DNA of 64,000 nt, from the NCBI RefSeq assembly GCF_003003795.1, contig NZ_PVWK01000123.1:37638-101637 (forward strand). The letters are read 5' to 3'. The position numbers were made by a program, and so were the translations under genes. Each line of letters opens with the position of its first letter. Within the stretch, counting starts at the first letter, position 1. Shown piece by piece: positions 1 to 64,000 of this stretch. The notes below the pieces were generated by a model that was not told the origin of the DNA, searched no databases, and was given only the letters and a program-made list of their open reading frames with translations. The DNA is from Stenomitos frigidus ULC18. GTDB taxonomy: Bacteria > Cyanobacteriota > Cyanobacteriia > Leptolyngbyales > Leptolyngbyaceae.

Positions 1-103
1 TCGGTTGATAGGATTGGTTCAGAGCACTATGAATCGTTTCGCTAATAAACTGTTCATAGTTGTAATTACTGACGACAATGCTGACAAGTGGCTGAGGTTT
101 CAT
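1..103 (-). CDS. Family 2 glycosyltransferase, N-terminal part (runs off the left edge)
   Basis: The reverse strand reads from an ATG at 103 into MKPQPLVSIVVSNYNYEQF, then continues open to the window edge. The V-S-I-V-V-S-N-Y-N-Y opening is the first beta strand and nucleotide-binding start of GT2 (GT-A fold) enzymes, which move sugars from nucleotide sugars. A ribosome binding site, AGGAGAG, lies just upstream of the ATG, so the start is well supported. It follows another GT2 gene at 323-1189 on the same strand, so the two probably belong to one polysaccharide or surface-glycan cluster extending to the left. Only about 34 residues are visible, and acceptor and donor cannot be told. Confidence 0.75.
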   Translation of the reverse strand, partial: MKPQPLVSIVVSNYNYEQFISETIHSALNQSYQP

Positions 104-322
104 TGCTCTCCTGAAATGATGCGAAATTAAAGGATGATCTTTTTACTAGAATCAATTAATTTCTGAAAGGTGGCCAGAAGCCTTGGTTTAAGAAGCCTTT
201 GATGTTAGTGTTTGAGTCATGTTCTAGCCATTGTGAGCGATCAGTGGACGAGGAGGATGAATGTAGGAATAATCCTAGTCTTGCAAAGTTTTAAAGGTGC
301 CATTCCTGCCACCTTTCTCATA

Positions 323-1189
323 CTAAAATCGTCTTTCAGCAAGCACTCTAGCCGTGACTCGAAGACGGCTTTGAGCAACTTTCGCTTGAACTTTTGGGAT
401 AATTTCTTCAGGTCTTTTGCAGAAGTAGCGAACGCGTTCTAAAGTTCTATCCAATTCGTAGATGGCTGTTACTGCTAGCCTCTGATGCCATGGAAGCTGC
501 TTTCGATACTTCCGAATTAAGCGTTGCACACGACGCGGACCCTCACCGCTGCTGTGATCTCTAGCCGTCTTGGTGCCTGGACTAACACAAAAATTTCCCC
601 AGGTTTCATTAACATATTTAATGTTGGCTATTTGAACAGCCCGAAACAGGAAATCATGATCCATTGCGTAATGTTCGCTAACGTCATAAAGACCTGCCGT
701 CTGATGCAAAGACGTATGGTAGAAATAAGCGGATGGGTTCACTGGATACTGATTAATACGTCTGCCTAAAAGCAGGTCTACGAGCTTTAATTTGCTCGGT
801 TGATTGACTCCATAAAATCCGTTTGGGTCCCAAATATTGCAGTTTCCCACCAGCAAGCTCGGCTCTGGCAACGCTTTAAATAGCTCTGACACACGGTTTA
901 GAACGTTTGGCTCGTAGTGGTCATCAACATTTAAGATTGCTAGGACTTCTCCCTTAGCCATCGCAATGCCCTTGTTCATTGCATCGGATTGTCCCTGGTC
1001 TTTCTCGGAGAGCCAGCGAATGTGCGCATACTGCCCGGCGTAGCGTTTGACGATATCTACTGTCTTGTCTTTCGAGCCACCATCGACAATGATGTGTTCG
1101 ATGTCGGGGCACTGCTGATCAATGACAACCTGCATGCAGGCTTCAATAAAGCGTTCACCGTTATAAACCGGTGTGATAACACTAAGCAT
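323..1189 (-). CDS. Family 2 glycosyltransferase
   Basis: A 288-residue protein with a complete GT2 core: MLSVITPVYNGERF at the N-terminus, IIVDGGSKDKT near residue 35, the QGQSDAMNKGI helix, and an N-V-D-D metal/nucleotide motif near residue 88 (the DxD equivalent). These enzymes transfer a sugar from a nucleotide sugar to a lipid or glycan acceptor at the cytoplasmic membrane. No membrane segment is obvious, so it is probably a soluble or peripheral enzyme. It lies upstream of the second GT2 gene (ending at the left edge) with a 219-base gap, consistent with a surface polysaccharide locus. No clear Shine-Dalgarno precedes the ATG. The exact substrate cannot be inferred. Confidence 0.85.
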   Translation of the reverse strand: MLSVITPVYNGERFIEACMQVVIDQQCPDIEHIIVDGGSKDKTVDIVKRYAGQYAHIRWLSEKDQGQSDAMNKGIAMAKGEVLAILNVDDHYEPNVLNRVSELFKALPEPSLLVGNCNIWDPNGFYGVNQPSKLKLVDLLLGRRINQYPVNPSAYFYHTSLHQTAGLYDVSEHYAMDHDFLFRAVQIANIKYVNETWGNFCVSPGTKTARDHSSGEGPRRVQRLIRKYRKQLPWHQRLAVTAIYELDRTLERVRYFCKRPEEIIPKVQAKVAQSRLRVTARVLAERRF

Positions 1190-1668
1190 AGTGACGAGAG
1201 GCTGTAGGTCAATGGGGAAAGCAGCTTCTGCCGGGTCTTTGACGGTGCGATCGGGTCATCACCCTCATGACACACTCGAAAGACGAAAGGCAGGGCTTGC
1301 GTTACCCACTAACCAATACTCCGTAAAGATCTATGATCAGGAAAGCCAAGCTATTTGCTGCATTTTTTGAGCGTTCTTGAAGCTAGAGACCACATCTTTT
1401 AGAGGAGGGAACTCTGCATCGATCAAGACCGTCCTCAGATTCCTGCTGCTGAGAAACCCCTGGGAACGGTGTCAGTTAGTGGCGCGATACAGCGTTGCCT
1501 GAGGCAGCCCATGTCATCTAATTGTCTTTGGGATTGGGCTCAGTATCTTCAGAGTGATTGGGTAGTGCTATTTAGGCAAAGGCAAAGCAAAAAAGGCTGA
1601 AAGAGGCATATCCATGCCGCAATGCTTCCGAGCATACCGATTATTCTCCAGCCTTCCCAAAATGGCAT
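1190..1668. other. Intergenic stretch, no gene recognised
   Basis: About 480 bases between the GT2 gene and the mnmG remnant. No open frame here resembles a known protein on either strand. The reverse-strand frame running on from the mnmG piece (1549-1668) shows no similarity I recognise and probably reads through junk. Confidence 0.4.
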
Positions 1669-1782
1669 TACCCGACAACCTAAGCGTGCGGTTGCTAAAG
1701 CCGCTTCGCAGCCAGCGTGTCCGGATCCCAAAACAATGACATCAAAGGCATCCAAAAAATCAACGGACGATCGCACGGTCAT
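1669..1782 (-). pseudogene. mnmG: 5' fragment of mnmG (tRNA uridine-5-carboxymethylaminomethyl modification enzyme)
   Basis: The first 38 codons read [19 protein letters not shown] followed by [19 protein letters not shown]. This is the N-terminal FAD-binding Rossmann motif of MnmG/GidA (usual form [12 protein letters not shown]). The intact enzyme is about 630 residues and should continue with the L-L-L-T-L-N-L-D-x-I-A-W-Q-P-C-N-P-A-V-G-G block; here the similarity stops abruptly after codon 38 and the frame ends at 1549 with unrelated sequence. It is therefore a truncated copy, left by recombination or insertion and deletion. A complete mnmG must exist elsewhere because the gene is nearly universal. 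Recognition rests on the motif and its order, not on a search. Confidence 0.75.
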
Positions 1783-2068
1783 AACGGGCTCAGTAGGTTG
1801 GGAATCTCCATCTCATTTTAGCAGTTATGTCAGTGCTCTTTATACGGTTGTTAAGCGTTGTAGCTATTGAAGTCGGTTAAGTTGCAAACCTGTCTCACCA
1901 GCCACCGATCGTTGGGGCCGTAGAAAACATTTTTGGAGGGCAAATTCTCTGCCTTTATAGGCTGAATACCTGCTGTAGAATTGATGTAGGCACTGCTTAT
2001 TGACTCCTTGATCGTATTTGTCAACAATGCAGAAGTTTCAGTGAAAGCTAATAGTTAGCTTTTTGAAG

Positions 2069-2713
2069 TCATATGCAACAAAATTTTGAAAGGATTGATC
2101 GGGCGGGTCCAACAATTTCCTGGCATAGCCCTGAATACTTATAGTTTGTTGACTCTTGCAGAGCCTTTATATATGACTGATTAAGTTCTGGGTGAAACTG
2201 AACACCAAATAAGAGCTTGCTTTTATGGCTAATGATCTGAACTGGGCAATCCTGAGAATAACCCAGGTTTAAAAACTGTTTGGGCAAGTTAATAACTGAT
2301 TCAAAATGAGCAGCATTTGCCTCAATTTGCTTTGGCAAGAACCCAAAGAAAGAATGTTTAACCTTGAGATTAACTTTGACAGGACCAATTTCTTCATATT
2401 GACGCAGAATTTCTGCTCCATAGGTGTAAGCCAAAAATTGCATACCAAAGCAAATACCTAAGAAGGGTATGTTTTGGCGATCGCATTCCCAAATGATTCG
2501 ACGCGCCTCACAAAACCATGGTTGTTCACCTTCGGAGATGTTGACTTCACTGCCTCCCAAGATGACATGAGTGAAACCTTCTAATTCAAGCGGCTTATCG
2601 TGCTCATGAAAGTTGTGGTAAGCGGTGGGTTCTCCAATATGGTTCCAAATGGCTTCCCGCTCAGCTTTGTCAAGCCCAGGTGCCATTGCTTGCAGTAATA
2701 AAATATTGTTCAT
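2069..2713 (-). CDS. Class I glutamine amidotransferase-like protein
   Basis: A 214-residue GATase1-fold protein. The nucleophile elbow F-L-G-I-C-F-G-M-Q-F-L-A-Y (Cys near residue 90) and the G-V-Q-F-H-P-E block near the C-terminus supply the Cys-His-Glu triad used to release ammonia from glutamine. The protein is a stand-alone glutaminase-like domain, as in GMP synthase (glutamine-hydrolysing)-like and peptidase C26-related proteins; no synthase domain is fused or adjacent. The start at 2713 is chosen because AAGAGGT lies 5 bases upstream of that ATG; an upstream start at 2740 has no such site. It is flanked by long non-coding stretches, so it is probably monocistronic. The acceptor of the ammonia, if any, is unknown. 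Confidence 0.8.
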   Translation of the reverse strand: MNNILLLQAMAPGLDKAEREAIWNHIGEPTAYHNFHEHDKPLELEGFTHVILGGSEVNISEGEQPWFCEARRIIWECDRQNIPFLGICFGMQFLAYTYGAEILRQYEEIGPVKVNLKVKHSFFGFLPKQIEANAAHFESVINLPKQFLNLGYSQDCPVQIISHKSKLLFGVQFHPELNQSYIKALQESTNYKYSGLCQEIVGPARSILSKFCCI

Positions 2714-3811
2714 TGTTACCTCTTTAGTAAATTCCAGCATCGGCTTAGCACCACTGGTTTGAGCAATGGTGAAGGCTGCGTGCTGCGTACTGAATTAGAA
2801 CGGTAGGCATTTTTTCACCATGCGCTACCACTACAAAGCCTTGATATGAGTCAATCTTTCGGCGTGCTATCCGGTTGCCTAACAACTACTTGAGGCAACT
2901 TTTTTTCAATCGCGAGTTGTTACTTATGACAAATAAATTTATGTCTGCTTACAGCAATACTATTGATGGAAAATTGAAAATTAATTTCCCATACAGCAGC
3001 TATTAATGATATCAAAAGTACAAATTCAAAGCTGTAGCTTTGAACGACTGATGGTATTAGCAGCAATTATAAGGACATGGAATGGTTGATCAAAAACAAA
3101 CCAATAGCAACAAATGTACTGACGAGCGCAATACGTAGCCGAGCTTGATTAGTAATGGCTATTCGTTAACGAATAAAGATAGGGTCAATTAAAGATAGGG
3201 TGGATGCATCCAGAACTATGCCCTTGATTGATGAGGAGTACTACTAAGATTCAGTCCCAATTCATGGTGCAGTCGTCACTGTAGTTCCTTATCTATTCCT
3301 TATCTATAAGAGAACTCATTACCTATTAGGAGCTATAGGAATTACCACGCCATCAAGATTAACAAGATTCAGTAGAGCCCCGAAGTATCTACCAACCTTC
3401 GTACAGTAAATACTCTCTGCAATAAAATAAATATACGGTATAAAAGTGTGACTATCTTTGCGTGTTCATACTGAATCATGATTTCTTGATTGAATAACGT
3501 GACACTGTATTTTTTTGGTAAATCTAGCCTTACAAAGGCGGATGTCTTTATTCTCTACAGAATAAAGATAGTTGGGGTTTCAAAGTTTTGGCGGCACGAG
3601 CGTCATCATCTGAGGTTTTTTGTCTTTTGCAAATTCCGTACGTCTTTTATGAAGGGGCACCAGCTCTGAGTGACGTTTAAACACAGGCTGATGATGGAGT
3701 AATCTGGTTCATAGCAGCATCCGAAAACATATCAACCATGTACGTTCTGATACTCTTACGTTGCTCTAGCCTTGCTAGCGTTAGGTAGTGGTTGTAGGTA
3801 AGATGCAGTAT
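2714..3811. other. Roughly 1.1 kb AT-rich intergenic region
   Basis: No open frame in this stretch looks like a protein. It holds small direct repeats: AAAGATAGGGT occurs twice at about 3175-3204, and TTCCTTATCTAT occurs twice at about 3285-3306. Composition is more AT-rich than the flanking genes. No tRNA-like cloverleaf or strong terminator was seen. It could be a degraded gene region or hold an unrecognised small RNA. Confidence 0.35.
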
Positions 3812-4633
3812 ATGGTACGAACGATCGTGGGTTCAGTGGCAACCCTTTGGCGTTATCCAGTGAAGTCGATGCTGGGAGAGGAACTGGAGGTTTCAGAAAT
3901 CACTGAGCGTGGATTGCTGGGCGATCGAGCGTATGCGTTGCTGGATGTGCAAAGCGGTAGGGTTGCCAGCGCCAAAAACCCGAAAAAATGGGCAAAACTG
4001 CTGGAATTTCAGGCAGCATTCACCGAGTCTCCTGTGCAGGAAGCCCTGCCTCCAGTCAAAGTATCCCTTCCCGATGGTGGCTCCATTACCAGTGAGGCGA
4101 TCGAAACTAGTAGCATTCTCTCTGGCTTTCTGGGTCGAGACGTGCAGCTACTGTCCTCGGCACCGCAGACATCGAGCCTGGATCAGTATTGGCCGAACGT
4201 GGAAGGAACGGCCTATCAGGAAAAAATCACCGAACTGTTTTTGCCCCCTGGTACGTTTTTCGATTCGTGCTCCGTTCATGCGATCACAACCGCAACCCTG
4301 GCGCGGCTCCAGGAGCTTTATCCAGACGGGCAATTTGACTTGCGCCGCTTTCGCCCCAATCTGTTGATCAAACCAGTGTCGGATGAGGCATCGTTTGTTG
4401 AGGATGCCTGGGTCGGTAATGTACTGGCGATCGGCGATGAAGTACGTCTCAGTATTGATACGGCCTGTCCTCGCTGTGTGGTGACAACGCTGGCACAGGC
4501 TGGTTTACCAAGTGACCTGGGCATCTTACGCACAACGGCTCAGTACAATAACGTCATTGCAGGCATCCGTGCCTCGGTTTTGCAGAGCGGCACCATCCGT
4601 CGCCATGATCCAATTTGGCTAGAGTCGCCATAA
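3812..4633 (+). CDS. MOSC domain protein (MOSC N-terminal beta barrel plus MOSC domain)
   Basis: About 273 residues. The N-terminal beta-barrel block contains L-W-R-Y-P-V-K-S-M-L-G and E-R-G-L-L-G-D-R-A-Y, and the C-terminal MOSC domain contains F-R-P-N-L-L-I-K and T-A-C-P-R-C-V-V-T-T, with the conserved cysteine expected to handle the sulfur of molybdenum cofactor. The family includes the mARC and MOCOS C-terminal domains, YcbX and YiiM, which reduce N-hydroxylated compounds or carry Moco sulfur. No partner reductase is adjacent. Start choice is uncertain: GTG at 3788, ATG at 3803 and ATG at 3812 are all in frame; the last sits at a normal distance from TAGGTA at about 3795-3800. Confidence 0.82.
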   Translation: MVRTIVGSVATLWRYPVKSMLGEELEVSEITERGLLGDRAYALLDVQSGRVASAKNPKKWAKLLEFQAAFTESPVQEALPPVKVSLPDGGSITSEAIETSSILSGFLGRDVQLLSSAPQTSSLDQYWPNVEGTAYQEKITELFLPPGTFFDSCSVHAITTATLARLQELYPDGQFDLRRFRPNLLIKPVSDEASFVEDAWVGNVLAIGDEVRLSIDTACPRCVVTTLAQAGLPSDLGILRTTAQYNNVIAGIRASVLQSGTIRRHDPIWLESP

Positions 4634-4811
4634 CAGCTTGTTCGGCTAACTAAACTTGTAGTCTTGCTGACTCTCAGCTGTGACGGGGGGTGAAACTTAA
4701 CCCGATTGGGTGTGTATTTCTACAGCATGGAAAGGTATAACTCTTCTTATAAAAGTTTTCTGTCAAGATCCGTCTGGTATGAGCAACAGCTAGACCGTCG
4801 CAGGGGTGTTT

Positions 4812-7607
4812 ATGTATGAGGCATTTATTTCCTATTCCCGTAAAGACAGAGCCTTTGTAGAGAACCTTTACACTGCCTTGACTCAACACGATCGCAAAGT
4901 CTGGGTCGATTGGGAGGATATTCCACACACGGCAGATTGGCGACAAGAAGTTTACGATGGCATTGATGCGGCTAACAATTTCATTTTCATCCTCAGCCCC
5001 GACTCCATTGCGTCAGCCGTGTGTGGAGAAGAGTTGGAGCGAGCAGCCACCAGTAAACGGTTGGTGCCCATTGTTTGTCGAGATGTGGCTCCCAACGACG
5101 TGCATCCAGCGTTAACGAAGCTCAACTGGATCTTTTTTCGGGAAACGGACGCGTTCGATCAGGCGTTTCAATCCTTGACAGCGGCACTGGATAATGATCT
5201 TGCCCATGTCAAAGCACACACACGCTTGTTAACCCGAGCGTTGGAGTGGGATCACAAAGGGCAAGAAGGGAGTTTACTGCTGCGCGGTCAGGACTTGAGA
5301 AGTGCTGAAGACTGGCTGGTGCATGGAGAGGGCAAGATGCCTGCTCCAACCTCGTTACAACGCATGTATGTGGGGCAAAGCCATCAGGCAGAAGCGGCTC
5401 GTCAGCGCAAACTACTGTTAGGTGTGACCGCAGGTGGTGTGATCTCGGCATTACTTGCGATCGCTGCTGGCATTGGTTGGAACGAAGCGAATCGGCAGCG
5501 GGTTGTGGCTGAGCAACAAATGCTGAGTGCCGAAAGCGGATCGACCCAGTTGCTCTCTGCTGCTGGGCAAGGCTTTGATGCTTTGATGACTAGCCTTAGA
5601 GCGGGTATGCAATTGCGGCAAGCAAGCTGGAGAAAAGAGAATGATCCGCTTTCAACGCAAGTGGTTAACGCCTTTCAAGAATCTATTTATGGGGTTCGTG
5701 AAAAAAACCGCCTTATGGGGCATGGCGGCGTTGTGTATGGCGTTAGCTTTAGCCCTGATGGAAAAACGATCGCCTCTGCCAGTGATGATCACACCATCAA
5801 ACTTTGGAATCTGGATGGTTCACTCCGACAAACGCTGAAAGGGCATGAGGGGGAAGTCCATCAAATCAAGTTTAGTCCGAATGGTAAAACCCTTGCCTCC
5901 GCTAGTGCCGATCACACCGTCAGGCTTTGGAACCCAGATGGCACCTTCCGACAAACGCTGGATGGGCATACGAATGCCGTTTACAGCGTGGCGTTTAGTC
6001 CTGATAGCCGGATGATTGCCTCCGCGAGTGCCGATGGTACGACCAAACTTTGGGATCAAGATGGAGTGCTTTTGCAGACGTTGGTCGGGGCTCGCAGTGC
6101 AAGGAAGCCTATTGCCCCTAACAATCATGCTGACAGCCATCACGGCAATCTCTCCTTTGAATCGTCAGGTGAAGTGCGCGATGTCAGTTTTAGCCCCAAT
6201 GGTCAAACCATTGCCACCGCAGATGGTGACACCATCCAACTTTGGAGTCGGACTGGCAAACTACTGAAAACAATCGCGGGCTACAACCGACCCGTTTTAA
6301 GTGTGAATTTTAGCCCCGATGGGCAGAAGCTAGTAGCAGCCAGTGAAGATGGCACCATTCAGTTTTGGACGCTGGGGGGCACCTTGTTGGCGAAGCTCTT
6401 TGAAGGGAATGTCATCCACCAGGCGAAATTTAGTCCTGATGGCAAAACCATTGCTTCAGCCGGTGGCGATACGCTAGTCAAACTATGGAATCGGGATGGT
6501 ACTCTGCTGCAAACGTTTCAAGGGCACCAGGATGGCGTCTACGACCTTAGCTTCAGCCCGGATGGGCAGACGATCGCCTCCGCCAGCGCAGACGGCAGCA
6601 TTCGTATTTGGCAGCGCAATGGCATCTCACTGCAAACCTTAGAGGGGCACCGTGGGGACGTTTATAATGCTGTGTTTAGCCCCGACGGCCAGGTCATGGT
6701 TTCTGTGGGTGCGGATAAGGTTGTCAGGCTTTGGCAGCGCAATGGTACGCCTATTAACACGCTGCAAGGACATACAGATTTAATTCATGGCGTTGCGTTC
6801 AGCCCGGATGGTCAAACCATTGCTACTGCAAGTTGGGATGGCACTGCAAAGCTCTGGAGCCGTAAAGGAGCGTTGCTCAAAACGCTTAAGGGGCACACTG
6901 GACGAGTGTTTGGGGTGGTTTTCAGCCCGGATGGGGAGATGGTCGTCACCAGTAGCGGCGATGGCACGATCAAAACGTGGGATCGGAACGGCAAACTGTT
7001 GAAAACGCTGCGAGGACATACGGACGTCGTACACAACGTTAGCTTTAGCCCGGATGGTCAGTTCATGGTTTCGGCCAGCCATGATAAAACAGTGCGGCTG
7101 TGGAGTCGAGACGGTCGCATGATTAAAGTCTTCAGAGGACATACCAATTGGATTCATGCGGTTGCCTTCAATCCAGATGGACAGACGATCGCGTCTGCTA
7201 GCCATGACCGAACCATACGACTGTGGAATCGGGATGGCATGGCCTTGCACACCCTGGAGGGGCACAGCGACAAGGTGTTAGGCATTGCCTTCAGCCCTGA
7301 TGGGCAGACGATCGCCTCTTCCAGTGCAGATAAGACTGTGCGGTTATGGCGCACCGATGGCACACCCATTGCCATTTTGCGGGGACATGGAGACTCGATT
7401 CATGGCATTAACTTTAGCCCCGATGGCAAGACGCTGGCGTCTGCTAGCAATGACAATACGGTGATCGTATGGAATCTAGAAAACCTCAATGATTTAGAGG
7501 GTCTTCTTGCTAAAAGTTGCCATTGGCTACAGGGCTATTTACAGAACAATCCAACCGTTCCGGCAAGCGATCGCGCCCTCTGCAACGGCATTAAGACTGC
7601 GTCCTAA
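4812..7607 (+). CDS. TIR domain - transmembrane - 14x WD40 repeat protein
   Basis: A 931-residue protein. Residues 1-140 form a TIR domain: FISYSRKDR, the W-V-D-W-E-D-I box and S-P-D-S-I-A-S-A-V-C-G-E-E-L, where Glu74 matches the catalytic glutamate of NAD-cleaving TIR domains. A basic linker leads to one hydrophobic segment at about 205-227 (LLLGVTAGGVISALLAIAAG), then a helical stretch, then 14 WD40 repeats from about residue 300 to 890, each with F-S-P-D-G and a closing L-W or similar. Fourteen repeats suit two seven-bladed propellers. Such cyanobacterial proteins are predicted sensors in which the propellers recognise a partner or signal and TIR acts as effector; function here is inferred. 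ATG at 4812 has AGGGG upstream. Confidence 0.9.
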   Translation: MYEAFISYSRKDRAFVENLYTALTQHDRKVWVDWEDIPHTADWRQEVYDGIDAANNFIFILSPDSIASAVCGEELERAATSKRLVPIVCRDVAPNDVHPALTKLNWIFFRETDAFDQAFQSLTAALDNDLAHVKAHTRLLTRALEWDHKGQEGSLLLRGQDLRSAEDWLVHGEGKMPAPTSLQRMYVGQSHQAEAARQRKLLLGVTAGGVISALLAIAAGIGWNEANRQRVVAEQQMLSAESGSTQLLSAAGQGFDALMTSLRAGMQLRQASWRKENDPLSTQVVNAFQESIYGVREKNRLMGHGGVVYGVSFSPDGKTIASASDDHTIKLWNLDGSLRQTLKGHEGEVHQIKFSPNGKTLASASADHTVRLWNPDGTFRQTLDGHTNAVYSVAFSPDSRMIASASADGTTKLWDQDGVLLQTLVGARSARKPIAPNNHADSHHGNLSFESSGEVRDVSFSPNGQTIATADGDTIQLWSRTGKLLKTIAGYNRPVLSVNFSPDGQKLVAASEDGTIQFWTLGGTLLAKLFEGNVIHQAKFSPDGKTIASAGGDTLVKLWNRDGTLLQTFQGHQDGVYDLSFSPDGQTIASASADGSIRIWQRNGISLQTLEGHRGDVYNAVFSPDGQVMVSVGADKVVRLWQRNGTPINTLQGHTDLIHGVAFSPDGQTIATASWDGTAKLWSRKGALLKTLKGHTGRVFGVVFSPDGEMVVTSSGDGTIKTWDRNGKLLKTLRGHTDVVHNVSFSPDGQFMVSASHDKTVRLWSRDGRMIKVFRGHTNWIHAVAFNPDGQTIASASHDRTIRLWNRDGMALHTLEGHSDKVLGIAFSPDGQTIASSSADKTVRLWRTDGTPIAILRGHGDSIHGINFSPDGKTLASASNDNTVIVWNLENLNDLEGLLAKSCHWLQGYLQNNPTVPASDRALCNGIKTAS

Positions 7608-7649
7608 CCGATCGTCTACGCCGCGAGACACATTCATCTTCTCCAAAGT

Positions 7650-7682
7650 GCGATCGATGGCATAACAACTCCCATCGATCGC
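7650..7682. terminator. Inverted repeat between convergent genes
   Basis: GCGATCGATGG at 7650-7660 pairs with CCATCGATCGC at 7672-7682 around an 11-base loop. It lies exactly between the convergent ends of the TIR-WD40 gene and the gene at 7686-8048, so it could stop transcription in both directions. There is no U-run, so a factor-independent terminator is not certain; it also overlaps HIP1-like sequence. Confidence 0.4.
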
Positions 7683-7685
7683 TGG

Positions 7686-8048
7686 CTATAAGCCCCGATC
7701 GCGCTCCAGATCACGGATGACTTTCTCGTAAACCCAGACTGGGGAACGATCGGGGTTCTGCTCTTGAGTCTGCTCCACCAGATGTTTTGCCAACGTTTCG
7801 TTACCGTTGAGCAACATCACCAGGCGGCGATGAAGGGGCGCAACCTGCCATTCTGTTGCGGCCGACGAGCGCTGAGTTTGCGTTACCACCTGTTCACCCC
7901 GCACAATCAGCTCATCCACCGTTTGCTGCACCTCAGTCTGCAGCGCTGAAAGGCTTTCATCCAGATGCTCGATTTTTTCGATCGTGTACGAGGCCAATCC
8001 GGCTCCAAAATAGAGGGTTTTCTGAAACAGATCGTTCAAGCTATCCAT
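7686..8048 (-). CDS. Conserved small helical protein (phasin-like), function unknown
   Basis: A 120-residue protein predicted to be mainly helical. The N-terminal part (MDSLNDLFQKTLYFGAGLAS, then a charged heptad-like stretch to about residue 60) recalls phasin-like proteins; the C-terminal part has L-L-N-G-N-E-T-L-A-K-H-L and an ending of the form W-V-Y-E-K-V-I-R-D-L-E-R-D-R that I associate with a small conserved cyanobacterial family. No catalytic motif, signal peptide or membrane segment is apparent. It is convergent with the TIR-WD40 gene. Function is not known; a granule- or membrane-surface role is only a guess from the phasin-like look. Confidence 0.7.
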   Translation of the reverse strand: MDSLNDLFQKTLYFGAGLASYTIEKIEHLDESLSALQTEVQQTVDELIVRGEQVVTQTQRSSAATEWQVAPLHRRLVMLLNGNETLAKHLVEQTQEQNPDRSPVWVYEKVIRDLERDRGL

Positions 8049-8160
8049 AAAATGCCGGGTTCAGTTGCAACATCCTTATTCTGCCCTCAACCTAGTAGGG
8101 GCGTCATCCCCTGTCGAGAGACAATTATTGCCTCTCGACGATTGGGCAGGACGATCAGCA

Positions 8161-9537
8161 CTATTGACCCACTAAACTAGACAGAATTCGTTGCCAAAAG
8201 GGACGCGCATCCCCTTCGATTTGAGGCAGCTTTTTACGAATGTCTTGAATATTCCATCCAGTCAGACGAGATAGATTTTGGGCCTGTTGTTCAAAGCGAC
8301 GCGGGAGCGATCGACGATACTGATACGCTGCCTGACATTTCGGCTTTCCATCAAAGGCATGACGCAACACATAGCGACCCTGGAATGTGTCACGATTGCC
8401 CGTTTCCTGAAACATTAAGTCTTCGGGAAATTTGTCGCGAGTGTAGCGAACGTGCAGGCGGGTGATGAAAACGCTGGAGGACGGAAACGGACGACGGAAA
8501 TTACCTGATGGCACGGGCATAGCGTCGCTGTTGGGATTATCGAGCCAGAAGACACCGGCTTGCTTCAACTCAGTTTGCGATAGCGGTTCTGCCGAACAGG
8601 GGTCGCAGTTTGACATATCCCAGGCGTATTCCATAAAGGCAACTTTGCGATCTTCGCGATCGTAGGCCGTCTGGAACATGGCTTTGTAGAAAGCGCTAAA
8701 TTCGTTTTTGACAAAGACTGGAATCTCCGAATCCGACGGCACTTTGACGGTGCGGTAATTGGTCACTTCCGTTTGCCCTTGCGGTGACAGAACGTAGATC
8801 AATAAATCCTGAGCGGCTTTTGCATTGATCATCCCCAAGCGAATTGGCAACATAAAGCGTGGCGACTCATAGGCGATTTGGAGCGGTCGCAGAGATTGAT
8901 AACCGGCTTTATCGTACTCATCGAGATTGACCTTCGCGACAAAGAACTTCAGCTTCTGCCGGATGTAGGGCTTCAGCAGTTGGTTCGCGCCTCTAGGAAT
9001 TTTGTAGCCGTTTTGGGTGAGCCAGGTTTGCAGTCCATCTGATTCCTTGGCGCTCAAGAGTAGAATGTCGTATTCACCCACGGTGTAACGCGCCTCTACC
9101 GTAACGCCCAGAGAGTCCTTACGTGCTCTATTTTCTTCCCTAGCCATGCCAGCTGCTGCGGAAGGAGCGGGAACAGCCCGATCGTACATTGCCTCGTTGC
9201 AGGGATCTTCATCAAAATATTCCACCAGTCGTGGTGCACTAAAGGCATCCAGTCGCTCGATGATTTTGGGGTCAGCAACTTTGATTTGATCCTTTCGCAG
9301 CACGACAGGAACAGGCACCACGATCGCAAAATCCTTCACCTCACCCTGAAAGTCGTTCGCCATCGTCAGTACAGTGCGATTGCCTGAATGCGCGATCGCC
9401 ACCTGCGATGCCTGGTTATATAACTTGGCATCTGCCTTGGCTACGTAAAAGCCACAAAACGCCCACGCACTGGGAGCGACCAGCAGACAAACAAGACAGG
9501 TGAAACATAAAGTAATGAGAATACGTAAAGGTTTCAT
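8161..9537 (-). CDS. DUF2330 domain secreted protein
   Basis: A 458-residue protein with a signal peptide (MKPLRILITLCFTCLVCLLV, cleaved near APSAWA). The mature part starts FCGFYVAKADAKLYNQASQV and continues into the DUF2330 region (FAIVVPVPVVLRKDQIKV), a family of exported proteins of unknown function found in cyanobacteria and other bacteria. Several cysteines (CGFYV, EDPCNEAM, SNCDPCSAEP, KPKCQAA) suggest disulfides. It lies 68 bases downstream of the RnfD-like gene on the same strand, suggesting they are co-expressed. The spacer carries TTTTGAG heptamers. Biochemical role unknown. Confidence 0.82.
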   Translation of the reverse strand: MKPLRILITLCFTCLVCLLVAPSAWAFCGFYVAKADAKLYNQASQVAIAHSGNRTVLTMANDFQGEVKDFAIVVPVPVVLRKDQIKVADPKIIERLDAFSAPRLVEYFDEDPCNEAMYDRAVPAPSAAAGMAREENRARKDSLGVTVEARYTVGEYDILLLSAKESDGLQTWLTQNGYKIPRGANQLLKPYIRQKLKFFVAKVNLDEYDKAGYQSLRPLQIAYESPRFMLPIRLGMINAKAAQDLLIYVLSPQGQTEVTNYRTVKVPSDSEIPVFVKNEFSAFYKAMFQTAYDREDRKVAFMEYAWDMSNCDPCSAEPLSQTELKQAGVFWLDNPNSDAMPVPSGNFRRPFPSSSVFITRLHVRYTRDKFPEDLMFQETGNRDTFQGRYVLRHAFDGKPKCQAAYQYRRSLPRRFEQQAQNLSRLTGWNIQDIRKKLPQIEGDARPFWQRILSSLVGQ

Positions 9538-9540
9538 GGT

Positions 9541-9626
9541 GATTAGTTTTGAGTTTTGAGTTGATTTGGCGTTCAGCCGTCAGCGGTTAGCACGAGGGTT
9601 TTGAGTTACGAGATTTGAGTGGCAAG
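9541..9626. repeat. TTTTGAG and GTCAGCG heptamer repeats in a gene spacer
   Basis: Between the DUF2330 gene and the RnfD-like gene are GTTTTGAGTTTTGAG, a short AGCCGTCAGCGG-type unit and a further GTTTTGAG copy. Both heptamer families recur through the window and are of the short tandem repeat kind known from filamentous cyanobacteria. Confidence 0.65.
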
Positions 9627-10667
9627 TACAGTCATTTCTTGCTCCTCTGTTCCCCCTGCGCTTTCTACTGCCTCCATTCCCTCCGCGCCCTTCCCAAGAG
9701 ACTCACCCCAAACAAAGCGATCGGCAGGAAACAAGGCATCAATCAGAATGCTGAGGGGTGCCAGCGCGAAGAGTGCCCAGAAGACAGCAGTCGAAAGGAA
9801 CAGGTAGTTGCGCAGGGAAAACGTGAGCAGCGCGATCGCCATTGCCCAAAGCACTCGTCCAATCCGGGCATTCGGAATGGTGCGCGGGTCAGTGATCATA
9901 AACAGGGAAAACATCAACAGCGAGCCACTCATCAAGCGATGCGCCCATACATCCCACGTCCAGCCCAGCAAGACGTTGCGAACGGCCTCCAGAACGGCAT
10001 AGCTGCCCAGAAACGCCACCGTCGTATCCCACCGACCGACTCGCCCCACAACTAAACCACCACAGCTTAAAAACATCAGTGCGTACCAGCCTTCTTCACC
10101 CCATTGCCCTGGCGACACCCACGCATCTGGCGCAAGCGTGAGTGCGGTCACAATGCCAAAGTTGCCGGGATTAAAGACATGCTTCCCGTTTACCCGGATG
10201 AGAAACTTGCTGGCGATCGCCGCTACACACGCCAAAACTATCGTGCTGTAGTGATCGGCGCGAACCAGGATGCTCAGCCCCAATGAGGTGACGAGGGCAC
10301 TGGGGAGAGAGGAGAGGAAGGAGGAAGGAGGGATGAAGGATGAGGGATGAAGGATGAAGGATGAAGTTTTGAGTTTTGAGTTTTGAGTTTCGAGTTTTGA
10401 GTTTTGAGTAGTGCTTTGCGCTGCTGCGCTAGAGAGTTCAGAGTGATCGCTGACGGCTGACGGCTGACCGCTGACCGCTGACCGCTGATGGCTGACCGCT
10501 ATCATCACCCACTGCGTTGTCACACAGGTTGCGATCGCCACTGCAATCATGGTCGGTTGTAGCGTCCAATCGCGTGTCCCCAAACCCACAACCAGAAAAA
10601 GCCCCAGGAAGAGAATTTGATACGTGCGGGCATCATTCCATACGCGGGTATCATTCCATAACAGCAT
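9606..10667 (-). CDS. RnfD/NqrB-like integral membrane protein with a repeat-derived insert
   Basis: A 353-residue polytopic membrane protein with 8 or so hydrophobic segments. The F-N-P-G-N-F-G-I block and the D-P-R-T-I-P-N-A-R-I-G motif are typical of the RnfD/NqrB/RnfE family, membrane subunits of ion-translocating electron transport complexes that bind FMN and riboflavin. No other rnf genes are nearby; stand-alone RnfD-like proteins beside DUF2330 proteins are the context here. Residues about 56-113 are not family sequence but translated heptamer repeats (SAVSGQPSAVSD, TQNSKLETQNSKLKT, SSFILHPSSF), inserted in frame between early membrane segments. The first codons are themselves a near duplication (WNDTRV/WNDART). 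GAGGG precedes the ATG. Whether the protein still works is unclear. Confidence 0.8.
   Translation of the reverse strand: MLLWNDTRVWNDARTYQILFLGLFLVVGLGTRDWTLQPTMIAVAIATCVTTQWVMIAVSHQRSAVSGQPSAVSDHSELSSAAAQSTTQNSKLETQNSKLKTSSFILHPSSFIPPSSFLSSLPSALVTSLGLSILVRADHYSTIVLACVAAIASKFLIRVNGKHVFNPGNFGIVTALTLAPDAWVSPGQWGEEGWYALMFLSCGGLVVGRVGRWDTTVAFLGSYAVLEAVRNVLLGWTWDVWAHRLMSGSLLMFSLFMITDPRTIPNARIGRVLWAMAIALLTFSLRNYLFLSTAVFWALFALAPLSILIDALFPADRFVWGESLGKGAEGMEAVESAGGTEEQEMTVLATQIS
10330..10502. repeat. Composite heptamer-repeat tract inside the RnfD-like gene
   Basis: About 170 bases hold GGATGAA units (10331-10365), TTTTGAG units (10367-10409) and CGCTGAC/GGCTGAC units (10448-10500). The total keeps the reading frame open. 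The same units occur in at least eight intergenic places in this window. Confidence 0.85.
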
Positions 10668-10863
10668 CGACAGCCCTCAGTGAAGAACGTTGGATGGCTG
10701 CTATTATGACTTTGTTAAAAAGAAATCCCTGAATCGTTACAAATTAAGTAACACGTTGGGTAACAAAAATTGGCATTGCGGCGTTGCAAGATGAATGGCG
10801 TAGGTAGGGACGCACGGCTGTGCGCCTGTATGGGGAATGCAGGAGTGATTAAAGGCTTGTTCC

Positions 10864-11928
10864 TTACTCCGATCGCTCAACAACATTCTCCAAAGGGTCG
10901 TCCAGTAAGGGGGCCGTCTCCGCCCGCACCGATCGCATCCAGGCGGCAATCATACCCGCAATGGGAATCGCAAGAAACACTCCCAACAAACCCGCGACTC
11001 GCTCACCAATAAACAAAGCCAGAAACAAAAGTACTGGATTGAGTTCCAACGCATCTCCCATGACTTTGGGATGCACAATATTGTCTTGAATTTGTTGGAG
11101 TACGACGCAGGCAATGACTACTTTGAGGGCGATCGCGCCCCCTTGAGACGCCAGAACCAGTAAGGTGATGATCACAACTCCAAGTGTTGCCCCAACGCCA
11201 GGAATGGCATCAAGTACGCCAACAATCACCGCCAGAATCAGTGCATAGTGAATGCCTAAAAGCGAAAAGACAAGGAACGTAGCGATCGAGAGAAACAGCA
11301 TCAACAGCAGTTGCCCACGCAAGAAGCCAAGAAAACTGTGTCGGAAGGTTTGGGCAAAACGATCGCGAGACGCTACAGGTACCAGCTTGAGCAATAGCTG
11401 CCACAGCTTTTCACCATCAATCAGCATATAGAGACTGATGACTGCCCCAAAAATGCCAGTAAAGACGCTGGAAAAGATGCTTTGCACAATGCCTAAGCCA
11501 GAAGCCAACCCTGTTTGCAGCGTTCCGATGACGTTACTGAGATCCAATTGGTTGAGCAAGTCTCGGAAGGGCAGGAAGGTTGGCTGCTTCAACGCCTCTT
11601 TCAGCTGAGTTAGCAATCCTTGTCCCTGATTCAGCACTTCCAAGCCGACAAGCGTGATCAACCCCAGCAGTAAGGCAACGGCTCCGATGAAGGTGAGCGC
11701 GATCGCCAACCCTCTGGGGATAAAGCGCTCTAGCCAAGCCACCGGATAGTTTAAGAGTGCGGCAAAAATGCCTGCAGCGGTAAAAAGGGCGATCGTGCCA
11801 TAGAAATAATTAATCAGCAGGACAGTGACCCAACCACAACCAAACAGCAACAGGTAGTGGAGCAGCGTAGAGTTACTGAAGGTTTGCCATAGTTGAGCCA
11901 AGGGCTGGGATGAGGGTGGCGGACGCAT
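10864..11928 (-). CDS. AI-2E family transporter (PerM/YdgG-type permease)
   Basis: A 354-residue membrane protein of the AI-2E transporter (UPF0118) family. It shows the expected pattern: two or three N-terminal hydrophobic segments (LLHYLLLFGCGWVTVLLINY; FTAAGIFAALLNYPVAWLER), a soluble middle loop, then a C-terminal bundle with L-D-A-I-P-G-V-G-A-T-L-G-V and V-H-P-K-V-M-G-D-A-L-E-L-N-P-V, both diagnostic. Members have been linked to autoinducer-2 export, Na+/H+ exchange or general permease roles, so the substrate is open. It stands alone between the RnfD-like gene and an AraC regulator, all leftward. The start at 11928 begins MRPPPSSQPLAQLW. Confidence 0.88.
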   Translation of the reverse strand: MRPPPSSQPLAQLWQTFSNSTLLHYLLLFGCGWVTVLLINYFYGTIALFTAAGIFAALLNYPVAWLERFIPRGLAIALTFIGAVALLLGLITLVGLEVLNQGQGLLTQLKEALKQPTFLPFRDLLNQLDLSNVIGTLQTGLASGLGIVQSIFSSVFTGIFGAVISLYMLIDGEKLWQLLLKLVPVASRDRFAQTFRHSFLGFLRGQLLLMLFLSIATFLVFSLLGIHYALILAVIVGVLDAIPGVGATLGVVIITLLVLASQGGAIALKVVIACVVLQQIQDNIVHPKVMGDALELNPVLLFLALFIGERVAGLLGVFLAIPIAGMIAAWMRSVRAETAPLLDDPLENVVERSE

Positions 11929-12081
11929 GGTATGTGGCGATAGGTGAATGGCAATGGGTGCATAGAGTTGAGTATCTCAGACCCAAGACCTTTCTGAAAG
12001 CACACCTATATGGCAGCAATGGCCGCTTCAGCTCATAAGCTATAGCATCCATAACGCTCTCAATCATGCAAGCAGGGTCAT

Positions 12082-12972
12082 TTAATTCGCTCTGTAGGCG
12101 GTCGGCGTCATGGCTGTCCATTGCCGGAACTGTTTGCTCAGATGACTGTGGCTACTGAATCCACACAAAAGGGCAATATCCAAAATTGATTGGTCGGTTT
12201 GTTTCAACAGTTGCTTTGCCCGTTCAATCCGTTGCCGCAGTAGGTACTGATGAGGCGGTGTGCCGATCGATTGCTTAAACAAATGGCTGAAATGAAACTG
12301 GCTCATGCCTAGCAATGACGCTAAATCTGCAAGTTTAATGTCTTGATCCAGATGGTCATTGATGTACTCCAACACTTGCAACAGTTGACGCTCAGGCAAA
12401 CCACCCTCGTAAGTGACAAGGTGAGGTTTAGACACCGCATACTGTCTTAGCAAATGCACTGCCAGGACGTTTGCCAGCGATTCAATATAAAGCCTGCCAC
12501 CTAAATTTTCGTGCTGGAGTTCGGCAAACAGCATCATGCCGATCGCCTCAATCTGTGGGTCACGAGTCCGAAATTCGGGCATTAATTCAAGGCGATCGGG
12601 ATTGATGTCAATGGTTTCTGTTGCAACGCGTTGGATAAACCGAGACGTCAGGCGAATCTGCAAGTAGTGGTCAGCACTATCCCAACGAGCAAAAAACGGC
12701 ATCTTGGCAGGCGTGATAGAAATATCGCCTTTCCCATACAGTCCTGCGTAGGTCTTGCCTCCTCTGATCTGCAGCAAACGGACTGGACGCGGTGCAAGAG
12801 ACAAACAAATCGCATGTTCATCGCTGTAGTGCGCGCTTCCCTCACCGGCAGGATGTTGAAATTGCTCGACCAAAATATTTTCCCAACCGTGCGTTCGGCT
12901 AGATAAGACGGGTAGGCACATTGATTCAGTTGCATGAGTGGCGGGAGTCTTCATCAGGCAGACCCAAGGCAT
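12082..12972 (-). CDS. AraC family transcriptional regulator
   Basis: A 296-residue regulator. The last 100 residues hold the two helix-turn-helix units of AraC/XylS proteins: LADLASLLGMSQFHFSHLFK, then the spacer helix R-Q-R-I-E-R-A-K-Q-L-L and the second unit I-A-L-L-C-G-F-S-S-H-S-H-L-S-K-Q-F-R-Q with closing T-P-T-A-Y-R. The N-terminal 180 residues are a ligand- or partner-sensing region that I cannot assign. It is transcribed away from the azoreductase gene at 13151 with a 178-base shared upstream region, so it probably controls azoR, itself, or both. A second in-frame ATG (12954) is possible; neither has a clear ribosome site. Confidence 0.88.
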   Translation of the reverse strand: MPWVCLMKTPATHATESMCLPVLSSRTHGWENILVEQFQHPAGEGSAHYSDEHAICLSLAPRPVRLLQIRGGKTYAGLYGKGDISITPAKMPFFARWDSADHYLQIRLTSRFIQRVATETIDINPDRLELMPEFRTRDPQIEAIGMMLFAELQHENLGGRLYIESLANVLAVHLLRQYAVSKPHLVTYEGGLPERQLLQVLEYINDHLDQDIKLADLASLLGMSQFHFSHLFKQSIGTPPHQYLLRQRIERAKQLLKQTDQSILDIALLCGFSSHSHLSKQFRQWTAMTPTAYRAN

Positions 12973-13150
12973 TTAGTTTTGATTGTACCGAACTCACGCC
13001 ATTTAGCTTGATCCTGTTGTCTCACCTTCAGGGAAACATCCGCTACACCACCTGCAAATCGATCGCAAGATTTTGATAGTGACACAGGAATCAGATAGCC
13101 CAACAGAAGTAAGTTTCCTATGCTGAACGAGTCATTAATCAGGAGGAACT

Positions 13151-13792
13151 ATGGTACACATTCTGCAGATTGATTCCAGTCCAAGAGGCGAGCGATCGCA
13201 CTCTCGCCGTATGACCAGAGAGTTTGTGGAGCGGTGGAAGCAAGCCCATCCTACCGACACGGTCACCTATCGGGATGTTGGTCGTCACCCTGTGCCACAT
13301 GTGGATGAACCGTGGATTGCAGCCGCGTACACTCAACAACCAGAGTTGTTAACCCCACAGCTCCAAGAGGCCATTCGCATCAGTGATCAGTTGGTGGATG
13401 AATTCTTAGCGGCGGATGTCTATGTCATCGGCATTCCTATGTACAATTTCAGCATTCCCAGTACGTTCAAAGCGTATATTGATCAGATTGTGCGTCCGGG
13501 ACGAACTTTTGCGTTGGAGCCAGAGAATACCGCATGCCCTTACCAACCGCTTGTATTGGGCAAGAAAATGGTGATCATTACGGCACGAGGGGATTCTGGT
13601 TTTGAACCCGGTGGTCGCAACGAGAAGATGAATCATCAAGACCCCTATTTAAGAACGATCTTTGAGTTTATGGGCATCACTGCTATCACCTTTATTCATG
13701 TTGAGAATGATGAATTAGGTGGTAAAAGTTTGGCGCAATCGATCGCCTCTGCCCGTGACCAGGTGGCTCAACTCGTGGGGCAGCCGTTGTGA
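13151..13792 (+). CDS. azoR: FMN-dependent NADH:quinone oxidoreductase / azoreductase
   Basis: A 213-residue flavodoxin-fold enzyme of the AzoR family. It begins VHILQIDSSPRGERSHSRRM (FMN phosphate loop), has P-M-Y-N-F-S-I-P-S-T-F-K-A-Y-I-D at about residue 95-110 and the I-T-A-R-G-D-S-G-F isoalloxazine-contact loop. These homodimers use FMN and NADH to reduce quinones by two electrons and azo bonds, guarding against quinone and electrophile stress. AGGAGGA stands 4 bases before the ATG. The divergent AraC gene is the likely regulator. Length matches the family (about 200). Confidence 0.9.
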   Translation: MVHILQIDSSPRGERSHSRRMTREFVERWKQAHPTDTVTYRDVGRHPVPHVDEPWIAAAYTQQPELLTPQLQEAIRISDQLVDEFLAADVYVIGIPMYNFSIPSTFKAYIDQIVRPGRTFALEPENTACPYQPLVLGKKMVIITARGDSGFEPGGRNEKMNHQDPYLRTIFEFMGITAITFIHVENDELGGKSLAQSIASARDQVAQLVGQPL

Positions 13793-14002
13793 TCCGCTTT
13801 CATCTGCTTTTGCTGCAAAAGCAGTCAGTCGTAGGAGTCGGTTGGGACGATAGGCTACTGGTGAAGCGATCGCTTCACGACAAAACCAATCTCTTAGACC
13901 AATTTAATTTAATCCACAATCCTTATTAAGCGTGGCGATCGCTTGTTCGCTAATTTGTTCATGCAAGACCATAACGTTGAGCGGTAATCCGAAGGAGGCT
14001 TG

Positions 14003-14491
14003 ATGACCAGTACAACCCACTCACTTTTCGCCTTGAAGCTTTTTTCAGCCTTAGGCTGCGGGCTGGCAGCCGGAGTCTTCTTCGCCTTCTCCTCTTTCGT
14101 GATGAGCGCTCTTGCCCGCTTGCAGCCAGCACAGGGCATTGCCGCCATGCAGTCGATCAATATTACGGTGATCAATCCGTTATTTATGATCGTGCTGTTT
14201 GGCACGGCGGCAGCTTGTCTCTTTCTGGCGGTTGCCTCGCTGTTAAAGTGGCAGCAACCGGGTGCCGCCTACTGGCTGGTTGGCAGTCTGCTCTATCTTT
14301 TCGGCACCATTCTCGTGACGATGATATGCAATGTGCCGCTCAATGAGGCGCTGGCGATCGTCCAAGCAGACAGCACTGATGGCGCCAACCTATGGAGCAA
14401 CTATCTTGCTAATTGGACGTTTTGGAATCACGTTCGGACGGTCGCATCACTCGCCGCTGCCGCTACATTTACGATCGCGCTGGGTCGATGA
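14003..14491 (+). CDS. DUF1772 (anthrone oxygenase-like) membrane protein
   Basis: A 162-residue membrane protein with four hydrophobic segments (about 9-33, 55-79, 85-106, 138-158). The N-terminal G-L-A-A-G-V-F-F-A-F-S-S-F-V-M-S-A-L pattern and the later N-V-P-L-N and W-x-x-W-N-H-V-R-T elements fit DUF1772, a family related to fungal anthrone oxygenases. In bacteria these are usually uncharacterised. The ATG at 14003 follows GAAGGAGG closely. It opens a rightward run with ArsR and SRPBCC genes, a common bacterial neighbourhood, suggesting joint horizontal movement or control. Confidence 0.8.
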   Translation: MTSTTHSLFALKLFSALGCGLAAGVFFAFSSFVMSALARLQPAQGIAAMQSINITVINPLFMIVLFGTAAACLFLAVASLLKWQQPGAAYWLVGSLLYLFGTILVTMICNVPLNEALAIVQADSTDGANLWSNYLANWTFWNHVRTVASLAAAATFTIALGR

Positions 14492-14571
14492 CGGATCGAT
14501 AAAATCAGGACTTGACATTCCTGGATAGTACATTTAACCTATTATTTAATTAACTGCACGGTTAAATATAG

Positions 14572-14916
14572 ATGTCGACCGATCAACTGAGCGTCACTTT
14601 TGCCGCCCTTGCTGATCCCACACGGCGCGCGATCCTGGCTCATCTTGCCAGGGGTGAGGCGTCGGTCACTGAATTGGCGAAACCTTTCCAGATGAGCCTT
14701 CCGGCCATTTCCAAGCATCTCAAGGTGCTGGAGCGTGCCCAACTGATCACACGCGGTCGGGAAGCGCAATGGCGACCCTGTCAGATCAAAGCAGACTCAC
14801 TCAAGGATGCGGCTGAGTGGCTTGAGTCCTATCGGCAATTCTGGGAGGAGCGGTTCGATCGGCTGGATGATTACCTGCACGAATTACAAACTCAGGAGAA
14901 ATATGATGACCCATAG
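14572..14916 (+). CDS. ArsR/SmtB-family winged-helix repressor
   Basis: A 114-residue ArsR-type regulator. The start A-A-L-A-D-P-T-R-R-A-I-L-A-H-L-A-R-G and the recognition helix region S-L-P-A-I-S-K-H-L-K-V-L-E-R-A-Q-L-I are classic for the winged-helix subfamily lacking metal-binding cysteines (no C-x-C near the alpha3 helix). It overlaps the next gene, an AHSA1-type SRPBCC protein, by 14 bases, so the two are translationally coupled; in this widespread pair the regulator is thought to respond to a small ligand or partner rather than metal. It ends EKYDDP. Confidence 0.9.
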   Translation: MSTDQLSVTFAALADPTRRAILAHLARGEASVTELAKPFQMSLPAISKHLKVLERAQLITRGREAQWRPCQIKADSLKDAAEWLESYRQFWEERFDRLDDYLHELQTQEKYDDP

Positions 14917-15400
14917 CAATAGTTTGGGGACTCAAGACGATCGCACGCTTGTGATCACCCGTATCTTCAATGCGCCGCTTGAACTGTTCTATCAGGTCTG
15001 GACCCAACCGGAACACATCGCACAATGGTGGGGGCCTAAAGGCTTTACAACCCGTGTAGAGGCGCTAGATCTAACGCCAGGTGGCCAGTGGCGCTACGTC
15101 ATGATTGGGCCAGATGGCACAGAATACCCGGTCAAAGGCGTCTTTAGCGAAATTGTGCCCTTTGAACGCATTGTCACCAGTGATGAATTTGATGAAGGTT
15201 TCGAAGAGGTTGTGAAGGTTGATTTACCGCAGGGAATAGTTATGACGGCACTTTTTGAAGCGTTGGGCAGCAAGACCAAACTCACGCTCCAGATCGTGCA
15301 TGCGTCTGCTGACGATCGCCGGAAACATGAGGAAATGGGAGTGATCGGTGGGTGGAACTCCAGCTTCGACTGCCTAGACGAGTACTTAGTGACTCTGTAA
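14903..15400 (+). CDS. SRPBCC / AHSA1-like protein
   Basis: A 165-residue START-fold protein (SRPBCC superfamily, Activator of Hsp90 ATPase 1-like branch). Motifs: L-V-I-T-R-I-F-N-A-P-L-E-L-F-Y-Q-V-W-T-Q-P near the N-terminus, W-W-G-P-K-G-F, G-G-Q-W-R-Y and the C-terminal G-W-N-S-S-F-D-C-L-D-E-Y-L. The fold encloses a hydrophobic ligand pocket; bacterial members beside ArsR genes have no firm function. The start at 14903 follows CAGGAGAA and overlaps the ArsR stop, showing coupling. It resembles the protein at 15742-16218, likely a paralogue. Confidence 0.87.
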   Translation: MMTHSNSLGTQDDRTLVITRIFNAPLELFYQVWTQPEHIAQWWGPKGFTTRVEALDLTPGGQWRYVMIGPDGTEYPVKGVFSEIVPFERIVTSDEFDEGFEEVVKVDLPQGIVMTALFEALGSKTKLTLQIVHASADDRRKHEEMGVIGGWNSSFDCLDEYLVTL

Positions 15401-15455
15401 AGCCTACGTTCCTCAGAACAGATTGTGCACACTATCAAGGAAACTGGAGCCACTA

Positions 15456-15578
15456 TGGACTTGTTAAAAAATAACTGCATACGTTTGGATTAGCGATCAG
15501 CTGTCAGCTATCAGCTTTTCTCTAATGGCTGACCGCTGACGGCTGACCGCTACAGTCCATGACGTTATTTCTTTACAG
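15456..15578 (+). repeat. MITE-like element, copy A
   Basis: A 123-bp element starting TGGACTTGTTAAAAA and ending TTATTTCTTTACAG. Its outer 45 bases on the left and 30 on the right match the element at 18649-18757 in inverted orientation, with about three differences. The ends are imperfect inverted repeats of each other (TTGTTAAAAAATAAC against CTGTAAAGAAATAAC). The middle holds GCTGACC/AGCGATC heptamers that can fold back around TTTTCTCTAA. It codes for nothing visible. Confidence 0.75.
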
Positions 15579-15741
15579 CCCCTGTTCAGAGCCATCGAAA
15601 CGAGTCATGGACGCCATACTTCAAATGGACAAGCTTGATATTGACACGTTGGTGCGTGCCTACGAACAACCATGATTGAAGCTCTGGATAGCCTTGCTGC
15701 ATATCCGGTATGAATCTGTACTGCAATTTGGGAGAAAGCAA

Positions 15742-16218
15742 ATGAACCCAACAACCAATGATGTGGCGACTCGATCATTAGATCAGGAGCTTGTGATCAC
15801 ACGTGTATTTGATGCACCACGCAGCCTCTTATTCAAGGTTTGGACAGAGCGTGAGCACCTGATGCACTGGTGTGCGCCACGCAATTTCACAATCCCGTTC
15901 GCCGAGGCAGACTTCCGGCCGGGTGGTGCTTGGCGCACCTGCCTGCGATCGCCGGAAGGTAAAGACTACTGGGTGCAGGGCATCTATCGCGAGATTGTCG
16001 AGCCAGAACGCCTTGTCTTTACCCATGCGTGGGAGGACGAAGACGGTAAGTCTGGTCATACAACGATCGTGACGGTAACATTCACAGACCGTGATGCCAA
16101 GACAACGCTGACATTCCATCAAGCGCTCTTTGAGTCCGTTGAAGGACGTGATGCACATCGATCGGGCTGGTCTGAATGCTTGGATTGTCTTGAAGCGTAT
16201 CTGGCAACGGTTGATTAA
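15742..16218 (+). CDS. SRPBCC / AHSA1-like protein (second copy)
   Basis: A 158-residue START-fold protein close in plan to the one at 14903-15400: L-V-I-T-R-V-F-D-A-P-R-S-L-L-F-K-V-W-T, G-G-A-W-R-T, and the ending G-W-S-E-C-L-D-C-L-E-A-Y-L. The shared outline points to a duplication within this cluster. The ATG at 15742 follows GGGAGAAAGCAA; an upstream in-frame start at 15676 would add 22 residues lacking family similarity. It is separated from the first copy by the MITE-like element, so insertion may have split an older operon. Ligand unknown. Confidence 0.87.
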   Translation: MNPTTNDVATRSLDQELVITRVFDAPRSLLFKVWTEREHLMHWCAPRNFTIPFAEADFRPGGAWRTCLRSPEGKDYWVQGIYREIVEPERLVFTHAWEDEDGKSGHTTIVTVTFTDRDAKTTLTFHQALFESVEGRDAHRSGWSECLDCLEAYLATVD

Positions 16219-16587
16219 GTCTCGGGTTTGTAGGAGAACATGTGATGTCATCAGCGTTGTGAGAACGGTTGAGGTGTGAGAACAGATGGGTTTGGCATCC
16301 CTTCTCACATCACTCCTGATTGATTCGCTTTGATGAGGTTCTACTGGAGCAAGGTAAAGTTAGTGAACGACCAATTTTACCCGCATCCATCTTTTCCTCT
16401 CACTGTCGTATATGCCTCTCAAATACGCTTAGTGGCAGACACCGCAACTTAATTAGGGCATCCTGCTGAAGTTGAATTTCATGGGTCAACATATATGGTA
16501 AAATTAGTACAATTGAACTATATCTGATGGCGAGAGATATCACTTCACGCGATCGCATCTCTCAATCAATGATCCAAGGAGTACAGC
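16219..16587. other. Intergenic region with short repeats
   Basis: No gene is seen. TGTGAGAAC is repeated at about 16258 and 16276, within a segment that could form a hairpin with a later TTCTCACA. The promoter of the VOC gene at 16588 should lie here, but no confident -35/-10 pair was picked. Confidence 0.35.
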
Positions 16588-16998
16588 ATGAAATTGAATT
16601 CTTACTTGATGTTCAACGGACAATGTGAAAAAGCGTTTAAGTTCTATGAGCAGTGTCTGGGTGGCAAAATCGAAGCAATGATGACCTACGGGGGGTCGCC
16701 CGTGGCAGAGGAAATGTCACCAGAATTGCGCGACAAAATTATGCATGCCAACCTGGTTGTGGGCGACCAAGAGCTGATGGGTTCTGACAGTCCACCTGAG
16801 CTTTACGAAGAAACCAAAGGCTTTTCTGTGTCGATCAATATTAACGATCCAGTCGAAGCAGAGCGTCTATTTCATGCCTTAGCCAAGAACGGAGCGATAC
16901 GGATGCCGATCCAAGAAACCTTTTGGGCTGCCCGTTTTGGGATGCTCGTCGATCAATTTGGCATTCCCTGGATGGTCAACTGCGACAAAGCCGCTTAA
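16588..16998 (+). CDS. VOC family protein, PhnB-like
   Basis: A 136-residue glyoxalase/bleomycin-resistance-fold protein of the PhnB / 3-demethylubiquinone-9 3-methyltransferase-like group. Signature: N-S-Y-L-M-F-N-G-Q-C-E-K-A-F-K-F-Y, Y-G-G-S-P, M-H-A-N-L-V-V-G-D and the closing F-G-M-L-V-D-Q-F-G-I-P-W-M-V-N. Members dimerise with paired beta-alpha-beta-beta-beta modules; many lack known chemistry. AAGGAGT precedes the ATG by 7 bases. It is followed at 60 bases by the DUF1579 gene, so the two probably share a message. Confidence 0.88.
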   Translation: MKLNSYLMFNGQCEKAFKFYEQCLGGKIEAMMTYGGSPVAEEMSPELRDKIMHANLVVGDQELMGSDSPPELYEETKGFSVSININDPVEAERLFHALAKNGAIRMPIQETFWAARFGMLVDQFGIPWMVNCDKAA

Positions 16999-17058
16999 CC
17001 GTTCGATGTACTAAATCGCCAACTGCTGCTAGAAACGTTAAAACAACAGGAGTTAACC

Positions 17059-17541
17059 ATGAAACCCGAACTACAGAGCGAACATCAATGGTTGCAGAAG
17101 CTCGTTGGTGAGTGGACGTATGAGACCGAGGCGAAGATGGGACCGGATCAACCACCTGAAAAATCTACAGGAACTGAGAGTGTGCGATCGCTGGATGGAC
17201 TCTGGATTTTAGGCGAAGGACAAGGCGAGATGCCCGGTTGCGGTACCGTGACCACCTTAGTAACTCTGGGCTATGACCCACAAAAAGAATTATACGTCGG
17301 CACATGGATTGGGTCGATGATGACCTATCTCTGGGTCTATAACGGTGAGCTAGACTCGACAAAAAGGGTTTTGACACTTACCACCGAAGGACCCAGCATG
17401 GCTGATGATGGAAAGATGGTGACGTACAAAGATGTGATCGAATTTAAGAGTGACGATCATCGCGTGCTAACGTCTCATGTGCTGGGCGATGACGGTCAAT
17501 GGCAGGGGTTTATGACGGCAAACTATTGGCGGCAGCCATAG
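17059..17541 (+). CDS. DUF1579 family protein
   Basis: A 160-residue protein with the DUF1579 outline: H-Q-W-L-Q-K-L-V-G-E-W-T-Y at the start, a G-L-W-I-L-G-E-G-Q-G-E-M block, T-L-G-Y-D-P and G-T-W-I-G-S-M-M in the middle, and M-T-A-N-Y-W-R at the end. This is a lipocalin-like beta barrel of unknown role found often beside VOC, ArsR and SRPBCC genes, as here. CAGGAGTTAACC precedes the ATG. Cytoplasmic by absence of signal sequence. Confidence 0.87.
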   Translation: MKPELQSEHQWLQKLVGEWTYETEAKMGPDQPPEKSTGTESVRSLDGLWILGEGQGEMPGCGTVTTLVTLGYDPQKELYVGTWIGSMMTYLWVYNGELDSTKRVLTLTTEGPSMADDGKMVTYKDVIEFKSDDHRVLTSHVLGDDGQWQGFMTANYWRQP

Positions 17542-17616
17542 TGACAGGCCAAAGCTAAAGAGTGTGGAACATAGGAGGCTGAAGTTGATGACATACTATC
17601 GCTCGGAGCTAAGCTC

Positions 17617-18015
17617 ATGACACATGAAGTCGATTGCTTTAGTCTCAGTTCCACCTATGTCGTGCTTGGTGACGATGGTAGCGCCATTCCAGTAGCAGTG
17701 AGTGATCGCTTTTTTGAAGCGCTTGAGCACAAATTTGGTGACTTCAAGGGCAAGAGACTCCTTTCACACTTTACGTTTCATCAAGACTGGGACACTTGGG
17801 AAATGCATCCAGCCGGAGATGAATTTGTTTGTTTGCTGTCTGGACAGGTCGATTTGATTCTGGAGCAAGTGGGAGCCGAAAAGACGGTTCGACTGAGTAC
17901 CCCAGGTTCGTACACCCTTATACCACAGGGTATATGGCATACTGCCAAAGTGCATACGCCCTGCTCCATGCTGTTTATTACTCCCGGTGAAGGCACCCAG
18001 AATCGACCGCTTTAA
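17617..18015 (+). CDS. Cupin domain protein
   Basis: A 132-residue single-domain cupin. The barrel motifs are visible as W-E-M-H-P-A-G-D-E-F-V-C-L-L-S-G (motif 1, with His and Glu ligand positions) and I-P-Q-G-I-W-H-T-A (motif 2 with the second His), separated by about 35 residues. A divalent metal is likely. Such small cupins may be sugar isomerases, dioxygenases or binding proteins; nothing here decides. It has the same orientation as the VOC/DUF1579 genes and is separated by 75 bases. CGGAG is a possible ribosome site. Confidence 0.82.
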   Translation: MTHEVDCFSLSSTYVVLGDDGSAIPVAVSDRFFEALEHKFGDFKGKRLLSHFTFHQDWDTWEMHPAGDEFVCLLSGQVDLILEQVGAEKTVRLSTPGSYTLIPQGIWHTAKVHTPCSMLFITPGEGTQNRPL

Positions 18016-18131
18016 CCCTGTTGCATGGCACTCTACCGTCTCTTGGTATAGCCGTTTTTTGATTCAAATGTGAACTTACACGCGTGTTGATTTTGACCCA
18101 GATTTTAGTCCATCAGATAGAGGGTTCAAAG

Positions 18132-18542
18132 ATGTCAGACGTGACTATTGATGCTAATCCCAGCATTCTTTCCCACATTTCTATTGGTACGAATAATTTT
18201 GAGCAAGCCGTTGCCTTCTACGATCGTGTCTTACCCACGCTGGGCTGTAAGCGCATCATGGAACATCCCGGAACCGTCGCCTATGGCAAGCAGTATCCAG
18301 AGTTTTGGGTTTGTATGCCGCTCGACGGTCAAACGGCCACCGTTGGCAACGGTACCCATATTGGCTTCATCGCGCCTACCAAAGAGGCAGTGCATGCGTT
18401 TTATGAGGCAGCATTAGCGGCGGGTGGCATAAACGAAGGCACACCAGGCGGTAGACCAGACTATGGTGAACCGTACTATGGGTGTTTTGTGCGTGATCCA
18501 GATGGTCACAAAATTGAAGCGTCTCATTGGGAGGAGACGTAG
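18132..18542 (+). CDS. VOC family (glyoxalase-like) protein
   Basis: A 136-residue VOC protein: I-S-H-I-S-I-G-T-N-N-F-E-Q-A-V-A-F-Y-D-R-V-L at the N-terminus (metal-ligand His) and Y-Y-G-C-F-V-R-D-P-D-G-H-K-I-E-A at the C-terminus (metal-ligand Glu). The spacing suits the glyoxalase/dioxygenase superfamily. Substrate unknown. The start at 18132 is supported by AGAGGG upstream; a longer frame from 18084 is less likely. It is the last gene of the cluster, followed after about 100 bases by the inverted MITE-like copy B. Confidence 0.85.
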   Translation: MSDVTIDANPSILSHISIGTNNFEQAVAFYDRVLPTLGCKRIMEHPGTVAYGKQYPEFWVCMPLDGQTATVGNGTHIGFIAPTKEAVHAFYEAALAAGGINEGTPGGRPDYGEPYYGCFVRDPDGHKIEASHWEET

Positions 18543-18648
18543 TTTATGCCGTTATGTCGGCTGTTGAGGCCATATCAGCCAACAAATGGCACCAGAGTAA
18601 GCCTGTGATACCAGTTGATTGACGCCTCAAACAGCCACACTAAAGAGA

Positions 18649-18757
18649 CTGTAAAGAAATAATGTCATGGACTGTAGCGATCAGCTATCAGAAAAAAGCT
18701 GATCGCTGATCGCTGATCGCTCATCCAAACGTATGCAGTTACTTTTTAACAAGTCCA
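18649..18757 (-). repeat. MITE-like element, copy B (inverted relative to copy A)
   Basis: On the reverse strand it reads TGGACTTGTTAAAAAGTAAC ... CTACAGTCCATGACATTATT and ends CTTTACAG, matching copy A at both ends with two mismatches in the left 45 bases and one in the right 30. Its heptamer core is shorter (109 bp in all), so the core length differs while the ends are conserved. Confidence 0.75.
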
Positions 18758-18781
18758 AAATCTGAGTCACTGATTCGTTTT

Positions 18782-19636
18782 TTAGCCAGCTCTAAATGAA
18801 TCTAAAATGCGTTGTCGCAATGTTTCTGGTAGACCATGCCTCGCCGACTCTTCTGTTGTTTGGGAATCCTTGGACAACGCGTCTGCAACTTTATCCAAGA
18901 CATCAAAAACCAGGGGCACTCCCAGATGGATTTGTTCTAAGGTTTCTCGTTGGGCGAAGACGTCTTGAGGGGTTCCTTCCAACACGAGTTGTCCTTCATT
19001 GAGCACGAAAATCCAGTCGGCCCAGCAGTAGGCCAAATCCAGGTCGTGCGTTGATAGCGCGATCGTGGTTCCTGCGGCTTGAATTTGGTGCAACTTTGCC
19101 ATCAGGTCACGGGTATGGAGTCGATCGAGATAGGCAGTTGGCTCATCCAGAAGCAATAGTTTGGGCTGGAGCACCATCACATCAGCCAGAGAGACGCGCT
19201 TCTTTTGTCCTAAACTCAGGTGATGCACTGGGCGTGATGCCAGTTCAGACAGGTTGAAATGAGCGATCGCCTCACTGACCTTTCGATTGACTTCGGCATC
19301 CGGTAAGCCTAAATTACACAGTCCGTAGGAAATATCTTCTTCTACCGAAGATGCTACCAGCTGTTGCTCTGGGTCTTGAAACACTAATCCCACGTGCTGA
19401 CGCAACGCCATTAATGAGGCGCGATCGTACTGCAAGGGTGCCCCTTGCCAGCGGATAACGCCCCGTTGAGGTTTGTAGAGGCCATTAGCCAGCAAGAATA
19501 GCGTTGTTTTACCGCAACCATTGTGACCCAGCAGCACACAGCGTTTGCCAGCGGGAAGGCGCAGCGTCAGGTTCTGAACGGCAGGCTGAGGGCTGCCAGG
19601 ATAGGTATAGTCAATGTGCTCAAAGGCCAACAGCAT
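18782..19636 (-). CDS. cbiO: Cobalt ECF transporter ATP-binding protein CbiO
   Basis: A 284-residue ABC ATPase: Walker A G-H-N-G-C-G-K-T-T near residue 38, Q-loop F-Q-D-P-E-Q-Q-L, signature L-S-L-G-Q-K-K-R, Walker B L-L-L-L-D-E-P-T-A-Y-L-D and the switch histidine S-T-H-D-L-D. The D-P-E-Q-Q-L-V-A-S-S-V-E-E-D-I-S-Y-G-L-x-N-L-G sequence is the energy-coupling factor type. It powers Co2+ uptake by the CbiM/CbiN/CbiQ membrane part. Its start overlaps the end of cbiQ by 17 bases, indicating one operon cbiM-cbiN-cbiQ-cbiO, under the riboswitch upstream. Confidence 0.93.
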   Translation of the reverse strand: MLLAFEHIDYTYPGSPQPAVQNLTLRLPAGKRCVLLGHNGCGKTTLFLLANGLYKPQRGVIRWQGAPLQYDRASLMALRQHVGLVFQDPEQQLVASSVEEDISYGLCNLGLPDAEVNRKVSEAIAHFNLSELASRPVHHLSLGQKKRVSLADVMVLQPKLLLLDEPTAYLDRLHTRDLMAKLHQIQAAGTTIALSTHDLDLAYCWADWIFVLNEGQLVLEGTPQDVFAQRETLEQIHLGVPLVFDVLDKVADALSKDSQTTEESARHGLPETLRQRILDSFRAG

Positions 19637-20423
19637 ATTGCCACCCTGCTAGTGCCGCTAAGAACGCGCAGCCAAAGAAAGCCTCTAAACTGTAACGCCT
19701 GGATGGTTGATAGCGGCGGGAATGACAAACGCGAAAGTCGCCCGTAAAGCCACGCGATTCGAGGGCAAGCGATACCTGGCGGTAGTTTTCTAGCGTTCGC
19801 CGCAACAACTGCCCAACCAAAAGACCCAGGCTTTTCATCCAAAGCCGCCAGGTGCGGTAGCCACAGCGTGATTGCTGTGCCGTCCAAAGTTCACTGGCAG
19901 TGCGCAGCAGCACAAAAATAAAGCGATACATCAACAGCAGCAATTCTATGAGCAACGTTGGACAGCCTAAGCGACGAAGCACGTCCAAAATTTCGGTAAA
20001 GGGAACGGTGAGGATGATGAAGTAGATGCAGGCAGTTGAGGCGATCGCCCGTGCAGCCAACTCCCCAGCTTGATGGATACCGTGATGACTGAAATACAAG
20101 TAGTAACTGCCCCAGGGAGCCCCTTGCCACACATCCGCCTGCACTGACGAGAGGTTGGCTAGACCGACGCCACTGATGATCAAGGCAGGCAAACTAGTCA
20201 ACCAAAAACCAATGGGGATGGAAAGCAGGCGAAAGTAGATGGGAGCCGGAATTTTGGCATAGATGACGGTCCAAACGCTGAGCCAAACGGCGATCGCAAG
20301 CTGGATGGGCGCACGGGTACAGTAGGTGAGTAGTAAAAGGGCGATCGCAAACAGCAGCTTATGTTCGGGTGGCAGTTGCCGCAGGCGATTGGTGTATGCC
20401 AACGTATCGATTTGCAAAGTCAT
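19620..20423 (-). CDS. cbiQ: Cobalt ECF transporter T component CbiQ
   Basis: A 267-residue membrane protein with 5-6 transmembrane segments. The conserved EcfT elements are present: L-P-P-E-H-K-L-L-F-A-I in the N-terminus and the A-L-E-S-R-G-F coupling-helix motif near residue 222 (consensus A-x-x-x-R-G), which docks on the ATPase. It couples ATP hydrolysis in CbiO to substrate release in CbiM. The gap from cbiN (115 bases) contains a perfect palindrome. Confidence 0.92.
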   Translation of the reverse strand: MTLQIDTLAYTNRLRQLPPEHKLLFAIALLLLTYCTRAPIQLAIAVWLSVWTVIYAKIPAPIYFRLLSIPIGFWLTSLPALIISGVGLANLSSVQADVWQGAPWGSYYLYFSHHGIHQAGELAARAIASTACIYFIILTVPFTEILDVLRRLGCPTLLIELLLLMYRFIFVLLRTASELWTAQQSRCGYRTWRLWMKSLGLLVGQLLRRTLENYRQVSLALESRGFTGDFRVCHSRRYQPSRRYSLEAFFGCAFLAALAGWQYAVGL

Positions 20424-20440
20424 GAACCATTTTGTAATGG

Positions 20441-20466
20441 TAGGGGCGTTCCATGGAACGCCCCTA
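20441..20466. repeat. Perfect palindrome, TAGGGGCG family
   Basis: TAGGGGCGTTCCA is followed directly by its own reverse complement, giving a perfect 26-base palindrome in the cbiN-cbiQ gap. It can fold into a 13-bp hairpin in the transcript and might tune downstream expression. Related palindromes occur at 26366, 45653, 49047 and 57619. Confidence 0.8.
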
Positions 20467-20538
20467 CGTAGGGTCGATTTCAGGTGCTGGCAACGTGTCC
20501 TTGCAAGGATGGGCTTTTTGAATATGTTGCTGCATGGC

Positions 20539-20841
20539 TCAACCTTGCTCGTCTTTTTTGCGTTTCTCCGATCGCCCTTTGTACAATCCCAGAATGTAAC
20601 CCGTCACGCCTGCACCCACACCCGCTTGAGCCGCGAATAAGAACGTTTGCACTTCAGGGCCAGAATCTTTAATGATGGGTTCAAACCAGGGTTTATAGTT
20701 TGGATGATCGTTCTCGATCGCGGAGACAAAATTGCCATCGGTAGCACCAAACTGTCTGCCCTGGAGTACCAACAGCGGTCCAAAGGCTAGAACCAAAACC
20801 CCAATCACTAACAACCAGTTACCGCATCGTTTAGGCATCAT
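20539..20841 (-). CDS. cbiN: Cobalt transport protein CbiN
   Basis: A 100-residue protein with a hydrophobic helix at each end (about 8-26 and 66-86) and a periplasmic loop containing the F-G-A-T-D-G and Y-K-P-W-F-E-P-I elements typical of CbiN. CbiN is the auxiliary subunit that lets CbiM load Co2+. The gene begins one base after the cbiM stop on the same strand, so it is tightly linked. Length agrees with the family. Confidence 0.92.
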   Translation of the reverse strand: MMPKRCGNWLLVIGVLVLAFGPLLVLQGRQFGATDGNFVSAIENDHPNYKPWFEPIIKDSGPEVQTFLFAAQAGVGAGVTGYILGLYKGRSEKRKKDEQG

Positions 20842-21600
20842 TTACGACTCCTGTTCCAAAAGCTTGAGTGTTTGCAATTCCTGTTTGCCATATTGTTGCA
20901 GCCAGCCCCAAACCAACACGGTCAGCAATCCTTCACTAATGGCTAAGGGCAGTTGAGTGATAGCAAAAATGCCTGCAAACTTAATGAATGAGGCAATAAA
21001 GCCACCCTGCACAGCCGGAAAGGCCAAGGCCAGTTGTACAGCGGTCATCAGATAAGTCAGCAAATCTTCCAATGTGGCAGCCAGAAACACTGCCAGCTTT
21101 TGCTTGCCTGTTTTCATCACTGTTTTGTAAACCACATAGGCAACCAGTGGGCCGACGATCGCCATGGAAAACACGTTTGCACCCAACGTCGTAATGCCAC
21201 CATGCGCGAGTAGAACGGCCTGGAACACCAACACCAGGCTACCCAATACCGTCATTGTCAATGGACCAAACAGAATTGTGCCTAGCCCAGTGCCTGTGGG
21301 ATGTGAACAACTGCCAGTGACCGATGGAATCTTTAAAGCAGAGAGGACAAAGGTGAAGGCACCTGCCAATGCCAACAAAAGCTTTAATTCAGGATTTTGT
21401 TTTGTAATGCGGGTGAGCGATCGCAGCCCCACCAGAAAAAACGGTAGTGATACCGCCCACCAAAACACTGCCCACTGCACAGGCAAAAAGCCTTCTGCAA
21501 TGTGCATTGCAGACGCAGGCGTAGCGGAACCCAACAGCAAATAGCAACTCAAGCCAGCCATTAATCCCAGGTTGACCCATTTCCGATAGCGTGTCTTCAT
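20842..21600 (-). CDS. cbiM: Cobalt ECF transporter substrate-binding protein CbiM
   Basis: A 252-residue integral membrane protein. A cleavable leader ([20 protein letters not shown]) ends just before M-H-I-A-E-G-F-L-P, the N-terminal loop whose Met and His ligate Co2+ after processing. The [10 protein letters not shown] block also belongs to the metal site. Seven or so hydrophobic segments follow. The ATG at 21600 follows GAGGTACAGG; a longer frame to 21636 would run into the riboswitch. First gene of cbiMNQO. Confidence 0.93.
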
Positions 21601-21635
21601 CCTGTACCTCGCAGATAAGACGATGTTGTAGGGCA

Positions 21636-21825
21636 ATTCGGCAGGCGTTCTGACTTAAAGAGTGTTAAGTGTTCGTTTCTAACCTTCGAGTTGGACTAAC
21701 TCAAAGCTCAAAACTCAAAACTCAAAACTTTTTTCACAGTTGCGGGACAGCGGTAGAATCGCACTACACTTTCCCTGTTACCTCCGACGGTTGCTCCCCG
21801 TCAGAACCGAGTCGTGGACTCAGCA
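21636..21825 (-). promoter_or_regulatory. Cobalamin riboswitch upstream of cbiMNQO
   Basis: Read on the reverse strand, the core contains GGTTCTGACGGGGAGCAACC, then GGTAACAGGGAA, then CCGCTGTCCCGCAACTGTG, and finally AAGTCAGAACGCCTGCC close to the cbiM start. This order matches the adenosylcobalamin-class aptamer (P3-P6 core including the B12 box). It lies about 35 bases before cbiM, so cobalamin binding should reduce cobalt uptake by blocking translation or transcription. The region between CAACTGTG and AAGTCAG is lengthened by heptamer repeats. Confidence 0.9.
21697..21731. repeat. TTTTGAG heptamers inside the cobalamin riboswitch
   Basis: On the reverse strand, GTTTTGAG units follow each other four times (last ones degenerate: GCTTTGAG, TTAGTCC). 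They lie in the variable peripheral part of the aptamer between CAACTGTG and the CCTGCC box, outside the ligand-contacting core. Confidence 0.8.
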
Positions 21826-21871
21826 TACATGATTAGTAAGATCTTAGAAACGTTTGCAAGGGAGTTCTGCC

Positions 21872-22276
21872 TCAGATGTTACGGCTGAAGTTTTTGCCGC
21901 ATTTGAAGTGCATAGTGCTCCTTGGTTTTTCCTTGTCTGAGGTAGAGTGACGCTGCTTGCTGGCAATCGGCGCTTCCAGATGGATGGGAGTGAACGCGGC
22001 CTCAGTCGAGGCTGCTTTAATGAGTGGAACCTCGACTGGTGAATCAAACAAACGTGCAATGAACGTACGCAATAACCGAAAAGGTTCTTCACCGGGGATT
22101 GTTGCCGCTGTTTCCATCATTTCTTTGGCGTCATACATGATGCCGTGAGTGGAATATTCCAGAAAAATCACCAGATCCATCCCCGGCAATCCAACCTTCA
22201 TTCCATCAATCATTAAGGCAATCTTGTGACAATTCTCAATGACTTCTGCATTGTGTGCAGGCGCGGCATTTTGTAG
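21872..22276 (-). pseudogene. Aliphatic amidase / formamidase (nitrilase superfamily) remnant
   Basis: The open frame reads [20 protein letters not shown], then [20 protein letters not shown] and [18 protein letters not shown]. This is the N-terminal part of amiE/amiF-type amidases, including the E-Y-S catalytic glutamate (with F-L-E-Y where F-P-E-Y is usual) and the T-I-P-G-E-E strand. After that the family sequence stops; the remaining 55 codons are unlike an amidase, and a stop precedes the frame at 22277. The intact enzymes are about 340 residues. It is a decayed fragment. Its left part contains no other recognisable domain. Confidence 0.7.
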
Positions 22277-22319
22277 TTAGCCATAGTTATAAGACTACCC
22301 ATCTCGTCCGATCGGGTAC

Positions 22320-22348
22320 TTGACTCAACCTGAAGCCTCTGTTAGCTT
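22320..22348 (+). promoter_or_regulatory. Candidate promoter for the aroF leader
   Basis: TTGACT (22320-22325) is followed after 17 bases by TAGCTT (22343-22348), a passable sigma-70 type -35 and a weak -10. It would start RNA near 22355, about 40 bases before the first leader ORF. Placement is by eye and is consistent with the attenuator layout downstream. Confidence 0.4.
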
Positions 22349-22395
22349 CAAAGAATCGAGAGCAATCTCTCAACTATCTCAGCAGGTCTTGGCAA

Positions 22396-22452
22396 ATGGC
22401 GAGCGCTAGCTTTTTCTTTTATTTTTGGTATCCATCGGTTCACCTGGAGTGA
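22396..22452 (+). CDS. Leader peptide 1 of the DAHP synthase gene (aromatic-rich)
   Basis: An 18-codon ORF, MASASFFFYFWYPSVHLE, ends with TGA at 22450-22452. Codons 6-12 are Phe-Phe-Phe-Tyr-Phe-Trp-Tyr: seven aromatic residues in a row, far above chance. CAGGT lies 8-9 bases before the ATG as a possible ribosome site. The end of the ORF (codons 14-18) is the 5' arm of a 13-bp stem with 22474-22486. This is the layout of a ribosome-mediated attenuator such as pheL or trpL. Too short for gene finders; function inferred from composition, position and structure. Confidence 0.85.
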   Translation: MASASFFFYFWYPSVHLE

Positions 22453-22486
22453 CGACCGTTCTTGATGAACGCGTCCAGGTGAACCG
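22436..22486 (+). promoter_or_regulatory. Antiterminator hairpin 1
   Basis: CGGTTCACCTGGA (22436-22448) is perfectly complementary to TCCAGGTGAACCG (22474-22486). The 5' arm overlaps the last codons of leader 1; the 3' arm overlaps the first three bases of terminator 1. A ribosome that reaches the leader stop would cover the 5' arm and favour the terminator; one stalled on the aromatic codons would leave it free. Confidence 0.8.
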
Positions 22487-22509
22487 CAGAGACAACTCTG
22501 CGGTTTTTT
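22484..22509 (+). terminator. Attenuator terminator 1
   Basis: CCGCAGA (22484-22490) pairs with TCTGCGG (22497-22503) around GACAAC, followed by six T (22504-22509). A classic factor-independent terminator 200 bases before aroF, and with no gene upstream that needs it on this strand. Confidence 0.85.
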
Positions 22510-22556
22510 CGTTTTAAGTTCTTGTGAGAAAGCAGAAAGAGAGACCGAAAAAAGCA

Positions 22557-22619
22557 ATGGCATCGTCAATGAGTTGGTTTTACGGCTTTTACTTTTGGAC
22601 CAGGCACTGTTCCGGGTAA
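22557..22619 (+). CDS. Leader peptide 2 of the DAHP synthase gene (aromatic-rich)
   Basis: A 20-codon ORF, MASSMSWFYGFYFWTRHCSG, with TAA at 22617-22619. Seven of the eight residues 7-14 are aromatic (W-F-Y-G-F-Y-F-W), covering Trp, Phe and Tyr. It starts MASS, like leader 1 (MASA). GAGAG upstream may serve as a ribosome site. The last codons (GTTCCGGG, 22609-22616) can pair with the 5' arm of terminator 2. It sits between terminator 1 and terminator 2, so it is the second of two tandem attenuators. Confidence 0.85.
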   Translation: MASSMSWFYGFYFWTRHCSG

Positions 22620-22653
22620 AGTCTGTTGCGCCTTCGTTCGTACAGCCCGGAAC
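22609..22653 (+). promoter_or_regulatory. Antiterminator pairing 2
   Basis: GTTCCGGG (22609-22616) is complementary to CCCGGAAC (22646-22653), the main part of the 5' arm of terminator 2. It duplicates the terminator's 3' arm, so the two structures exclude each other. A ribosome on the leader stop codon at 22617 would mask it, leaving the terminator to form. Confidence 0.75.
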
Positions 22654-22673
22654 CTAGAGGTTCCGGGCTTTTT
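22644..22673 (+). terminator. Attenuator terminator 2
   Basis: AGCCCGGAACC (22644-22654) pairs perfectly with GGTTCCGGGCT (22659-22669) around TAGA, followed by a T-run ending at 22673. It stands 38 bases before the aroF start, so it can only act as a conditional stop for that gene. Confidence 0.9.
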
Positions 22674-22710
22674 GTTTGCAATCACATCATCAAACTTTAG
22701 GAGTAGTCTC

Positions 22711-23574
22711 ATGTTAGATGCCCGGTTAGTCAAGAAGTCTCATGCCAACCATCGCACCGTTGTACAACTGTCTGAACAGGTGGCGATCGGTGGCAGTACT
22801 GTTATCGTAATCGGTGGCCCCTGTACGGTGGAAAGCGCTGAGCAAATGGAGCAAGTCGCCAGTCAGTTAGCAACGGCTCCCATTCATGCTCTGCGAGGCG
22901 GTGTGTACAAACCACGCACCTCTCCCTATGCGTTTCAGGGGATGGGTGTGGAGGGGCTGCGCATTCTGGCAGAGGCACGATCGCGCTACGGAATGCCTGT
23001 GGTGACAGAGGTGATGTCGATCGCCCAAATGGCACCGGTTGCGGCCTATGCCGATATGCTCCAGATTGGCAGTCGCAATATGCAAAACTTCGAATTGCTG
23101 AAAGCGTTGGGGCAAGCAGGCAAGCCCGTGTTGCTAAAACGGGGACTCTCAGCCACTATTGAAGAATTCGTGATGGCAGCAGAATACATCATGGCGCATG
23201 GTAATCCCCATGTGGTGCTGTGCGAACGCGGCATTCGGAGCTTCGACACCTACACCCGCAATGTACTGGATCTGGGGGCAGTTATCGCCTTGCGTCAGTT
23301 AACCCATTTGCCTGTCATCGTAGATCCCAGCCACGCAGCGGGTAAGCGCGAACTGGTTGCCGATCTCGCAAGAGCCGCTGTTGCCTGTGGAGCCGATGGC
23401 TTGATTGTTGAATGCCACCCTGAGCCTGACCAGTCTGTATCGGACGCGCGCCAGGCTCTTTCGTTAGAGGCAATGGTGGCTCTAGTGCATAGCCTGGAGC
23501 CGATCGCACGGGCAGTGGGACGCACCTTGAGCAAGGATAGTCTTGCGGAGCCAAAGCAGTTGGTTACGGTTTAA
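22711..23574 (+). CDS. aroF: 3-deoxy-7-phosphoheptulonate synthase (DAHP synthase, class I beta, short form)
   Basis: A 287-residue AroA-I-beta (AroF/AroG Bacillus-Thermotoga type) enzyme joining phosphoenolpyruvate and erythrose 4-phosphate, the first step of the shikimate pathway. Motifs: G-G-P-C-T-V-E-S (metal Cys), Y-K-P-R-T-S-P-Y-A-F-Q-G, K-R-G-L-S-A-T, E-R-G-I-R-S-F-D, D-P-S-H-A-A-G-K-R (metal His) and E-C-H-P-E-P-D. The catalytic barrel starts almost at the N-terminus: the ferredoxin-like feedback domain of longer homologues (about 340-350 residues) is absent. That suggests an enzyme not inhibited allosterically, which fits control by the two upstream attenuators instead. ATG at 22711 with TAGGAG 8 bases upstream. 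Confidence 0.93.
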   Translation: MLDARLVKKSHANHRTVVQLSEQVAIGGSTVIVIGGPCTVESAEQMEQVASQLATAPIHALRGGVYKPRTSPYAFQGMGVEGLRILAEARSRYGMPVVTEVMSIAQMAPVAAYADMLQIGSRNMQNFELLKALGQAGKPVLLKRGLSATIEEFVMAAEYIMAHGNPHVVLCERGIRSFDTYTRNVLDLGAVIALRQLTHLPVIVDPSHAAGKRELVADLARAAVACGADGLIVECHPEPDQSVSDARQALSLEAMVALVHSLEPIARAVGRTLSKDSLAEPKQLVTV

Positions 23575-23750
23575 AGCGAGGGTGCTTGAACAAGCAACCG
23601 GTTTTCTGGAGCAGCGTATGCCTCTGCAAGTATCTACAAGAAACGGGGTTTTGAGCCCAGCAGCGCTAATGTAGGCCATGCCTGAACGCTGCCGTAGATG
23701 TTCGAGTGCAGAAAAACCGGGCACACTAAGCTAACTCCACTGGTTTTCTT

Positions 23751-24059
23751 ATGCGCCCTCAACTCTCACAAGGTCAGATTCGCCCTCAAATCAGCACGAT
23801 GCCTCGCCAAAAAACTGAGGCCGCTGCTTATCTGGACATCTATAAGCTAGTGAACGAGCGGACACGCTTACAGAAAGAATTGGAATCACTCAGTGAGCGG
23901 CGCGATCGCGTTGAAAAACGCCTGGAAGTCTTAAACAGCGAAGTGGCAAAGCTTGAGATCACGGCTCATCAGTTGCGTGATGGGGTGCCCTTGGGGAAGG
24001 CGATCGTCCAGCCGCCAGCAAAGCCAGAGGACTTCAATACCTTTTTGTTTGAATACTAA
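23751..24059 (+). CDS. Coiled-coil protein resembling gas vesicle protein GvpV
   Basis: A 102-residue protein with a basic, proline-containing head, then T-E-A-A-A-Y-L-D-I-Y-K-L-V-N-E-R-T-R-L-Q-K-E-L, a long heptad coiled coil (about 30-75) and the ending F-N-T-F-L-F-E-Y. From memory this order (TEA-A-YL-x-YKL, coiled coil, NTF-x-EY tail) matches cyanobacterial GvpV, a minor gas vesicle accessory protein. No other gvp genes are in the window, so it is either an orphan or a family member with another job. An inner start at MPRQKTEAA is possible. The match needs a profile search. Confidence 0.55.
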   Translation: MRPQLSQGQIRPQISTMPRQKTEAAAYLDIYKLVNERTRLQKELESLSERRDRVEKRLEVLNSEVAKLEITAHQLRDGVPLGKAIVQPPAKPEDFNTFLFEY

Positions 24060-24282
24060 GGGTCGTGGTTCAGTTAATCCACGATCCTAACCATTTTTCT
24101 AGGTGCTCACTCCCCATTTCGTCGATGTCACTTTGTTGACGATCGTTGCATTCTAAAGACAGGCGGTGATAGCCAAAAGCCAGTGAGCGAACCGTTTTTG
24201 CTTGGCAACAGCTTGGCAACAGCATTGAAGCACAAAGCACTCATGGCTGACGGCTGACCGCTGAATGAAATGGAGAATAAAT

Positions 24283-25098
24283 ATGACCAATGTCTTATCT
24301 GAGGGGATGAGCCCGTTACTGGCGCTTTCGAATGACCTCGCAGCGATCGTGGAACAGACAGGTACATCGATTGTTTCCGTCAATGGTAGACGACGGCGAT
24401 CGTCCAGTGGCGTTTATTGGCGACAGGGGATTGTCGTCACGGCTGAACATACGATCGGTCGCGATGATGAGATGGCTGTAACTTTGCCAGACGATCGCAC
24501 CTTACCAGCAACCCTGGTCGGCCGCGATGCTGTCACTGATCTAGCCGTGTTGAGACTGAGTGATGAGGCACAGGCAGTCGCTTCCTTGGAGGTGGCAGCG
24601 ATCGGGGATTCAACGCTAAAAGTGGGGCATCTGGTGCTGGCAATCGCGCGTAGTGGTGATAGCGGCGTCAGTGCCAGTATGGGGGTAATTAGTGCCATTG
24701 GCGGCACTTGGCGAAGCTGGCATGGTGGACGCATTGATCAGTTCATTCGTCCGTCTGTAACACTCTATCCAGGCTTTTCAGGAAGTGCGCTCGTGAATAC
24801 GCAAGGGCAGATTGTAGGCGTCAACACAGCTGGCCCCCGTCACATGGCATTGACCATTCCTGCTTCTACTGTCGATCGAGTGGTCGATCGCCTTCTGCAA
24901 GGTGGCAGTTCTGAGCGGGGCTTCCTGGGGCTGGGCATGCTGGCAGAAGGTTTGGGCAACAAAGCGATCGCCCGTCGCTTAACCCTTTCTGAGCATACGG
25001 TCAAGTTTCACATTCGCTCGATCTTCAGCAAGTTCCATGCGTCTAGTTGTACAGAAGCCGTTATTTTAGGCGCTCGTCAGGGTCTGATTTTGTTGTAG
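24283..25098 (+). CDS. Trypsin-like serine protease fused to a LuxR-type helix-turn-helix
   Basis: A 271-residue protein. Residues 20-205 form an HtrA/DegP-type chymotrypsin fold with His56 (V-V-T-A-E-H-T), Asp86 (V-T-D-L-A-V-L) and Ser166 (P-G-F-S-G-S-A) as triad. There is no signal peptide. At R-G-F-L-G-L-G-M, where HtrA enters its PDZ domain, the chain instead goes to LAEGLGNKAIARRLTLSEHT and V-K-F-H-I-R-S-I-F-S-K-F, a GerE/LuxR-type HTH ending with A-V-I-L-G-A-R-Q-G-L. The ATG follows GGAGA. Protease plus DNA-binding domain suggests a regulator sensing a signal through the protease fold or cutting a partner; role unknown. Confidence 0.87.
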   Translation: MTNVLSEGMSPLLALSNDLAAIVEQTGTSIVSVNGRRRRSSSGVYWRQGIVVTAEHTIGRDDEMAVTLPDDRTLPATLVGRDAVTDLAVLRLSDEAQAVASLEVAAIGDSTLKVGHLVLAIARSGDSGVSASMGVISAIGGTWRSWHGGRIDQFIRPSVTLYPGFSGSALVNTQGQIVGVNTAGPRHMALTIPASTVDRVVDRLLQGGSSERGFLGLGMLAEGLGNKAIARRLTLSEHTVKFHIRSIFSKFHASSCTEAVILGARQGLILL

Positions 25099-25126
25099 GT
25101 CGGCAAGAAACTGTGTCTTTAAATGG

Positions 25127-25187
25127 GCGGTCAGCGGTCAGCCTTTAGAGAAAAGCTGATAGCTGATAGCTGATGGCTGATAGCTAG
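25127..25187. repeat. Heptamer fold-back repeat
   Basis: GCGGTCAGCGGTCAGC is followed by CTTTAGAGAAAA and then GCTGATAGCTGATAGCTGAT. The two arms can pair imperfectly. The loop is the same as in MITE-like copy A (reverse complement), so this may be a solo copy of its core. Confidence 0.7.
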
Positions 25188-25198
25188 AAAGCTATGCT

Positions 25199-26263
25199 CT
25201 AACACGCTTCTAAAACATGAGCGGTTTCACGATTAGGGCGAGCTGCCTGCCCTGGGTACGGTTCAACGGCAAAGGGTTGGTCTGGTTCGCTGAGGAGGTG
25301 ACGATCGCATGCGCCAAACAGTTCTGCTTCTGTACGAGCTTGTCGCATATCGCTTAAAAAGGCACCCGTCGCATCCACTCCCTGACCAATGTAGTTGAGA
25401 TACATCTTCATGTGGCTGACGCGCGCACGTTCTGGTATGGACGGCATAGCTGTCGCACAACGCAGGCGTTCAATATAGTCGCGCACCGCAGGTAGCATGA
25501 TATTTGAAACGGGTTGACCGCTCAAGTGTTGGCGAGTTTGCTGAAAAATCCAGGGGTTGCGGATCGCGGCACGACCGATCATGACGCCGGCGGCTTCCGT
25601 TTGAGACAGAACAGCCGCAGCGGCAACGGCAGACGTGACATTACCATTGGCTAAAACGGGACACTGCACCCGTTGCACCGCATGAGCGATCAAGTCGTAA
25701 TGCACGTCGCTATGGTACATCTCCTTCACCGTGCGACCATGCAAGCTCAGCAAGTCGATATTGTGCCGGTTGATGAGGTCAAGAATCCGATCGAAGTTGG
25801 CAGTGTCATCAAAGCCAACCCGCATTTTGACGGTGAAGCGTCCGTTTACGGCCTGGCGCAACTCGCCCAACATACTGTTGAGCTTGTCAGGATCGCGCAA
25901 GAGTCCGCCACCCACATTTTTGCGATAAATGCGAGGCGCAGGGCAGCCTAGATTCAGGTCGATGCCCGCGATCGGATAACGGCTCAGTTCACCAGCCACA
26001 CGCATCAGGTCGGGAATGCTCTCGCCGATAAGTTGCGCAAAAACAGGGCGACCAGACGTGTTCTCTGTAATCGATCGCAGAATGTTTTTATGCAGCCCCG
26101 AATTGGCATAAACGCGAAAATATTCCGTAAAGAAGTAGTCGGGGCTGCCATAGTGAGCGATCACACGCATAAAACGGAGATCCGTCACGTCTTGCATGGG
26201 CGCAAGCGCCGTGAACGGGAGCCCTGAAGCGATCGGTGGAGGCAGGCGGTGAACGGGTGGCAT
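25199..26263 (-). CDS. dus: tRNA-dihydrouridine synthase
   Basis: A 354-residue FMN TIM-barrel enzyme reducing uridine in tRNA with NADPH. Motifs: L-A-P-M-Q-D-V-T-D near residue 20-28, N-L-G-C-P-A-P with the catalytic Cys107, K-N-V-G-G-G-L-L, K-M-R-V-G-F, L-H-G-R-T-V, L-A-N-G-N-V and the FMN phosphate site M-I-G-R-A-A-I-R-N-P-W-I-F. The K-N-V-G-G-G variant points to the branch near DusC-like/cyanobacterial DusB homologues; which uridines it modifies cannot be said. Leftward, downstream of the lptF gene with a 176-base gap holding a palindrome. Confidence 0.9.
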   Translation of the reverse strand: MPPVHRLPPPIASGLPFTALAPMQDVTDLRFMRVIAHYGSPDYFFTEYFRVYANSGLHKNILRSITENTSGRPVFAQLIGESIPDLMRVAGELSRYPIAGIDLNLGCPAPRIYRKNVGGGLLRDPDKLNSMLGELRQAVNGRFTVKMRVGFDDTANFDRILDLINRHNIDLLSLHGRTVKEMYHSDVHYDLIAHAVQRVQCPVLANGNVTSAVAAAAVLSQTEAAGVMIGRAAIRNPWIFQQTRQHLSGQPVSNIMLPAVRDYIERLRCATAMPSIPERARVSHMKMYLNYIGQGVDATGAFLSDMRQARTEAELFGACDRHLLSEPDQPFAVEPYPGQAARPNRETAHVLEAC

Positions 26264-26365
26264 TGGCGCGGTCAGTTGAAGTGCCGAGGGGTCTAAACGA
26301 GAGACACTAGGTAGACTGAGTCATCCTAGCAGTAATCGATTCCCCTTGCCTCCACCTCTTTATGC

Positions 26366-26389
26366 AGGGACGTTACAGGTAACGTCCCT
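26366..26389. repeat. Palindrome, AGGGACGTTAC family
   Basis: AGGGACGTTAC (26366-26376) and GTAACGTCCCT (26379-26389) are separated by two bases. It lies between lptF and dus and may act as a processing or weak termination hairpin. The same core, decayed, occurs at 57619. Confidence 0.75.
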
Positions 26390-26439
26390 TGTATCTTCAG
26401 AGATAGGCAACCCGTCGTCCCTCAGGTGAATAAAACACC

Positions 26440-27627
26440 TTACCGATTAATCCGCACCAGCAAGGCACCACCAAACACGAGCCCAATCAGCGTAGGCAAC
26501 CAGCCTGCCAAAAAGGAGGAGAGAATATCAAACTGGTAAAGGGCTTCACAAATACTAATGAAGAGGTAGTAAGACACAATCAACACCAGGCTGATCCCAA
26601 AGCTGGTGCCACGACCAACGCCGCGACGAGGCTGCGTGCCCAGAGTGGCACCCACTAGCCCAAAGACCAAACAGGCGAAAGGGAACGCCATTTTTTGATC
26701 AATCCGTAGCGTGAGCTTACGAGTTTCTTTTTGGTTACCCGTTTGACTGATCAGGCTCAAGTAATCTCGGATTTGAGCAATATTCATTTCGCTGGGGTCA
26801 AGCGATGTCTGAGCAATATCGAGCGGTGTACGTGGCAGTTGAATCTGCTGTTGCTCAAAACGGATGATGTTTCGGTAGGAACCATCAGGCGCCACGACGT
26901 AAATGGTGCCATTGAAGAAATCCCAGGTTTTCTGGTCAGTATTCCAGAGAGCCGATTCAGAGGCTACAATCTGGTTCAAGCCATTCTGAGAAAAATCAAG
27001 AATGGTCAAACCTTTCATGCGTTTGCCATCGAACTGTTTGGCATAGAAAATGCGGGATAACGCTTTTTCACGATCGCCGTTTGGCTGCTTGAAATCGTTA
27101 AATTCTTGATACAGAATATTTTGTTCCCGGAACGATGGTTCCTTTTTGTTGAGGGCTCGATCGAGCGTTTCGGATGCCTGTCGATTGGCAGCAGGAACCA
27201 CCGCTTCGTTAAAGGCAAATGTAATGCCAGTCACAATCAATCCCATCACGATCGCGGGCGCAATCAGGCGATAAATGCTCACGCCACAGCTTCGTAACGC
27301 GATCAGCTCACTATCACTAGAAAGACGACCATACACGGTCAGGCATGACAACAGCATCGACATTGGAAACGAAAGCCCGATGAAGTAGGGCAGCTTGAGC
27401 AGAAAAACCTGAGCCGCGATCGAAACCGGCAGACCCGCTTCTGTAACCCGCCGCACCAAGTCAAACAGCACGCCGATCGCTACGCCAATGGATGAAAAGG
27501 CACCGACCCCAAAAAGAAACGGCATGATTAGTTCGCTGGCGATATAGCGATCCATCACCGAAAAAATAGCTGTGAGCCAACTGAAGGGTCTTAAAGGCGG
27601 CAGCGGTGCTGTGGAGACTGAAGACAT
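26440..27627 (-). CDS. lptF: LptF/LptG family permease (YjgP/YjgQ)
   Basis: A 395-residue membrane protein: three N-terminal membrane segments (from about 25; the M-D-R-Y-I-A-S-E-L-I-M-P-F-L-F-G opening is typical), a large periplasmic beta-jellyroll loop (about 125-295) and three C-terminal segments with K-M-A-F-P-F-A-C-L-V-F-G-L-V-G. This is the transmembrane part of the lipopolysaccharide exporter. Cyanobacteria usually have one such permease that may serve as a homodimer; only one is seen here. It follows lptA and lptB on the same strand, making a leftward lptA-lptB-lptF block. Symbol F versus G is arbitrary. Confidence 0.88.
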   Translation of the reverse strand: MSSVSTAPLPPLRPFSWLTAIFSVMDRYIASELIMPFLFGVGAFSSIGVAIGVLFDLVRRVTEAGLPVSIAAQVFLLKLPYFIGLSFPMSMLLSCLTVYGRLSSDSELIALRSCGVSIYRLIAPAIVMGLIVTGITFAFNEAVVPAANRQASETLDRALNKKEPSFREQNILYQEFNDFKQPNGDREKALSRIFYAKQFDGKRMKGLTILDFSQNGLNQIVASESALWNTDQKTWDFFNGTIYVVAPDGSYRNIIRFEQQQIQLPRTPLDIAQTSLDPSEMNIAQIRDYLSLISQTGNQKETRKLTLRIDQKMAFPFACLVFGLVGATLGTQPRRGVGRGTSFGISLVLIVSYYLFISICEALYQFDILSSFLAGWLPTLIGLVFGGALLVRINR

Positions 27628-27812
27628 AGAGGAAGGAGATGTGGAAGTGGGTTGATCAGAGGGACTGGGGAGGCGAACGCGCAGGGGAGGTAGAAGGGGG
27701 AGTAAAGTCAGCAGAACTGAGTCAAAGTCAGGTAAAAAGACAAAAGTCAGAATTAACTCAAAATATCTCTTTTGCCCCCTCTGCTTCTCTTAACCCTTCC
27801 ACCTCATCGCCT

Positions 27813-28541
27813 CTAAGGTTGAAAGCTGTCTCCCAAATAATATTGCCGGACAAGCTGATTGCTGTAGAGCTCTTCAGAACTACCGGAAGCCAAAATTTGT
27901 CCGTCTCGCATAATGTAAGAGCGATCGGTAATGGCTAGCGTTTCCCGGACGTTGTGGTCTGTAATCAAGATACCAATCTGGCGATCGCGCAGAGCCGCAA
28001 CAATTTGCTGAATTTCGGCAACGGCGATCGGGTCAACACCAGCAAAAGGCTCATCGAGTAGCAAAAACTTTGGCCCATTCCGCCCTGCTGCCAGTGCCCT
28101 GGCTAATTCAGTACGCCGGCGCTCCCCGCCAGATACCTGAGCCCCTTTGGTGTGGGCTACTTTTTCCAGGCGGAACTCTTTGAGCAAATAACCGAGTCGT
28201 TCATGCCACTCTTGCCGAGGCACGTTAGACTGCTCCATAACCAGGAGAATGTTTTCCTGCACCGTCAAATACCGAAAAATGCTGGCTTCTTGTGCCAGAT
28301 AACCAATGCCCAAACGCGCCCGTCGATGCAGCGGGAGCGACGTAATTTCCGTGTCATTCAGCCAAACGCGCCCCTGATTCGGTTTCTCCAGACCAGTTGC
28401 AATATAAAACGTGGTCGTTTTGCCAGCACCATTGGGCCCCAGCAACCCCACCACTTCTCCCTGGGATACAGATAGGCTGACACGACTGACAACAACCCGT
28501 GCGCCATAGGACTTATGAACATTTTCAAGCGCAATCTTCAA
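27813..28541 (-). CDS. lptB: LPS export ABC transporter ATP-binding protein LptB
   Basis: A 242-residue ATPase: Walker A G-P-N-G-A-G-K-T-T, then F-Y-I-A-T-G-L, Q-loop L-A-Q-E-A-S-I-F-R-Y-L-T-V, signature V-S-G-G-E-R-R-R, Walker B F-L-L-L-D-E-P-F-A-G-V-D-P and switch T-D-H-N-V-R-E-T. These are LptB hallmarks (especially Q-E-A-S-I-F-R). The start at 28541 is a TTG chosen because AGGAG lies 7 bases upstream and K-I-A-L-E-N-V-H-K-S-Y is the family beginning; an ATG at 28589 would add 16 unlike residues. It powers lipopolysaccharide transport with LptF. Confidence 0.92.
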   Translation of the reverse strand: MKIALENVHKSYGARVVVSRVSLSVSQGEVVGLLGPNGAGKTTTFYIATGLEKPNQGRVWLNDTEITSLPLHRRARLGIGYLAQEASIFRYLTVQENILLVMEQSNVPRQEWHERLGYLLKEFRLEKVAHTKGAQVSGGERRRTELARALAAGRNGPKFLLLDEPFAGVDPIAVAEIQQIVAALRDRQIGILITDHNVRETLAITDRSYIMRDGQILASGSSEELYSNQLVRQYYLGDSFQP

Positions 28542-28616
28542 CAGTCCACTCCTGGCTGTGTGGTGCAAGAACGACAAAACTGACGTCAATCTTATCGCGT
28601 ATCAGCGAGCGATGTG

Positions 28617-29204
28617 TCAGCGTGAACCAGGAGACGAGGGGCTAGAGAGCGGCGGAGCGAGATCTGGTTGCTTACGCGGCAAGACTGGCACGGCTGGCGT
28701 AAACTGTGGTTGCGGCGTAAATGGCGCAGAATTTGCAGTCGGAGCGGGTGCTGCCGTAGCCTCTGGGACGAGATAAATCGACTCCACCTGCTTCGGAGCA
28801 TCCGGCAACGCAACAAATTTGCCTTCATCAATCAAGTACGTCACCGTTTCGCCTCGAAGGCTGTTGCCTTGTTGCAAAACATAAACATTGCCACTGAGCA
28901 CAATGCGGCGTTCACGGCTGAAGTATTGAGCCTGAGCCGACGTTGCCTGAATTTGACGCGCCGGATAGTTAATCTGGACATTACCGCGCGCTGTAATCAC
29001 GCCCGTTTTGGAGTTTGCTTCTTGCACGTCCGATCGTAACGTCAGCGAGCGACCCGCCTCAGTTTGAGCGATCGCTGGGTTGCGCGCCAGGAGAAGAGAC
29101 GCCGCACTATCCAGCAACAACACAGTTGCCAAAGCAGAGGGGATGATGGCTGCTAGTTTGAGCGGCTTTAAAGAGACATCAAGTGAACGAAAAAGAGACT
29201 TCAT
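28617..29204 (-). CDS. lptA: LptA/OstA-like periplasmic LPS transport protein
   Basis: A 195-residue exported protein. A membrane/signal segment (about 17-45, ending ...AIAQ) is followed by one OstA/LptA beta-jellyroll repeat region: L-T-L-R-S-D-V-Q-E-A-N-S-K-T-G-V-I-T-A-R-G-N-V, then A-Q-Y-F-S-R-E-R-R-I-V-L-S-G-N-V and G-E-T-V-T-Y-L-I-D-E-G-K-F. The last 50 residues are Pro/Ala/Ser rich and look disordered. LptA forms the bridge for lipopolysaccharide between the membranes. It is the first gene of the leftward lpt block, 75 bases before lptB. Confidence 0.88.
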   Translation of the reverse strand: MKSLFRSLDVSLKPLKLAAIIPSALATVLLLDSAASLLLARNPAIAQTEAGRSLTLRSDVQEANSKTGVITARGNVQINYPARQIQATSAQAQYFSRERRIVLSGNVYVLQQGNSLRGETVTYLIDEGKFVALPDAPKQVESIYLVPEATAAPAPTANSAPFTPQPQFTPAVPVLPRKQPDLAPPLSSPSSPGSR

Positions 29205-29450
29205 GGGGGAGGAAACTCAGCGAGATAGCGAAAAATAGATGTGCAACGCTGACAGATGCTTTAGGTAGTTTACTCAATCCTGCCTGAACTGAAGCGGATT
29301 TGACAAGGAGACTGTCTTGCTGACTGCCGCCGCATCGCACTCAAATCACAAGCAAAAGGGGAGTGTGACGGGTTCTATGACTGGTAAGGGGCAAGAGAAG
29401 TTGCCGTGCGATCGGGTCTTTGCGTGGAAGCGTGTTCGCTATCATCAACC

Positions 29451-29945
29451 TTAACCAGACACTTTTTGGAGCGTTGGAAACGCGAGGATCTGGAGCGAAT
29501 CGGTTTCTAGCGCGCTGATCGCGGTGTTTGAACCCCTATTGGCATGATTCTCATCAGAGCCATCATGCAATAGCGGCAGACCCAGCCGTTGCATCACAGT
29601 CATGACCTGCTCAGGGCCTGCTTGCTGAAGGACTATGAATAATTGCAACGTCTGCGCCAAAAAATGCTCGATATCGATATCGGCGTAGGCTGGCTGATAG
29701 CCACGCAGACGACTCATGCCTTCGCCCATTAAGATCACGGCACCGCGCCAGTTCTGATTACCCAGATGATAGAGGGCAACCGCTATTTGCAGAATACCCT
29801 GATAGAACTTTTTATCCGGCTCTGTTGCTTCAATCCACAAGGCTTCCAGAGTGTCATGACAGGCATAAAACTCTCGCTGGTTGAATTGGTTTACCCCTTG
29901 CCAAAAGGCGTCTGGTAATGTCTCATCTGGTGATGCTTCGCTCAA
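29451..29945 (-). CDS. DUF309 domain protein
   Basis: A 164-residue helical protein with the DUF309 signature: F-N-Q-R-E-F-Y-A-C-H-D-T-L-E-A-L-W-I-E-A (residues about 23-42), F-Y-Q-G-I-L-Q-I-A-V-A-L-Y-H-L and N-W-R-G-A-V-I-L-M-G-E-G-M-S-R-L. The His, Glu and Gln of these motifs form a conserved site in this widely spread, uncharacterised family (bacteria, chloroplast lineage). No neighbour clarifies the role. It stands alone between lptA and the DUF928 gene, transcribed leftward. Confidence 0.88.
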   Translation of the reverse strand: MSEASPDETLPDAFWQGVNQFNQREFYACHDTLEALWIEATEPDKKFYQGILQIAVALYHLGNQNWRGAVILMGEGMSRLRGYQPAYADIDIEHFLAQTLQLFIVLQQAGPEQVMTVMQRLGLPLLHDGSDENHANRGSNTAISALETDSLQILAFPTLQKVSG

Positions 29946-30126
29946 GATCTCTATCCAACTGTTGTGGCGCTATGTTTGCTAAGGGCAAAAAGTAAGCACA
30001 TGGTTCGGAAAAGCAGCCAGTCAGCTCGTACGGAGAAGCAAGCGACAGAAACCAGTAGCGAATCCTACACTTACCACTGATAGCAGACGCTTAATGGCTC
30101 ATTGGCTCACAGCCCCTGTTGCAACT

Positions 30127-30870
30127 TTAGCGCTGGATGGCATGAATAGAGCTATCTTGCAGCAGTTTACACTCGGTCGCATCGATCGCCACACTGTTCA
30201 ACAGCGACTGCCGGAGTGCGTGCAGTTGAGTAGCGCTGCTCGGTGGAGTAAAGGCAGTTTTCAGCACGTCATACCAGAGATTAGCCTGAGCGTAGAGCTT
30301 GGCTTGATTCACACGATCTCGGGTTTGCGCCAACTGGGTTTTTAAGCCTGCTTGCAGCGGTACAACTTCGATCACAGCTTCGGCAAACAGATTGCTAGAA
30401 GGGCGGCTGGGATTGCAGACTAGTTCAACCTGCCAGCGATAGCGCTTACCAATCGTCAACTCAGGCAAAGCGCCTCCAGCAGACATCAACATGATGCCAG
30501 GGACGCTCCGCAAGCGATCATCTTTGATTTCTTTCACCAGTTTAAAGCGATCATTGTCCTGTTCGTACAGCCTAAACTCGATCGGCAAGGACGCAGCATC
30601 ACGCACAAACCAGGCAAACGTAGGACGCGTTGATATCGTCTTTCCTGCTTGCTGGCCAGGCGTCAGCAAAATTAGTGCAGGCACATCAGAGGCGACAGAT
30701 AGTGTGTTGGTACCACAACCTCTGCCACCCGATGACCGACCACTAGCCGGTGCAGTGTCGCTATCTTGCGCAAGACTCAAGACAGGAACAAGCCACAGCC
30801 CTAGGACAAGGCTAGCGGCTAGCCTTGTAACAATTCGTTGCGTAAGAACCAATGCAACTTGATGATTCAT
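30127..30870 (-). CDS. DUF928 domain secreted protein
   Basis: A 247-residue exported protein with a signal segment (RLAASLVLGLWLVPVLSLAQ). The mature part has G-R-S-S-G-G-R-G-C, V-P-A-L-I-L-L-T-P, T-R-P-T-F-A-W-F-V and R-Y-R-W-Q-V-E-L-V-C, which define DUF928, a cyanobacterial family of unknown role. It begins 33 bases after the CHASE2 kinase gene and is probably co-transcribed with it, an association I recall as common, suggesting a link between the kinase and the periplasmic protein. The ATG at 30870 is chosen; a TTG at 30891 is the alternative. Confidence 0.82.
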   Translation of the reverse strand: MNHQVALVLTQRIVTRLAASLVLGLWLVPVLSLAQDSDTAPASGRSSGGRGCGTNTLSVASDVPALILLTPGQQAGKTISTRPTFAWFVRDAASLPIEFRLYEQDNDRFKLVKEIKDDRLRSVPGIMLMSAGGALPELTIGKRYRWQVELVCNPSRPSSNLFAEAVIEVVPLQAGLKTQLAQTRDRVNQAKLYAQANLWYDVLKTAFTPPSSATQLHALRQSLLNSVAIDATECKLLQDSSIHAIQR

Positions 30871-30903
30871 GACTATCCAAGAACGCTCCAAAAACGCTTA
30901 AGA

Positions 30904-32847
30904 CTATTGAAGCCTGTTTGGCGGGTGTTGCGTTGACTGAAATGGGTGATAAAACTGCCACCAGGGTTTTGGGCTACGCCAGACAAGCTCGCAAATCATA
31001 CCGTGGGGAACATGAGGGCGACGCTGGAAGCTGCCTCTCAACGATCGCGCTAATTCTCTAGCTTGAGCGGTTCCCCGTCCTTCTCGGGTCACTAGAGAAA
31101 AATTTGACAAGCCATTATCGATCACCTGCAAAGCATACCAGCTTTTATGATGTCGGCAAATAACATCCAAACAGCTGGCATCGACCGTGTGGTTACCCAC
31201 GTTGCACAACGCTTCCTGTAAAAAAATGCACAGCGCTTGCTTTTGGTCGGTAGAGAGAGGACATTCTTTGAGCGGCGTAAAATCGGGCGGAATGAGCGTA
31301 CGAATAGAGGCAAAACCTGGCAAATCACGTTTTAAGGTGTTTTCGTAGATCTGATAGAGCAGTTCATGAATCGGCGTTTGTGTATAACGCTGATCACCCG
31401 TCGCAATCGCCTGATGCATGGACTCGTAGACTGATCGCAACTCCTGGTTCAACGCTTGTAGTTGCGATCGCAATTTTTCTGTTGGCAAATCGTCCAGACT
31501 TCGCAGTATGGCTGCCAGCGTTTGCAGCGGACCATTATGCACTGAGTCATACGTACGCTTGAGCGTCAAACTACGCTGTTCTAGCAACAGCCGAGCGTCA
31601 CGATCAAACAGCGCTGTGGTCAAGCCTGCTGCAATCAGGGCTAACAGCGCTGGTACCACTGGAACCCACCAGCTGATAGCCATGAACCCGTAGCTCAACG
31701 TGAGTAAGCAAGCGCCACTCCCTGCTAGTCCCAAAAACGTTTTCCAGGGCGATTGCAACAGCAAGCCCAGTACAATACCAAGCACTCCCCAGAACAAAAT
31801 CCAGAGGTATTCTGCGCCTTTTGACCAACTACTTAGCAGCGGACGTTGATCCAGCACTGCACTGATCAGTTGGCTGATCGAGTGGGCATGATTTTCAACA
31901 CCGTAAAGCAACTGATAGTCATCATCGCTTGTGCCGATCGCCTTCGTTATTAAGCTGCCTTTGGTAGCAAACGTCGTCACCGTATCATTCAGGCTGTTTG
32001 GGGCAGTCACGCCCACCAGGACGATACGATCGCGAAGCCATTCTGGCTGCGCTCGGCCCTTTAGAACCTCTGTCATTGAGATCACCCGAAAGGGACGCGG
32101 ATGGCTGCGAAAGTTAAGCAGAATTTGGTTGCCCCCTGCTTTTGCCTGCACGTAACCACCCGTATTGGCACGAAAGCGCGGCAAGGCGATCAGCCCAAGC
32201 TGAATGGGATCGCTTGCACGGGTGCCATGCTGAAGCATGATCCCTTTAGTGCGGAGGTAGTGCGCCGCAAGCAACAATGACAGCGAGTATTTGATCTTCC
32301 CAGAGCTCACCTTGCTGGCTAACAAGCACCGTCGTAGTTTGCCATCTGAGTCAAGCACAATGTCCGCTAAACCGACCTGCGATGCGGGCAACTCTGGGGG
32401 AGGCTTGACTTTAAGCTTGGCAGACCCTCCGCCATCGGCTTCAATACCAATGAGGTTTGGACTGGTGCGAAACACCTGTGCCAGTTCAGCCCGATTGGGG
32501 TCTGTAGTCAAGTCACGAAACAGATCGAGCCCAATCACCGCTGGCTGATAGCGCTGTAGGTTTCGTAGCAGCACTGCCAACTCATGGTCAGGGATTGGAT
32601 ACTTGCCTACAAGACGAATGTCTTCTTCATTAATACCGACGATAACAACGCGTTCATCCGGTGGCTCTAGGGGGCGTGAACGCAGAAAATTATCAAAGGT
32701 AGCCAACTCCAAAAGCTGTAGTGAGCCAGTCATACGCGCGATCGCCACCAGACCAATGACCACCAGCCCCGGAAGTAACCCAATGCGCCAAACCGTAGCA
32801 TGCTGCTCAATTTGTTTCCACAATCCAGCATTCACCTTAATTTTCAT
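30904..32847 (-). CDS. CHASE2-domain sensor histidine kinase
   Basis: A 647-residue membrane sensor. One N-terminal transmembrane helix (about 22-40) leads to a periplasmic CHASE2 domain (about 45-330; F-D-N-F-L-R-S-R-P, V-I-V-G-I-N-E-E-D-I, I-G-L-D-L-F-R-D, then I-V-L-V-G-V-T-A-P-N-S-L-N-D), three transmembrane helices (about 345-415) and a cytoplasmic kinase part. The phosphoacceptor region is Y-D-S-V-H-N-G-P-L-Q and the HATPase has the N box E-A-L-C-N-V-G-N-H, G1 D-N-G-L and G2 G-R-G-T. The NarL-type regulator at 33233-33904 lies upstream on the same strand and is the likely partner; DUF928 follows. Signal unknown. Confidence 0.88.
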   Translation of the reverse strand: MKIKVNAGLWKQIEQHATVWRIGLLPGLVVIGLVAIARMTGSLQLLELATFDNFLRSRPLEPPDERVVIVGINEEDIRLVGKYPIPDHELAVLLRNLQRYQPAVIGLDLFRDLTTDPNRAELAQVFRTSPNLIGIEADGGGSAKLKVKPPPELPASQVGLADIVLDSDGKLRRCLLASKVSSGKIKYSLSLLLAAHYLRTKGIMLQHGTRASDPIQLGLIALPRFRANTGGYVQAKAGGNQILLNFRSHPRPFRVISMTEVLKGRAQPEWLRDRIVLVGVTAPNSLNDTVTTFATKGSLITKAIGTSDDDYQLLYGVENHAHSISQLISAVLDQRPLLSSWSKGAEYLWILFWGVLGIVLGLLLQSPWKTFLGLAGSGACLLTLSYGFMAISWWVPVVPALLALIAAGLTTALFDRDARLLLEQRSLTLKRTYDSVHNGPLQTLAAILRSLDDLPTEKLRSQLQALNQELRSVYESMHQAIATGDQRYTQTPIHELLYQIYENTLKRDLPGFASIRTLIPPDFTPLKECPLSTDQKQALCIFLQEALCNVGNHTVDASCLDVICRHHKSWYALQVIDNGLSNFSLVTREGRGTAQARELARSLRGSFQRRPHVPHGMICELVWRSPKPWWQFYHPFQSTQHPPNRLQ

Positions 32848-32987
32848 TCAAGTAAACAGTGGCTAGGCTTCAACACGATGCGGTAGTAAACGGTAGATGA
32901 CTTGGAGTACGTAACGCTTGCCAATCTCCTCGCTACACAAATATAGCGATCGTCACAACGTTTAGGACATGGGGATCAAAGGGTGTG

Positions 32988-33023
32988 TGGGGGCGTTGCC
33001 CCCAGCCAGGGGTTCCACCCCTG
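32988..33023. repeat. Two tandem G/C hairpins in a 385-base spacer
   Basis: TGGGGGC/GCCCCCA (32988-33004, loop GTT) is followed at once by CAGGGGT/ACCCCTG (33007-33023, loop TCC). Both are perfect 7-bp stems. The spacer (32848-33232) separates the CHASE2 kinase from the response regulator and shows no gene. Confidence 0.75.
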
Positions 33024-33232
33024 CACCCCGTCCTAACCCATCTGTCTATTGCTATAAAGCAGTTTTGAGATTGATACGATCGTCAACAAGATTGGTCATC
33101 GCTAAATTCACTGATGAGTGTGTTATCGGCAGACTACACCAGGTCACGACGCTTGTACCCCTCTAACTGGGTGATTTTTCACCAAAGTTGAGACCAGATG
33201 ATTAACAGTGAGCTTTCATCAGCTGCCAATGC

Positions 33233-33904
33233 TTAGTTCAGCAGCCCCAATTTACGAGCCGCGATCGCAATCTGAATCCGCAAATCTTTATCGGGTTCAT
33301 CGTAAATCCCCAAGGCATCCTGAAGTCTGATCCAGTAATTCCGCACGGTGCGATCACTGACCTGCATGCGGTCAGCGATCGCCTTGTCAGTCAGCCCCTC
33401 CTGAAATTTCAGCGTCAGTACCTCTAGCCATTTGCGGTCAAACTCAGACCGCGATCGCAGCTCTGGCGGCAAGTAAATCGAGCCACGCAGCGCAAAATCT
33501 ACCAGTCGTAGCATCTCGCGAATCGGCAGTGACTTGTCCATTGCTGCAAAGCCACCCTCGTAGGCATTAATCATTGGCTTGAGCTGTACCAGCGGTTTAA
33601 TATTCGTACTCAGCACCACAATGTTAGGTGCGAGCTTACTTTCGATCAGTGTTTTGAGAAACTGAATGCCGACTTCAGCACTCGCGATCGCGTAGGGCTT
33701 CTGGGGGACGCTCAAGTCCAGTACCACTAACGTGGGGTGATAATAGCCGATTTGAGTTTGAGCCGTTTGAATATCTTGTGCTGTAAAAATTTCAGCGGCG
33801 GGATACGTTCGCTTTAAGGCAGGTACTGTACCTTCCAGTATCGCCTCGTGGTCATCAACCACCAAAAAAGTTTGGGTCGCGGCATCGGACGAACTTCGGC
33901 TCAT
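33233..33904 (-). CDS. NarL/FixJ-family response regulator
   Basis: A 224-residue two-domain regulator. The receiver (about 12-140) has F-L-V-V-D-D-H-E, the phosphoacceptor in L-V-V-L-D-L-S-V-P and the later M-D-K-S lysine. The C-terminal GerE/LuxR HTH (about 155-210) has L-K-F-Q-E-G-L-T-D-K-A-I-A-D-R-M-Q-V-S-D-R-T-V-R-N-Y. It lies upstream of the CHASE2 kinase gene, same strand, 385 bases apart, and is the probable partner. Two adjacent ATG codons (33907, 33904) are possible; AGGTG suits the inner one. Targets unknown. Confidence 0.88.
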   Translation of the reverse strand: MSRSSSDAATQTFLVVDDHEAILEGTVPALKRTYPAAEIFTAQDIQTAQTQIGYYHPTLVVLDLSVPQKPYAIASAEVGIQFLKTLIESKLAPNIVVLSTNIKPLVQLKPMINAYEGGFAAMDKSLPIREMLRLVDFALRGSIYLPPELRSRSEFDRKWLEVLTLKFQEGLTDKAIADRMQVSDRTVRNYWIRLQDALGIYDEPDKDLRIQIAIAARKLGLLN

Positions 33905-34164
33905 CATTCACACCTGCATGAATCTAGTCTTGCTATCAGTTCATTCAGTCTGCGTTGGAAAAGCAAAGATTACGCTTAGTCGCCAGGCCTAGTAAGCCGA
34001 GCAGACAACAAGCGGATCGATGACCGTTACTGACCAAATCCCTCATCCGACAATGGCAGTCTTTGTAGCTATCGTACTTGAAAGCAGTGATGCAAGCACG
34101 CTCTAGTCGTAATCGAATTAATACAGTTGTAGCGTGTAGTCAGCGTCAATGCGGAAGGTGCGCC

Positions 34165-34200
34165 AAAAAATAAGAGTGGGCAGAAATATCTGTCCACTCT
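34165..34200 (-). terminator. Terminator of the pilin gene
   Basis: On the reverse strand AGAGTGGACAG pairs with CTGCCCACTCT (one mismatch, 34173-34200) around ATATTT, followed by TTATTTTTT (34165-34172). It lies 65 bases after the pilin stop and fits a factor-independent terminator. The rest of the spacer up to 33908 shows no gene. Confidence 0.8.
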
Positions 34201-34264
34201 GTGTCTCTTTTAAGTTGAACTAGAGTAAGGGAAAGCTCCCCAGAATAGCTCAGTGGGCAAGCAA

Positions 34265-34807
34265 TTACTTCCCTAGATCTTGAAAGACTGTGCCATCACA
34301 AACAGGCCCTGTGAGTGTGCTGAAAGTAACTTTAGTGGCATCACCCGCAGTAGGTTTAACGGATTGGCAAAGAACCGCCAGAGTCGTTGCTTCACCAGTG
34401 GTAGCGCCTGTTGTAAAACCAACACCAACACCACCAGTATGAGCTCTCAATGTGGTGGTAAATTTGGGATAAGACGTGTTGGCGACTTGCTTGTCCGTTT
34501 GACCAACGATCGCGTAGGTGTAGTTGGTTGTATCGGTTTTGATACCAAGACCCAGCAGGGATACGTCGCTCGAGAAGGTATTCTTCTCAAGATAGTAAGC
34601 CTGTTGTGAACGGTTCATGGAGCCGATGTACTGTTTGGATTCTGATTCCTTCGCCTTGTTTGCCTGGTTCAGGAAGGAAGGCAGCGCGATCGCAGACAGA
34701 ATACCGATAATGATGATAACAACCAGCAGTTCGATCAGGGTGAAGCCTTTCTCTTGCTTCTTCGCGATCAGGTGTTGCAGGAACTTAGCTTGAAAATCAG
34801 ACTTCAT
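34265..34807 (-). CDS. pilA: Type IV pilin-like prepilin
   Basis: A 180-residue prepilin. The leader ends K-K-Q-E-K-G followed by F-T-L-I-E-L-L-V-V-I-I-I-I-G-I-L-S-A-I-A-L-P-S-F: the PilD cleavage site after Gly21, with Phe+1 and Glu+5 of the mature protein, then the hydrophobic assembly helix. The C-terminal part has two cysteines (V-L-C-Q-S and G-P-V-C-D-G) as in cyanobacterial PilA major-pilin types with a D-region. Thr/Ser-rich sequence could carry O-glycans. AAGGAGA lies 8 bases before the ATG. Single gene, divergent from the OGT-type gene at 35229. Could be a minor pilin. Confidence 0.9.
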   Translation of the reverse strand: MKSDFQAKFLQHLIAKKQEKGFTLIELLVVIIIIGILSAIALPSFLNQANKAKESESKQYIGSMNRSQQAYYLEKNTFSSDVSLLGLGIKTDTTNYTYAIVGQTDKQVANTSYPKFTTTLRAHTGGVGVGFTTGATTGEATTLAVLCQSVKPTAGDATKVTFSTLTGPVCDGTVFQDLGK

Positions 34808-35228
34808 GAGAGGGTCTCCTTAAAGGTGCGGGGTTGGTGGTTCTAACTCCTGAACCTAACGTACCCCCCCAACTCCAGTTTCATATCACCATCGACTATT
34901 TTTTTGGGAAAATGAGTTGAGCGGTTGTTTTGATCTGCCTTTAAAGCAAAGATGGCAAGGGCTTTCAGATGGGTTGACGCAGAAGCTGGAGTACTCACGA
35001 CTAGATATCGTTTGACCATTCATGTAGTGTCCAGAACCCAATTTCTCTAAACCTAGCGTGTTAAAGAACGTGCACGTTTGGTCTCGATCGGGCAGGATGG
35101 TTGCTCTGATTAGCGTTGTGCACGATCGCAGCAACTTGGGCAAGATGGAGGGGAGCACTTTTACAAAACGACCTGCAAAATGAGCCTAGAAAGGCTTGTC
35201 GCTAACCTGATTGATTTGAGTGAGCTAA
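34808..35228. other. Divergent upstream region between pilin and glycosyltransferase genes
   Basis: 421 bases with no credible gene. It must contain the pilin promoter (reverse) and that of the gene at 35229 (forward). A run of seven C (34864-34870) and an A/T-rich block (34890-34915) are the only visible features. Divergent regulation of the two flanking genes is possible. Confidence 0.4.
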
Positions 35229-38200
35229 ATGGACATTCAGCAGTTTGTTGCACATCTGTCTCTGCTTGAGCAAAACTGGCAAAACTCACCGCTAAACTCG
35301 CTTGAGCCTCAGTTTCATCGGTTATTGGAGCAAACGGCGTCGTTGACAAGCGCGCCAATGCTGCGCCTGCTCAACGACGCTACCAGCGCTTTAGCGCCGG
35401 GAGAAGTTTACTGCGAAGTGGGTTGCCAGCAAGGAATCAATCTGATTGGCGCACTGCTTCATCAACCGCAGTGCATGGCTTATGCCGTTGAAGATGTAAC
35501 CAGACCTAATTTTAGGCAAGCGAGCATTGATTGCCTGTTCGAGAATCTGACCGCCTTTGGGCTAGAAGAACAGGTGCTTTTTTGCGGTCAATCGTGCGAA
35601 GAATTTTTCGCTGAGCTGAGGGAGTTGGGTTCAGACGATCGGATTGGTGTTTATGTTTACTGCGGCGAAACGGATTATCGATCGCAAATGCTGGGGCTGA
35701 TGCTGGCGCAGTCGTTTCTTGCCGATCAGTCAGTGGTGCTCATCAGTCAGGGGGCGCTAAACACTGTTCGACAGGCAACATGGGATTTTTTAGCGGCTTA
35801 TCCGCAGGCAAGACTGTTGCATGACCCATTGAATGAGACCCAAAACCAATTGACCGAGGACGATTTGCATCAGCAAGATTGGCTCCTTTTAAGTTGGGAT
35901 GCCAGCCAGCCTCGCGCTCAAGACGAGTTTGATTGGCAGCACTATCGCGATCGCGTAGTGATTGATGCCCTTTGCCAACTTCTAGTGCAGCAGCCGATCG
36001 ACCATGAAACCTTACGCAAAGAAGCCGTACAACTCCATCTTGAGGGACAGCTAACGGAAGCAGAACAGCGCTATCGAACGATTCTGGAGTGCGATCAGCA
36101 AAATGCTGAGATCTGGTTTAACTTGGGCATGCTTTACCATCTTGCCGAAAACAACGCCGCTGCACTTGAGGCCTTGCAGCAGTCGCTCACACTACAGCCA
36201 AAGAATGCTCTGGCATACCATATTAGTGGACTGGTGCTAGAACGAATGGATCGTCTTTCGGAGGCGGTCGCGGCCTATCAGCAGGCGATCGCGCTGGATG
36301 CAGCCTATATTGATACGCTCTACCGCTTGGGCAATCTTTTGGTTCAAAACGGGGCCTTTAGCCAGGCAGAAGCACTCTTTCGGCAGGCGATTGCGGTGGC
36401 ACCCAACGAGTTTACTGGACATCTCAGTTTGGGTGATGCGCTCATGGCACAGCAAAAGCCTGAATCCGCTACCGTCGCCTATCGGCAAGCGTTGATGCTC
36501 AAGCAGCGGGATCCTGACATCCTACAGAAAATCGGCGAGGCATATGCTGCCGCCGGAGATTCTGCCAACGCGCATAACTATTTTGCCCATGCGTTTAATC
36601 GTGCTGGCAACCCTGAAGCCGCGATCGAGGCATTTCAGTCTTCGCTTGCTCTTGCGGCAGGAACGGTACATGACTATCTCACCCTGGGCGATTGCTACCA
36701 GTTGTGTGGACAACTGGTAGCAGCCATTGACTGCATTTACGCTGCCGCAAATCTGGAACCAGACGATCCCTTTTTACAGGTTTTACCACAACTGGTTCTA
36801 CCGCCGCTTTATCGAAGCGTGGAGGAGATGTCCACGTACTATCAGCGGTTTAAAACGGGTCTCACGATCGCCAAACAGCACGTTGAGTGGGCAGAGGCTC
36901 GGCAGGAGACCATTAGCTTCAAAAGTATCCCGATTCTCGGAACGTTTTATCTGGCTTATCAAGCTGTTAACGTTCGGGATTTGCAGGCACTTTATGGTCA
37001 ACTGCTACAGCGGGCTATGCGTGCGAGTCACCCCAATTGGTTAACCCCTTTAGCCATGCCGCCAATCCCGGAGGGAGGCAAAATCCGGATCGGTTATCTG
37101 GCTGATTCAATGGGGACTAATAGTATGTCCCACTGGGCATTGGGATGGTTGCAGCACCATGATCGCAGTCGCTTTGAGATTTATTGCTATAACACAGGGT
37201 CTACGAGCAATCGTCGTACAGAGCAATTTAAGGCGTTGAGTGACGTCTATCGCTACATCCCAAACGACCTGCAAGCGCTTGGTCAACAACTGTTAGCCGA
37301 TAACTTACATATTCTGGTGTTTTTGGCGATCGGGACCCACAAGCCAACGGCAATGACTGCCTGTCTGCGCTTAGCTCCAGTACAGTGCAGCACCTGGGGG
37401 CATCCTGTCACATCTGGCATTCCGACGATCGACTATTATCTGTCAGGCGCATTGATCGAGCCAGATAACGCTCAGGAGCACTATACAGAAAGGCTCATTC
37501 GGCTACCCAATCTGGGCATTAGCTATCCTCAGCCCATTATTCCGGCACCAACAAAAACTCGTGCTGACTTTGGGATTGACGCCCAGGCTGTGCTCTATAT
37601 GTCGTGTCAGATGCTGATCAAATATTTGCCTCAGCACGACGGTCTCTTTGCCGCGATCGCCCAACGTGTACCACAGGCAAAATTTGTCTTTATCATCCGG
37701 TCAACCGTCACACACCGTTCAAGTCGAAGTTTAGAACATCAGTTTCGGCAGCGTCTACAGCAAGCGTTTGTAGCAGTGGGGTTGGACAGCGACGATTATT
37801 GCGTTTTTCTGCCAGGACAAAATTGGGAAGACTACACCAGCTTATTACTGGATGCCGATGTCTTTCTGGATACGCCTGACTTTTCGGGTGGCCACACGAC
37901 TTTTGACGCGATCGCCTGCAATCTGCCTATTGTTAGTCATGCAGGAGAATTTATGCGGGGTCGCCAGTCGTGCGGCATGCTCACCATGATGGGAATCACT
38001 GAAACGATCGCCCAAAATGAAGCAGAGTATGTTGAGATTGCGGTACGCCTTGGCTTGAAGCCAGAATGGAGACAGGCGATCGCACAACAAATGAGCGAAC
38101 GGCAGCATCGTCTTTTCAATGATACCGACTGCGTGAGGGGTTTGGAGCAGTTTTACCAGCAAGTGGTCGCTACAAAATTAGCGCAACAGCACGTAGGCTC

Positions 38201-38780
38201 TGCCGCCGCAATGATAAGCGAAACCCAGACTGTCACCGCCACGAAGTTAGTGCTGCACGTCGGCTGTGAGCATTATAACCCTGCAGCGCTACCAGAACCG
38301 TTACGCACTCCAGATTGGCGAGAAGTACGGCTAGATATTGATCCAAGCGTGAAGCCAGATCTGATCGGCTCCATGACTGACATGAGTGCCGTTCTGAATG
38401 AGTCAGTTGATGCTGTTTATTCCTCTCATAACCTGAAGCACCTTTACGCTCATGAAGTGCCAATTGCACTGGCGGAGTTTTATCGTGTCTTGAAACCAGG
38501 TGGCTTTGTGCTGATCACGCTGCCAGATATTCAAGCGGTGGCACAGCACGTGGCGCAAGGCAACTTAGAGGAACCACTTTACGGTTCATCCGTTGGTCCG
38601 AGCAGCGCGATCGATATTCTTTATGGTTGGCGGACGGCGATCGCCAATGGAAACCACTCTATGGCTCATCGCACGGCTTTCACAGCCAAGACGTTGTGCC
38701 AAAAGCTGGAGCAAACAGGCTTTCATCAGCTTGAAAGTTATACAGACAGACTCAATCTTTGGGCAAAGGGCTACAAGTAG
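35229..38780 (+). CDS. Multidomain MTase - TPR - OGT-like glycosyltransferase - MTase protein
   Basis: An 1183-residue protein of four parts. Residues 1-235: a methyltransferase-like Rossmann domain (E-V-G-C-Q-Q-G-I-N-L-I-G). Residues about 260-530: tetratricopeptide repeats (A-E-I-W-F-N-L-G-M-L-Y-H-L-A and five or more following). Residues about 615-985: a GT41 SPINDLY/OGT-type domain (I-R-I-G-Y-L-A-D-S, W-G-H-P-V-T-S-G-I-P-T-I-D-Y-Y-L-S, F-L-D-T-P-D-F-S-G-G-H-T-T-F-D-A). Residues about 1006-1183: a second class I methyltransferase (L-H-V-G-C, Y-R-V-L-K-P-G-G-F-V-L-I-T-L-P-D). GT41 domains attach sugars to Ser/Thr of proteins. Neighbouring pilin is a possible substrate; this is inference. 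Confidence 0.87.
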   Translation: MDIQQFVAHLSLLEQNWQNSPLNSLEPQFHRLLEQTASLTSAPMLRLLNDATSALAPGEVYCEVGCQQGINLIGALLHQPQCMAYAVEDVTRPNFRQASIDCLFENLTAFGLEEQVLFCGQSCEEFFAELRELGSDDRIGVYVYCGETDYRSQMLGLMLAQSFLADQSVVLISQGALNTVRQATWDFLAAYPQARLLHDPLNETQNQLTEDDLHQQDWLLLSWDASQPRAQDEFDWQHYRDRVVIDALCQLLVQQPIDHETLRKEAVQLHLEGQLTEAEQRYRTILECDQQNAEIWFNLGMLYHLAENNAAALEALQQSLTLQPKNALAYHISGLVLERMDRLSEAVAAYQQAIALDAAYIDTLYRLGNLLVQNGAFSQAEALFRQAIAVAPNEFTGHLSLGDALMAQQKPESATVAYRQALMLKQRDPDILQKIGEAYAAAGDSANAHNYFAHAFNRAGNPEAAIEAFQSSLALAAGTVHDYLTLGDCYQLCGQLVAAIDCIYAAANLEPDDPFLQVLPQLVLPPLYRSVEEMSTYYQRFKTGLTIAKQHVEWAEARQETISFKSIPILGTFYLAYQAVNVRDLQALYGQLLQRAMRASHPNWLTPLAMPPIPEGGKIRIGYLADSMGTNSMSHWALGWLQHHDRSRFEIYCYNTGSTSNRRTEQFKALSDVYRYIPNDLQALGQQLLADNLHILVFLAIGTHKPTAMTACLRLAPVQCSTWGHPVTSGIPTIDYYLSGALIEPDNAQEHYTERLIRLPNLGISYPQPIIPAPTKTRADFGIDAQAVLYMSCQMLIKYLPQHDGLFAAIAQRVPQAKFVFIIRSTVTHRSSRSLEHQFRQRLQQAFVAVGLDSDDYCVFLPGQNWEDYTSLLLDADVFLDTPDFSGGHTTFDAIACNLPIVSHAGEFMRGRQSCGMLTMMGITETIAQNEAEYVEIAVRLGLKPEWRQAIAQQMSERQHRLFNDTDCVRGLEQFYQQVVATKLAQQHVGSAAAMISETQTVTATKLVLHVGCEHYNPAALPEPLRTPDWREVRLDIDPSVKPDLIGSMTDMSAVLNESVDAVYSSHNLKHLYAHEVPIALAEFYRVLKPGGFVLITLPDIQAVAQHVAQGNLEEPLYGSSVGPSSAIDILYGWRTAIANGNHSMAHRTAFTAKTLCQKLEQTGFHQLESYTDRLNLWAKGYK

Positions 38781-38950
38781 GCCATAGGTAGCTGCCAAAA
38801 TCCTTTGCTCGACAGTCTCATTATTGAAGCCGAGTCGGCAGCATCTTTAAGGATGTTATTTAGGCACGCAGAAGGGTGAGCAGACAGGGGTTCCCATCCA
38901 ATCCCGATCGCGCTATACTATCCGTAGTCGTTATGAGTTTGTATAGGCCA

Positions 38951-40318
38951 ATGACCACACCCACGATCGAAAATGTAGTGATTATCGGCTCCGGCCCAGC
39001 CGGGTATACAGCCGCTATTTATGCTGCTCGCGCCAACTTAAAGCCTTTTATGTTTGAGGGTTACCAGGCAGGTGGCTTGCCCGGTGGACAGCTCATGACA
39101 ACCACCGAGGTCGAAAACTTTCCTGGCTTTCCAGAAGGCATCACCGGGCCACAGTTGATGGACCGCATGAAAGCGCAGGCAATCCGCTGGGGCGCAGAAT
39201 TGGTGACTGAAGACGTCACGTTTGTCGATTTCAGCCAACGCCCGTTTGTGATCCGCTCCGACGAACGAGAAGTGAAAGCACACAGCGTGGTGATTGCCAC
39301 GGGCGCAACAGCAAAGCGACTCGGATTGCCCTGTGAACAGCAGTTTTGGAGTCGGGGCATCTCTGCCTGCGCGATTTGTGATGGCGCAACACCGATTTTC
39401 CGTTCGGCAGAGCTGGCAGTTGTAGGCGGTGGCGACTCCGCAGCAGAAGAATCAATCTACTTGACCAAGTATGGTTCTCATGTGCACATGCTGGTGCGAA
39501 GCGAAAAGATGCGTGCCAGTAAAGCGATGCAAGATCGGGTCTTGAACAATCCCAAAATCACGTTGCACTGGAATACCGATATCCTGGACGTTTTTGGCGA
39601 AGCAGACCACATGAAGGGCGTCAAAATCAAAGACACGAAGACGGGTGAAGAAAGTGAACTGCACGTTAAAGGCTTGTTCTACGCGATCGGGCACACACCC
39701 AACACATCCCTCTTCAAAGGGCAGCTAGACCTCGATGATGTGGGCTATATCGTTACCAAGCACGGGTCCGTCGAAACCAGCGTTGAGGGCGTTTTCACCG
39801 CAGGTGATGTGCAAGACCACGAGTTTCGTCAAGCCATCACCGCAGCCGGCACAGGCTGTATGTCTGCGATGCTGGCAGAACGGTGGCTTTCTGCCCATAA
39901 TCTGATCCAGGAATTTCACCAAACTGACTCTGAAAAACCAGCTGAAGAGCCAGCCGCGAAGAAGACGGAAGCAGAGCAGGAAACGGAATTTAGCGTGGAG
40001 CGGACTCGTCATGAAGGCGGCTATGCATTGCGGAAGCTTTACCACGACAGCGATCGCTTGATTGTGGTCAAATATGCGTCACCCCAATGCGGTCCCTGCC
40101 ACACGCTCAAGCCGATTCTCAATAAGGTTGTGGATGAATTTGATGGCAAAATCCACTACATCGAAATCGACATTGAGCAAGATCCAGAGATTGCTGAAGC
40201 TGCTGGCGTAGTAGGCACACCGACGATTCAGTTCTTCAAAGACAAAGATAAAGTGGCAGAAATGAAAGGCGTAAAGCCCAAGAGCCAATATCGGGAGACG
40301 ATCGCATCCTACCTATAG
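38951..40318 (+). CDS. ntrC: NADPH-thioredoxin reductase with C-terminal thioredoxin (NTRC)
   Basis: A 455-residue bifunctional enzyme. The reductase part has the FAD motif [12 protein letters not shown], the redox pair Cys140-A-I-Cys143-D-G and the NADPH motif [11 protein letters not shown]; a charged linker (about 325-355) leads to thioredoxin with Cys380-G-P-Cys383. NTRC uses NADPH to reduce 2-Cys peroxiredoxin and other targets and is typical of chloroplasts and some cyanobacteria; it is distinct from the nitrogen regulator also called NtrC. ATG 38951 starts [12 protein letters not shown]; upstream in-frame ATGs at 38876 and 38933 are less family-like. Length fits. Confidence 0.93.
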
Positions 40319-40378
40319 TGGTCTGTTGGTGTTTCAACTCTGTTGGATTTAGGACATTTTAGCGAACAAAGCCCTTAA

Positions 40379-40435
40379 GGGCAGGTTTGACCATAAAGCT
40401 AGCAACTGGAGCCAAGACGCTGGTCAAACCTGCCC
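40379..40435. repeat. Long inverted repeat between convergent genes
   Basis: GGGCAGGTTTGACC (40379-40392) and GGTCAAACCTGCCC (40422-40435) are perfect 14-bp arms around 29 bases. It lies between the convergent NTRC and REC-GAF genes and could act as a bidirectional transcription stop; it also belongs to the dispersed palindrome class. Confidence 0.75.
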
Positions 40436-40515
40436 CTACCCAACAGTAAATGTTTAGTTAGAACGCTCTGAATCTCCGTAGAGAGCTTCCAGAAGACTCT
40501 CTACAGGGATTCGTT

Positions 40516-41472
40516 CTATGCGACTGGACGGTAATAACGGGTACAGGTCAACGCTAGTGCAACTTGCTGCGCGGAGAGGTGTAGCAGCACCAGTTCATCT
40601 TCCCGCAGCGTTGAGGGTCGATACCACTGCAAGGACAACACCGCGAGGACTTCATCCCGATAGATAATGGGAATCAGTAAATGCGCCTGTACGCCAGACG
40701 CCACATAATGCTCGATCGCGGCAAGGTCAGTATCAGCCGGAATATTAACCGCGACCTGAGTGGTCTGGGCGGCGATCGCTTGCTTCACGAGAGGATCGTG
40801 CTCTAGCCAGTGCTCTAGCGTGCCATTGGCGCTGTATGTACCTTGAGTCGCTACGAGATGGTTGCCTTCTACCACTTGGAGAACACAGCCGTCTGCCTGA
40901 AAGTTTTTGCCAAAGGCAGTCGCGATCGGCGTTAGGCTTTGCTCTAAACTGGTTGACTCTTGAGCCGTGCGCACAATGGCAGACAGTAAAGCCGTTTGCG
41001 CTTGCGATCGTCGAAGCTCTTCCGTCCGTTGCTTCAGCAGGTCGTAGGTTTCAGCCGCGCGTTGCACAACCGCTTTCAGTTCACCTGGGTCCCACGGTTT
41101 TGTAATGTACTTATAAACCTGTCCAGAATTAATCGCCTCTACCAGATCCTCGACATCAGTGAAGCCTGTGAGGATAATCCGCATGGTGTCCGGAAACTGT
41201 GGCACCGTGCGGCTGAGAAATTCAGTGCCTTTCATCTCTGGCATCCGTTGGTCGGAGATGATGACAGCAACTTCGCCTTCAGACTCCAATAGTTCCAGCG
41301 CACGCACGCCGCTTTCTGCTTTCAGCACCTGAAAATCTCGCCGAAACGTACGGTAGAGCAAATCAAGATTATCTGGCTCGTCATCCACCACCAGCATTTT
41401 TGCCTTCTTGGTTCGATCCAGACCTGCTAGCTGGCGGTTAATGGTATCAAGCTCAGGCATGGCGTAGTCCAT
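40516..41472 (-). CDS. Response regulator with GAF domain
   Basis: A 318-residue regulator. The receiver (about 25-140) has M-L-V-V-D-D-E-P-D-N-L-D, the phosphoacceptor in V-I-I-S-D-Q-R-M-P-E-M, and I-L-T-G-F-T-D and Y-I-T-K-P-W. A short coiled coil follows (L-L-K-Q-R-T-E-E-L-R-R-S-Q), then a GAF domain (about 165-310). It lacks an output HTH or enzymatic domain, so it probably acts through protein contact. The S-D-Q-R-M-P type is common in cyanobacterial and RpfG-like regulators. ATG 41472 is preceded by AAAGGAG; a TTG at 41496 overlaps that site. No kinase is adjacent. Confidence 0.85.
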   Translation of the reverse strand: MDYAMPELDTINRQLAGLDRTKKAKMLVVDDEPDNLDLLYRTFRRDFQVLKAESGVRALELLESEGEVAVIISDQRMPEMKGTEFLSRTVPQFPDTMRIILTGFTDVEDLVEAINSGQVYKYITKPWDPGELKAVVQRAAETYDLLKQRTEELRRSQAQTALLSAIVRTAQESTSLEQSLTPIATAFGKNFQADGCVLQVVEGNHLVATQGTYSANGTLEHWLEHDPLVKQAIAAQTTQVAVNIPADTDLAAIEHYVASGVQAHLLIPIIYRDEVLAVLSLQWYRPSTLREDELVLLHLSAQQVALALTCTRYYRPVA

Positions 41473-41797
41473 AGTTACAGTAAGCTCCTTTGGCAATGCC
41501 CGAGGGTAGAGTCTCTAGGGCAGTGCATGATCACAACACAGAAGGACATCAACACAATCAGGCCACCAAGCAGGAACGTTTGACGGTCGATTCAACACTC
41601 TAGTAACGAGTATATGGGCTTGCTGAGAATCCTAACCCAGCGAGACTGAATCAAGTTGAACTGTGCTGATGACACAGCTGTGATCTAGTGTTGCCAATTT
41701 CGTCGCGTTTCTAACTGATCATCCAAAAAAACGTTGCCCGATCGCACACTATCCAGCAGACAAGCTTGGTCTCAGAAAACCAATCGCACCCATATGG
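41473..41797. other. Intergenic region, nothing recognised
   Basis: 325 bases upstream of the REC-GAF gene. No gene, hairpin or repeat stands out; a promoter for the REC-GAF gene should lie near its left end. Confidence 0.35.
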
Positions 41798-41980
41798 CTA
41801 GCTCAAGCGCGATGAGTTCTCCTCAGACGGATCGTTCTGGTTCCACACAAGCCGATCGTAATGCGCGATCGAAATCAGCCCTGCTCCCACCAGCAATGCA
41901 GCCGCGATCGCCAAAACCGGAGACAAAACGGGCAAAAACCAACGAGCGCGATCGTTCACAAGCAACAGAGCCGCCTTCAT
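41798..41980 (-). CDS. Possible small single-pass membrane protein
   Basis: A 60-residue frame, MKAALLLVNDRARWFLPVLS then P-V-L-A-I-A-A-A-L-L-V-G-A-G-L-I-S-I, with one clear transmembrane stretch (about 15-38) and a polar tail. No relative is recognised. Ribosome site is weak. The composition looks protein-like, but without homologues it is only a candidate. Confidence 0.3.
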   Translation of the reverse strand: MKAALLLVNDRARWFLPVLSPVLAIAAALLVGAGLISIAHYDRLVWNQNDPSEENSSRLS

Positions 41981-42075
41981 CAAACAATGACATGCATACT
42001 ACCTCATGTTGCGCTCTGCTCACTGTGTCCAGCGATAGCGAATGGTTCACCCATGCGGGTTTTGCATGCCAAGAC

Positions 42076-42777
42076 CTAGAGATCGATTGCCAAATACCCC
42101 TGCAATTGCTGATTACGCTTTACTGTTAAGCGGGTGAGACACTGATTGCGCGCTGCATTGCTGCCGCCACTTGCCTCAAACCCACAGGCAGAGTCGCGGA
42201 AGGCGATCCAGGCAAATTCAGCGGTTTCGAGTTTACGCTTGCGGTTGGTCTCTAGGTTTTGCCGAAGCTGCTGGTAAAGCTGGTTCAGTCGTCGATCGGC
42301 GGATTGATAGCCACCGACACTTGCGGGACTTCTTCCGGCTAAGTAAGCGTTTAGGTCAGCGGTTCGCTGTTGTGTCACCTGATCCTTACAACCTCCAATG
42401 AGCATGGGCTGCATTGAGCCGCCTTCTGCCTCACTGCCATAAAAATCGCATTCAGTATCCCGAAACGTAATCCAGCGCAGTTGAGCATCCGTCAGCTTTT
42501 GGCGACGCGTAGCTGAAAGCTTGGGTACTAAGGCTTGATAGGCACGATTTAAGGCGCGATCGGCCTTCTCGTAACCCAGTCCGGCGCAGAAGTTCATCTC
42601 TGCCTGGTTCATCTCTGCCTGCGTTTGAGCATCATTGCAATTTGACTTCTGTGCCAGCAATTGGGCGGCGGCTGGGCTAGTGGTGAGAAACGGACTGGCG
42701 ATCGCAATGCCAGTAAGCGCACCCAAGGCTGTAGATACGAACCGAGTAGACATGAAGCGATCGAGCAACGTTGGCAT
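42076..42777 (-). CDS. Secreted protein with two LprI-like (DUF1311) domains
   Basis: A 233-residue exported protein. A signal sequence (VSTALGALTGIAIASPFLTT, ending ...PAAAQ) precedes two LprI/DUF1311-type repeats: first C-N-D-A-Q-T-Q-A-E-M-N then A-Q-L-R-W-I-T-F-R-D-T-E-C, second A-D-R-R-L-N-Q-L-Y-Q-Q-L then A-E-F-A-W-I-A-F-R-D-S-A-C-G-F. LprI relatives inhibit lysozyme in some bacteria; here the role is open. The Q-A-E-M-N-Q-A-E-M-N run shows a recent 12-base tandem duplication in the first motif. Start choice among 42792, 42777 and 42753 is uncertain. Confidence 0.82.
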   Translation of the reverse strand: MPTLLDRFMSTRFVSTALGALTGIAIASPFLTTSPAAAQLLAQKSNCNDAQTQAEMNQAEMNFCAGLGYEKADRALNRAYQALVPKLSATRRQKLTDAQLRWITFRDTECDFYGSEAEGGSMQPMLIGGCKDQVTQQRTADLNAYLAGRSPASVGGYQSADRRLNQLYQQLRQNLETNRKRKLETAEFAWIAFRDSACGFEASGGSNAARNQCLTRLTVKRNQQLQGYLAIDL

Positions 42778-42859
42778 AAGATTTTGACACAATGGCCTGC
42801 AATGGTTTGTAGCTCTAACACACGCCTTCAGCGAATCAGGGATCCATTCTGGAGCGAGC

Positions 42860-42901
42860 GTGATCCCCGATCGCGTAATTATGATCCCCGATCGCGTAAA
42901 G
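42860..42901. repeat. Tandem 20-bp direct repeat with HIP1-like core
   Basis: TGATCCCCGATCGCGTAA occurs twice (about 42861 and 42883) with short joins. It lies 160 bases before the nitrilase gene and could be a protein-binding site, but may simply be a local duplication. Confidence 0.55.
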
Positions 42902-43059
42902 AGATGTGTGCAGGCAGCAATTCTGAATCATTGCGGGTCAAACCTGGTTTTAAATAGTAATTAGAGGTTTCGGCAAATTGGAGGAACCCACGACCAAACG
43001 CGGTTACACTCCAATAAGTCTAAGAACCGATGATTTTAGCTGCGATTTGAGTTGAGCCT

Positions 43060-43872
43060 ATGAAGTCTTATCTGGCGGCTGCTGTGCAAATGACTAGCCT
43101 GCCCAATCTCCAAAAAAATTTAATCCAGGCAGAGGAATTAATTGACCTGGCCGTACGGCGAGGCGCTGAATTGATCGCCTTGCCAGAAAACTTCTCGTTC
43201 TTAGGTGACGAGCAAGAAAAACTGACGCAGGCAGAGGCGATCGCTCGTGAGAGCGAAAAATTCCTGAAAACGATGGCGCAACGCTTTCAAGTGACGCTGT
43301 TGGGGGGTGGGTTCCCTGTCCCTGTCGGCAACGGCAAAGTCTACAACACAGCCTTGCTCATCGACCCCAGCGGGGCAGAACTGGCGCGGTACGAAAAAGT
43401 ACATCTGTTTGATGTCAATGTACCAGATGGCAATACTTATCAGGAATCGGGTACGGTGCTGGCAGGAGTGCGCTTACCGCCTGTTTACCCGTCTAAAGAA
43501 CTGGGCAATTTAGGGCTCTCCGTTTGCTACGATGTGCGGTTTCCAGAGCTGTATCGCCATCTCGCCCAAATGGGGGCAGAGGTGCTGTTTGTACCAGCAG
43601 CGTTTACCGCCTTTACGGGTAAAGATCACTGGCAGGTGTTGCTGCAAGCCCGCGCGATCGAAAATACCTGCTATGTGCTGGCTCCTGCCCAAACAGGACG
43701 GCATTACGCCATGCGTCAGACTCACGGACACGCGATGATTATTGACCCCTGGGGGATGGTACTCGCAGATGCAGGCGATGAACCGGGGGTGGCGATCGCA
43801 GCGATCGAGCCCTCTCGACTGGAACAAGTGCGCCGTCAGATGCCATCCCTTCAACATCGCGTCTTTATTTAG
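43060..43872 (+). CDS. Carbon-nitrogen hydrolase (Nit-type, deaminated glutathione amidase-like)
   Basis: A 270-residue nitrilase-superfamily enzyme with the Glu43-Lys113-Cys156 triad in L-P-E-N-F-S-F, Y-E-K-V-H-L-F and V-C-Y-D-V-R-F-P-E-L-Y. The F-D-V-x-V-P-x-G and R-F-P-E-L-Y forms match the Nit1/Nit2 branch, which hydrolyses deaminated glutathione or omega-amidase substrates, a metabolite repair step. The length is normal. It is followed after 104 bases by the CPA2 antiporter gene on the same strand. Specific substrate is inferred from the branch only. Confidence 0.88.
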   Translation: MKSYLAAAVQMTSLPNLQKNLIQAEELIDLAVRRGAELIALPENFSFLGDEQEKLTQAEAIARESEKFLKTMAQRFQVTLLGGGFPVPVGNGKVYNTALLIDPSGAELARYEKVHLFDVNVPDGNTYQESGTVLAGVRLPPVYPSKELGNLGLSVCYDVRFPELYRHLAQMGAEVLFVPAAFTAFTGKDHWQVLLQARAIENTCYVLAPAQTGRHYAMRQTHGHAMIIDPWGMVLADAGDEPGVAIAAIEPSRLEQVRRQMPSLQHRVFI

Positions 43873-43976
43873 CGGCGGCGGACGTAGAGCCCTTCCCTGT
43901 AGCGGTTCTACGAAAAGAAACTTAACCTTCTTAGAGAGAACCTGTACATTGGAAAGGAACATTTTTCCTTCACCTG

Positions 43977-45449
43977 ATGCTAGGCTCTATCACTTGTTCA
44001 ACAGCACTGATGCTGTCTCAGCACGCTTCAATTGGGCTATTCAAACCGTTGTTTGCAGCAGCGGTTGAGCCTGCAAACGGCTCTCTAGTTTTGGCTGGAG
44101 TACTCTTAAGTCTGGTCGTTATTTTTCTGGCAAGTAAAATCGGCGGAGAGCTTTGTGCTCGCGTTGACCTGCCACCTGTCTTAGGAGAACTGGTAGGTGG
44201 CGTCGTAGTAGGCGTTTCGGCGCTGCGTCTGTTGGTGTTTCCAGAAGGGGGAGAAGACGGTAGCCACTCGCTTATTATGCATTTGATGCAGCTAACAGCG
44301 AACCTCAGCCCAGAGGCGTTGACGTCTGTCTTTCAAGCGCAGAGCGAGGTGATTTCCGTCCTCTCGGAATTAGGTGTCATTATTCTGCTGTTTGAGATTG
44401 GCCTACAGTCCGACTTGAAAGAACTGCTGCGAGTGGGTCCACAGGCAACTGTAGTAGCGGTTGTGGGTGTTGCAGCCCCGTTTGCGATGGGCACGGTTGG
44501 GCTCAGTGTGTTTTTTGGCGTTCCAACGGTACCGGCTATTTTTGCAGGCGCAGCGTTGACGGCAACGAGTATTGGTATTACAGCCAAGGTGTTAGCTGAA
44601 ATGCAGCGCCTGAGCACCCGCGAAGGGCAAATCATTATTGGTGCGGCGGTAATGGATGATGTCTTGGGCATCATCGTTTTGGCTGTCGTTGCCAGCCTTG
44701 CGCGCGATGGCACCGTTGAGCCAGCCAATGTGGCTTACCTGATTTTTAGCGCAGGCACCTTTCTAGTCGGCGCCATTTTGATTGGTCGCTTCCTCAGCCC
44801 GTTTTTTGTGGCGCTGGTCAATGGCATGCAGACGCGAGGACAATTGCTGCTTACGTCTCTGATTTTTGCCTTTATCCTGGCCTATATTGCGGCGGTCATT
44901 CAGCTAGAAGCCATTTTGGGTGCGTTTGCAGCGGGATTGGTGCTGGCAGAAACGGAGAAGCAGCACGAGCTGGAGGAAAAGGTGCTGCCGATCGCCGACA
45001 TGCTGGTGCCAGTGTTCTTTGTGGTCGTGGGTGCTCGCACCGATTTAAGCGTGTTGAATCCGCTGGTACCGGAAAACCGTGAAGGGCTAATCATCGCGGG
45101 CTTTCTGCTGGTGGTTGCCATTTTAGGGAAAGTGGTCACAGGGTTCACCGTGTTTGGGATGCCCGGTATTAATCGGTTGGCGATCGGGGTTGGCATGATT
45201 CCCCGTGGCGAAGTGGGGCTAGTCTTTGCTGCCGTTGGCTCGGAGAGCGGCGTGCTGTCCAAACCGTTGGAGGCCGCCGTGATTGTCATGGTCATTTTGA
45301 CAACCTTTCTCGCGCCGCCACTACTACGGGTGGTTTTCGCCCGCGCCGATCACGCGTCAACAACACTACTGGAAAAGGATTCCAACTCATCTGTAACGTT
45401 GAACGCAGGCTTGGTTGATCTGGAAAGCGCTGAGCCGGAATCAAAATAG
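43977..45449 (+). CDS. CPA2 family cation:proton antiporter (Kef/NapA-type)
   Basis: A 490-residue membrane protein with about 12-13 segments. E-L-C-A-R-V-D-L-P-P-V-L-G-E-L-V-G-G-V-V-V-G near residue 60 is the typical CPA2 start, and the D-D-V-L-G-I-I-V-L-A-V block near 225 holds the paired acidic residues of the transport site (usually N-D or D-D). It exchanges Na+ or K+ for H+. There is no C-terminal TrkA-N/RCK domain, so it is NapA-like rather than a full Kef channel. The C-terminal 40 residues are hydrophilic. Start 43977 is uncertain; it precedes a hydrophobic first helix. Confidence 0.87.
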   Translation: MLGSITCSTALMLSQHASIGLFKPLFAAAVEPANGSLVLAGVLLSLVVIFLASKIGGELCARVDLPPVLGELVGGVVVGVSALRLLVFPEGGEDGSHSLIMHLMQLTANLSPEALTSVFQAQSEVISVLSELGVIILLFEIGLQSDLKELLRVGPQATVVAVVGVAAPFAMGTVGLSVFFGVPTVPAIFAGAALTATSIGITAKVLAEMQRLSTREGQIIIGAAVMDDVLGIIVLAVVASLARDGTVEPANVAYLIFSAGTFLVGAILIGRFLSPFFVALVNGMQTRGQLLLTSLIFAFILAYIAAVIQLEAILGAFAAGLVLAETEKQHELEEKVLPIADMLVPVFFVVVGARTDLSVLNPLVPENREGLIIAGFLLVVAILGKVVTGFTVFGMPGINRLAIGVGMIPRGEVGLVFAAVGSESGVLSKPLEAAVIVMVILTTFLAPPLLRVVFARADHASTTLLEKDSNSSVTLNAGLVDLESAEPESK

Positions 45450-45652
45450 CTGAGAAATTCCGATCGCGCAATTGATACATCGGTTATATTCTTACAGCAG
45501 TTTTGTGTTCCAGAGGCATTCTTTAAGGCAGTTCTCAGTCACGTTTGTCTATTTAACTAGAGGAGCCACTATAACCGATTGGCATGGCGCAAATGGTTAT
45601 AGCGCTAAGGGACAGACGCAACCATAAAGTACCAGTCAACCACGCATTCTGG

Positions 45653-45679
45653 TAGGGGCATGGCCGTGTCATGCCCCTA
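45653..45679. repeat. Palindrome, TAGGGGCATG family
   Basis: TAGGGGCATG (45653-45662) and CATGCCCCTA (45670-45679) form a 10-bp stem around GCCGTGT. The spacer 45450-45775 holds no recognised gene. Confidence 0.75.
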
Positions 45680-45775
45680 TGCTGGATACTACTTGTTTGC
45701 AGCCCCTAACCGTCTTCAATGACCCTCTGTGAACAAAAAAAGGTGAACAATCAAGCAGAAAAAGGTGAACAGTCA

Positions 45776-45916
45776 ATGCTCTGTGGGCATGAAACTAAAT
45801 GCGCACGTTTGCGTCAGGCACCTGTACGCGTCGTTTGGTACTGGCTGAGGGAACGCTATCCTCAGCTTAAAAAACAACCGGATTTTGCCTCTGGTGTGGC
45901 GGAGTTGTTGAATTGA
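45776..45916 (+). CDS. Possible small protein, unknown
   Basis: A 46-residue frame, MLCGHETKCARLRQAPVRVV then W-Y-W-L-R-E-R-Y-P-Q-L-K-K-Q-P-D-F. AAAAAGGTGAACA-TCAA occurs twice just upstream, the second copy giving AGGTG before the ATG. No family is recognised. The aromatic/basic composition is protein-like, but it is weakly supported. Confidence 0.3.
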   Translation: MLCGHETKCARLRQAPVRVVWYWLRERYPQLKKQPDFASGVAELLN

Positions 45917-46120
45917 AGGCTCCTAAGGCAAGTCAACGATCGATGAGTCAACTTGGAACGGTGCCGCAAGGGAGGAGTCTTATGATCACACTCAATCGCG
46001 TTTTTTAGCAGCAGTCAGTGATCACGATCGCTAGTGACTCAATGGCGATCAACGGTTTCTGTAAGCGCACGTGCGATCGAGTCCTGTGTCCAGGCGATCC
46101 AGATGTGAGGAGACCTCGCT

Positions 46121-47986
46121 GTGAAATGTTCCTGGCTGATGTCCAGCTTTTTGAGAAATCGACGAGATACCGTGAAACACTTTCCCCATTTTTTACTGAC
46201 TGCCACCTCGCTTCTGCTCCTTGCGGCTCCTGCTCACGCATCTCGGCTGGAATCCTGGCGGTTTGATACCAATAGCAATCAGCTCGAATTCACCACAGAT
46301 GAAGACGTACAGCCCAGGGCGCAGTTGATTTCTGACCCCACACGGTTAGTCATTGACTTACCAGGTATTGTTTTAGGCCGTCCCGCCTCTACACAGTCCT
46401 ATAGCGGGGCCATTCGTTCGGTGCGTTTGGGGCAGTTCGATCGCGGTGCTGCTCGGCTGGTGGTCGAACTGGCACCTGGCTACACGATCGACCCCAATCA
46501 GGTGCGCTTTCGCGGCCTTACGGCTCGTCAGTGGACCGTGCAGTTACCCACACCGCAGCTATTGCCGGCTGATGCAGCCTCCGCGTCACCAGTCGGTGGC
46601 GTTTCAGGCAACGGCAATCAGGCAAGCAGCACTCAAATTCAGGGTGTACAGGTGACACCAGATGGTATTTTCGTGCGCACAAACGGCGGCTCGCCTGATT
46701 TAGAGGTTCGGCGCAGTAGCGATCGCAGTCAAATCACCGTTGATGTCCAGGGTGCCACCCTTGCCTTGTCGGCCACACGCAATTTGTTGGTCAATCGCCT
46801 GGGTGTTAGCCGCATCACGCTCAGCCAACTGCAAGCCTCACCGCCGATTGCCCGCTTGACCCTTAACGTCGATCGCTCCAGCCCTGATTGGCAGGCAACG
46901 ACTAGTAGTTCGGGTGGGCTTGTGCTGCTGCCATCCGGGAATGTTGCAAGCGGCACTGATAGCCGTCCATCTAGTAGTCCCCCACCCCTATTTCGTCCGG
47001 GAGCACTGGCCACGATCGAATCGGTGGCATTAGAAAATAACGATACCCAGCTTGTTATTCGTGCGAACCAACCGTTGAAGTACAGCACAGGATGGGATCG
47101 AGCCACTGGAACGTATCGCGTGACCGTTAACTCTGCCCAATTGGCTAAGAACGTTAAAGGCCCTCAACTCGAAGCGTCTAGCCCAGTGCTGAAGCTGCGG
47201 CTCCGTCAGGAAACGGCGAATACGGCTGTCATACTGGTCACACCGGCGTCTGGAGTGCTGATTAATGACACTAATCAGCCCAATCAGCAAACCCTGGCAC
47301 TACAGCTGCAGCGCAGTCGTTTACCGATTGCCTCGCTACCCAATCCGTCCACTGCCAGCATTCCAGTACCTAACGCACCTCGCACTGACCCACTACCGCC
47401 CCGATCGACCGCTCCGATACCCGATGTGCCCAGAGCCACGAATGGTCGTCCCGTTGTCATTATTGACCCCGGACATGGCGGCCCCGATCCGGGTGCGATC
47501 GGCATTGGCGGGCTACAAGAAAAAGGTATCGTGCTTGATATTGGGCAGAAAGTTGCCGCCATGCTCGAACAGCAGGGCATTCAAGCAATCATCACGCGCC
47601 CTGACGATCGCGATTTGGATCTGGAACCGCGCGTCCAGCTAGCAGAACGAGCTAACGCGACAGTCTTTGTCAGCATCCATGCCAACTCCATTAATCTGAG
47701 CCGCCAGGATATCAGCGGCCTGGAGACCTACTACTACCAGAGCGGTTTGAATCTGGCTCGCGTCATTCATCAAAGCGTACTGGAAGGCACTGGCATTCAA
47801 GACCGAGGCGTGCGATCGGCCCGCTTCTACGTACTTCGCAAAACATCCATGCCCTCAGTGCTGGTTGAAGTGGGTTTTGTGACGGGCAGAGATGACGCAG
47901 CCAAACTCTCCGACGCAAACTATCGCAGCCGCATGGCTACCGCGATCGCACGTGGTATCTTGCGGTATCTTGGGCGCAGTTCCTAA
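46121..47986 (+). CDS. amiC: N-acetylmuramoyl-L-alanine amidase with AMIN domains
   Basis: A 621-residue exported cell-wall hydrolase. A signal peptide (FPHFLLTATSLLLLAAPAHA) is followed by an AMIN domain (about 42-130), a Ser/Gly-rich stretch, a second AMIN-like region (about 285-380), a Pro-rich linker and an Amidase_3 domain (about 443-615). Zinc ligands lie in I-D-P-G-H-G-G-P-D-P, E-K-G-I-V-L-D and S-I-H-A-N; the catalytic Glu in L-V-E-V-G-F. AmiC-type enzymes split peptidoglycan at septa and, in filamentous cyanobacteria, drill nanopores joining cells. GTG start at 46121 with GAGGAG 8 bases upstream. murI follows. Confidence 0.9.
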   Translation: MKCSWLMSSFLRNRRDTVKHFPHFLLTATSLLLLAAPAHASRLESWRFDTNSNQLEFTTDEDVQPRAQLISDPTRLVIDLPGIVLGRPASTQSYSGAIRSVRLGQFDRGAARLVVELAPGYTIDPNQVRFRGLTARQWTVQLPTPQLLPADAASASPVGGVSGNGNQASSTQIQGVQVTPDGIFVRTNGGSPDLEVRRSSDRSQITVDVQGATLALSATRNLLVNRLGVSRITLSQLQASPPIARLTLNVDRSSPDWQATTSSSGGLVLLPSGNVASGTDSRPSSSPPPLFRPGALATIESVALENNDTQLVIRANQPLKYSTGWDRATGTYRVTVNSAQLAKNVKGPQLEASSPVLKLRLRQETANTAVILVTPASGVLINDTNQPNQQTLALQLQRSRLPIASLPNPSTASIPVPNAPRTDPLPPRSTAPIPDVPRATNGRPVVIIDPGHGGPDPGAIGIGGLQEKGIVLDIGQKVAAMLEQQGIQAIITRPDDRDLDLEPRVQLAERANATVFVSIHANSINLSRQDISGLETYYYQSGLNLARVIHQSVLEGTGIQDRGVRSARFYVLRKTSMPSVLVEVGFVTGRDDAAKLSDANYRSRMATAIARGILRYLGRSS

Positions 47987-48155
47987 CCTTGCAGGTTCAT
48001 ACTTTGCAAAAAAGGGGATTTGTGAGAGTTTAGGGCTTAGCAAGAGTGAGTTCTGTTTCTCAGTGGTTTGCTAACGGCTTTGTCTTTAACAAATCACTAA
48101 CAGCCAAAAACTCGCCCGCTACTAAAGTGTTCGTTTGGCGTAGGAGACGTGTGGA

Positions 48156-49019
48156 GTGTTGGAAAATCGATTGGACAGCCGTAACACCCGGCAAAATGCA
48201 GCACCCATTGGGTTGTTTGATAGTGGTGTGGGCGGTTTAACGGTGCTGCGAGAACTGTATCGCCAGTTGCCCTATGAGTCAGTCATTTACTTTGGCGACA
48301 CCGCACGGCTGCCTTACGGCACCAAAGCGCCCGCCCAAATCTTGCAGTACGTCCGGGAAATTCTCACCTGGATGGAGCAGCAAGGCACCAAGATGGTGAT
48401 TATGGCGTGCAATACCAGTTCAGCACTGGCACTGGAAGCCGTTCGCTCTGAGTTCAGCCTGCCTGTTTTAGGGCTAATTTTGCCTGGAGCCAGGGCCGCT
48501 GTACAGCAGGGTCGTCGCATTGGAGTGATTGCAACGCCTGCTACCGCTGCTAGCCATGCGTACCGTCATGCCATTTTGGAAGCTGACGGAACCGCTCAGG
48601 TTTGGGAGGTGGGCTGTCCTGAATTTGTGCCTCTGATTGAAAGCGATCGACTGCATGACCCATATACAGTGGCGATCGCCCAGTCCTATCTAGAGCCACT
48701 GATCCAGCAGCAAATCGATACGCTGGTCTACGGCTGTACCCATTACCCCTACCTTGCGCCCATTCTGCGCCAGCTTTTGCCCACTTCTGTGACACTGGTT
48801 GACCCGGCTGTCTCGGTCATCGCGGCTGCGGCTCAAGAGTTAGATCTACTGGCGCTCAAAAACCTCAGACCACCTGTACCAACTCGCTTTTGCGTGAGTG
48901 GCTCGCCACGCACATTTAGCCAACTGGCAGCGCCGTGGCTCGGATGTACGCCCATCGTAGAAAACGTCATTCCTGCGCACGCGATGGCTCAGCCAGCTGC
49001 TTTGGAGTCAGCGGATTAA
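48156..49019 (+). CDS. murI: Glutamate racemase
   Basis: A 287-residue enzyme turning L-glutamate into D-glutamate for peptidoglycan. Motifs: I-G-L-F-D-S-G-V-G-G-L-T-V at residue 18, the first catalytic Cys85 in M-A-C-N-T-S-S-A and the second Cys194 in V-Y-G-C-T-H-Y-P. The start is a GTG at 48156 preceded by TAGGAG at 9 bases; no ATG lies in a better place. It follows the amidase gene by 170 bases, placing two wall genes together; sds lies after the next spacer. Normal length. Confidence 0.93.
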   Translation: MLENRLDSRNTRQNAAPIGLFDSGVGGLTVLRELYRQLPYESVIYFGDTARLPYGTKAPAQILQYVREILTWMEQQGTKMVIMACNTSSALALEAVRSEFSLPVLGLILPGARAAVQQGRRIGVIATPATAASHAYRHAILEADGTAQVWEVGCPEFVPLIESDRLHDPYTVAIAQSYLEPLIQQQIDTLVYGCTHYPYLAPILRQLLPTSVTLVDPAVSVIAAAAQELDLLALKNLRPPVPTRFCVSGSPRTFSQLAAPWLGCTPIVENVIPAHAMAQPAALESAD

Positions 49020-49046
49020 GGAGATTGCTGAGAAAGCTACCCTTTG

Positions 49047-49072
49047 TAGGGGCGCAAAGTCTTTCGCCCCTA
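49047..49072. terminator. Palindromic hairpin after murI
   Basis: TAGGGGCG (49047-49054) pairs with CGCCCCTA (49065-49072), with AAAG/CTTT inside extending the stem. It lies 27 bases after the murI stop and may act as a terminator, though no T-run follows; it also belongs to the dispersed palindrome family. Confidence 0.55.
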
Positions 49073-49074
49073 AG

Positions 49075-49197
49075 CTAACCTGATTCACGCGATCGCGTGA
49101 GTCGGCTACGCTGTGCAAATAGCAGCAGCAGGTAGACCGTCAACAAATAAACAGCCGCACAAACGAGAACGGCAAGGGCCAGCGGTGCACTAGTCAT
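49075..49197 (-). CDS. Possible 40-residue membrane protein
   Basis: MTSAPLALAVLVCAAVYLLT then V-Y-L-L-L-L-F-A-Q-R-S-R-L-T-R-S: one transmembrane helix with a basic tail, the shape of many small thylakoid or respiratory subunits. No specific subunit was recognised, and a ribosome site is not clear. Confidence 0.35.
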   Translation of the reverse strand: MTSAPLALAVLVCAAVYLLTVYLLLLFAQRSRLTRSRESG

Positions 49198-49804
49198 GAG
49201 TCGATAGAACGGCAGGGACGGCAGGTACGATTCGTCAAAGCACAGTTCAACGATCGAGAGCGAACAATACGGATAACTAGGCCAGACAAGCAAACAGCAC
49301 AGACAATCCAGCAGGTACCAGCACCAGACTCAACCCGTGCTCTACAAACAAAACTCACATTAAAACAGCAGGTTTCAACGTATAAGTCAGGTTGATGGCA
49401 AGCCCATACCTTTGACTGAATTGTCTTTGACTAGAGAGTATTAAACGACTACAAAAGTCTTACCCCCTGAGTCAAAGATGAGAACCATCGACACAGCGAA
49501 GCTAGAGTATAAGACTGTGATCAAGCTGCGTAAATTGGCACCAATCTCAAGCACATTGAAAGATGCTGTCGTAAAAACTAGTTTCTGAAAGACCTACGAT
49601 CTAAGCTAACACGATGTTAGGCGCTCTGATCAAACGTTTTTTTCATGAGTGTAATTCCAACTCAACAAGCGTCTAAAGACAATGATGCACCCAGCAGAAA
49701 TATACAAAAAGGAAGTTTTATGTTCTACAGGCGGATGGCTTAGCTTAAGATAGATGGAGAATAATTAAAGTTTCGTAACCTTATATCGCCTGAGTCGGAC
49801 ATCC
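49198..49804. other. 607-base intergenic region before sds
   Basis: No recognised gene. TCTTTGACT at about 49423 has its complement AGTCAAAGA at about 49471, a loose inverted repeat. A 32-codon frame (ATG at 49646) was seen but resembles nothing. AT content rises near 49700-49790, where the sds promoter should lie. A small RNA cannot be excluded. Confidence 0.35.
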
Positions 49805-50776
49805 ATGACTTCAGCTACTTCCCTTTTCTCTCCTGTTGAAGCAGATCTGCAGGTGCTGACAGAGAATCTCAAGAACCTCATCGGGGCACGTCACCCAGTT
49901 CTGTATGCTGCCGCAGAACACCTTTTTGGAGCAAAGGGGAAGCGAGTCAGGCCAGCGATCGTCTTTCTTGTTTCGCGTGCCACCATGCTGGATCAAGAAA
50001 TTACATTGCGCCATCGCAGGCTGGCTGAAATTACTGAAATGATCCATACCGCTAGCCTGGTGCATGATGACGTCGTAGATGAATCTGAACTGCGTCGGGG
50101 GGTGCCAACTGTTCACAGCAGCTTTGGCAATCGGATTGCTGTACTGGCAGGCGACTTTCTATTCGCGCAATCATCCTGGTATCTGGCGAATCTAGACAAC
50201 CTGGAAGTGGTGAAGCTACTGTCCCAAGTCATTATGGATTTGGCAGAAGGCGAAATTCAGCAAGGGTTGAATCGCTTTGCCACAAGCCTATCGATCAACG
50301 AATACCTGGAGAAAAGCTATTACAAAACGGCCAGTTTGCTAGCCAATAGTGCCAAAGCGGCTGCCACTTTGAGTGAGACATCCACTGCTTTGGCAGATGA
50401 TCTGTTTCACTACGGTCGGCACATTGGTCTGGCGTTTCAAATCATTGATGACATTCTGGACTTTACAGGCTCGACAGAAGCCTTAGGTAAGCCTGCCGGG
50501 TCAGATTTGAAAAGCGGCAACTTGACCGCACCTGTCCTGTACGCCTTAGAAGAGAAACCCTATCTAGAAGCGCTGATTGAGCGAGAGTTTGCCCAACCAG
50601 GAGACCTTGAACAGGCATTAACCTTGATACGGGATAGTCAGGGCATTGAACGATCGCGCGCCTTAGCGACCCATCACACACGCGCCGCGATCGAGCATCT
50701 AGCAGATTTACCACCATCTGAGTCTCGGCAGGTCTTAGTGAAATTGGCAGACTACGTTCTAAGTCGACTTTACTAA
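49805..50776 (+). CDS. sds: Solanesyl (polyprenyl) diphosphate synthase
   Basis: A 323-residue all-helical prenyltransferase. It has G-K-R-V-R-P at about 45, the first aspartate-rich motif L-V-H-D-D-V-V-D-E-S-E-L-R-R-G at about 86-100 and the second I-I-D-D-I-L-D-F-T-G at about 216-225. The absence of bulky residues before the first motif and overall similarity to cyanobacterial Sds suggest the long product (C45-C50) used for the plastoquinone side chain. The ATG at 49805 begins M-T-S-A-T-S-L-F-S-P-V-E. Monocistronic; no close neighbours on this strand. Confidence 0.9.
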   Translation: MTSATSLFSPVEADLQVLTENLKNLIGARHPVLYAAAEHLFGAKGKRVRPAIVFLVSRATMLDQEITLRHRRLAEITEMIHTASLVHDDVVDESELRRGVPTVHSSFGNRIAVLAGDFLFAQSSWYLANLDNLEVVKLLSQVIMDLAEGEIQQGLNRFATSLSINEYLEKSYYKTASLLANSAKAAATLSETSTALADDLFHYGRHIGLAFQIIDDILDFTGSTEALGKPAGSDLKSGNLTAPVLYALEEKPYLEALIEREFAQPGDLEQALTLIRDSQGIERSRALATHHTRAAIEHLADLPPSESRQVLVKLADYVLSRLY

Positions 50777-50783
50777 GTCAGTG

Positions 50784-50845
50784 CTCAGTAGTTAGTAGTC
50801 CGCATAGCTGACCGCTGATGGCTGACTGCTGATCGCTAAAACTCT
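50784..50845. repeat. GCTGACC heptamer repeat after sds
   Basis: GCTGACCGCTGATGGCTGACTGCTGATCGCT follows a short degenerate stretch between the convergent ends of sds and the transglutaminase gene. It is the same repeat family as at 10448, 15490 and 25127. Confidence 0.7.
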
Positions 50846-51713
50846 ATGCCAACCCTTGAATGGTGAGCTGATAGGTCATCGTTGACTGGGCACCATTCAC
50901 CTGCTTAAATGCACCAGAAATGGGAGCAGCATAGCTCGAAAGTGGGCTGGCAACCAGGGCAATGTGTCGATCGGTAACTGCCAGTCCCTGAGTGGGATCG
51001 TAACCCCGCCAACCCCCACCGGGTAAGTAGACTTCAGCCCAGGCGTGCAAATGGCGGTCATCACTGTTTGGATCACCTTCCTGGTAACCGCTGACAAAAC
51101 GAGCCGCCAGCCCGATCGCCCGACAGACTTCCACAAACAGCACCGCAAAATCACGACAGGTTCCCGATCGCGTTGTCCAGGTCACACCCGCTGGCAGCGG
51201 ATCGCCTGTTTCACGAATCATGTATTGGCAGCCCGCATAAATACGCTGATTCAGTTCACCCAGAAAGCGAATGGTATTGCCCTCTACCGCTTGAGCAATC
51301 GCTTGTGCAAGCTGCAGTGCGATCGGGTCAACGCCCGTCGCGTAGGGCACCTGTTGACCACCGAGATAAGGCTGTAGCTGTAAGAGTAGTGACGAAGGGT
51401 AATCGATCGGCAATTGCGTTGCCCACGCTTCTGGCACATAGTCAAAGGGATTTGTGTGGTGCGTTTCCACTTGCGACAATACTTGAACCGTCAGAGCCTC
51501 CGTTTGATCCGGTTCAAACCAAAGTTTGACCAGCGTATTGCCATCCAAATCAGTCACCACCGCTTCCTGTAATGGTGTCGGCGTGACCAACATGGAGACC
51601 GATCGCAACGTCTGCCACCCATCACTCCGAGGTCGCAAGCGCACCACATGAGGCAGCAAGCTCACGGGTTGGCTGTAGGCGTAGTGGGTTGTGTGGCTAA
51701 TTTGGTAAAGCAA
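50844..51713 (-). CDS. Transglutaminase-like protein with N-terminal beta domain
   Basis: About 290 residues. An N-terminal domain (Y-Q-I-S-H-T-T-H-Y-A-Y-S-Q-P-V-S-L-L-P-H) leads to a papain-like transglutaminase core with Cys in S-G-T-C-R-D-F-A-V, His in D-R-H-L-H-A-W-A-E-V and Asp in G-Y-D-P-T-Q-G, the complete triad. It is the third member of a leftward set after circularly permuted ATP-grasp and alpha-E genes, which are predicted to build and process a small peptide. The 5' end is doubtful: the frame is open to 51794, but those extra codons are from repeat-like DNA; a TTG at 51713 gives the family start. Confidence 0.85.
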   Translation of the reverse strand: MLYQISHTTHYAYSQPVSLLPHVVRLRPRSDGWQTLRSVSMLVTPTPLQEAVVTDLDGNTLVKLWFEPDQTEALTVQVLSQVETHHTNPFDYVPEAWATQLPIDYPSSLLLQLQPYLGGQQVPYATGVDPIALQLAQAIAQAVEGNTIRFLGELNQRIYAGCQYMIRETGDPLPAGVTWTTRSGTCRDFAVLFVEVCRAIGLAARFVSGYQEGDPNSDDRHLHAWAEVYLPGGGWRGYDPTQGLAVTDRHIALVASPLSSYAAPISGAFKQVNGAQSTMTYQLTIQGLA

Positions 51714-51783
51714 TTGTGGGAGTGTTGTTGGTTTGTTGTTAGCAAAAGGCAGAAGGCAGCGGGGGAGGGAGGGGAAGCAGGGG

Positions 51784-51860
51784 AGGCAATTCAAAACTCA
51801 AAACTTTCAGCCCTCAGCCCTCTCTTCCAACTCAAAACTCAAAACTTTCCCACCCCTCAC
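51784..51860. repeat. CTCAAAA heptamers and CCCTC-rich tract
   Basis: AACTCAAAACTCAAAACTTT-type runs (the complement of TTTTGAG) occur twice here with a CCCTCAGCCCTCTC tract between. They lie between the alpha-E gene and the transglutaminase gene and supply the open frame at the latter's 5' end. Confidence 0.75.
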
Positions 51861-51872
51861 CCCTCACTCCTC

Positions 51873-52835
51873 TCACCCCACCGCCTTTAGTGCGATAAAC
51901 GTTTCAAAAATTTTCACGCCGACATCGTTCATGCGAATCTGCAAGTCATCCAGCGTTTCGTGTAAGCCCGCTTCGATAATGTCGTCGATCGTAAGGTAGT
52001 CAAGGTCAGAACGCAGTCGCCCCAGAGTGCGCTCAACGGGAGTGCGCCAAGTGCCGATGGGTGTGCCTGTAATTTGGTGAAGCGATCGCTCTGCTTGCAG
52101 CAGACAAAACCGCACCGATCGTGGGAAGTCTCGCTCTAAAATCAAAAATTCGGCAATCGAATTGGGCGAAAGGCGATGTAAGCCTTGCTTGCGGTACATT
52201 TCGTAAGCGCTAGCAGATTTTAACAACGCCATCCACTGTAGCTCGTCCAGCGTACTGCCAACATCTTTAATAGACGGCAGCAAGATGAAATATTTAACGT
52301 CGAGAATCCGTGCTGTTTTGTCGGCTCGTTCAAGAAACCTGCCAATTTGCCCAAAATGCCAGCCTTCGTTATGCGTCATCGTGGCATTCATCACGCCGAT
52401 AAACTGATGGCTCGACAGTTTGACTTCCTCAAAAAAGTGCAGAACGGCAGAAAGATCCTGGAGCGATCGCGTCTGTGCCACTTCAGTCACCATCAGGTAA
52501 AACGAATTCACCTGATGCCACATCTCTGAGGAAATAATCTCCCGTACCGATCGCGCATTTTCGCGCGCGCTACGTAGGCAAGACACGATCGAGTTCGGAT
52601 AATCCGGGTCAAAGGCCAGAAACTGAATGACTTTTTCGGCGGTCGCTTCGCCATAACGCTCTTGAAAGAGCGGCAAATCGCCCGTGGTCATGATGATCGG
52701 TTCCCACTGCTGAGTGGTGCCAGCAGGCGAATCGAGCAGCAGGTTCAAGTTCACTTCGACAAAACGAGCCACATTCTCTGCCCGCTCGACATAGCGATTG
52801 AGCCAGTAAATTGAATCAGCAACACGACTTAGCAT
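51873..52835 (-). CDS. Alpha-E domain protein
   Basis: A 320-residue all-helical alpha-E (DUF403) protein. It begins M-L-S-R-V-A-D-S-I-Y-W-L-N-R-Y-V-E-R-A-E-N-V-A-R-F, the strongly conserved start, and has N-A-R-S-V-R-E-I-I-S-S-E-M-W near 120 and F-L-E-R-A-D-K-T-A-R-I-L-D near 170. The family always travels with circularly permuted ATP-grasp and transglutaminase genes, as here, and is thought to take part in the same peptide-modifying path. No catalytic residues are established. The spacing to its neighbours is widened by heptamer repeats. Confidence 0.92.
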   Translation of the reverse strand: MLSRVADSIYWLNRYVERAENVARFVEVNLNLLLDSPAGTTQQWEPIIMTTGDLPLFQERYGEATAEKVIQFLAFDPDYPNSIVSCLRSARENARSVREIISSEMWHQVNSFYLMVTEVAQTRSLQDLSAVLHFFEEVKLSSHQFIGVMNATMTHNEGWHFGQIGRFLERADKTARILDVKYFILLPSIKDVGSTLDELQWMALLKSASAYEMYRKQGLHRLSPNSIAEFLILERDFPRSVRFCLLQAERSLHQITGTPIGTWRTPVERTLGRLRSDLDYLTIDDIIEAGLHETLDDLQIRMNDVGVKIFETFIALKAVG

Positions 52836-52848
52836 GGGAAGAAGAAGT

Positions 52849-52982
52849 TTTAAATTTTGAGTTTTGAGTTATGAGTTTTAAGACTTGAGTTAAATACAGG
52901 TTCAAGCTTTGAGCAACGGGTCTTTGAGTGATCGATCTTTGAGCGAGGATCAACTCAGAACTCGTCAATCAAAACTCAAACC
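52849..52982. repeat. TTTTGAG heptamer tract between ATP-grasp and alpha-E genes
   Basis: TTTTGAGTTTTGAGTTATGAG and several degenerate units (52856-52910), with AACTCAAA-type units at the other end (52960-52982). Two orientations face each other, so the tract can fold back. Confidence 0.75.
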
Positions 52983-54416
52983 TTATTCACAGACAACCCA
53001 CGTATCTTTACTGCCGCCACCTTGCGAGGAATTGACAACCAAAGAATCTTTGCGCAGCGCGACACGAGTTAAGCCACCTGGACTAACGTAGATTTTTTTG
53101 CCGTAAAGAATATAGGGGCGCAGATCGACGTGACGACCTTCAAAGTGATCATCAACCAGGGTTGGCACTCGCGATAAAGAGAGCGTTGGTTGAGCGATAT
53201 AGTTGCGTGGCGATGCCTGAATCCGTCCGGCAAAATCTTCGCGCTCGGCTGATGTGGCGATCGGGCCAATCAACATCCCGTATCCGCCGGACTCATCTGC
53301 CGCTTTCACGACCAATTTGTCTAGATTTGCCAGTACATGCTGCTGCTGCTGCTGTTCCCAGCAAAGATAGGTTGGCACGTTTGCCAAAATAGGCTCCTCG
53401 TTGAGATAGTAGCGAATCATTGCTGGCACGTAGGAGTAGATCACTTTATCGTCCGCTACGCCAGTACCCAGAGCATTTGCTAAAGCGACCTTGCCCGCCC
53501 GATAAACATCCATGAGACCAGGAATGCCCAAGAGTGAATCAGGACGGAAAGCTTTGGGATCAATAAAAATATCGTCAATACGCCGATACACCACATCAAC
53601 GCGCTTTAAGCCTTTGGTCGTCCGCATTTGCAGATACCCATCTGCCACAATCAGGTCGCGGCCTTCGACGAGCTCTACGCCCATCTGCTGCGCTAAGAAG
53701 GAATGCTCAAAGTAGGCAGAGTTGTAGATGCCAGGAGTCAACACAACAACCGTTGGATCGGTCAGGTGCGGTGGTGCGAGGTTGAGCAGCGTTTCTAGCA
53801 GATGACTGGGGTATTCTTCCACCGGCTGAATCTGCATCGTGTTAAAAACAAGCGGAAACGTGCTCTTCATCACGCGCCGATTTTCGAGGACGTACGAAAC
53901 ACCCGACGGGCAGCGCAGATTGTCTTCGAGGACGAACCATTGCCCATCACGATCGCGCACTAAATCTGTTCCCGTAATGTGACACCAGATGCCACCAGGT
54001 GGTTTGAGCCCCATGCACGGCTTCAAAAAGCCACTGGCAGAATAGATAATTTCAGACGGGATAATGCCATCTCGCAGAATTTTCTGCTCATTGTAGATAT
54101 CGGCCAGAAACAAGTTAAGCGCGTAAATTCGTTGCTCCAAGCCTTTTTCCAGCGTTGCCCACTCGTTCGCCGAAACAATGCGAGGAATCAGGTCGAAGGG
54201 AATGATGCGCTCTGTCCCCTGATTGTCGCTGTAGACGTTAAACGTCACGCCCATTTTAAAGAGCGCGATCTGCGCTGCTTGCTGTCGCCGCTGCACCTCT
54301 TCAGGCGAGAGCGAATTGATGCGATCGATCAACGGCATCGCGTCAGGACGAGGCTCCCCTTTGGCTGCGAAGAGTTCGTCATAGAAATTCCCTGGCTCGT
54401 AGTCGTCGAATTGCAC
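52983..54416 (-). CDS. Circularly permuted ATP-grasp protein (DUF404/DUF407)
   Basis: About 478 residues, the circularly permuted ATP-grasp type 2 family. It starts [16 protein letters not shown], has [26 protein letters not shown] near 195-210, [18 protein letters not shown] and the late [13 protein letters not shown]. Such enzymes are predicted to form amide bonds, making a peptide that partner proteins process. GTG at 54416 matches the family start; the frame is open to 54587 but that part is unlike the family. First gene of the leftward set. Confidence 0.88.
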
Positions 54417-54743
54417 AGCGCTAGATCCAATGTATACACCCTCATGAATAGAGGGGACAGTAACCGCAAACAGTAGCTTCTGATACTTTTTCGCGCGCCG
54501 ATGCGACTTTGAGAAGAAAAGTAAAGTCGATTTTCCACGCTGAGTGCCAGGGAGTGTGGGCAGTTGAGGTGAAAATGACCTTGGCAAATGCAGCCAAAAG
54601 CTTTTGTACTGCGATCGCGTTTACAACCTTATCGGCTTCCGGGGAGTCCAACTCAGAACAGCCTCAATTCAATTCGTAGATTCGTCCTGAACGTTGACAA
54701 ATCTTCTGTAACAGGTAAAAGAACCTACACGAACTAAACGTTT

Positions 54744-54956
54744 ATGTGCCTTTATCCTCCTGCTCTGCTGTCAGGCTTGCTGCTAGTGCTGCTAGTAGCT
54801 GAATTGAGAGATGCCAAGGCGATCGCTCATCAAACCCTGCGATCGGATCATCAATCTACTGCTGTTGCCCAGCTAGCGGATGCAACCGTACAAACCTTTC
54901 ACCGTGGCAGTGGTCGCCATCAGCTTTTTTGGGAAGCGACGCTCTCTCAAGGTTAA
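54744..54956 (+). CDS. patX: PatX-type RGSGR peptide precursor
   Basis: A 70-residue protein: a hydrophobic export segment (ALLSGLLLVLLVAE, about 7-20), a polar middle and the motif H53-R-G-S-G-R58 near the C-terminus. RGSGR is the pentapeptide that binds HetR and ends PatS. PatX proteins, an ancient HetR-linked family, combine such a signal-like start with an H-R-G-x-G-R motif and are encoded upstream of hetR; here hetR is 626 bases downstream on the same strand. The peptide is probably released and acts as a HetR inhibitor. Twelve residues follow the motif, so processing would be needed. No clear ribosome site precedes the ATG. Confidence 0.85.
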   Translation: MCLYPPALLSGLLLVLLVAELRDAKAIAHQTLRSDHQSTAVAQLADATVQTFHRGSGRHQLFWEATLSQG

Positions 54957-56491
<1,535 letters not shown>

Positions 56492-56524
56492 GCAAGAGGG
56501 CACAGGGACGGCAGGGGAAGTTCC

Positions 56525-57583
56525 TTATCCCTCATCCCTTACGCGCAGTACGCCTAATCCCGGTTGCTCGTCTGGTCTTAACCGCCCATTTTGAAAGCTG
56601 GCGCCTAAAAACGGAGCATCCAGAAGATTCAAATGGCTGTCTAAGTCTAGATAGTCGGCAAGGGGCGAAAGGTGAGCAAACGCCGTATTGAGCAACGGGC
56701 TGTCAGAGTAGCAGCCAAACATGATCTTTAAACCACAGGCGCGCGCAGTATGGATCATGCGCCATGCCTCGGTTAAGCCACCCGCTTTCATCAGTTTGAT
56801 ATTGATACCATGCACCCGGTCTGCTAATGGCGGAATGTCATAACTGGTGAAACAGCTTTCGTCCACAAAGATGGGGAGGGGCGATTCTCGGTAGAGCGCT
56901 GGCAAGTCACCTTCCTGGCCTTTAGCAAGGGGTTGCTCGATATAAGTGATACCTTGCTCCGCTAGCCAGTAAGACATTTTCAATGCTTCCTCCAGGCTCC
57001 AGCCACCGTTAGCATCGACGCTGATTTGGTCGATATGAGGCGCAACGGTTTGTACCGCTAACAGCATGGCCTGGTCTGCCTCAATCCCTGCTGGGCCACC
57101 CAGTTTGATCTTGAGTGCCCGAATGGTGGGCACTTGTTCTAACCAGGCTTTAAGGCGCTGCTGGGCCACCTCAGGTGGATTAATGCCGATCGTAATCGAG
57201 GTCGGAGCAATGCGATCGCGATCCAAGCCCCAAAGCTGCCACAACGGTTGCTTTGCCCACTTGCCAATCCAATCATGCAAGGCAATATCCAACGCGGCGC
57301 GTGCGCCAGACGGTAACCCCGCGTCTAGCATAAGCCGCTCAATACGCTGACATTCAAAGGGACTGAGGGCTTTCAGTAATGGAGCGATTTTTTGCAACGA
57401 TCGCGCAATCGCCTCGGTTGTTTGGGAGTGTTCGCCGATCGAAAACGGTGAGGCTTCTCCCCAACCCTCGACGCCTTCATGCTCGATCGTGACCCAAACA
57501 TTCGTTGTCCGAGCCGTCGTGCCACGACTAATAGTGAGCGGAAACCGTTTGTGAACTGTGAAAAGTTGAACACGCAGCTGCAT
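56525..57583 (-). CDS. Dipeptide epimerase / enolase-superfamily enzyme (L-Ala-D/L-Glu epimerase-like)
   Basis: A 352-residue enzyme of the muconate lactonizing group. Catalytic lysine pair in A-L-K-I-K-L-G-G (about 168), metal ligands in S-V-D-A-N-G-G-W (about 192), I-E-Q-P-L (about 217) and F-V-D-E-S (about 243), and the second lysine in N-I-K-L-M-K-A-G-G-L. The D-A-N-G-G-W, E-Q-P and K-L-M-K-A-G-G forms match dipeptide epimerases that invert L-Ala-D-Glu from murein turnover. o-Succinylbenzoate synthase (MenC) is the alternative but its motifs differ. Convergent with hetR at 33 bases; murein recycling would fit the nearby wall genes. Confidence 0.82.
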   Translation of the reverse strand: MQLRVQLFTVHKRFPLTISRGTTARTTNVWVTIEHEGVEGWGEASPFSIGEHSQTTEAIARSLQKIAPLLKALSPFECQRIERLMLDAGLPSGARAALDIALHDWIGKWAKQPLWQLWGLDRDRIAPTSITIGINPPEVAQQRLKAWLEQVPTIRALKIKLGGPAGIEADQAMLLAVQTVAPHIDQISVDANGGWSLEEALKMSYWLAEQGITYIEQPLAKGQEGDLPALYRESPLPIFVDESCFTSYDIPPLADRVHGINIKLMKAGGLTEAWRMIHTARACGLKIMFGCYSDSPLLNTAFAHLSPLADYLDLDSHLNLLDAPFLGASFQNGRLRPDEQPGLGVLRVRDEG

Positions 57584-57618
57584 AGAGCAATCCTGTTTGG
57601 TTAAACGTTAGACCGTTT

Positions 57619-57646
57619 GTAGGGAGGTTACCTGTAGCGTCCCTAC
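57619..57646. repeat. Decayed palindrome, GTAGGGA family
   Basis: GTAGGGAGGTTAC and GTAGCGTCCCTAC face each other with two mismatches. It lies in the divergent gap before the S41 protease gene. Confidence 0.65.
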
Positions 57647-57790
57647 GAACAAAAGCCCCTATTGCCCATTGTAAGCCTGACCTAGAAACCACTTTTGAGA
57701 CTAACGATGGAAACGCGGAACTTTGGGTGTTCAGTTTAATTCAACTGAAGGAGCAAACGACTTGTTTGAACAAGAGCAAAGGTGCCGATT

Positions 57791-59071
57791 TTGAACCGTT
57801 TCATGCGATCGAGGCTGCTGTCTCAGCAGTGGTTAATCGCGTTCTTAGCCACTGTGTTAGTGCTTCTGCTGGGCTGGACTTGGACTGCTGTCCCAGTGCT
57901 ATCACGTACTGAGTCATCGCAGGCAAAGGTGTTGGAGCAGGTCTGGCAGACAGTCAACGACAATTTTTATGATTCGAAATTTAATGGCGTTAATTGGCAG
58001 GCGATGCGGCAGAAGTATGCATCTCAAGCGGCAGAGACGCGATCGCCCGAAGCGCTGGCAGTCGTGGTGAACCAGATGCTTGCCGAACTCAACGCCTCGC
58101 ATACGCATTACTATATATCAGCAGAACCAGAGTACTACCAGCTTGCAGGCGTTTTTTGGCGACGAGGCATCCAGCGCCAGCTCAAACCGTTTTTGCCGAA
58201 TGGCAAGCTAGAGTATGCTGGCATTGGTGCTTATACCCGTGACGTTGATGGCAAGACGTTCGTCCGTGCGGTGCTGGATGGTTCGCCTGCTGCCAAAGCG
58301 GGGCTGAAGGTTGGGGATCAACTTCTTAGTGTAGAGGGACAACCCTTTCAGCCTGTGAAATCCTTTGCTGACAAAGCCGATCGCCCAGTTAGCATCCGGG
58401 TTCAGCGCACACCGGATACCGCTCCACAGACGATCGCTGTCACGCCCAAACGGCTAGATCCAACGACCATGTTTCTGGATGCCATGAAAGCCAGCGTCCA
58501 GGTGATCGATCGCGGTAGCAAAAAAATTGGTTACGTTCATATCTGGTCGTATGCCGATGACATTTATCAGCGTCAACTTGAGCAAGAATTGAGCGATCGC
58601 CTCAGCCAAGTCGATGGACTCGTCTGGGATCTGCGCGACGGCTGGGGCGGAGCCGAACCTAGTTACCTGAATCCTTTTACAGCACCCGCGCCCACTGTGA
58701 CATTTACCAATCGCGACGGTACCAAAGGTGGCTTTAACCTGCCCTGGAAAAAGCCCGTCGTGATGCTCGTTAACCAGGGTTCTCGCAGCGGTAAGGAAAT
58801 CCTCGCCTACGGCTTTCGACAGTTTCGGGTCGGCAAAATCGTGGGCAGCAAAACCGCTGGAGCCGTGTTAGCTGGACGCGCTTACATCATGCAGGATGGC
58901 AGTCTGCTGTACCTCGCCGTTGCCGATGTTTTGGTAGACGGACAGCGCATCGAAGGTAAAGGTGTTGCCCCTGATATCGATGTCCCGTTTGCAGTCCCCT
59001 ACGCACAAGGACGCGACCCGCAAAAGGAAGAGGCGATAGCGGCGGTGGTGGAAGCGATCGCAAAGCGGTGA
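57791..59071 (+). CDS. S41 family peptidase with PDZ domain (CtpA/tail-specific type)
   Basis: About 426 residues. An N-terminal hydrophobic segment (WLIAFLATVLVLLLGWTW) anchors or exports it. A helical part (V-N-D-N-F-Y-D-S-K-F-N-G-V-N-W) is followed by a PDZ domain (about 150-235: G-S-P-A-A-K-A-G-L-K-V-G-D-Q-L-L-S-V-E-G) and the S41 core with I-G-Y-V-H-I-W-S-Y, W-D-L-R-D-G-W-G-G, the catalytic Ser in G-S-R-S-G-K-E-I and the Lys in G-S-K-T-A-G. It probably trims C-termini of periplasmic or lumenal proteins. Start uncertain: GTG 57782, TTG 57791 (AAAGGTG upstream) or ATG 57803. It differs from the D1-processing CtpA by its catalytic-domain details. Confidence 0.85.
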   Translation: MNRFMRSRLLSQQWLIAFLATVLVLLLGWTWTAVPVLSRTESSQAKVLEQVWQTVNDNFYDSKFNGVNWQAMRQKYASQAAETRSPEALAVVVNQMLAELNASHTHYYISAEPEYYQLAGVFWRRGIQRQLKPFLPNGKLEYAGIGAYTRDVDGKTFVRAVLDGSPAAKAGLKVGDQLLSVEGQPFQPVKSFADKADRPVSIRVQRTPDTAPQTIAVTPKRLDPTTMFLDAMKASVQVIDRGSKKIGYVHIWSYADDIYQRQLEQELSDRLSQVDGLVWDLRDGWGGAEPSYLNPFTAPAPTVTFTNRDGTKGGFNLPWKKPVVMLVNQGSRSGKEILAYGFRQFRVGKIVGSKTAGAVLAGRAYIMQDGSLLYLAVADVLVDGQRIEGKGVAPDIDVPFAVPYAQGRDPQKEEAIAAVVEAIAKR

Positions 59072-59091
59072 GGTGGAGAAGTTTTGAGTTG

Positions 59092-59205
59092 ATTGCGCGG
59101 TCAGCGGTCAGCGGTCAGCAGTCAGCTTTTTCTAACAACTAACAACCAACAACCAACAACCCCTTCTGCCCTCTACTTCCCTTGCCCCCTCCTGCCTTCT
59201 GCCCT
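59092..59205. repeat. GGTCAGC heptamers and AACAACC/CCCTTCTG tract
   Basis: CGGTCAGCGGTCAGCGGTCAGC (59098-59119), then CTAACAACTAACAACCAACA-type units and a pyrimidine-rich CCCTTCTGCCCTC tract follow the S41 gene. The same order occurs near 51720-51790, which suggests that the composite is copied as a unit. Confidence 0.75.
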
Positions 59206-59312
59206 CTCCTGCATAACCATCCGCGATCGCCCCTACAACAACTGTAGAGAGACTCAGTTGCATCACTATACGTACCTCTAAATCACCTGCCGCATTCGTA
59301 AAGTAAATTGAG

Positions 59313-59888
59313 ATGAAGCAACAATTCTTTGGTTTGGGACTCAGTGCGGGACTCGCGTTGAGCCTGTGTTCGACCGCTGGAGCGGTTCAGCCTGCACCAG
59401 TTGAAGGGAATGCAAACGTGCAGTGGTCTAAGGTCATTAGCGATCCCTTTGACGGTACGGTTGTTTACGACAAAAACTTTAGCCCGTCTGATCACGGGTA
59501 TGTCTTTGTCACCAGTTGGTCAAAAGGGGGCATCCGTGCCACTTACACCTGGTATGAATCAGCGATCGATGGCTATCGAACGGTTTGGCGGAGTCGCTGG
59601 GTGCATCGAAAGGGTAAAAAGGTTGAAGAGCAGTACCCTGAGCAAGAACCCGTCTATCGCTATACGCGCTTTGACGACACGCCCAAAGCCATTATGTTTG
59701 CCGTCAACGGTCAGCTTTACACTTACGAAGATGGCGCGATCGCGCCTGAGTTAGTCACTGCCCTTGCTAACGCACCAGCTGGAAATATGAGAATCCGACT
59801 CGTTTGGAATAACGGCAAAACAAAAGATATTGAAATCGGCAAAGGCACGGTTGAAGCGTGGAAAACTGTTTTTCGAGACAGGACGTGA
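59313..59888 (+). CDS. Secreted hypothetical protein
   Basis: A 191-residue protein with a signal peptide (MKQQFFGLGLSAGLALSLCS, cut near TAGA/VQ). The mature part has many aromatic residues (W-S-K-V-I-S-D-P-F-D-G-T-V-V-Y, R-A-T-Y-T-W-Y, R-S-R-W-V-H-R-K-G-K-K-V-E) and looks like a small beta domain. No domain was recognised. It begins 241 bases after the S41 protease gene on the same strand, so it may be a protease-linked periplasmic or surface protein. Function unknown. Confidence 0.7.
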   Translation: MKQQFFGLGLSAGLALSLCSTAGAVQPAPVEGNANVQWSKVISDPFDGTVVYDKNFSPSDHGYVFVTSWSKGGIRATYTWYESAIDGYRTVWRSRWVHRKGKKVEEQYPEQEPVYRYTRFDDTPKAIMFAVNGQLYTYEDGAIAPELVTALANAPAGNMRIRLVWNNGKTKDIEIGKGTVEAWKTVFRDRT

Positions 59889-59997
59889 TTGCCATATGAA
59901 TCTGTATGGACATTACAGGAACGTCCCTACAGATTGCCAGTATCAAATTGACATTAGAGCGATCGCTAAACCCTCAGATCAGAAGCGAGACAACTTT

Positions 59998-60260
59998 TCA
60001 GGAAGGTGTCAGCATAGTAGGTGGAGTCATCGTCTCCACCAGATAACCTGCCGACATCCAGGCGGTGGCTTGCAGTGAACCCTTACTACGATTGCTCCAC
60101 CAACCACGTTTGCTACGAGCAGAGAGTGGCAAGCCTTCACCCAACAGGGCTTCGATTTCGGTAAACGTCAGAGTGACTTGTAAGCGATCGTTCTGTCGTA
60201 GCGCGTCTAACAGGGCCGATATTTACTTTCACCGGGTTTCTTTTCGCCTTGATCAGACAT
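59998..60260 (-). pseudogene. Frameshifted small conserved gene (DUF7662-like)
   Basis: From an ATG at 60260 the reverse strand reads MSDQGEKKPGESKYR, then a stop; shifting by one base at about 60213-60217 gives ALLDALRQNDRLQVTLTFTE, I-E-A-L-L-G-E-G-L-P-L-S-A-R-S-K-R-G-W-W-S-N-R-S-K-G-S-L-Q-A-T-A-W-M-S-A-G-Y. The W-W-S-N-x-S, L-P-x-S-A-R and A-W-x-x-A-G-Y order is the small family I know as DUF7662. One G seems missing (CGGCC for CGGGCC). Coding-like sequence ends at 59998, possibly truncated. Real mutation, programmed shift and sequence error are all possible. Confidence 0.65.
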
Positions 60261-60575
60261 TTTACACGCCAACGTGTTGTTATTTAGGGTTTGATCGAAT
60301 GCGATCGATCCATTATAAATCTCTTCAAAGTCGCCGCGAGAGAATTTGAGGCAGCAGAGTAAGGGCAAAAACTTCGACCCTCCAGCAGCCGATGGGGACA
60401 ATAATCGAAGAAGTGATCATCGGTAAACTAATCAACCACTACGGTTAGTCGTGGCCCCACAGCCCTTTCGCATAAATTTATCGGAAAAAGGTTAATGGAA
60501 TGTAACTGCTATTACACTAACTGTTGGTCTAAATTGTATGGAGCATTCTGCGCCTAACTTACCAACAAACTAAAG
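60261..60575. other. Spacer with no recognised gene
   Basis: 315 bases between the frameshifted gene and the membrane protein gene, AT-rich toward the right. No hairpin terminator or repeat unit was noticed; it should hold the promoter for the gene at 60576. Confidence 0.35.
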
Positions 60576-61697
60576 ATGGTGGACTGTAATCAATCGCCGG
60601 GACACAACTTCTATCGTTCTGACCCCTTTGCCTATTTACTCATTGAAAAGTTACGGTTTTTTCCTCTGGTTGGTGGTCTGTGGTCAATTGCGATCGCTAC
60701 TGGGTTCTATTTATTAATTGCATGGGTTAGCCATACGCTGTGGTCTAAACCAGGGACAGTAGGGCTCCTCCAAGATTGGGTTCCCTGGATTGCAGCAGTA
60801 CTGATTAATCCAGTGGTTGTAGGTTATTACTTGTGGAGTTTTCACGCGATCGATCGCGTAATTCAAGACCTTAAAACATCTAAGGTTGTCGAAATCGAGC
60901 AGGCAGATATTGAACGCGTTACGTCAACGCTTTATCACAAAAAATGGCGTATTTTTTTAGCGCTGGGTAGCGCTGTTGCGTTCAGTGTTGTTGTCTTTGT
61001 CACGCAACCAAGTCTGAAGAAAAGTTGGACAGGTTCGGGCTTCTTGCCCAATTTGGGAATCACTGCCGCCACGTTCATCGTTGTTTATATGGGTAGTATG
61101 CTGGTGCTCAACCTAATCACAAATATACGCATTCTTCACGGCATTTTAAGAAGAAAAAGGTTGAATGTAAATCCGCTTCACCCCGATCGCTGTGGTGGTC
61201 TTAGACCATTGAGCCATTATTCACTTAAAACAGCGTATTTAATTGCCATTATTGGCATTTGGGTCGGCGTTATAGGCTATCAAACGATTACGCAGGGCAA
61301 CAGCCAGAATTATTGGTTTGCCGGTTTGATCTTTTTACTTTACATTTCGCTCTCGATCGCGTGTTTTTTTGGGCCCTTAGTAACCGCTCACAAAGGAATG
61401 GAGCAAGCAAAGGAAGTTCTTCTACATGAGATTGCTCAACAATTTCAAGCAGACTACACACAGATTCGTAACAGTTTGACCGAAGAAGCCGAGCCACTGA
61501 AAAAACGAACCGAAAAAATTCGTGAACTGCGTGCGGTGTATACGCTGACCGATGAGTTTCCCATCTGGCCCTTTGATACACAAACGTTTCGTCGCTATCT
61601 CTTGACAGCACCGACTCCGCTGATTGCGCCATTGCTGGGCTTACTACAAAAGATCCTTAGTGCGCTGCTCAAACACTGGGGCATTAGTTTAGGCTGA
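60576..61697 (+). CDS. Hypothetical multi-pass membrane protein
   Basis: A 373-residue protein with about six hydrophobic segments (about 26-55, 65-90, 127-147, 163-185, 220-240, 247-270), then a charged helical stretch with coiled-coil tendency (about 275-320: MEQAKEVLLHEIAQQFQADY ... PLKKRTEKIRELRAVY) and a final hydrophobic piece. The H-P-D-R-C-G-G-L-R-P-L-S loop near 205 is a distinctive element that I recall from uncharacterised membrane proteins but cannot name. Convergent with the metallophosphoesterase at 36 bases. Function unknown. Confidence 0.72.
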   Translation: MVDCNQSPGHNFYRSDPFAYLLIEKLRFFPLVGGLWSIAIATGFYLLIAWVSHTLWSKPGTVGLLQDWVPWIAAVLINPVVVGYYLWSFHAIDRVIQDLKTSKVVEIEQADIERVTSTLYHKKWRIFLALGSAVAFSVVVFVTQPSLKKSWTGSGFLPNLGITAATFIVVYMGSMLVLNLITNIRILHGILRRKRLNVNPLHPDRCGGLRPLSHYSLKTAYLIAIIGIWVGVIGYQTITQGNSQNYWFAGLIFLLYISLSIACFFGPLVTAHKGMEQAKEVLLHEIAQQFQADYTQIRNSLTEEAEPLKKRTEKIRELRAVYTLTDEFPIWPFDTQTFRRYLLTAPTPLIAPLLGLLQKILSALLKHWGISLG

Positions 61698-61733
61698 TGA
61701 TTTTGAGTCAAAGGTTTTAGACTGGCGATCAGT

Positions 61734-63614
61734 TTACGGCTTGAGCTTGAACTCATCAAATTTAATCACCGCAGATTTTGGTTCACGTATATCAAAACGA
61801 TAGCTACTGATCGATCCTGTGCCTGTATCGAAGATGCTGAAGGCCGTGATATCGTTGCTGGCGATGTAGGGCATGGGCTGCTTTTTGGCATCCAGGAGTG
61901 GGGCGATCGTGGGTACGATCGGCTTTAACCCATTCGGATTACCAGTTGCAGCGTACTCTTCCTTATAGCCAGTTGGCACGTTACGCTTTCGATCGCCGAC
62001 AAAAGCACCGTAGGAGTTGCCTACATTAGAGGTTTCTAAAAAGTGCATGCCACTGGGACTCATAAAGCGATTCCATAGGTGCGAATGCCCGTAAAGCACG
62101 AGTTGCACATTCGCTTTTTCGAGTAGTGGCACGACATCGCGAATGATGTAATCGTCCTGCTTGGGATATTCATAATGAATGCCTTTAATGACGGTCTCTT
62201 TGAGGGGTTTAGATGGGTCTATTGGCGCTGGTGGTTGATTGCCTAAAGAAGCAAATCTCCTTGAAGCATCTGGTTTAACCGCTACTTCTTCTGTAGCCAT
62301 TATTTGCACTGGATCAGTGTAGGCAGGAACGATGTTCTCACCTAAAGAATGCGGTGGATGATGGAACATGACCAGCTTATACTTGGCTTGTTTGAACGTT
62401 GGGCTATTGAGTTCTTGTTCTAGCCAGTTGTGTTGAGGGCTGCCTTTAGCGATCGGTTCAAAAAGGTGCTGCCCCCAGCCCCAGTTTTCTCTAGCGTGGG
62501 TATCTTTAATGTCCTGATCCCGTTCCTGATATTTCCCTTTTGCATCGGCTGCAAGGCTGGGTGTACGCCAGACATTGGTAATGTATAAAACCACCAAGCG
62601 CATATCACCAAAGGTCTCTGCGTAATAGCGCTTGCCACCCTGGGGGCTTTGGGGCAACGTGAAAATCTCTTCGTAGGTGTCTGTATTAAACGAATGATCT
62701 TTGACCCATTCCTTGCGCTTGGCTACCAACTCCTTGTCAGTTGCTATCGGGTCGGCAGAACGAGATGCGTTCAGAACGGCATCGTAGAAGGAACCCTCGC
62801 CAACGTTATGCGGTACCGTATTGTAGAACTGCTCGTTGAGAGACTCTTTAGTGGAGAAGCGTCCCATGACTTCGTGGTTACCGATCGCCGTATACATGGG
62901 TGCGTTTTGAATAATGGCTCCACCCTTGTAGCGAGTTTTGATGCCGTTTTTCTCTAGTTCATAACAAGCACGACCTTGCAGGGCTGGAAAGAGAGAGCCA
63001 CCGCATTCGTCATCAAACCATTCGGAGGCGCGATCGGCAACATTGACCAGATCACCCGCAAACAGGACGAGATCGACCTGCCCGATCGTCTCCACCACTT
63101 TTTGCAAATTCGCTGCCACCAGCGGCTTGATTTGATGATCGGAGGTCAGCAAGATCTTGAGTGGTTTTCCGGGTGATGGTTTCGCCGCTAACGTATACGT
63201 TTCGCTGCTTACTGCCATACCATCTTCACGCACACTCGTCACTTGGTATGGTGCAGGCTGATCGGGCTTCAAACCCGTTACTTCGGCTTCGTGCCGCCAG
63301 ATGGGACGAACCGTTAAACCAGAGTACTTTTTAGCCAATTTGGACGCGGCATCTTCGCGAGTGCGGCTGAGCTGCGTGGTATGGGCGATCGCCTTTCGAG
63401 ACAACTCTGCACCATAGGTAACGGTGTGCCTGCTGCCTGCAAAATCGGTGAACCAGACGACGCGCACCGACGACTCGGTGGGCAATTGCAGAAATGGCTC
63501 GGTCAAGAGGGTTGGTTTTGTAGACATGGCAGGGGTTGGAAGCAGAGTCAGGAGGCTGAGCAAGGCTGACAGTGCAGCTATGAGCAGCATACGACTAGGG
63601 AGGCGTTTCAGCAT
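61734..63614 (-). CDS. Secreted metallophosphoesterase with N-terminal purple-acid-phosphatase-like domain
   Basis: A 626-residue exported protein. A signal peptide (MLLIAALSALLSLLTLLPTP, then AMS) precedes a fibronectin-like domain (about 35-145; F-L-Q-L-P-T-E-S-S-V-R-V-V-W-F) and a calcineurin-like phosphoesterase. Metal ligands are seen in L-T-S-D-H-Q (replacing the usual D-x-H), F-A-G-D-L-V-N, A-I-G-N-H-E-V, M-F-H-H-P-P-H and L-Y-G-H-S-H. It probably hydrolyses phosphate esters or nucleotides in the periplasm, perhaps for phosphate supply; no Pho box was identified. The first motif S-D-H-Q is a slight variant worth noting. Confidence 0.88.
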   Translation of the reverse strand: MLKRLPSRMLLIAALSALLSLLTLLPTPAMSTKPTLLTEPFLQLPTESSVRVVWFTDFAGSRHTVTYGAELSRKAIAHTTQLSRTREDAASKLAKKYSGLTVRPIWRHEAEVTGLKPDQPAPYQVTSVREDGMAVSSETYTLAAKPSPGKPLKILLTSDHQIKPLVAANLQKVVETIGQVDLVLFAGDLVNVADRASEWFDDECGGSLFPALQGRACYELEKNGIKTRYKGGAIIQNAPMYTAIGNHEVMGRFSTKESLNEQFYNTVPHNVGEGSFYDAVLNASRSADPIATDKELVAKRKEWVKDHSFNTDTYEEIFTLPQSPQGGKRYYAETFGDMRLVVLYITNVWRTPSLAADAKGKYQERDQDIKDTHARENWGWGQHLFEPIAKGSPQHNWLEQELNSPTFKQAKYKLVMFHHPPHSLGENIVPAYTDPVQIMATEEVAVKPDASRRFASLGNQPPAPIDPSKPLKETVIKGIHYEYPKQDDYIIRDVVPLLEKANVQLVLYGHSHLWNRFMSPSGMHFLETSNVGNSYGAFVGDRKRNVPTGYKEEYAATGNPNGLKPIVPTIAPLLDAKKQPMPYIASNDITAFSIFDTGTGSISSYRFDIREPKSAVIKFDEFKLKP

Positions 63615-63725
63615 GGCTATCTGGACGACATCAAGGGATCAATCAGTTCATGTTCAGACCTCGAAGGTTTTGAACTCGACTTTAGCCATTTGGGCGGAGC
63701 AATAGGCTCCACAAAATGTGAAGAA

Positions 63726-63767
63726 AATGGAGTCAAGCCAGCACCGAACAATAGGCTTGGCTCCATT
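63726..63767. repeat. Inverted repeat before the IS fragment
   Basis: AATGGAGTCAAGCC (63726-63739) and GGCTTGGCTCCATT (63754-63767) pair with one mismatch. It lies between the metallophosphoesterase start and the transposase fragment and might derive from an IS end or a terminator. Confidence 0.55.
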
Positions 63768-63786
63768 GTGATTGTTCATTAAACTG

Positions 63787-64000
63787 ATGCTGAGTCTATC
63801 AAAAGAGAGGGCCGAAGTGCTTGCTCCGTTTCCAGTCTTCTTTGTGCCGCAGCGGCGTTGGCAGAAGGGGGCAGTGATGTTGGTGGGAGCCATCCTGTGT
63901 CCAGGCCAGCGCACGGTGAGTCGGGTGTTGCGGGTGCTGGGGTGAGGGCAAGACCGACACTATGGCAACTATACCGGAGGTTGAGTCGCGTGGGGTGGAG
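63787..64000 (+). pseudogene. Decayed transposase fragment (IS701/IS4-like), cut by the window edge
   Basis: From ATG 63787 the frame reads MLSLSKERAEVLAPFPVFFV and then P-Q-R-R-W-Q-K-G-A-V-M-L-V-G-A-I-L-C-P-G-Q-R-T-V-S-R-V-L-R-V-L-G. The V-G-A-I-L-x-P-G-x-R-T-V block is typical of the N-terminal part of IS701-type DDE transposases. A stop follows (63943), and the continuation Y-R-R-L-S-R-V-G-W lies in another frame, so at least one frameshift is present. The element continues beyond the window. Confidence 0.7.

Follow-up and report, generated by a model that had tools for sequence, protein, structure and literature searches.

In the trp and pheA (and pheST) leaders of Escherichia coli, as proposed for the locus described here, codons for the end product lie within a leader peptide and the ribosome sets which of an antiterminator and a terminator forms (PMC11802643). 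An attenuator with Phe-Tyr-Phe codons in its leader, aroR, precedes aroF, a DAHP synthase gene, in Corynebacterium glutamicum (Neshat et al. 2014, as relayed in PMC11802643), and the uORFC-13-1 motif before aroF in Acholeplasma is outlined as a predicted uORF with Phe codon(s), a terminator and a promoter (PMC8632094). The mgtCBR leader of Salmonella is described as containing a pair of short ORFs, each of which acts on transcription (PMC3641672). Here we describe a locus in a 64,000-nucleotide stretch of the genome of Stenomitos frigidus ULC18, referred to below as the window, in which we confirmed that two leader ORFs, each with a hairpin pair, lie in series before a DAHP synthase gene (Table 1).

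Table 1. Features of the leader region and DAHP synthase gene in the window (positions are those of the window).
Feature	Position	Strand	Evidence and details
Promoter-like site TTGACT-N17-TAGCTT (extended -10 TGt), conserved	22320–22348	+	Pattern across loci
Leader ORF 1, MASASFFFYFWYPSVHLE	22396–22452	+	ORF list; ATG start in 72/74 loci, 18 codons in 56/74
Antiterminator hairpin 1	22436–22486	+	Arms 22436–22448 and 22474–22486; 5' arm coincides with the 3' end of leader ORF 1
Intrinsic terminator 1	22481–22509	+	Stem 22481–22506 (22481–22491 with 22496–22506) plus U tract; pattern scan, covariation
Leader ORF 2, MASSMSWFYGFYFWTRHCSG	22557–22619	+	ORF list; ATG start in 66/75 loci
Antiterminator hairpin 2	22609–22653	+	Arms 22609–22617 and 22645–22653; 5' arm coincides with the 3' end of leader ORF 2
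Intrinsic terminator 2	22644–22673	+	Stem 22644–22669 (22644–22654 with 22659–22669) plus U tract; pattern scan, covariation
Short-form DAHP synthase of the aroF type, 287 aa, with PF00793 (catalytic) as its sole domain	22711–23574	+	Pfam, structure matches

The preliminary description had placed the two leader ORFs at the positions given in Table 1, and the ORF list agreed exactly. Both terminators were recovered by a pattern scan, for which the same region after shuffling averaged 2.2 such sites. The hairpins of each pair had also been presented as mutually exclusive. This was exact for pair 2, in which all 9 nt of the antiterminator 2 3' arm lie inside terminator 2, and only partly so for pair 1, in which the overlap is just 6 nt; the minimum-energy fold kept antiterminator 1 beside a terminator 1 shortened to 6 pairs. 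The aromatic codons of leader 1 span 22411–22431 and its antiterminator arm starts at 22436, and those of leader 2 (with one Gly among them) span 22575–22598 with the arm starting at 22609. Because the 5' arm of each antiterminator is the end of a leader ORF, a ribosome that reached the stop codon would cover the arm. An obvious ribosome-binding site was absent from the leader start sites, as judged by reading, and this was counted against an attenuator model.

A contig scan for homologues gave at least 80 homologous loci, 76 of which had readable upstream DNA; L016, L036 and L030 (upstream DNA too short) and L070 (a run of N) were left out. Among the 76 readable loci of those listed, leader 1 was found in 73 and both leaders in 70. 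Leader 1 was absent from L035, L066 and L067, and three further loci (L060, L063 and L069) held a leader-2-like ORF with a displaced stop and stand outside the 70. For L005, which a stricter scan missed, the leader-1 stop was set by hand.

The upstream windows of the 80 homologous loci (up to 700 nt each, 54,267 nt in all, one strand) contained 153 aromatic-run ORF ends, of which 144 were followed by a terminator-like hairpin, compared with 74 such ends and one hairpin in control sequence from the same loci (764,088 nt, both strands). Phe, Tyr and Trp all occurred within the last 16 codons of leader 1 in 72/74 loci and of leader 2 in 73/75. Where sequences departed from the commonest codon in the aromatic columns, the replacement still encoded one of these three residues in 60/72 cases for leader 1 and 109/134 for leader 2, these being counts of sequences and not of independent events. 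Under the genetic code, two of the nine single-base changes from a Phe or Tyr codon, and none of the nine from TGG, give Phe, Tyr or Trp. The MAS start that the two leaders of the window share was not conserved in relatives. One leader had been proposed to have arisen from the other, and that derivation, in either direction, was rejected: among the leaders compared, the window alone has MAS in both, and elements 1 and 2 have arms of different sequence.

The pattern TTGACn-N16-18-TAnnnT was present within 150 nt before the leader-1 aromatic run in 72/74 loci and in 0/74 control windows. Before leader 2 it was found in 0/75 loci, and a second promoter between elements 1 and 2 was rejected on that count. 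Since the promoter-like site precedes leader 1 only, both elements would lie on one transcript. A stricter sigma-70 scan of the surroundings of this site (21800–23800) returned 0 promoter sites; its second hexamer, TAGCTT, agrees with the consensus at 3/6 positions.

To describe the distribution of the layout we used a sample of 291 genomes of the class Cyanobacteriia, of which 247 had some DAHP synthase match and 106 had the type of enzyme found in the window (E no higher than 4e-111, corresponding to roughly 62% identity and above, a cut chosen after the list had been seen and which excludes the fragments in G003, G059 and G261). The element-1 model (R2) matched 108/291 genomes and the element-2 model (R1) 95/291, with one match per genome. 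All 106 genomes with this enzyme type had at least one element and 101 had both, 89 by the models and 12 by reading. The other 17 genomes were read, and showed both leaders in 12, leader 1 alone in four and leader 2 alone in one; leader 1 only was recorded for G010, G045, G081 and G093, and leader 2 only for G230, L066 and L067. Wherever gene and element were both matched, the element was on the same contig and strand as the gene match, element 1 ending 105–365 nt before it (103/103) and element 2 ending 15–177 nt before it (92/92).

At least one element was present in 111/291 class genomes, five of which (G059, G109, G128, G261 and G116) had an element and no full match of the enzyme type. 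In the first four of these the gene is cut by a contig end or lies on another contig. In the fifth, G116, a degraded DAHP synthase remnant lies directly behind element 1 (L123, G116:C48:71500-75000), and the genome keeps DAHP synthase paralogues that belong to the other type. At the thresholds applied, both the gene type and the elements were missing from G084, a genome of the same genus as the window. In genus g88 and the neighbouring g81 (L138–L142 and L152–L156), leader 2 has drifted to NWYYGFFYTTGSGLW and similar sequences, and its arm pair, missed by model R1, has been re-made (GGGTCAGG / CCTGACCC). The search for element 1 in the class of G301 gave 0/18 genomes, an empty answer that shows nothing about that class.

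Model R2 also matched 36/289 genomes of another class in the phylum. All 36 belong to the family that contains Candidatus Obscuribacter (f51) and represent 19 genera; at least one genome of the family (G363) was without an R2 match. By reading, the 40 element-1 loci in the family included 33 with two leaders and five with one leader (L188 with a remnant of the second). A DAHP synthase match was located downstream of element 1 in 37 of the 40, and L169 (at a contig end) and L179 had element 1 but no such match. In a 59-protein tree, with several deep forks left open and a very long outgroup branch, the cyanobacterial enzymes formed one clade (99/97) placed among the rows of this family, a placement that fits either common descent or an old transfer.

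Three genomes of this family, all of genus g202 (G414, G415 and G428), each carry two leader-bearing DAHP synthase genes (L191–L196). One copy has Tyr-run leaders, such as MSARRYYYYYPNEVHPQ and MLMTQSYYYYRRMLRGSPR (L191), and the other has Phe/Trp leaders, such as MRNFGFFFWFTEVHLG (L194), with which we compared leader MRNFGYYFWFTEVHLG from a genome having a single element-1 match (G445, L184). The exceptions were a Phe before the Tyr run in leader 1 of L193 and one Tyr in leader 2 of L192. Importantly, both leaders switch amino acid type together in these two-gene genomes, and the pairing of Tyr-run versus Phe/Trp leaders fits what codon-specific sensing of charged tRNAs would produce. As the codon swap is confined to one genus, it perhaps represents one event. 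By Pfam, the gene behind the Tyr-run copy codes for a chorismate mutase in L191 and for a chorismate mutase fused to prephenate dehydrogenase in L193, and that of L195 looked like these counterparts by reading. Some genomes of the family with a single copy (L165 and L185) likewise have a chorismate mutase-like ORF behind the gene, so the operon alone is no mark of the Tyr copy. ORFs of 398–429 aa make up the Phe/Trp copies, of which that of L194 is a DAHP synthase-chorismate mutase fusion (Pfam).

A separate occurrence of tandem Tyr-run leaders with this design was observed in G394 (L189 / L205, G394:C20), before a PF05141 gene (PvcA-like isonitrile synthase) and a PF02668 gene (TauD family). 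These genes resemble a secondary-metabolite cluster that would use tyrosine, and the opening of such a cluster by Tyr shortage would be puzzling.

Base changes in the proposed stems were assessed in alignments A1 and A2, from which exact duplicates were removed and, for A2, also L077 and L081. Both-side changes were found in 11/17 pairs of antiterminator 1, in 5/11 pairs of terminator 1 (first set) and in 6/11 pairs of terminator 2. The pair-type number for terminator 1 was reached by 238/500 shuffles and is thus not above them. In antiterminator 2 both-side changes occurred in 3/9 pairs, matched by 40/500 shuffles, and 93.3% of cells were paired; its covariation score and double-change cell count were above all 500 shuffles. 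A second set of 65 loci, which includes the window and some records of the first set, gave both-side changes in 19/22 pairs for antiterminator 1 plus five terminator pairs, and in 7/10 for terminator 1; the alignment of this set was fitted to the model and so leans towards it, and the shuffles ignore relatedness. In L074 a single change could be followed across all three strands (GGTTC to GGCTC / GAGCC / GGCTT). In these alignments covariation was seen in the stems, weakly so in antiterminator 2.

Inside antiterminator 2, between its arms, columns 54–57 and 81–84 of A2 belong to a conserved GCGTCATG-like stretch that is possibly an inner stem of 4 pairs. Support for this putative stem was weak, with 72.3% of cells able to pair.

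The layout before short-form DAHP synthases in relatives and the covariation of the stems were among the checks that the preliminary description had put forward, and both were positive. Along with the Tyr-run versus Phe/Trp leader pairs, they support its reading of the elements as aromatic attenuators.

To consider how a ribosome might set the fold, an equilibrium model was applied to loci in which antiterminator and terminator share at least 3 nt (73/74 for element 1 and 69/75 for element 2), leaving out the one element-1 and six element-2 loci with a smaller hairpin overlap. For element 1, the basal terminator pairs had a mean probability of 0.22–0.43 while the A site was at codons -14 to -9 (0.43 at the first of these, 0.22 at the last); it was 0.53 at -8, 0.94 at -7 and 0.90–0.94 from codon -7 on. 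This jump at codons -8/-7 would place the switch point of element 1 at the end of the aromatic run. In the model, the terminator was already favoured when the ribosome stood at -8/-7, where the aromatic run of leader 1 ends, which we counted against the attenuator reading. The antiterminator of element 1 was the more stable hairpin in 73/73 loci. The trp leader of E. coli includes a protector hairpin as an additional structure. If no translation took place, read-through of element 1 would be expected, in contrast to trp, and this was likewise counted against the attenuator model. For element 2 the trend was weaker, with a mean terminator probability over 69 loci of 0.55 at codon -14, 0.82 at -7 and 0.97 at the stop; its antiterminator was the more stable hairpin in 55/69 loci and not in the remaining 14/69.

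The ribosome covers up to 12 nt downstream of a stop codon (PMC4833913). With about 12–13 nt covered past the A site, the antiterminator 2 arm would stay wholly or almost wholly exposed whichever aromatic codon of leader 2 the ribosome stalled on, and a stall on the last two codons of the leader 1 run would cover part of the antiterminator 1 arm.

Based on these observations, we regard it as highly probable that the locus comprises two ribosome-mediated transcription attenuators in series before the DAHP synthase gene, which RNA polymerase could pass only upon a stall at Phe, Tyr or Trp codons. When charged tRNA is plentiful, a ribosome that has run to the stop codon would cover the 5' arm, the terminator would form and transcription would end. 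If any of the three charged tRNAs were short, the ribosome would wait 7–14 codons before the stop and leave the arm free, so that the antiterminator would form first and RNA polymerase would read on. With two terminators to get through, the gene would have low basal expression and a steep induction.

In the window itself, the terminator of element 2 was favoured at every ribosome position (probability 0.91–0.97 in the equilibrium model). As terminator 2 of the window wins everywhere at equilibrium, a switch there would have to be kinetic, depending on the order in which the hairpins form. As modelled, this terminator bias is the main weak point of a two-gate arrangement for this genome. It favours the alternative that only one element works in the window and that its partner is either a relic in decay or a partial terminator that acts constitutively, as does the finding of some genomes with leader 1 alone or leader 2 alone. 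We consider this unlikely, as both elements were retained in 101/106 class genomes and in 33/40 loci of the Obscuribacterales family, and in the two-gene genomes a change of amino acid type affects leader 1 and leader 2 alike.

The leader peptides themselves are strongly kept in Cyanobacteriia (SYFYFWF..VHRE for leader 1 and SWFYGFYFWPR.SSG for leader 2), with an internal Gly in run 2 in 53/75 loci and a Pro after the last Trp in 49/75. The TnaC peptide responds to tryptophan in the ribosome tunnel, and the constancy of the peptides would be expected if they too acted in the tunnel, arresting or releasing the ribosome on a free aromatic metabolite and not through slow decoding. However, residues in the runs swap among Phe, Tyr and Trp, the C-terminal residues follow the RNA arms, and the leaders of the two-gene genomes are of either the Tyr-run or the Phe/Trp kind, which is unexpected for a fixed arrest peptide; sensing by the nascent peptide is thus very improbable. 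The leader RNA of trp acts in trans in Sinorhizobium, and terminated leaders would be abundant here, yet the proposal that the leaders are small functional proteins, or that the terminated RNAs act in trans as small RNAs, has hardly any likelihood despite a fairly constant ORF length (18 codons for leader 1 in 56/74 loci, 20 codons for leader 2 in 40/75), given that the covarying antiterminator arms overlap the ORF ends and that the link to one gene is strict.

The enzyme encoded behind the proposed serial attenuators offers a possible context for them. For the DAHP synthase of the window, the alignment with 1rzm began only at residue 70, and the best matches were 1vs1 and 4grs. A paralogue in the same genome (C47, 353 aa) has a ferredoxin-like domain (PF18152) and aligned with 1rzm over nearly its full length. 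The ferredoxin-like domain mediates feedback by aromatic amino acids in the DAHP synthase of Thermotoga; our literature search on this domain found nothing. The domain that is missing from the window's enzyme and present in the paralogue is probably regulatory. A leader on the paralogue was rejected because no aromatic-run ORF end occurred within 500 nt upstream. As the short-form enzyme is without the domain of its paralogue, the RNA probably replaces allosteric feedback. The role of the attenuators would then be RNA-level feedback on this DAHP synthase, and the prediction is that the enzyme would be made only when Phe, Tyr and Trp run short.

Four other aromatic genes of the same genome were also considered as carriers of the device. 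It was rejected for a PF00800 gene and three PF00425 genes, as no aromatic-run leader or terminator-like site was present in the 400 nt before the first Met of each.

Taking the two classes together, we lean, with some reservation, towards a broader scenario in which a doubled, codon-programmable aromatic sensor replaced the allosteric domain of DAHP synthase early in the phylum and is common to the oxygenic Cyanobacteriia and the Obscuribacterales. After gene duplication its specificity would have been split between Tyr and Phe/Trp by codon swaps in both leaders at once, and the Tyr-run version would have been carried to the PvcA-like isonitrile-synthase cluster.

If it works as proposed, the layout operates in over a third of the class genomes sampled (111/291 with at least one element) and suggests how cyanobacteria that use an enzyme without a regulatory domain control entry into the shikimate pathway. 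It would also be a deregulation target for the production of aromatic compounds. Why two gates are kept in series is a question that such tandem leaders, which share their codons, make testable, and the two-gene genomes can be viewed as natural codon-swap mutants of sensor specificity.

Assignment of the element to a known RNA family was rejected, with no Rfam match over it at gathering score. No T-box riboswitch was matched in Rfam, and a lax scan of 22280–22760 gave three weak matches, none of them a T-box; the weak matches, such as that to the trpB motif (19.8 bits against a cut-off of 59), looked like chance. The one Rfam entry to reach gathering score in the window was a cobalamin riboswitch (RF00174, 44.5 bits) at 21623–21826 on the minus strand, preceding a minus-strand operon that, judged from ORF sequence, resembles a CbiM-type transporter. 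Our searches of an open-access library, which leaves most subscription journals outside, listed no paper recognisable by title and abstract as describing the element in cyanobacteria or Obscuribacter.

Comparison with the described systems indicates which parts of the locus are familiar. The parts of a trp/phe-type attenuator were found in the sequence and its covariation, these being an aromatic-rich leader ORF, an intrinsic terminator and an antiterminator that shares a strand with the terminator. That the ribosome position would decide the hairpin agrees with the equilibrium model for element 1; for element 2 there was a weak mean trend across 69 loci and none in the window. In contrast to trp and pheA of E. 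coli, which have one leader, one terminator and one amino acid, there are two full modules here covering all three aromatic amino acids, and the gene predicted to be regulated is the common first step. The aroR attenuator belongs to another phylum and has one leader described, which reportedly answers to Phe and not Tyr, with no Trp named (PMC11802643). The uORFC-13-1 motif, compared here by its description, is presented in PMC8632094 as one uORF with 24 representatives, only from Acholeplasma and environmental sequences, and no second module is described there. The two ORFs of mgtCBR answer to different signals (ATP and proline) and are called a singular example (PMC3641672), whereas both modules here carry the same three codon types, each with a terminator of its own. 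Together, these comparisons place the mechanism among known kinds, those of trp/pheA and aroR, and its doubled, three-amino-acid, retunable form in this phylum appears to be new.
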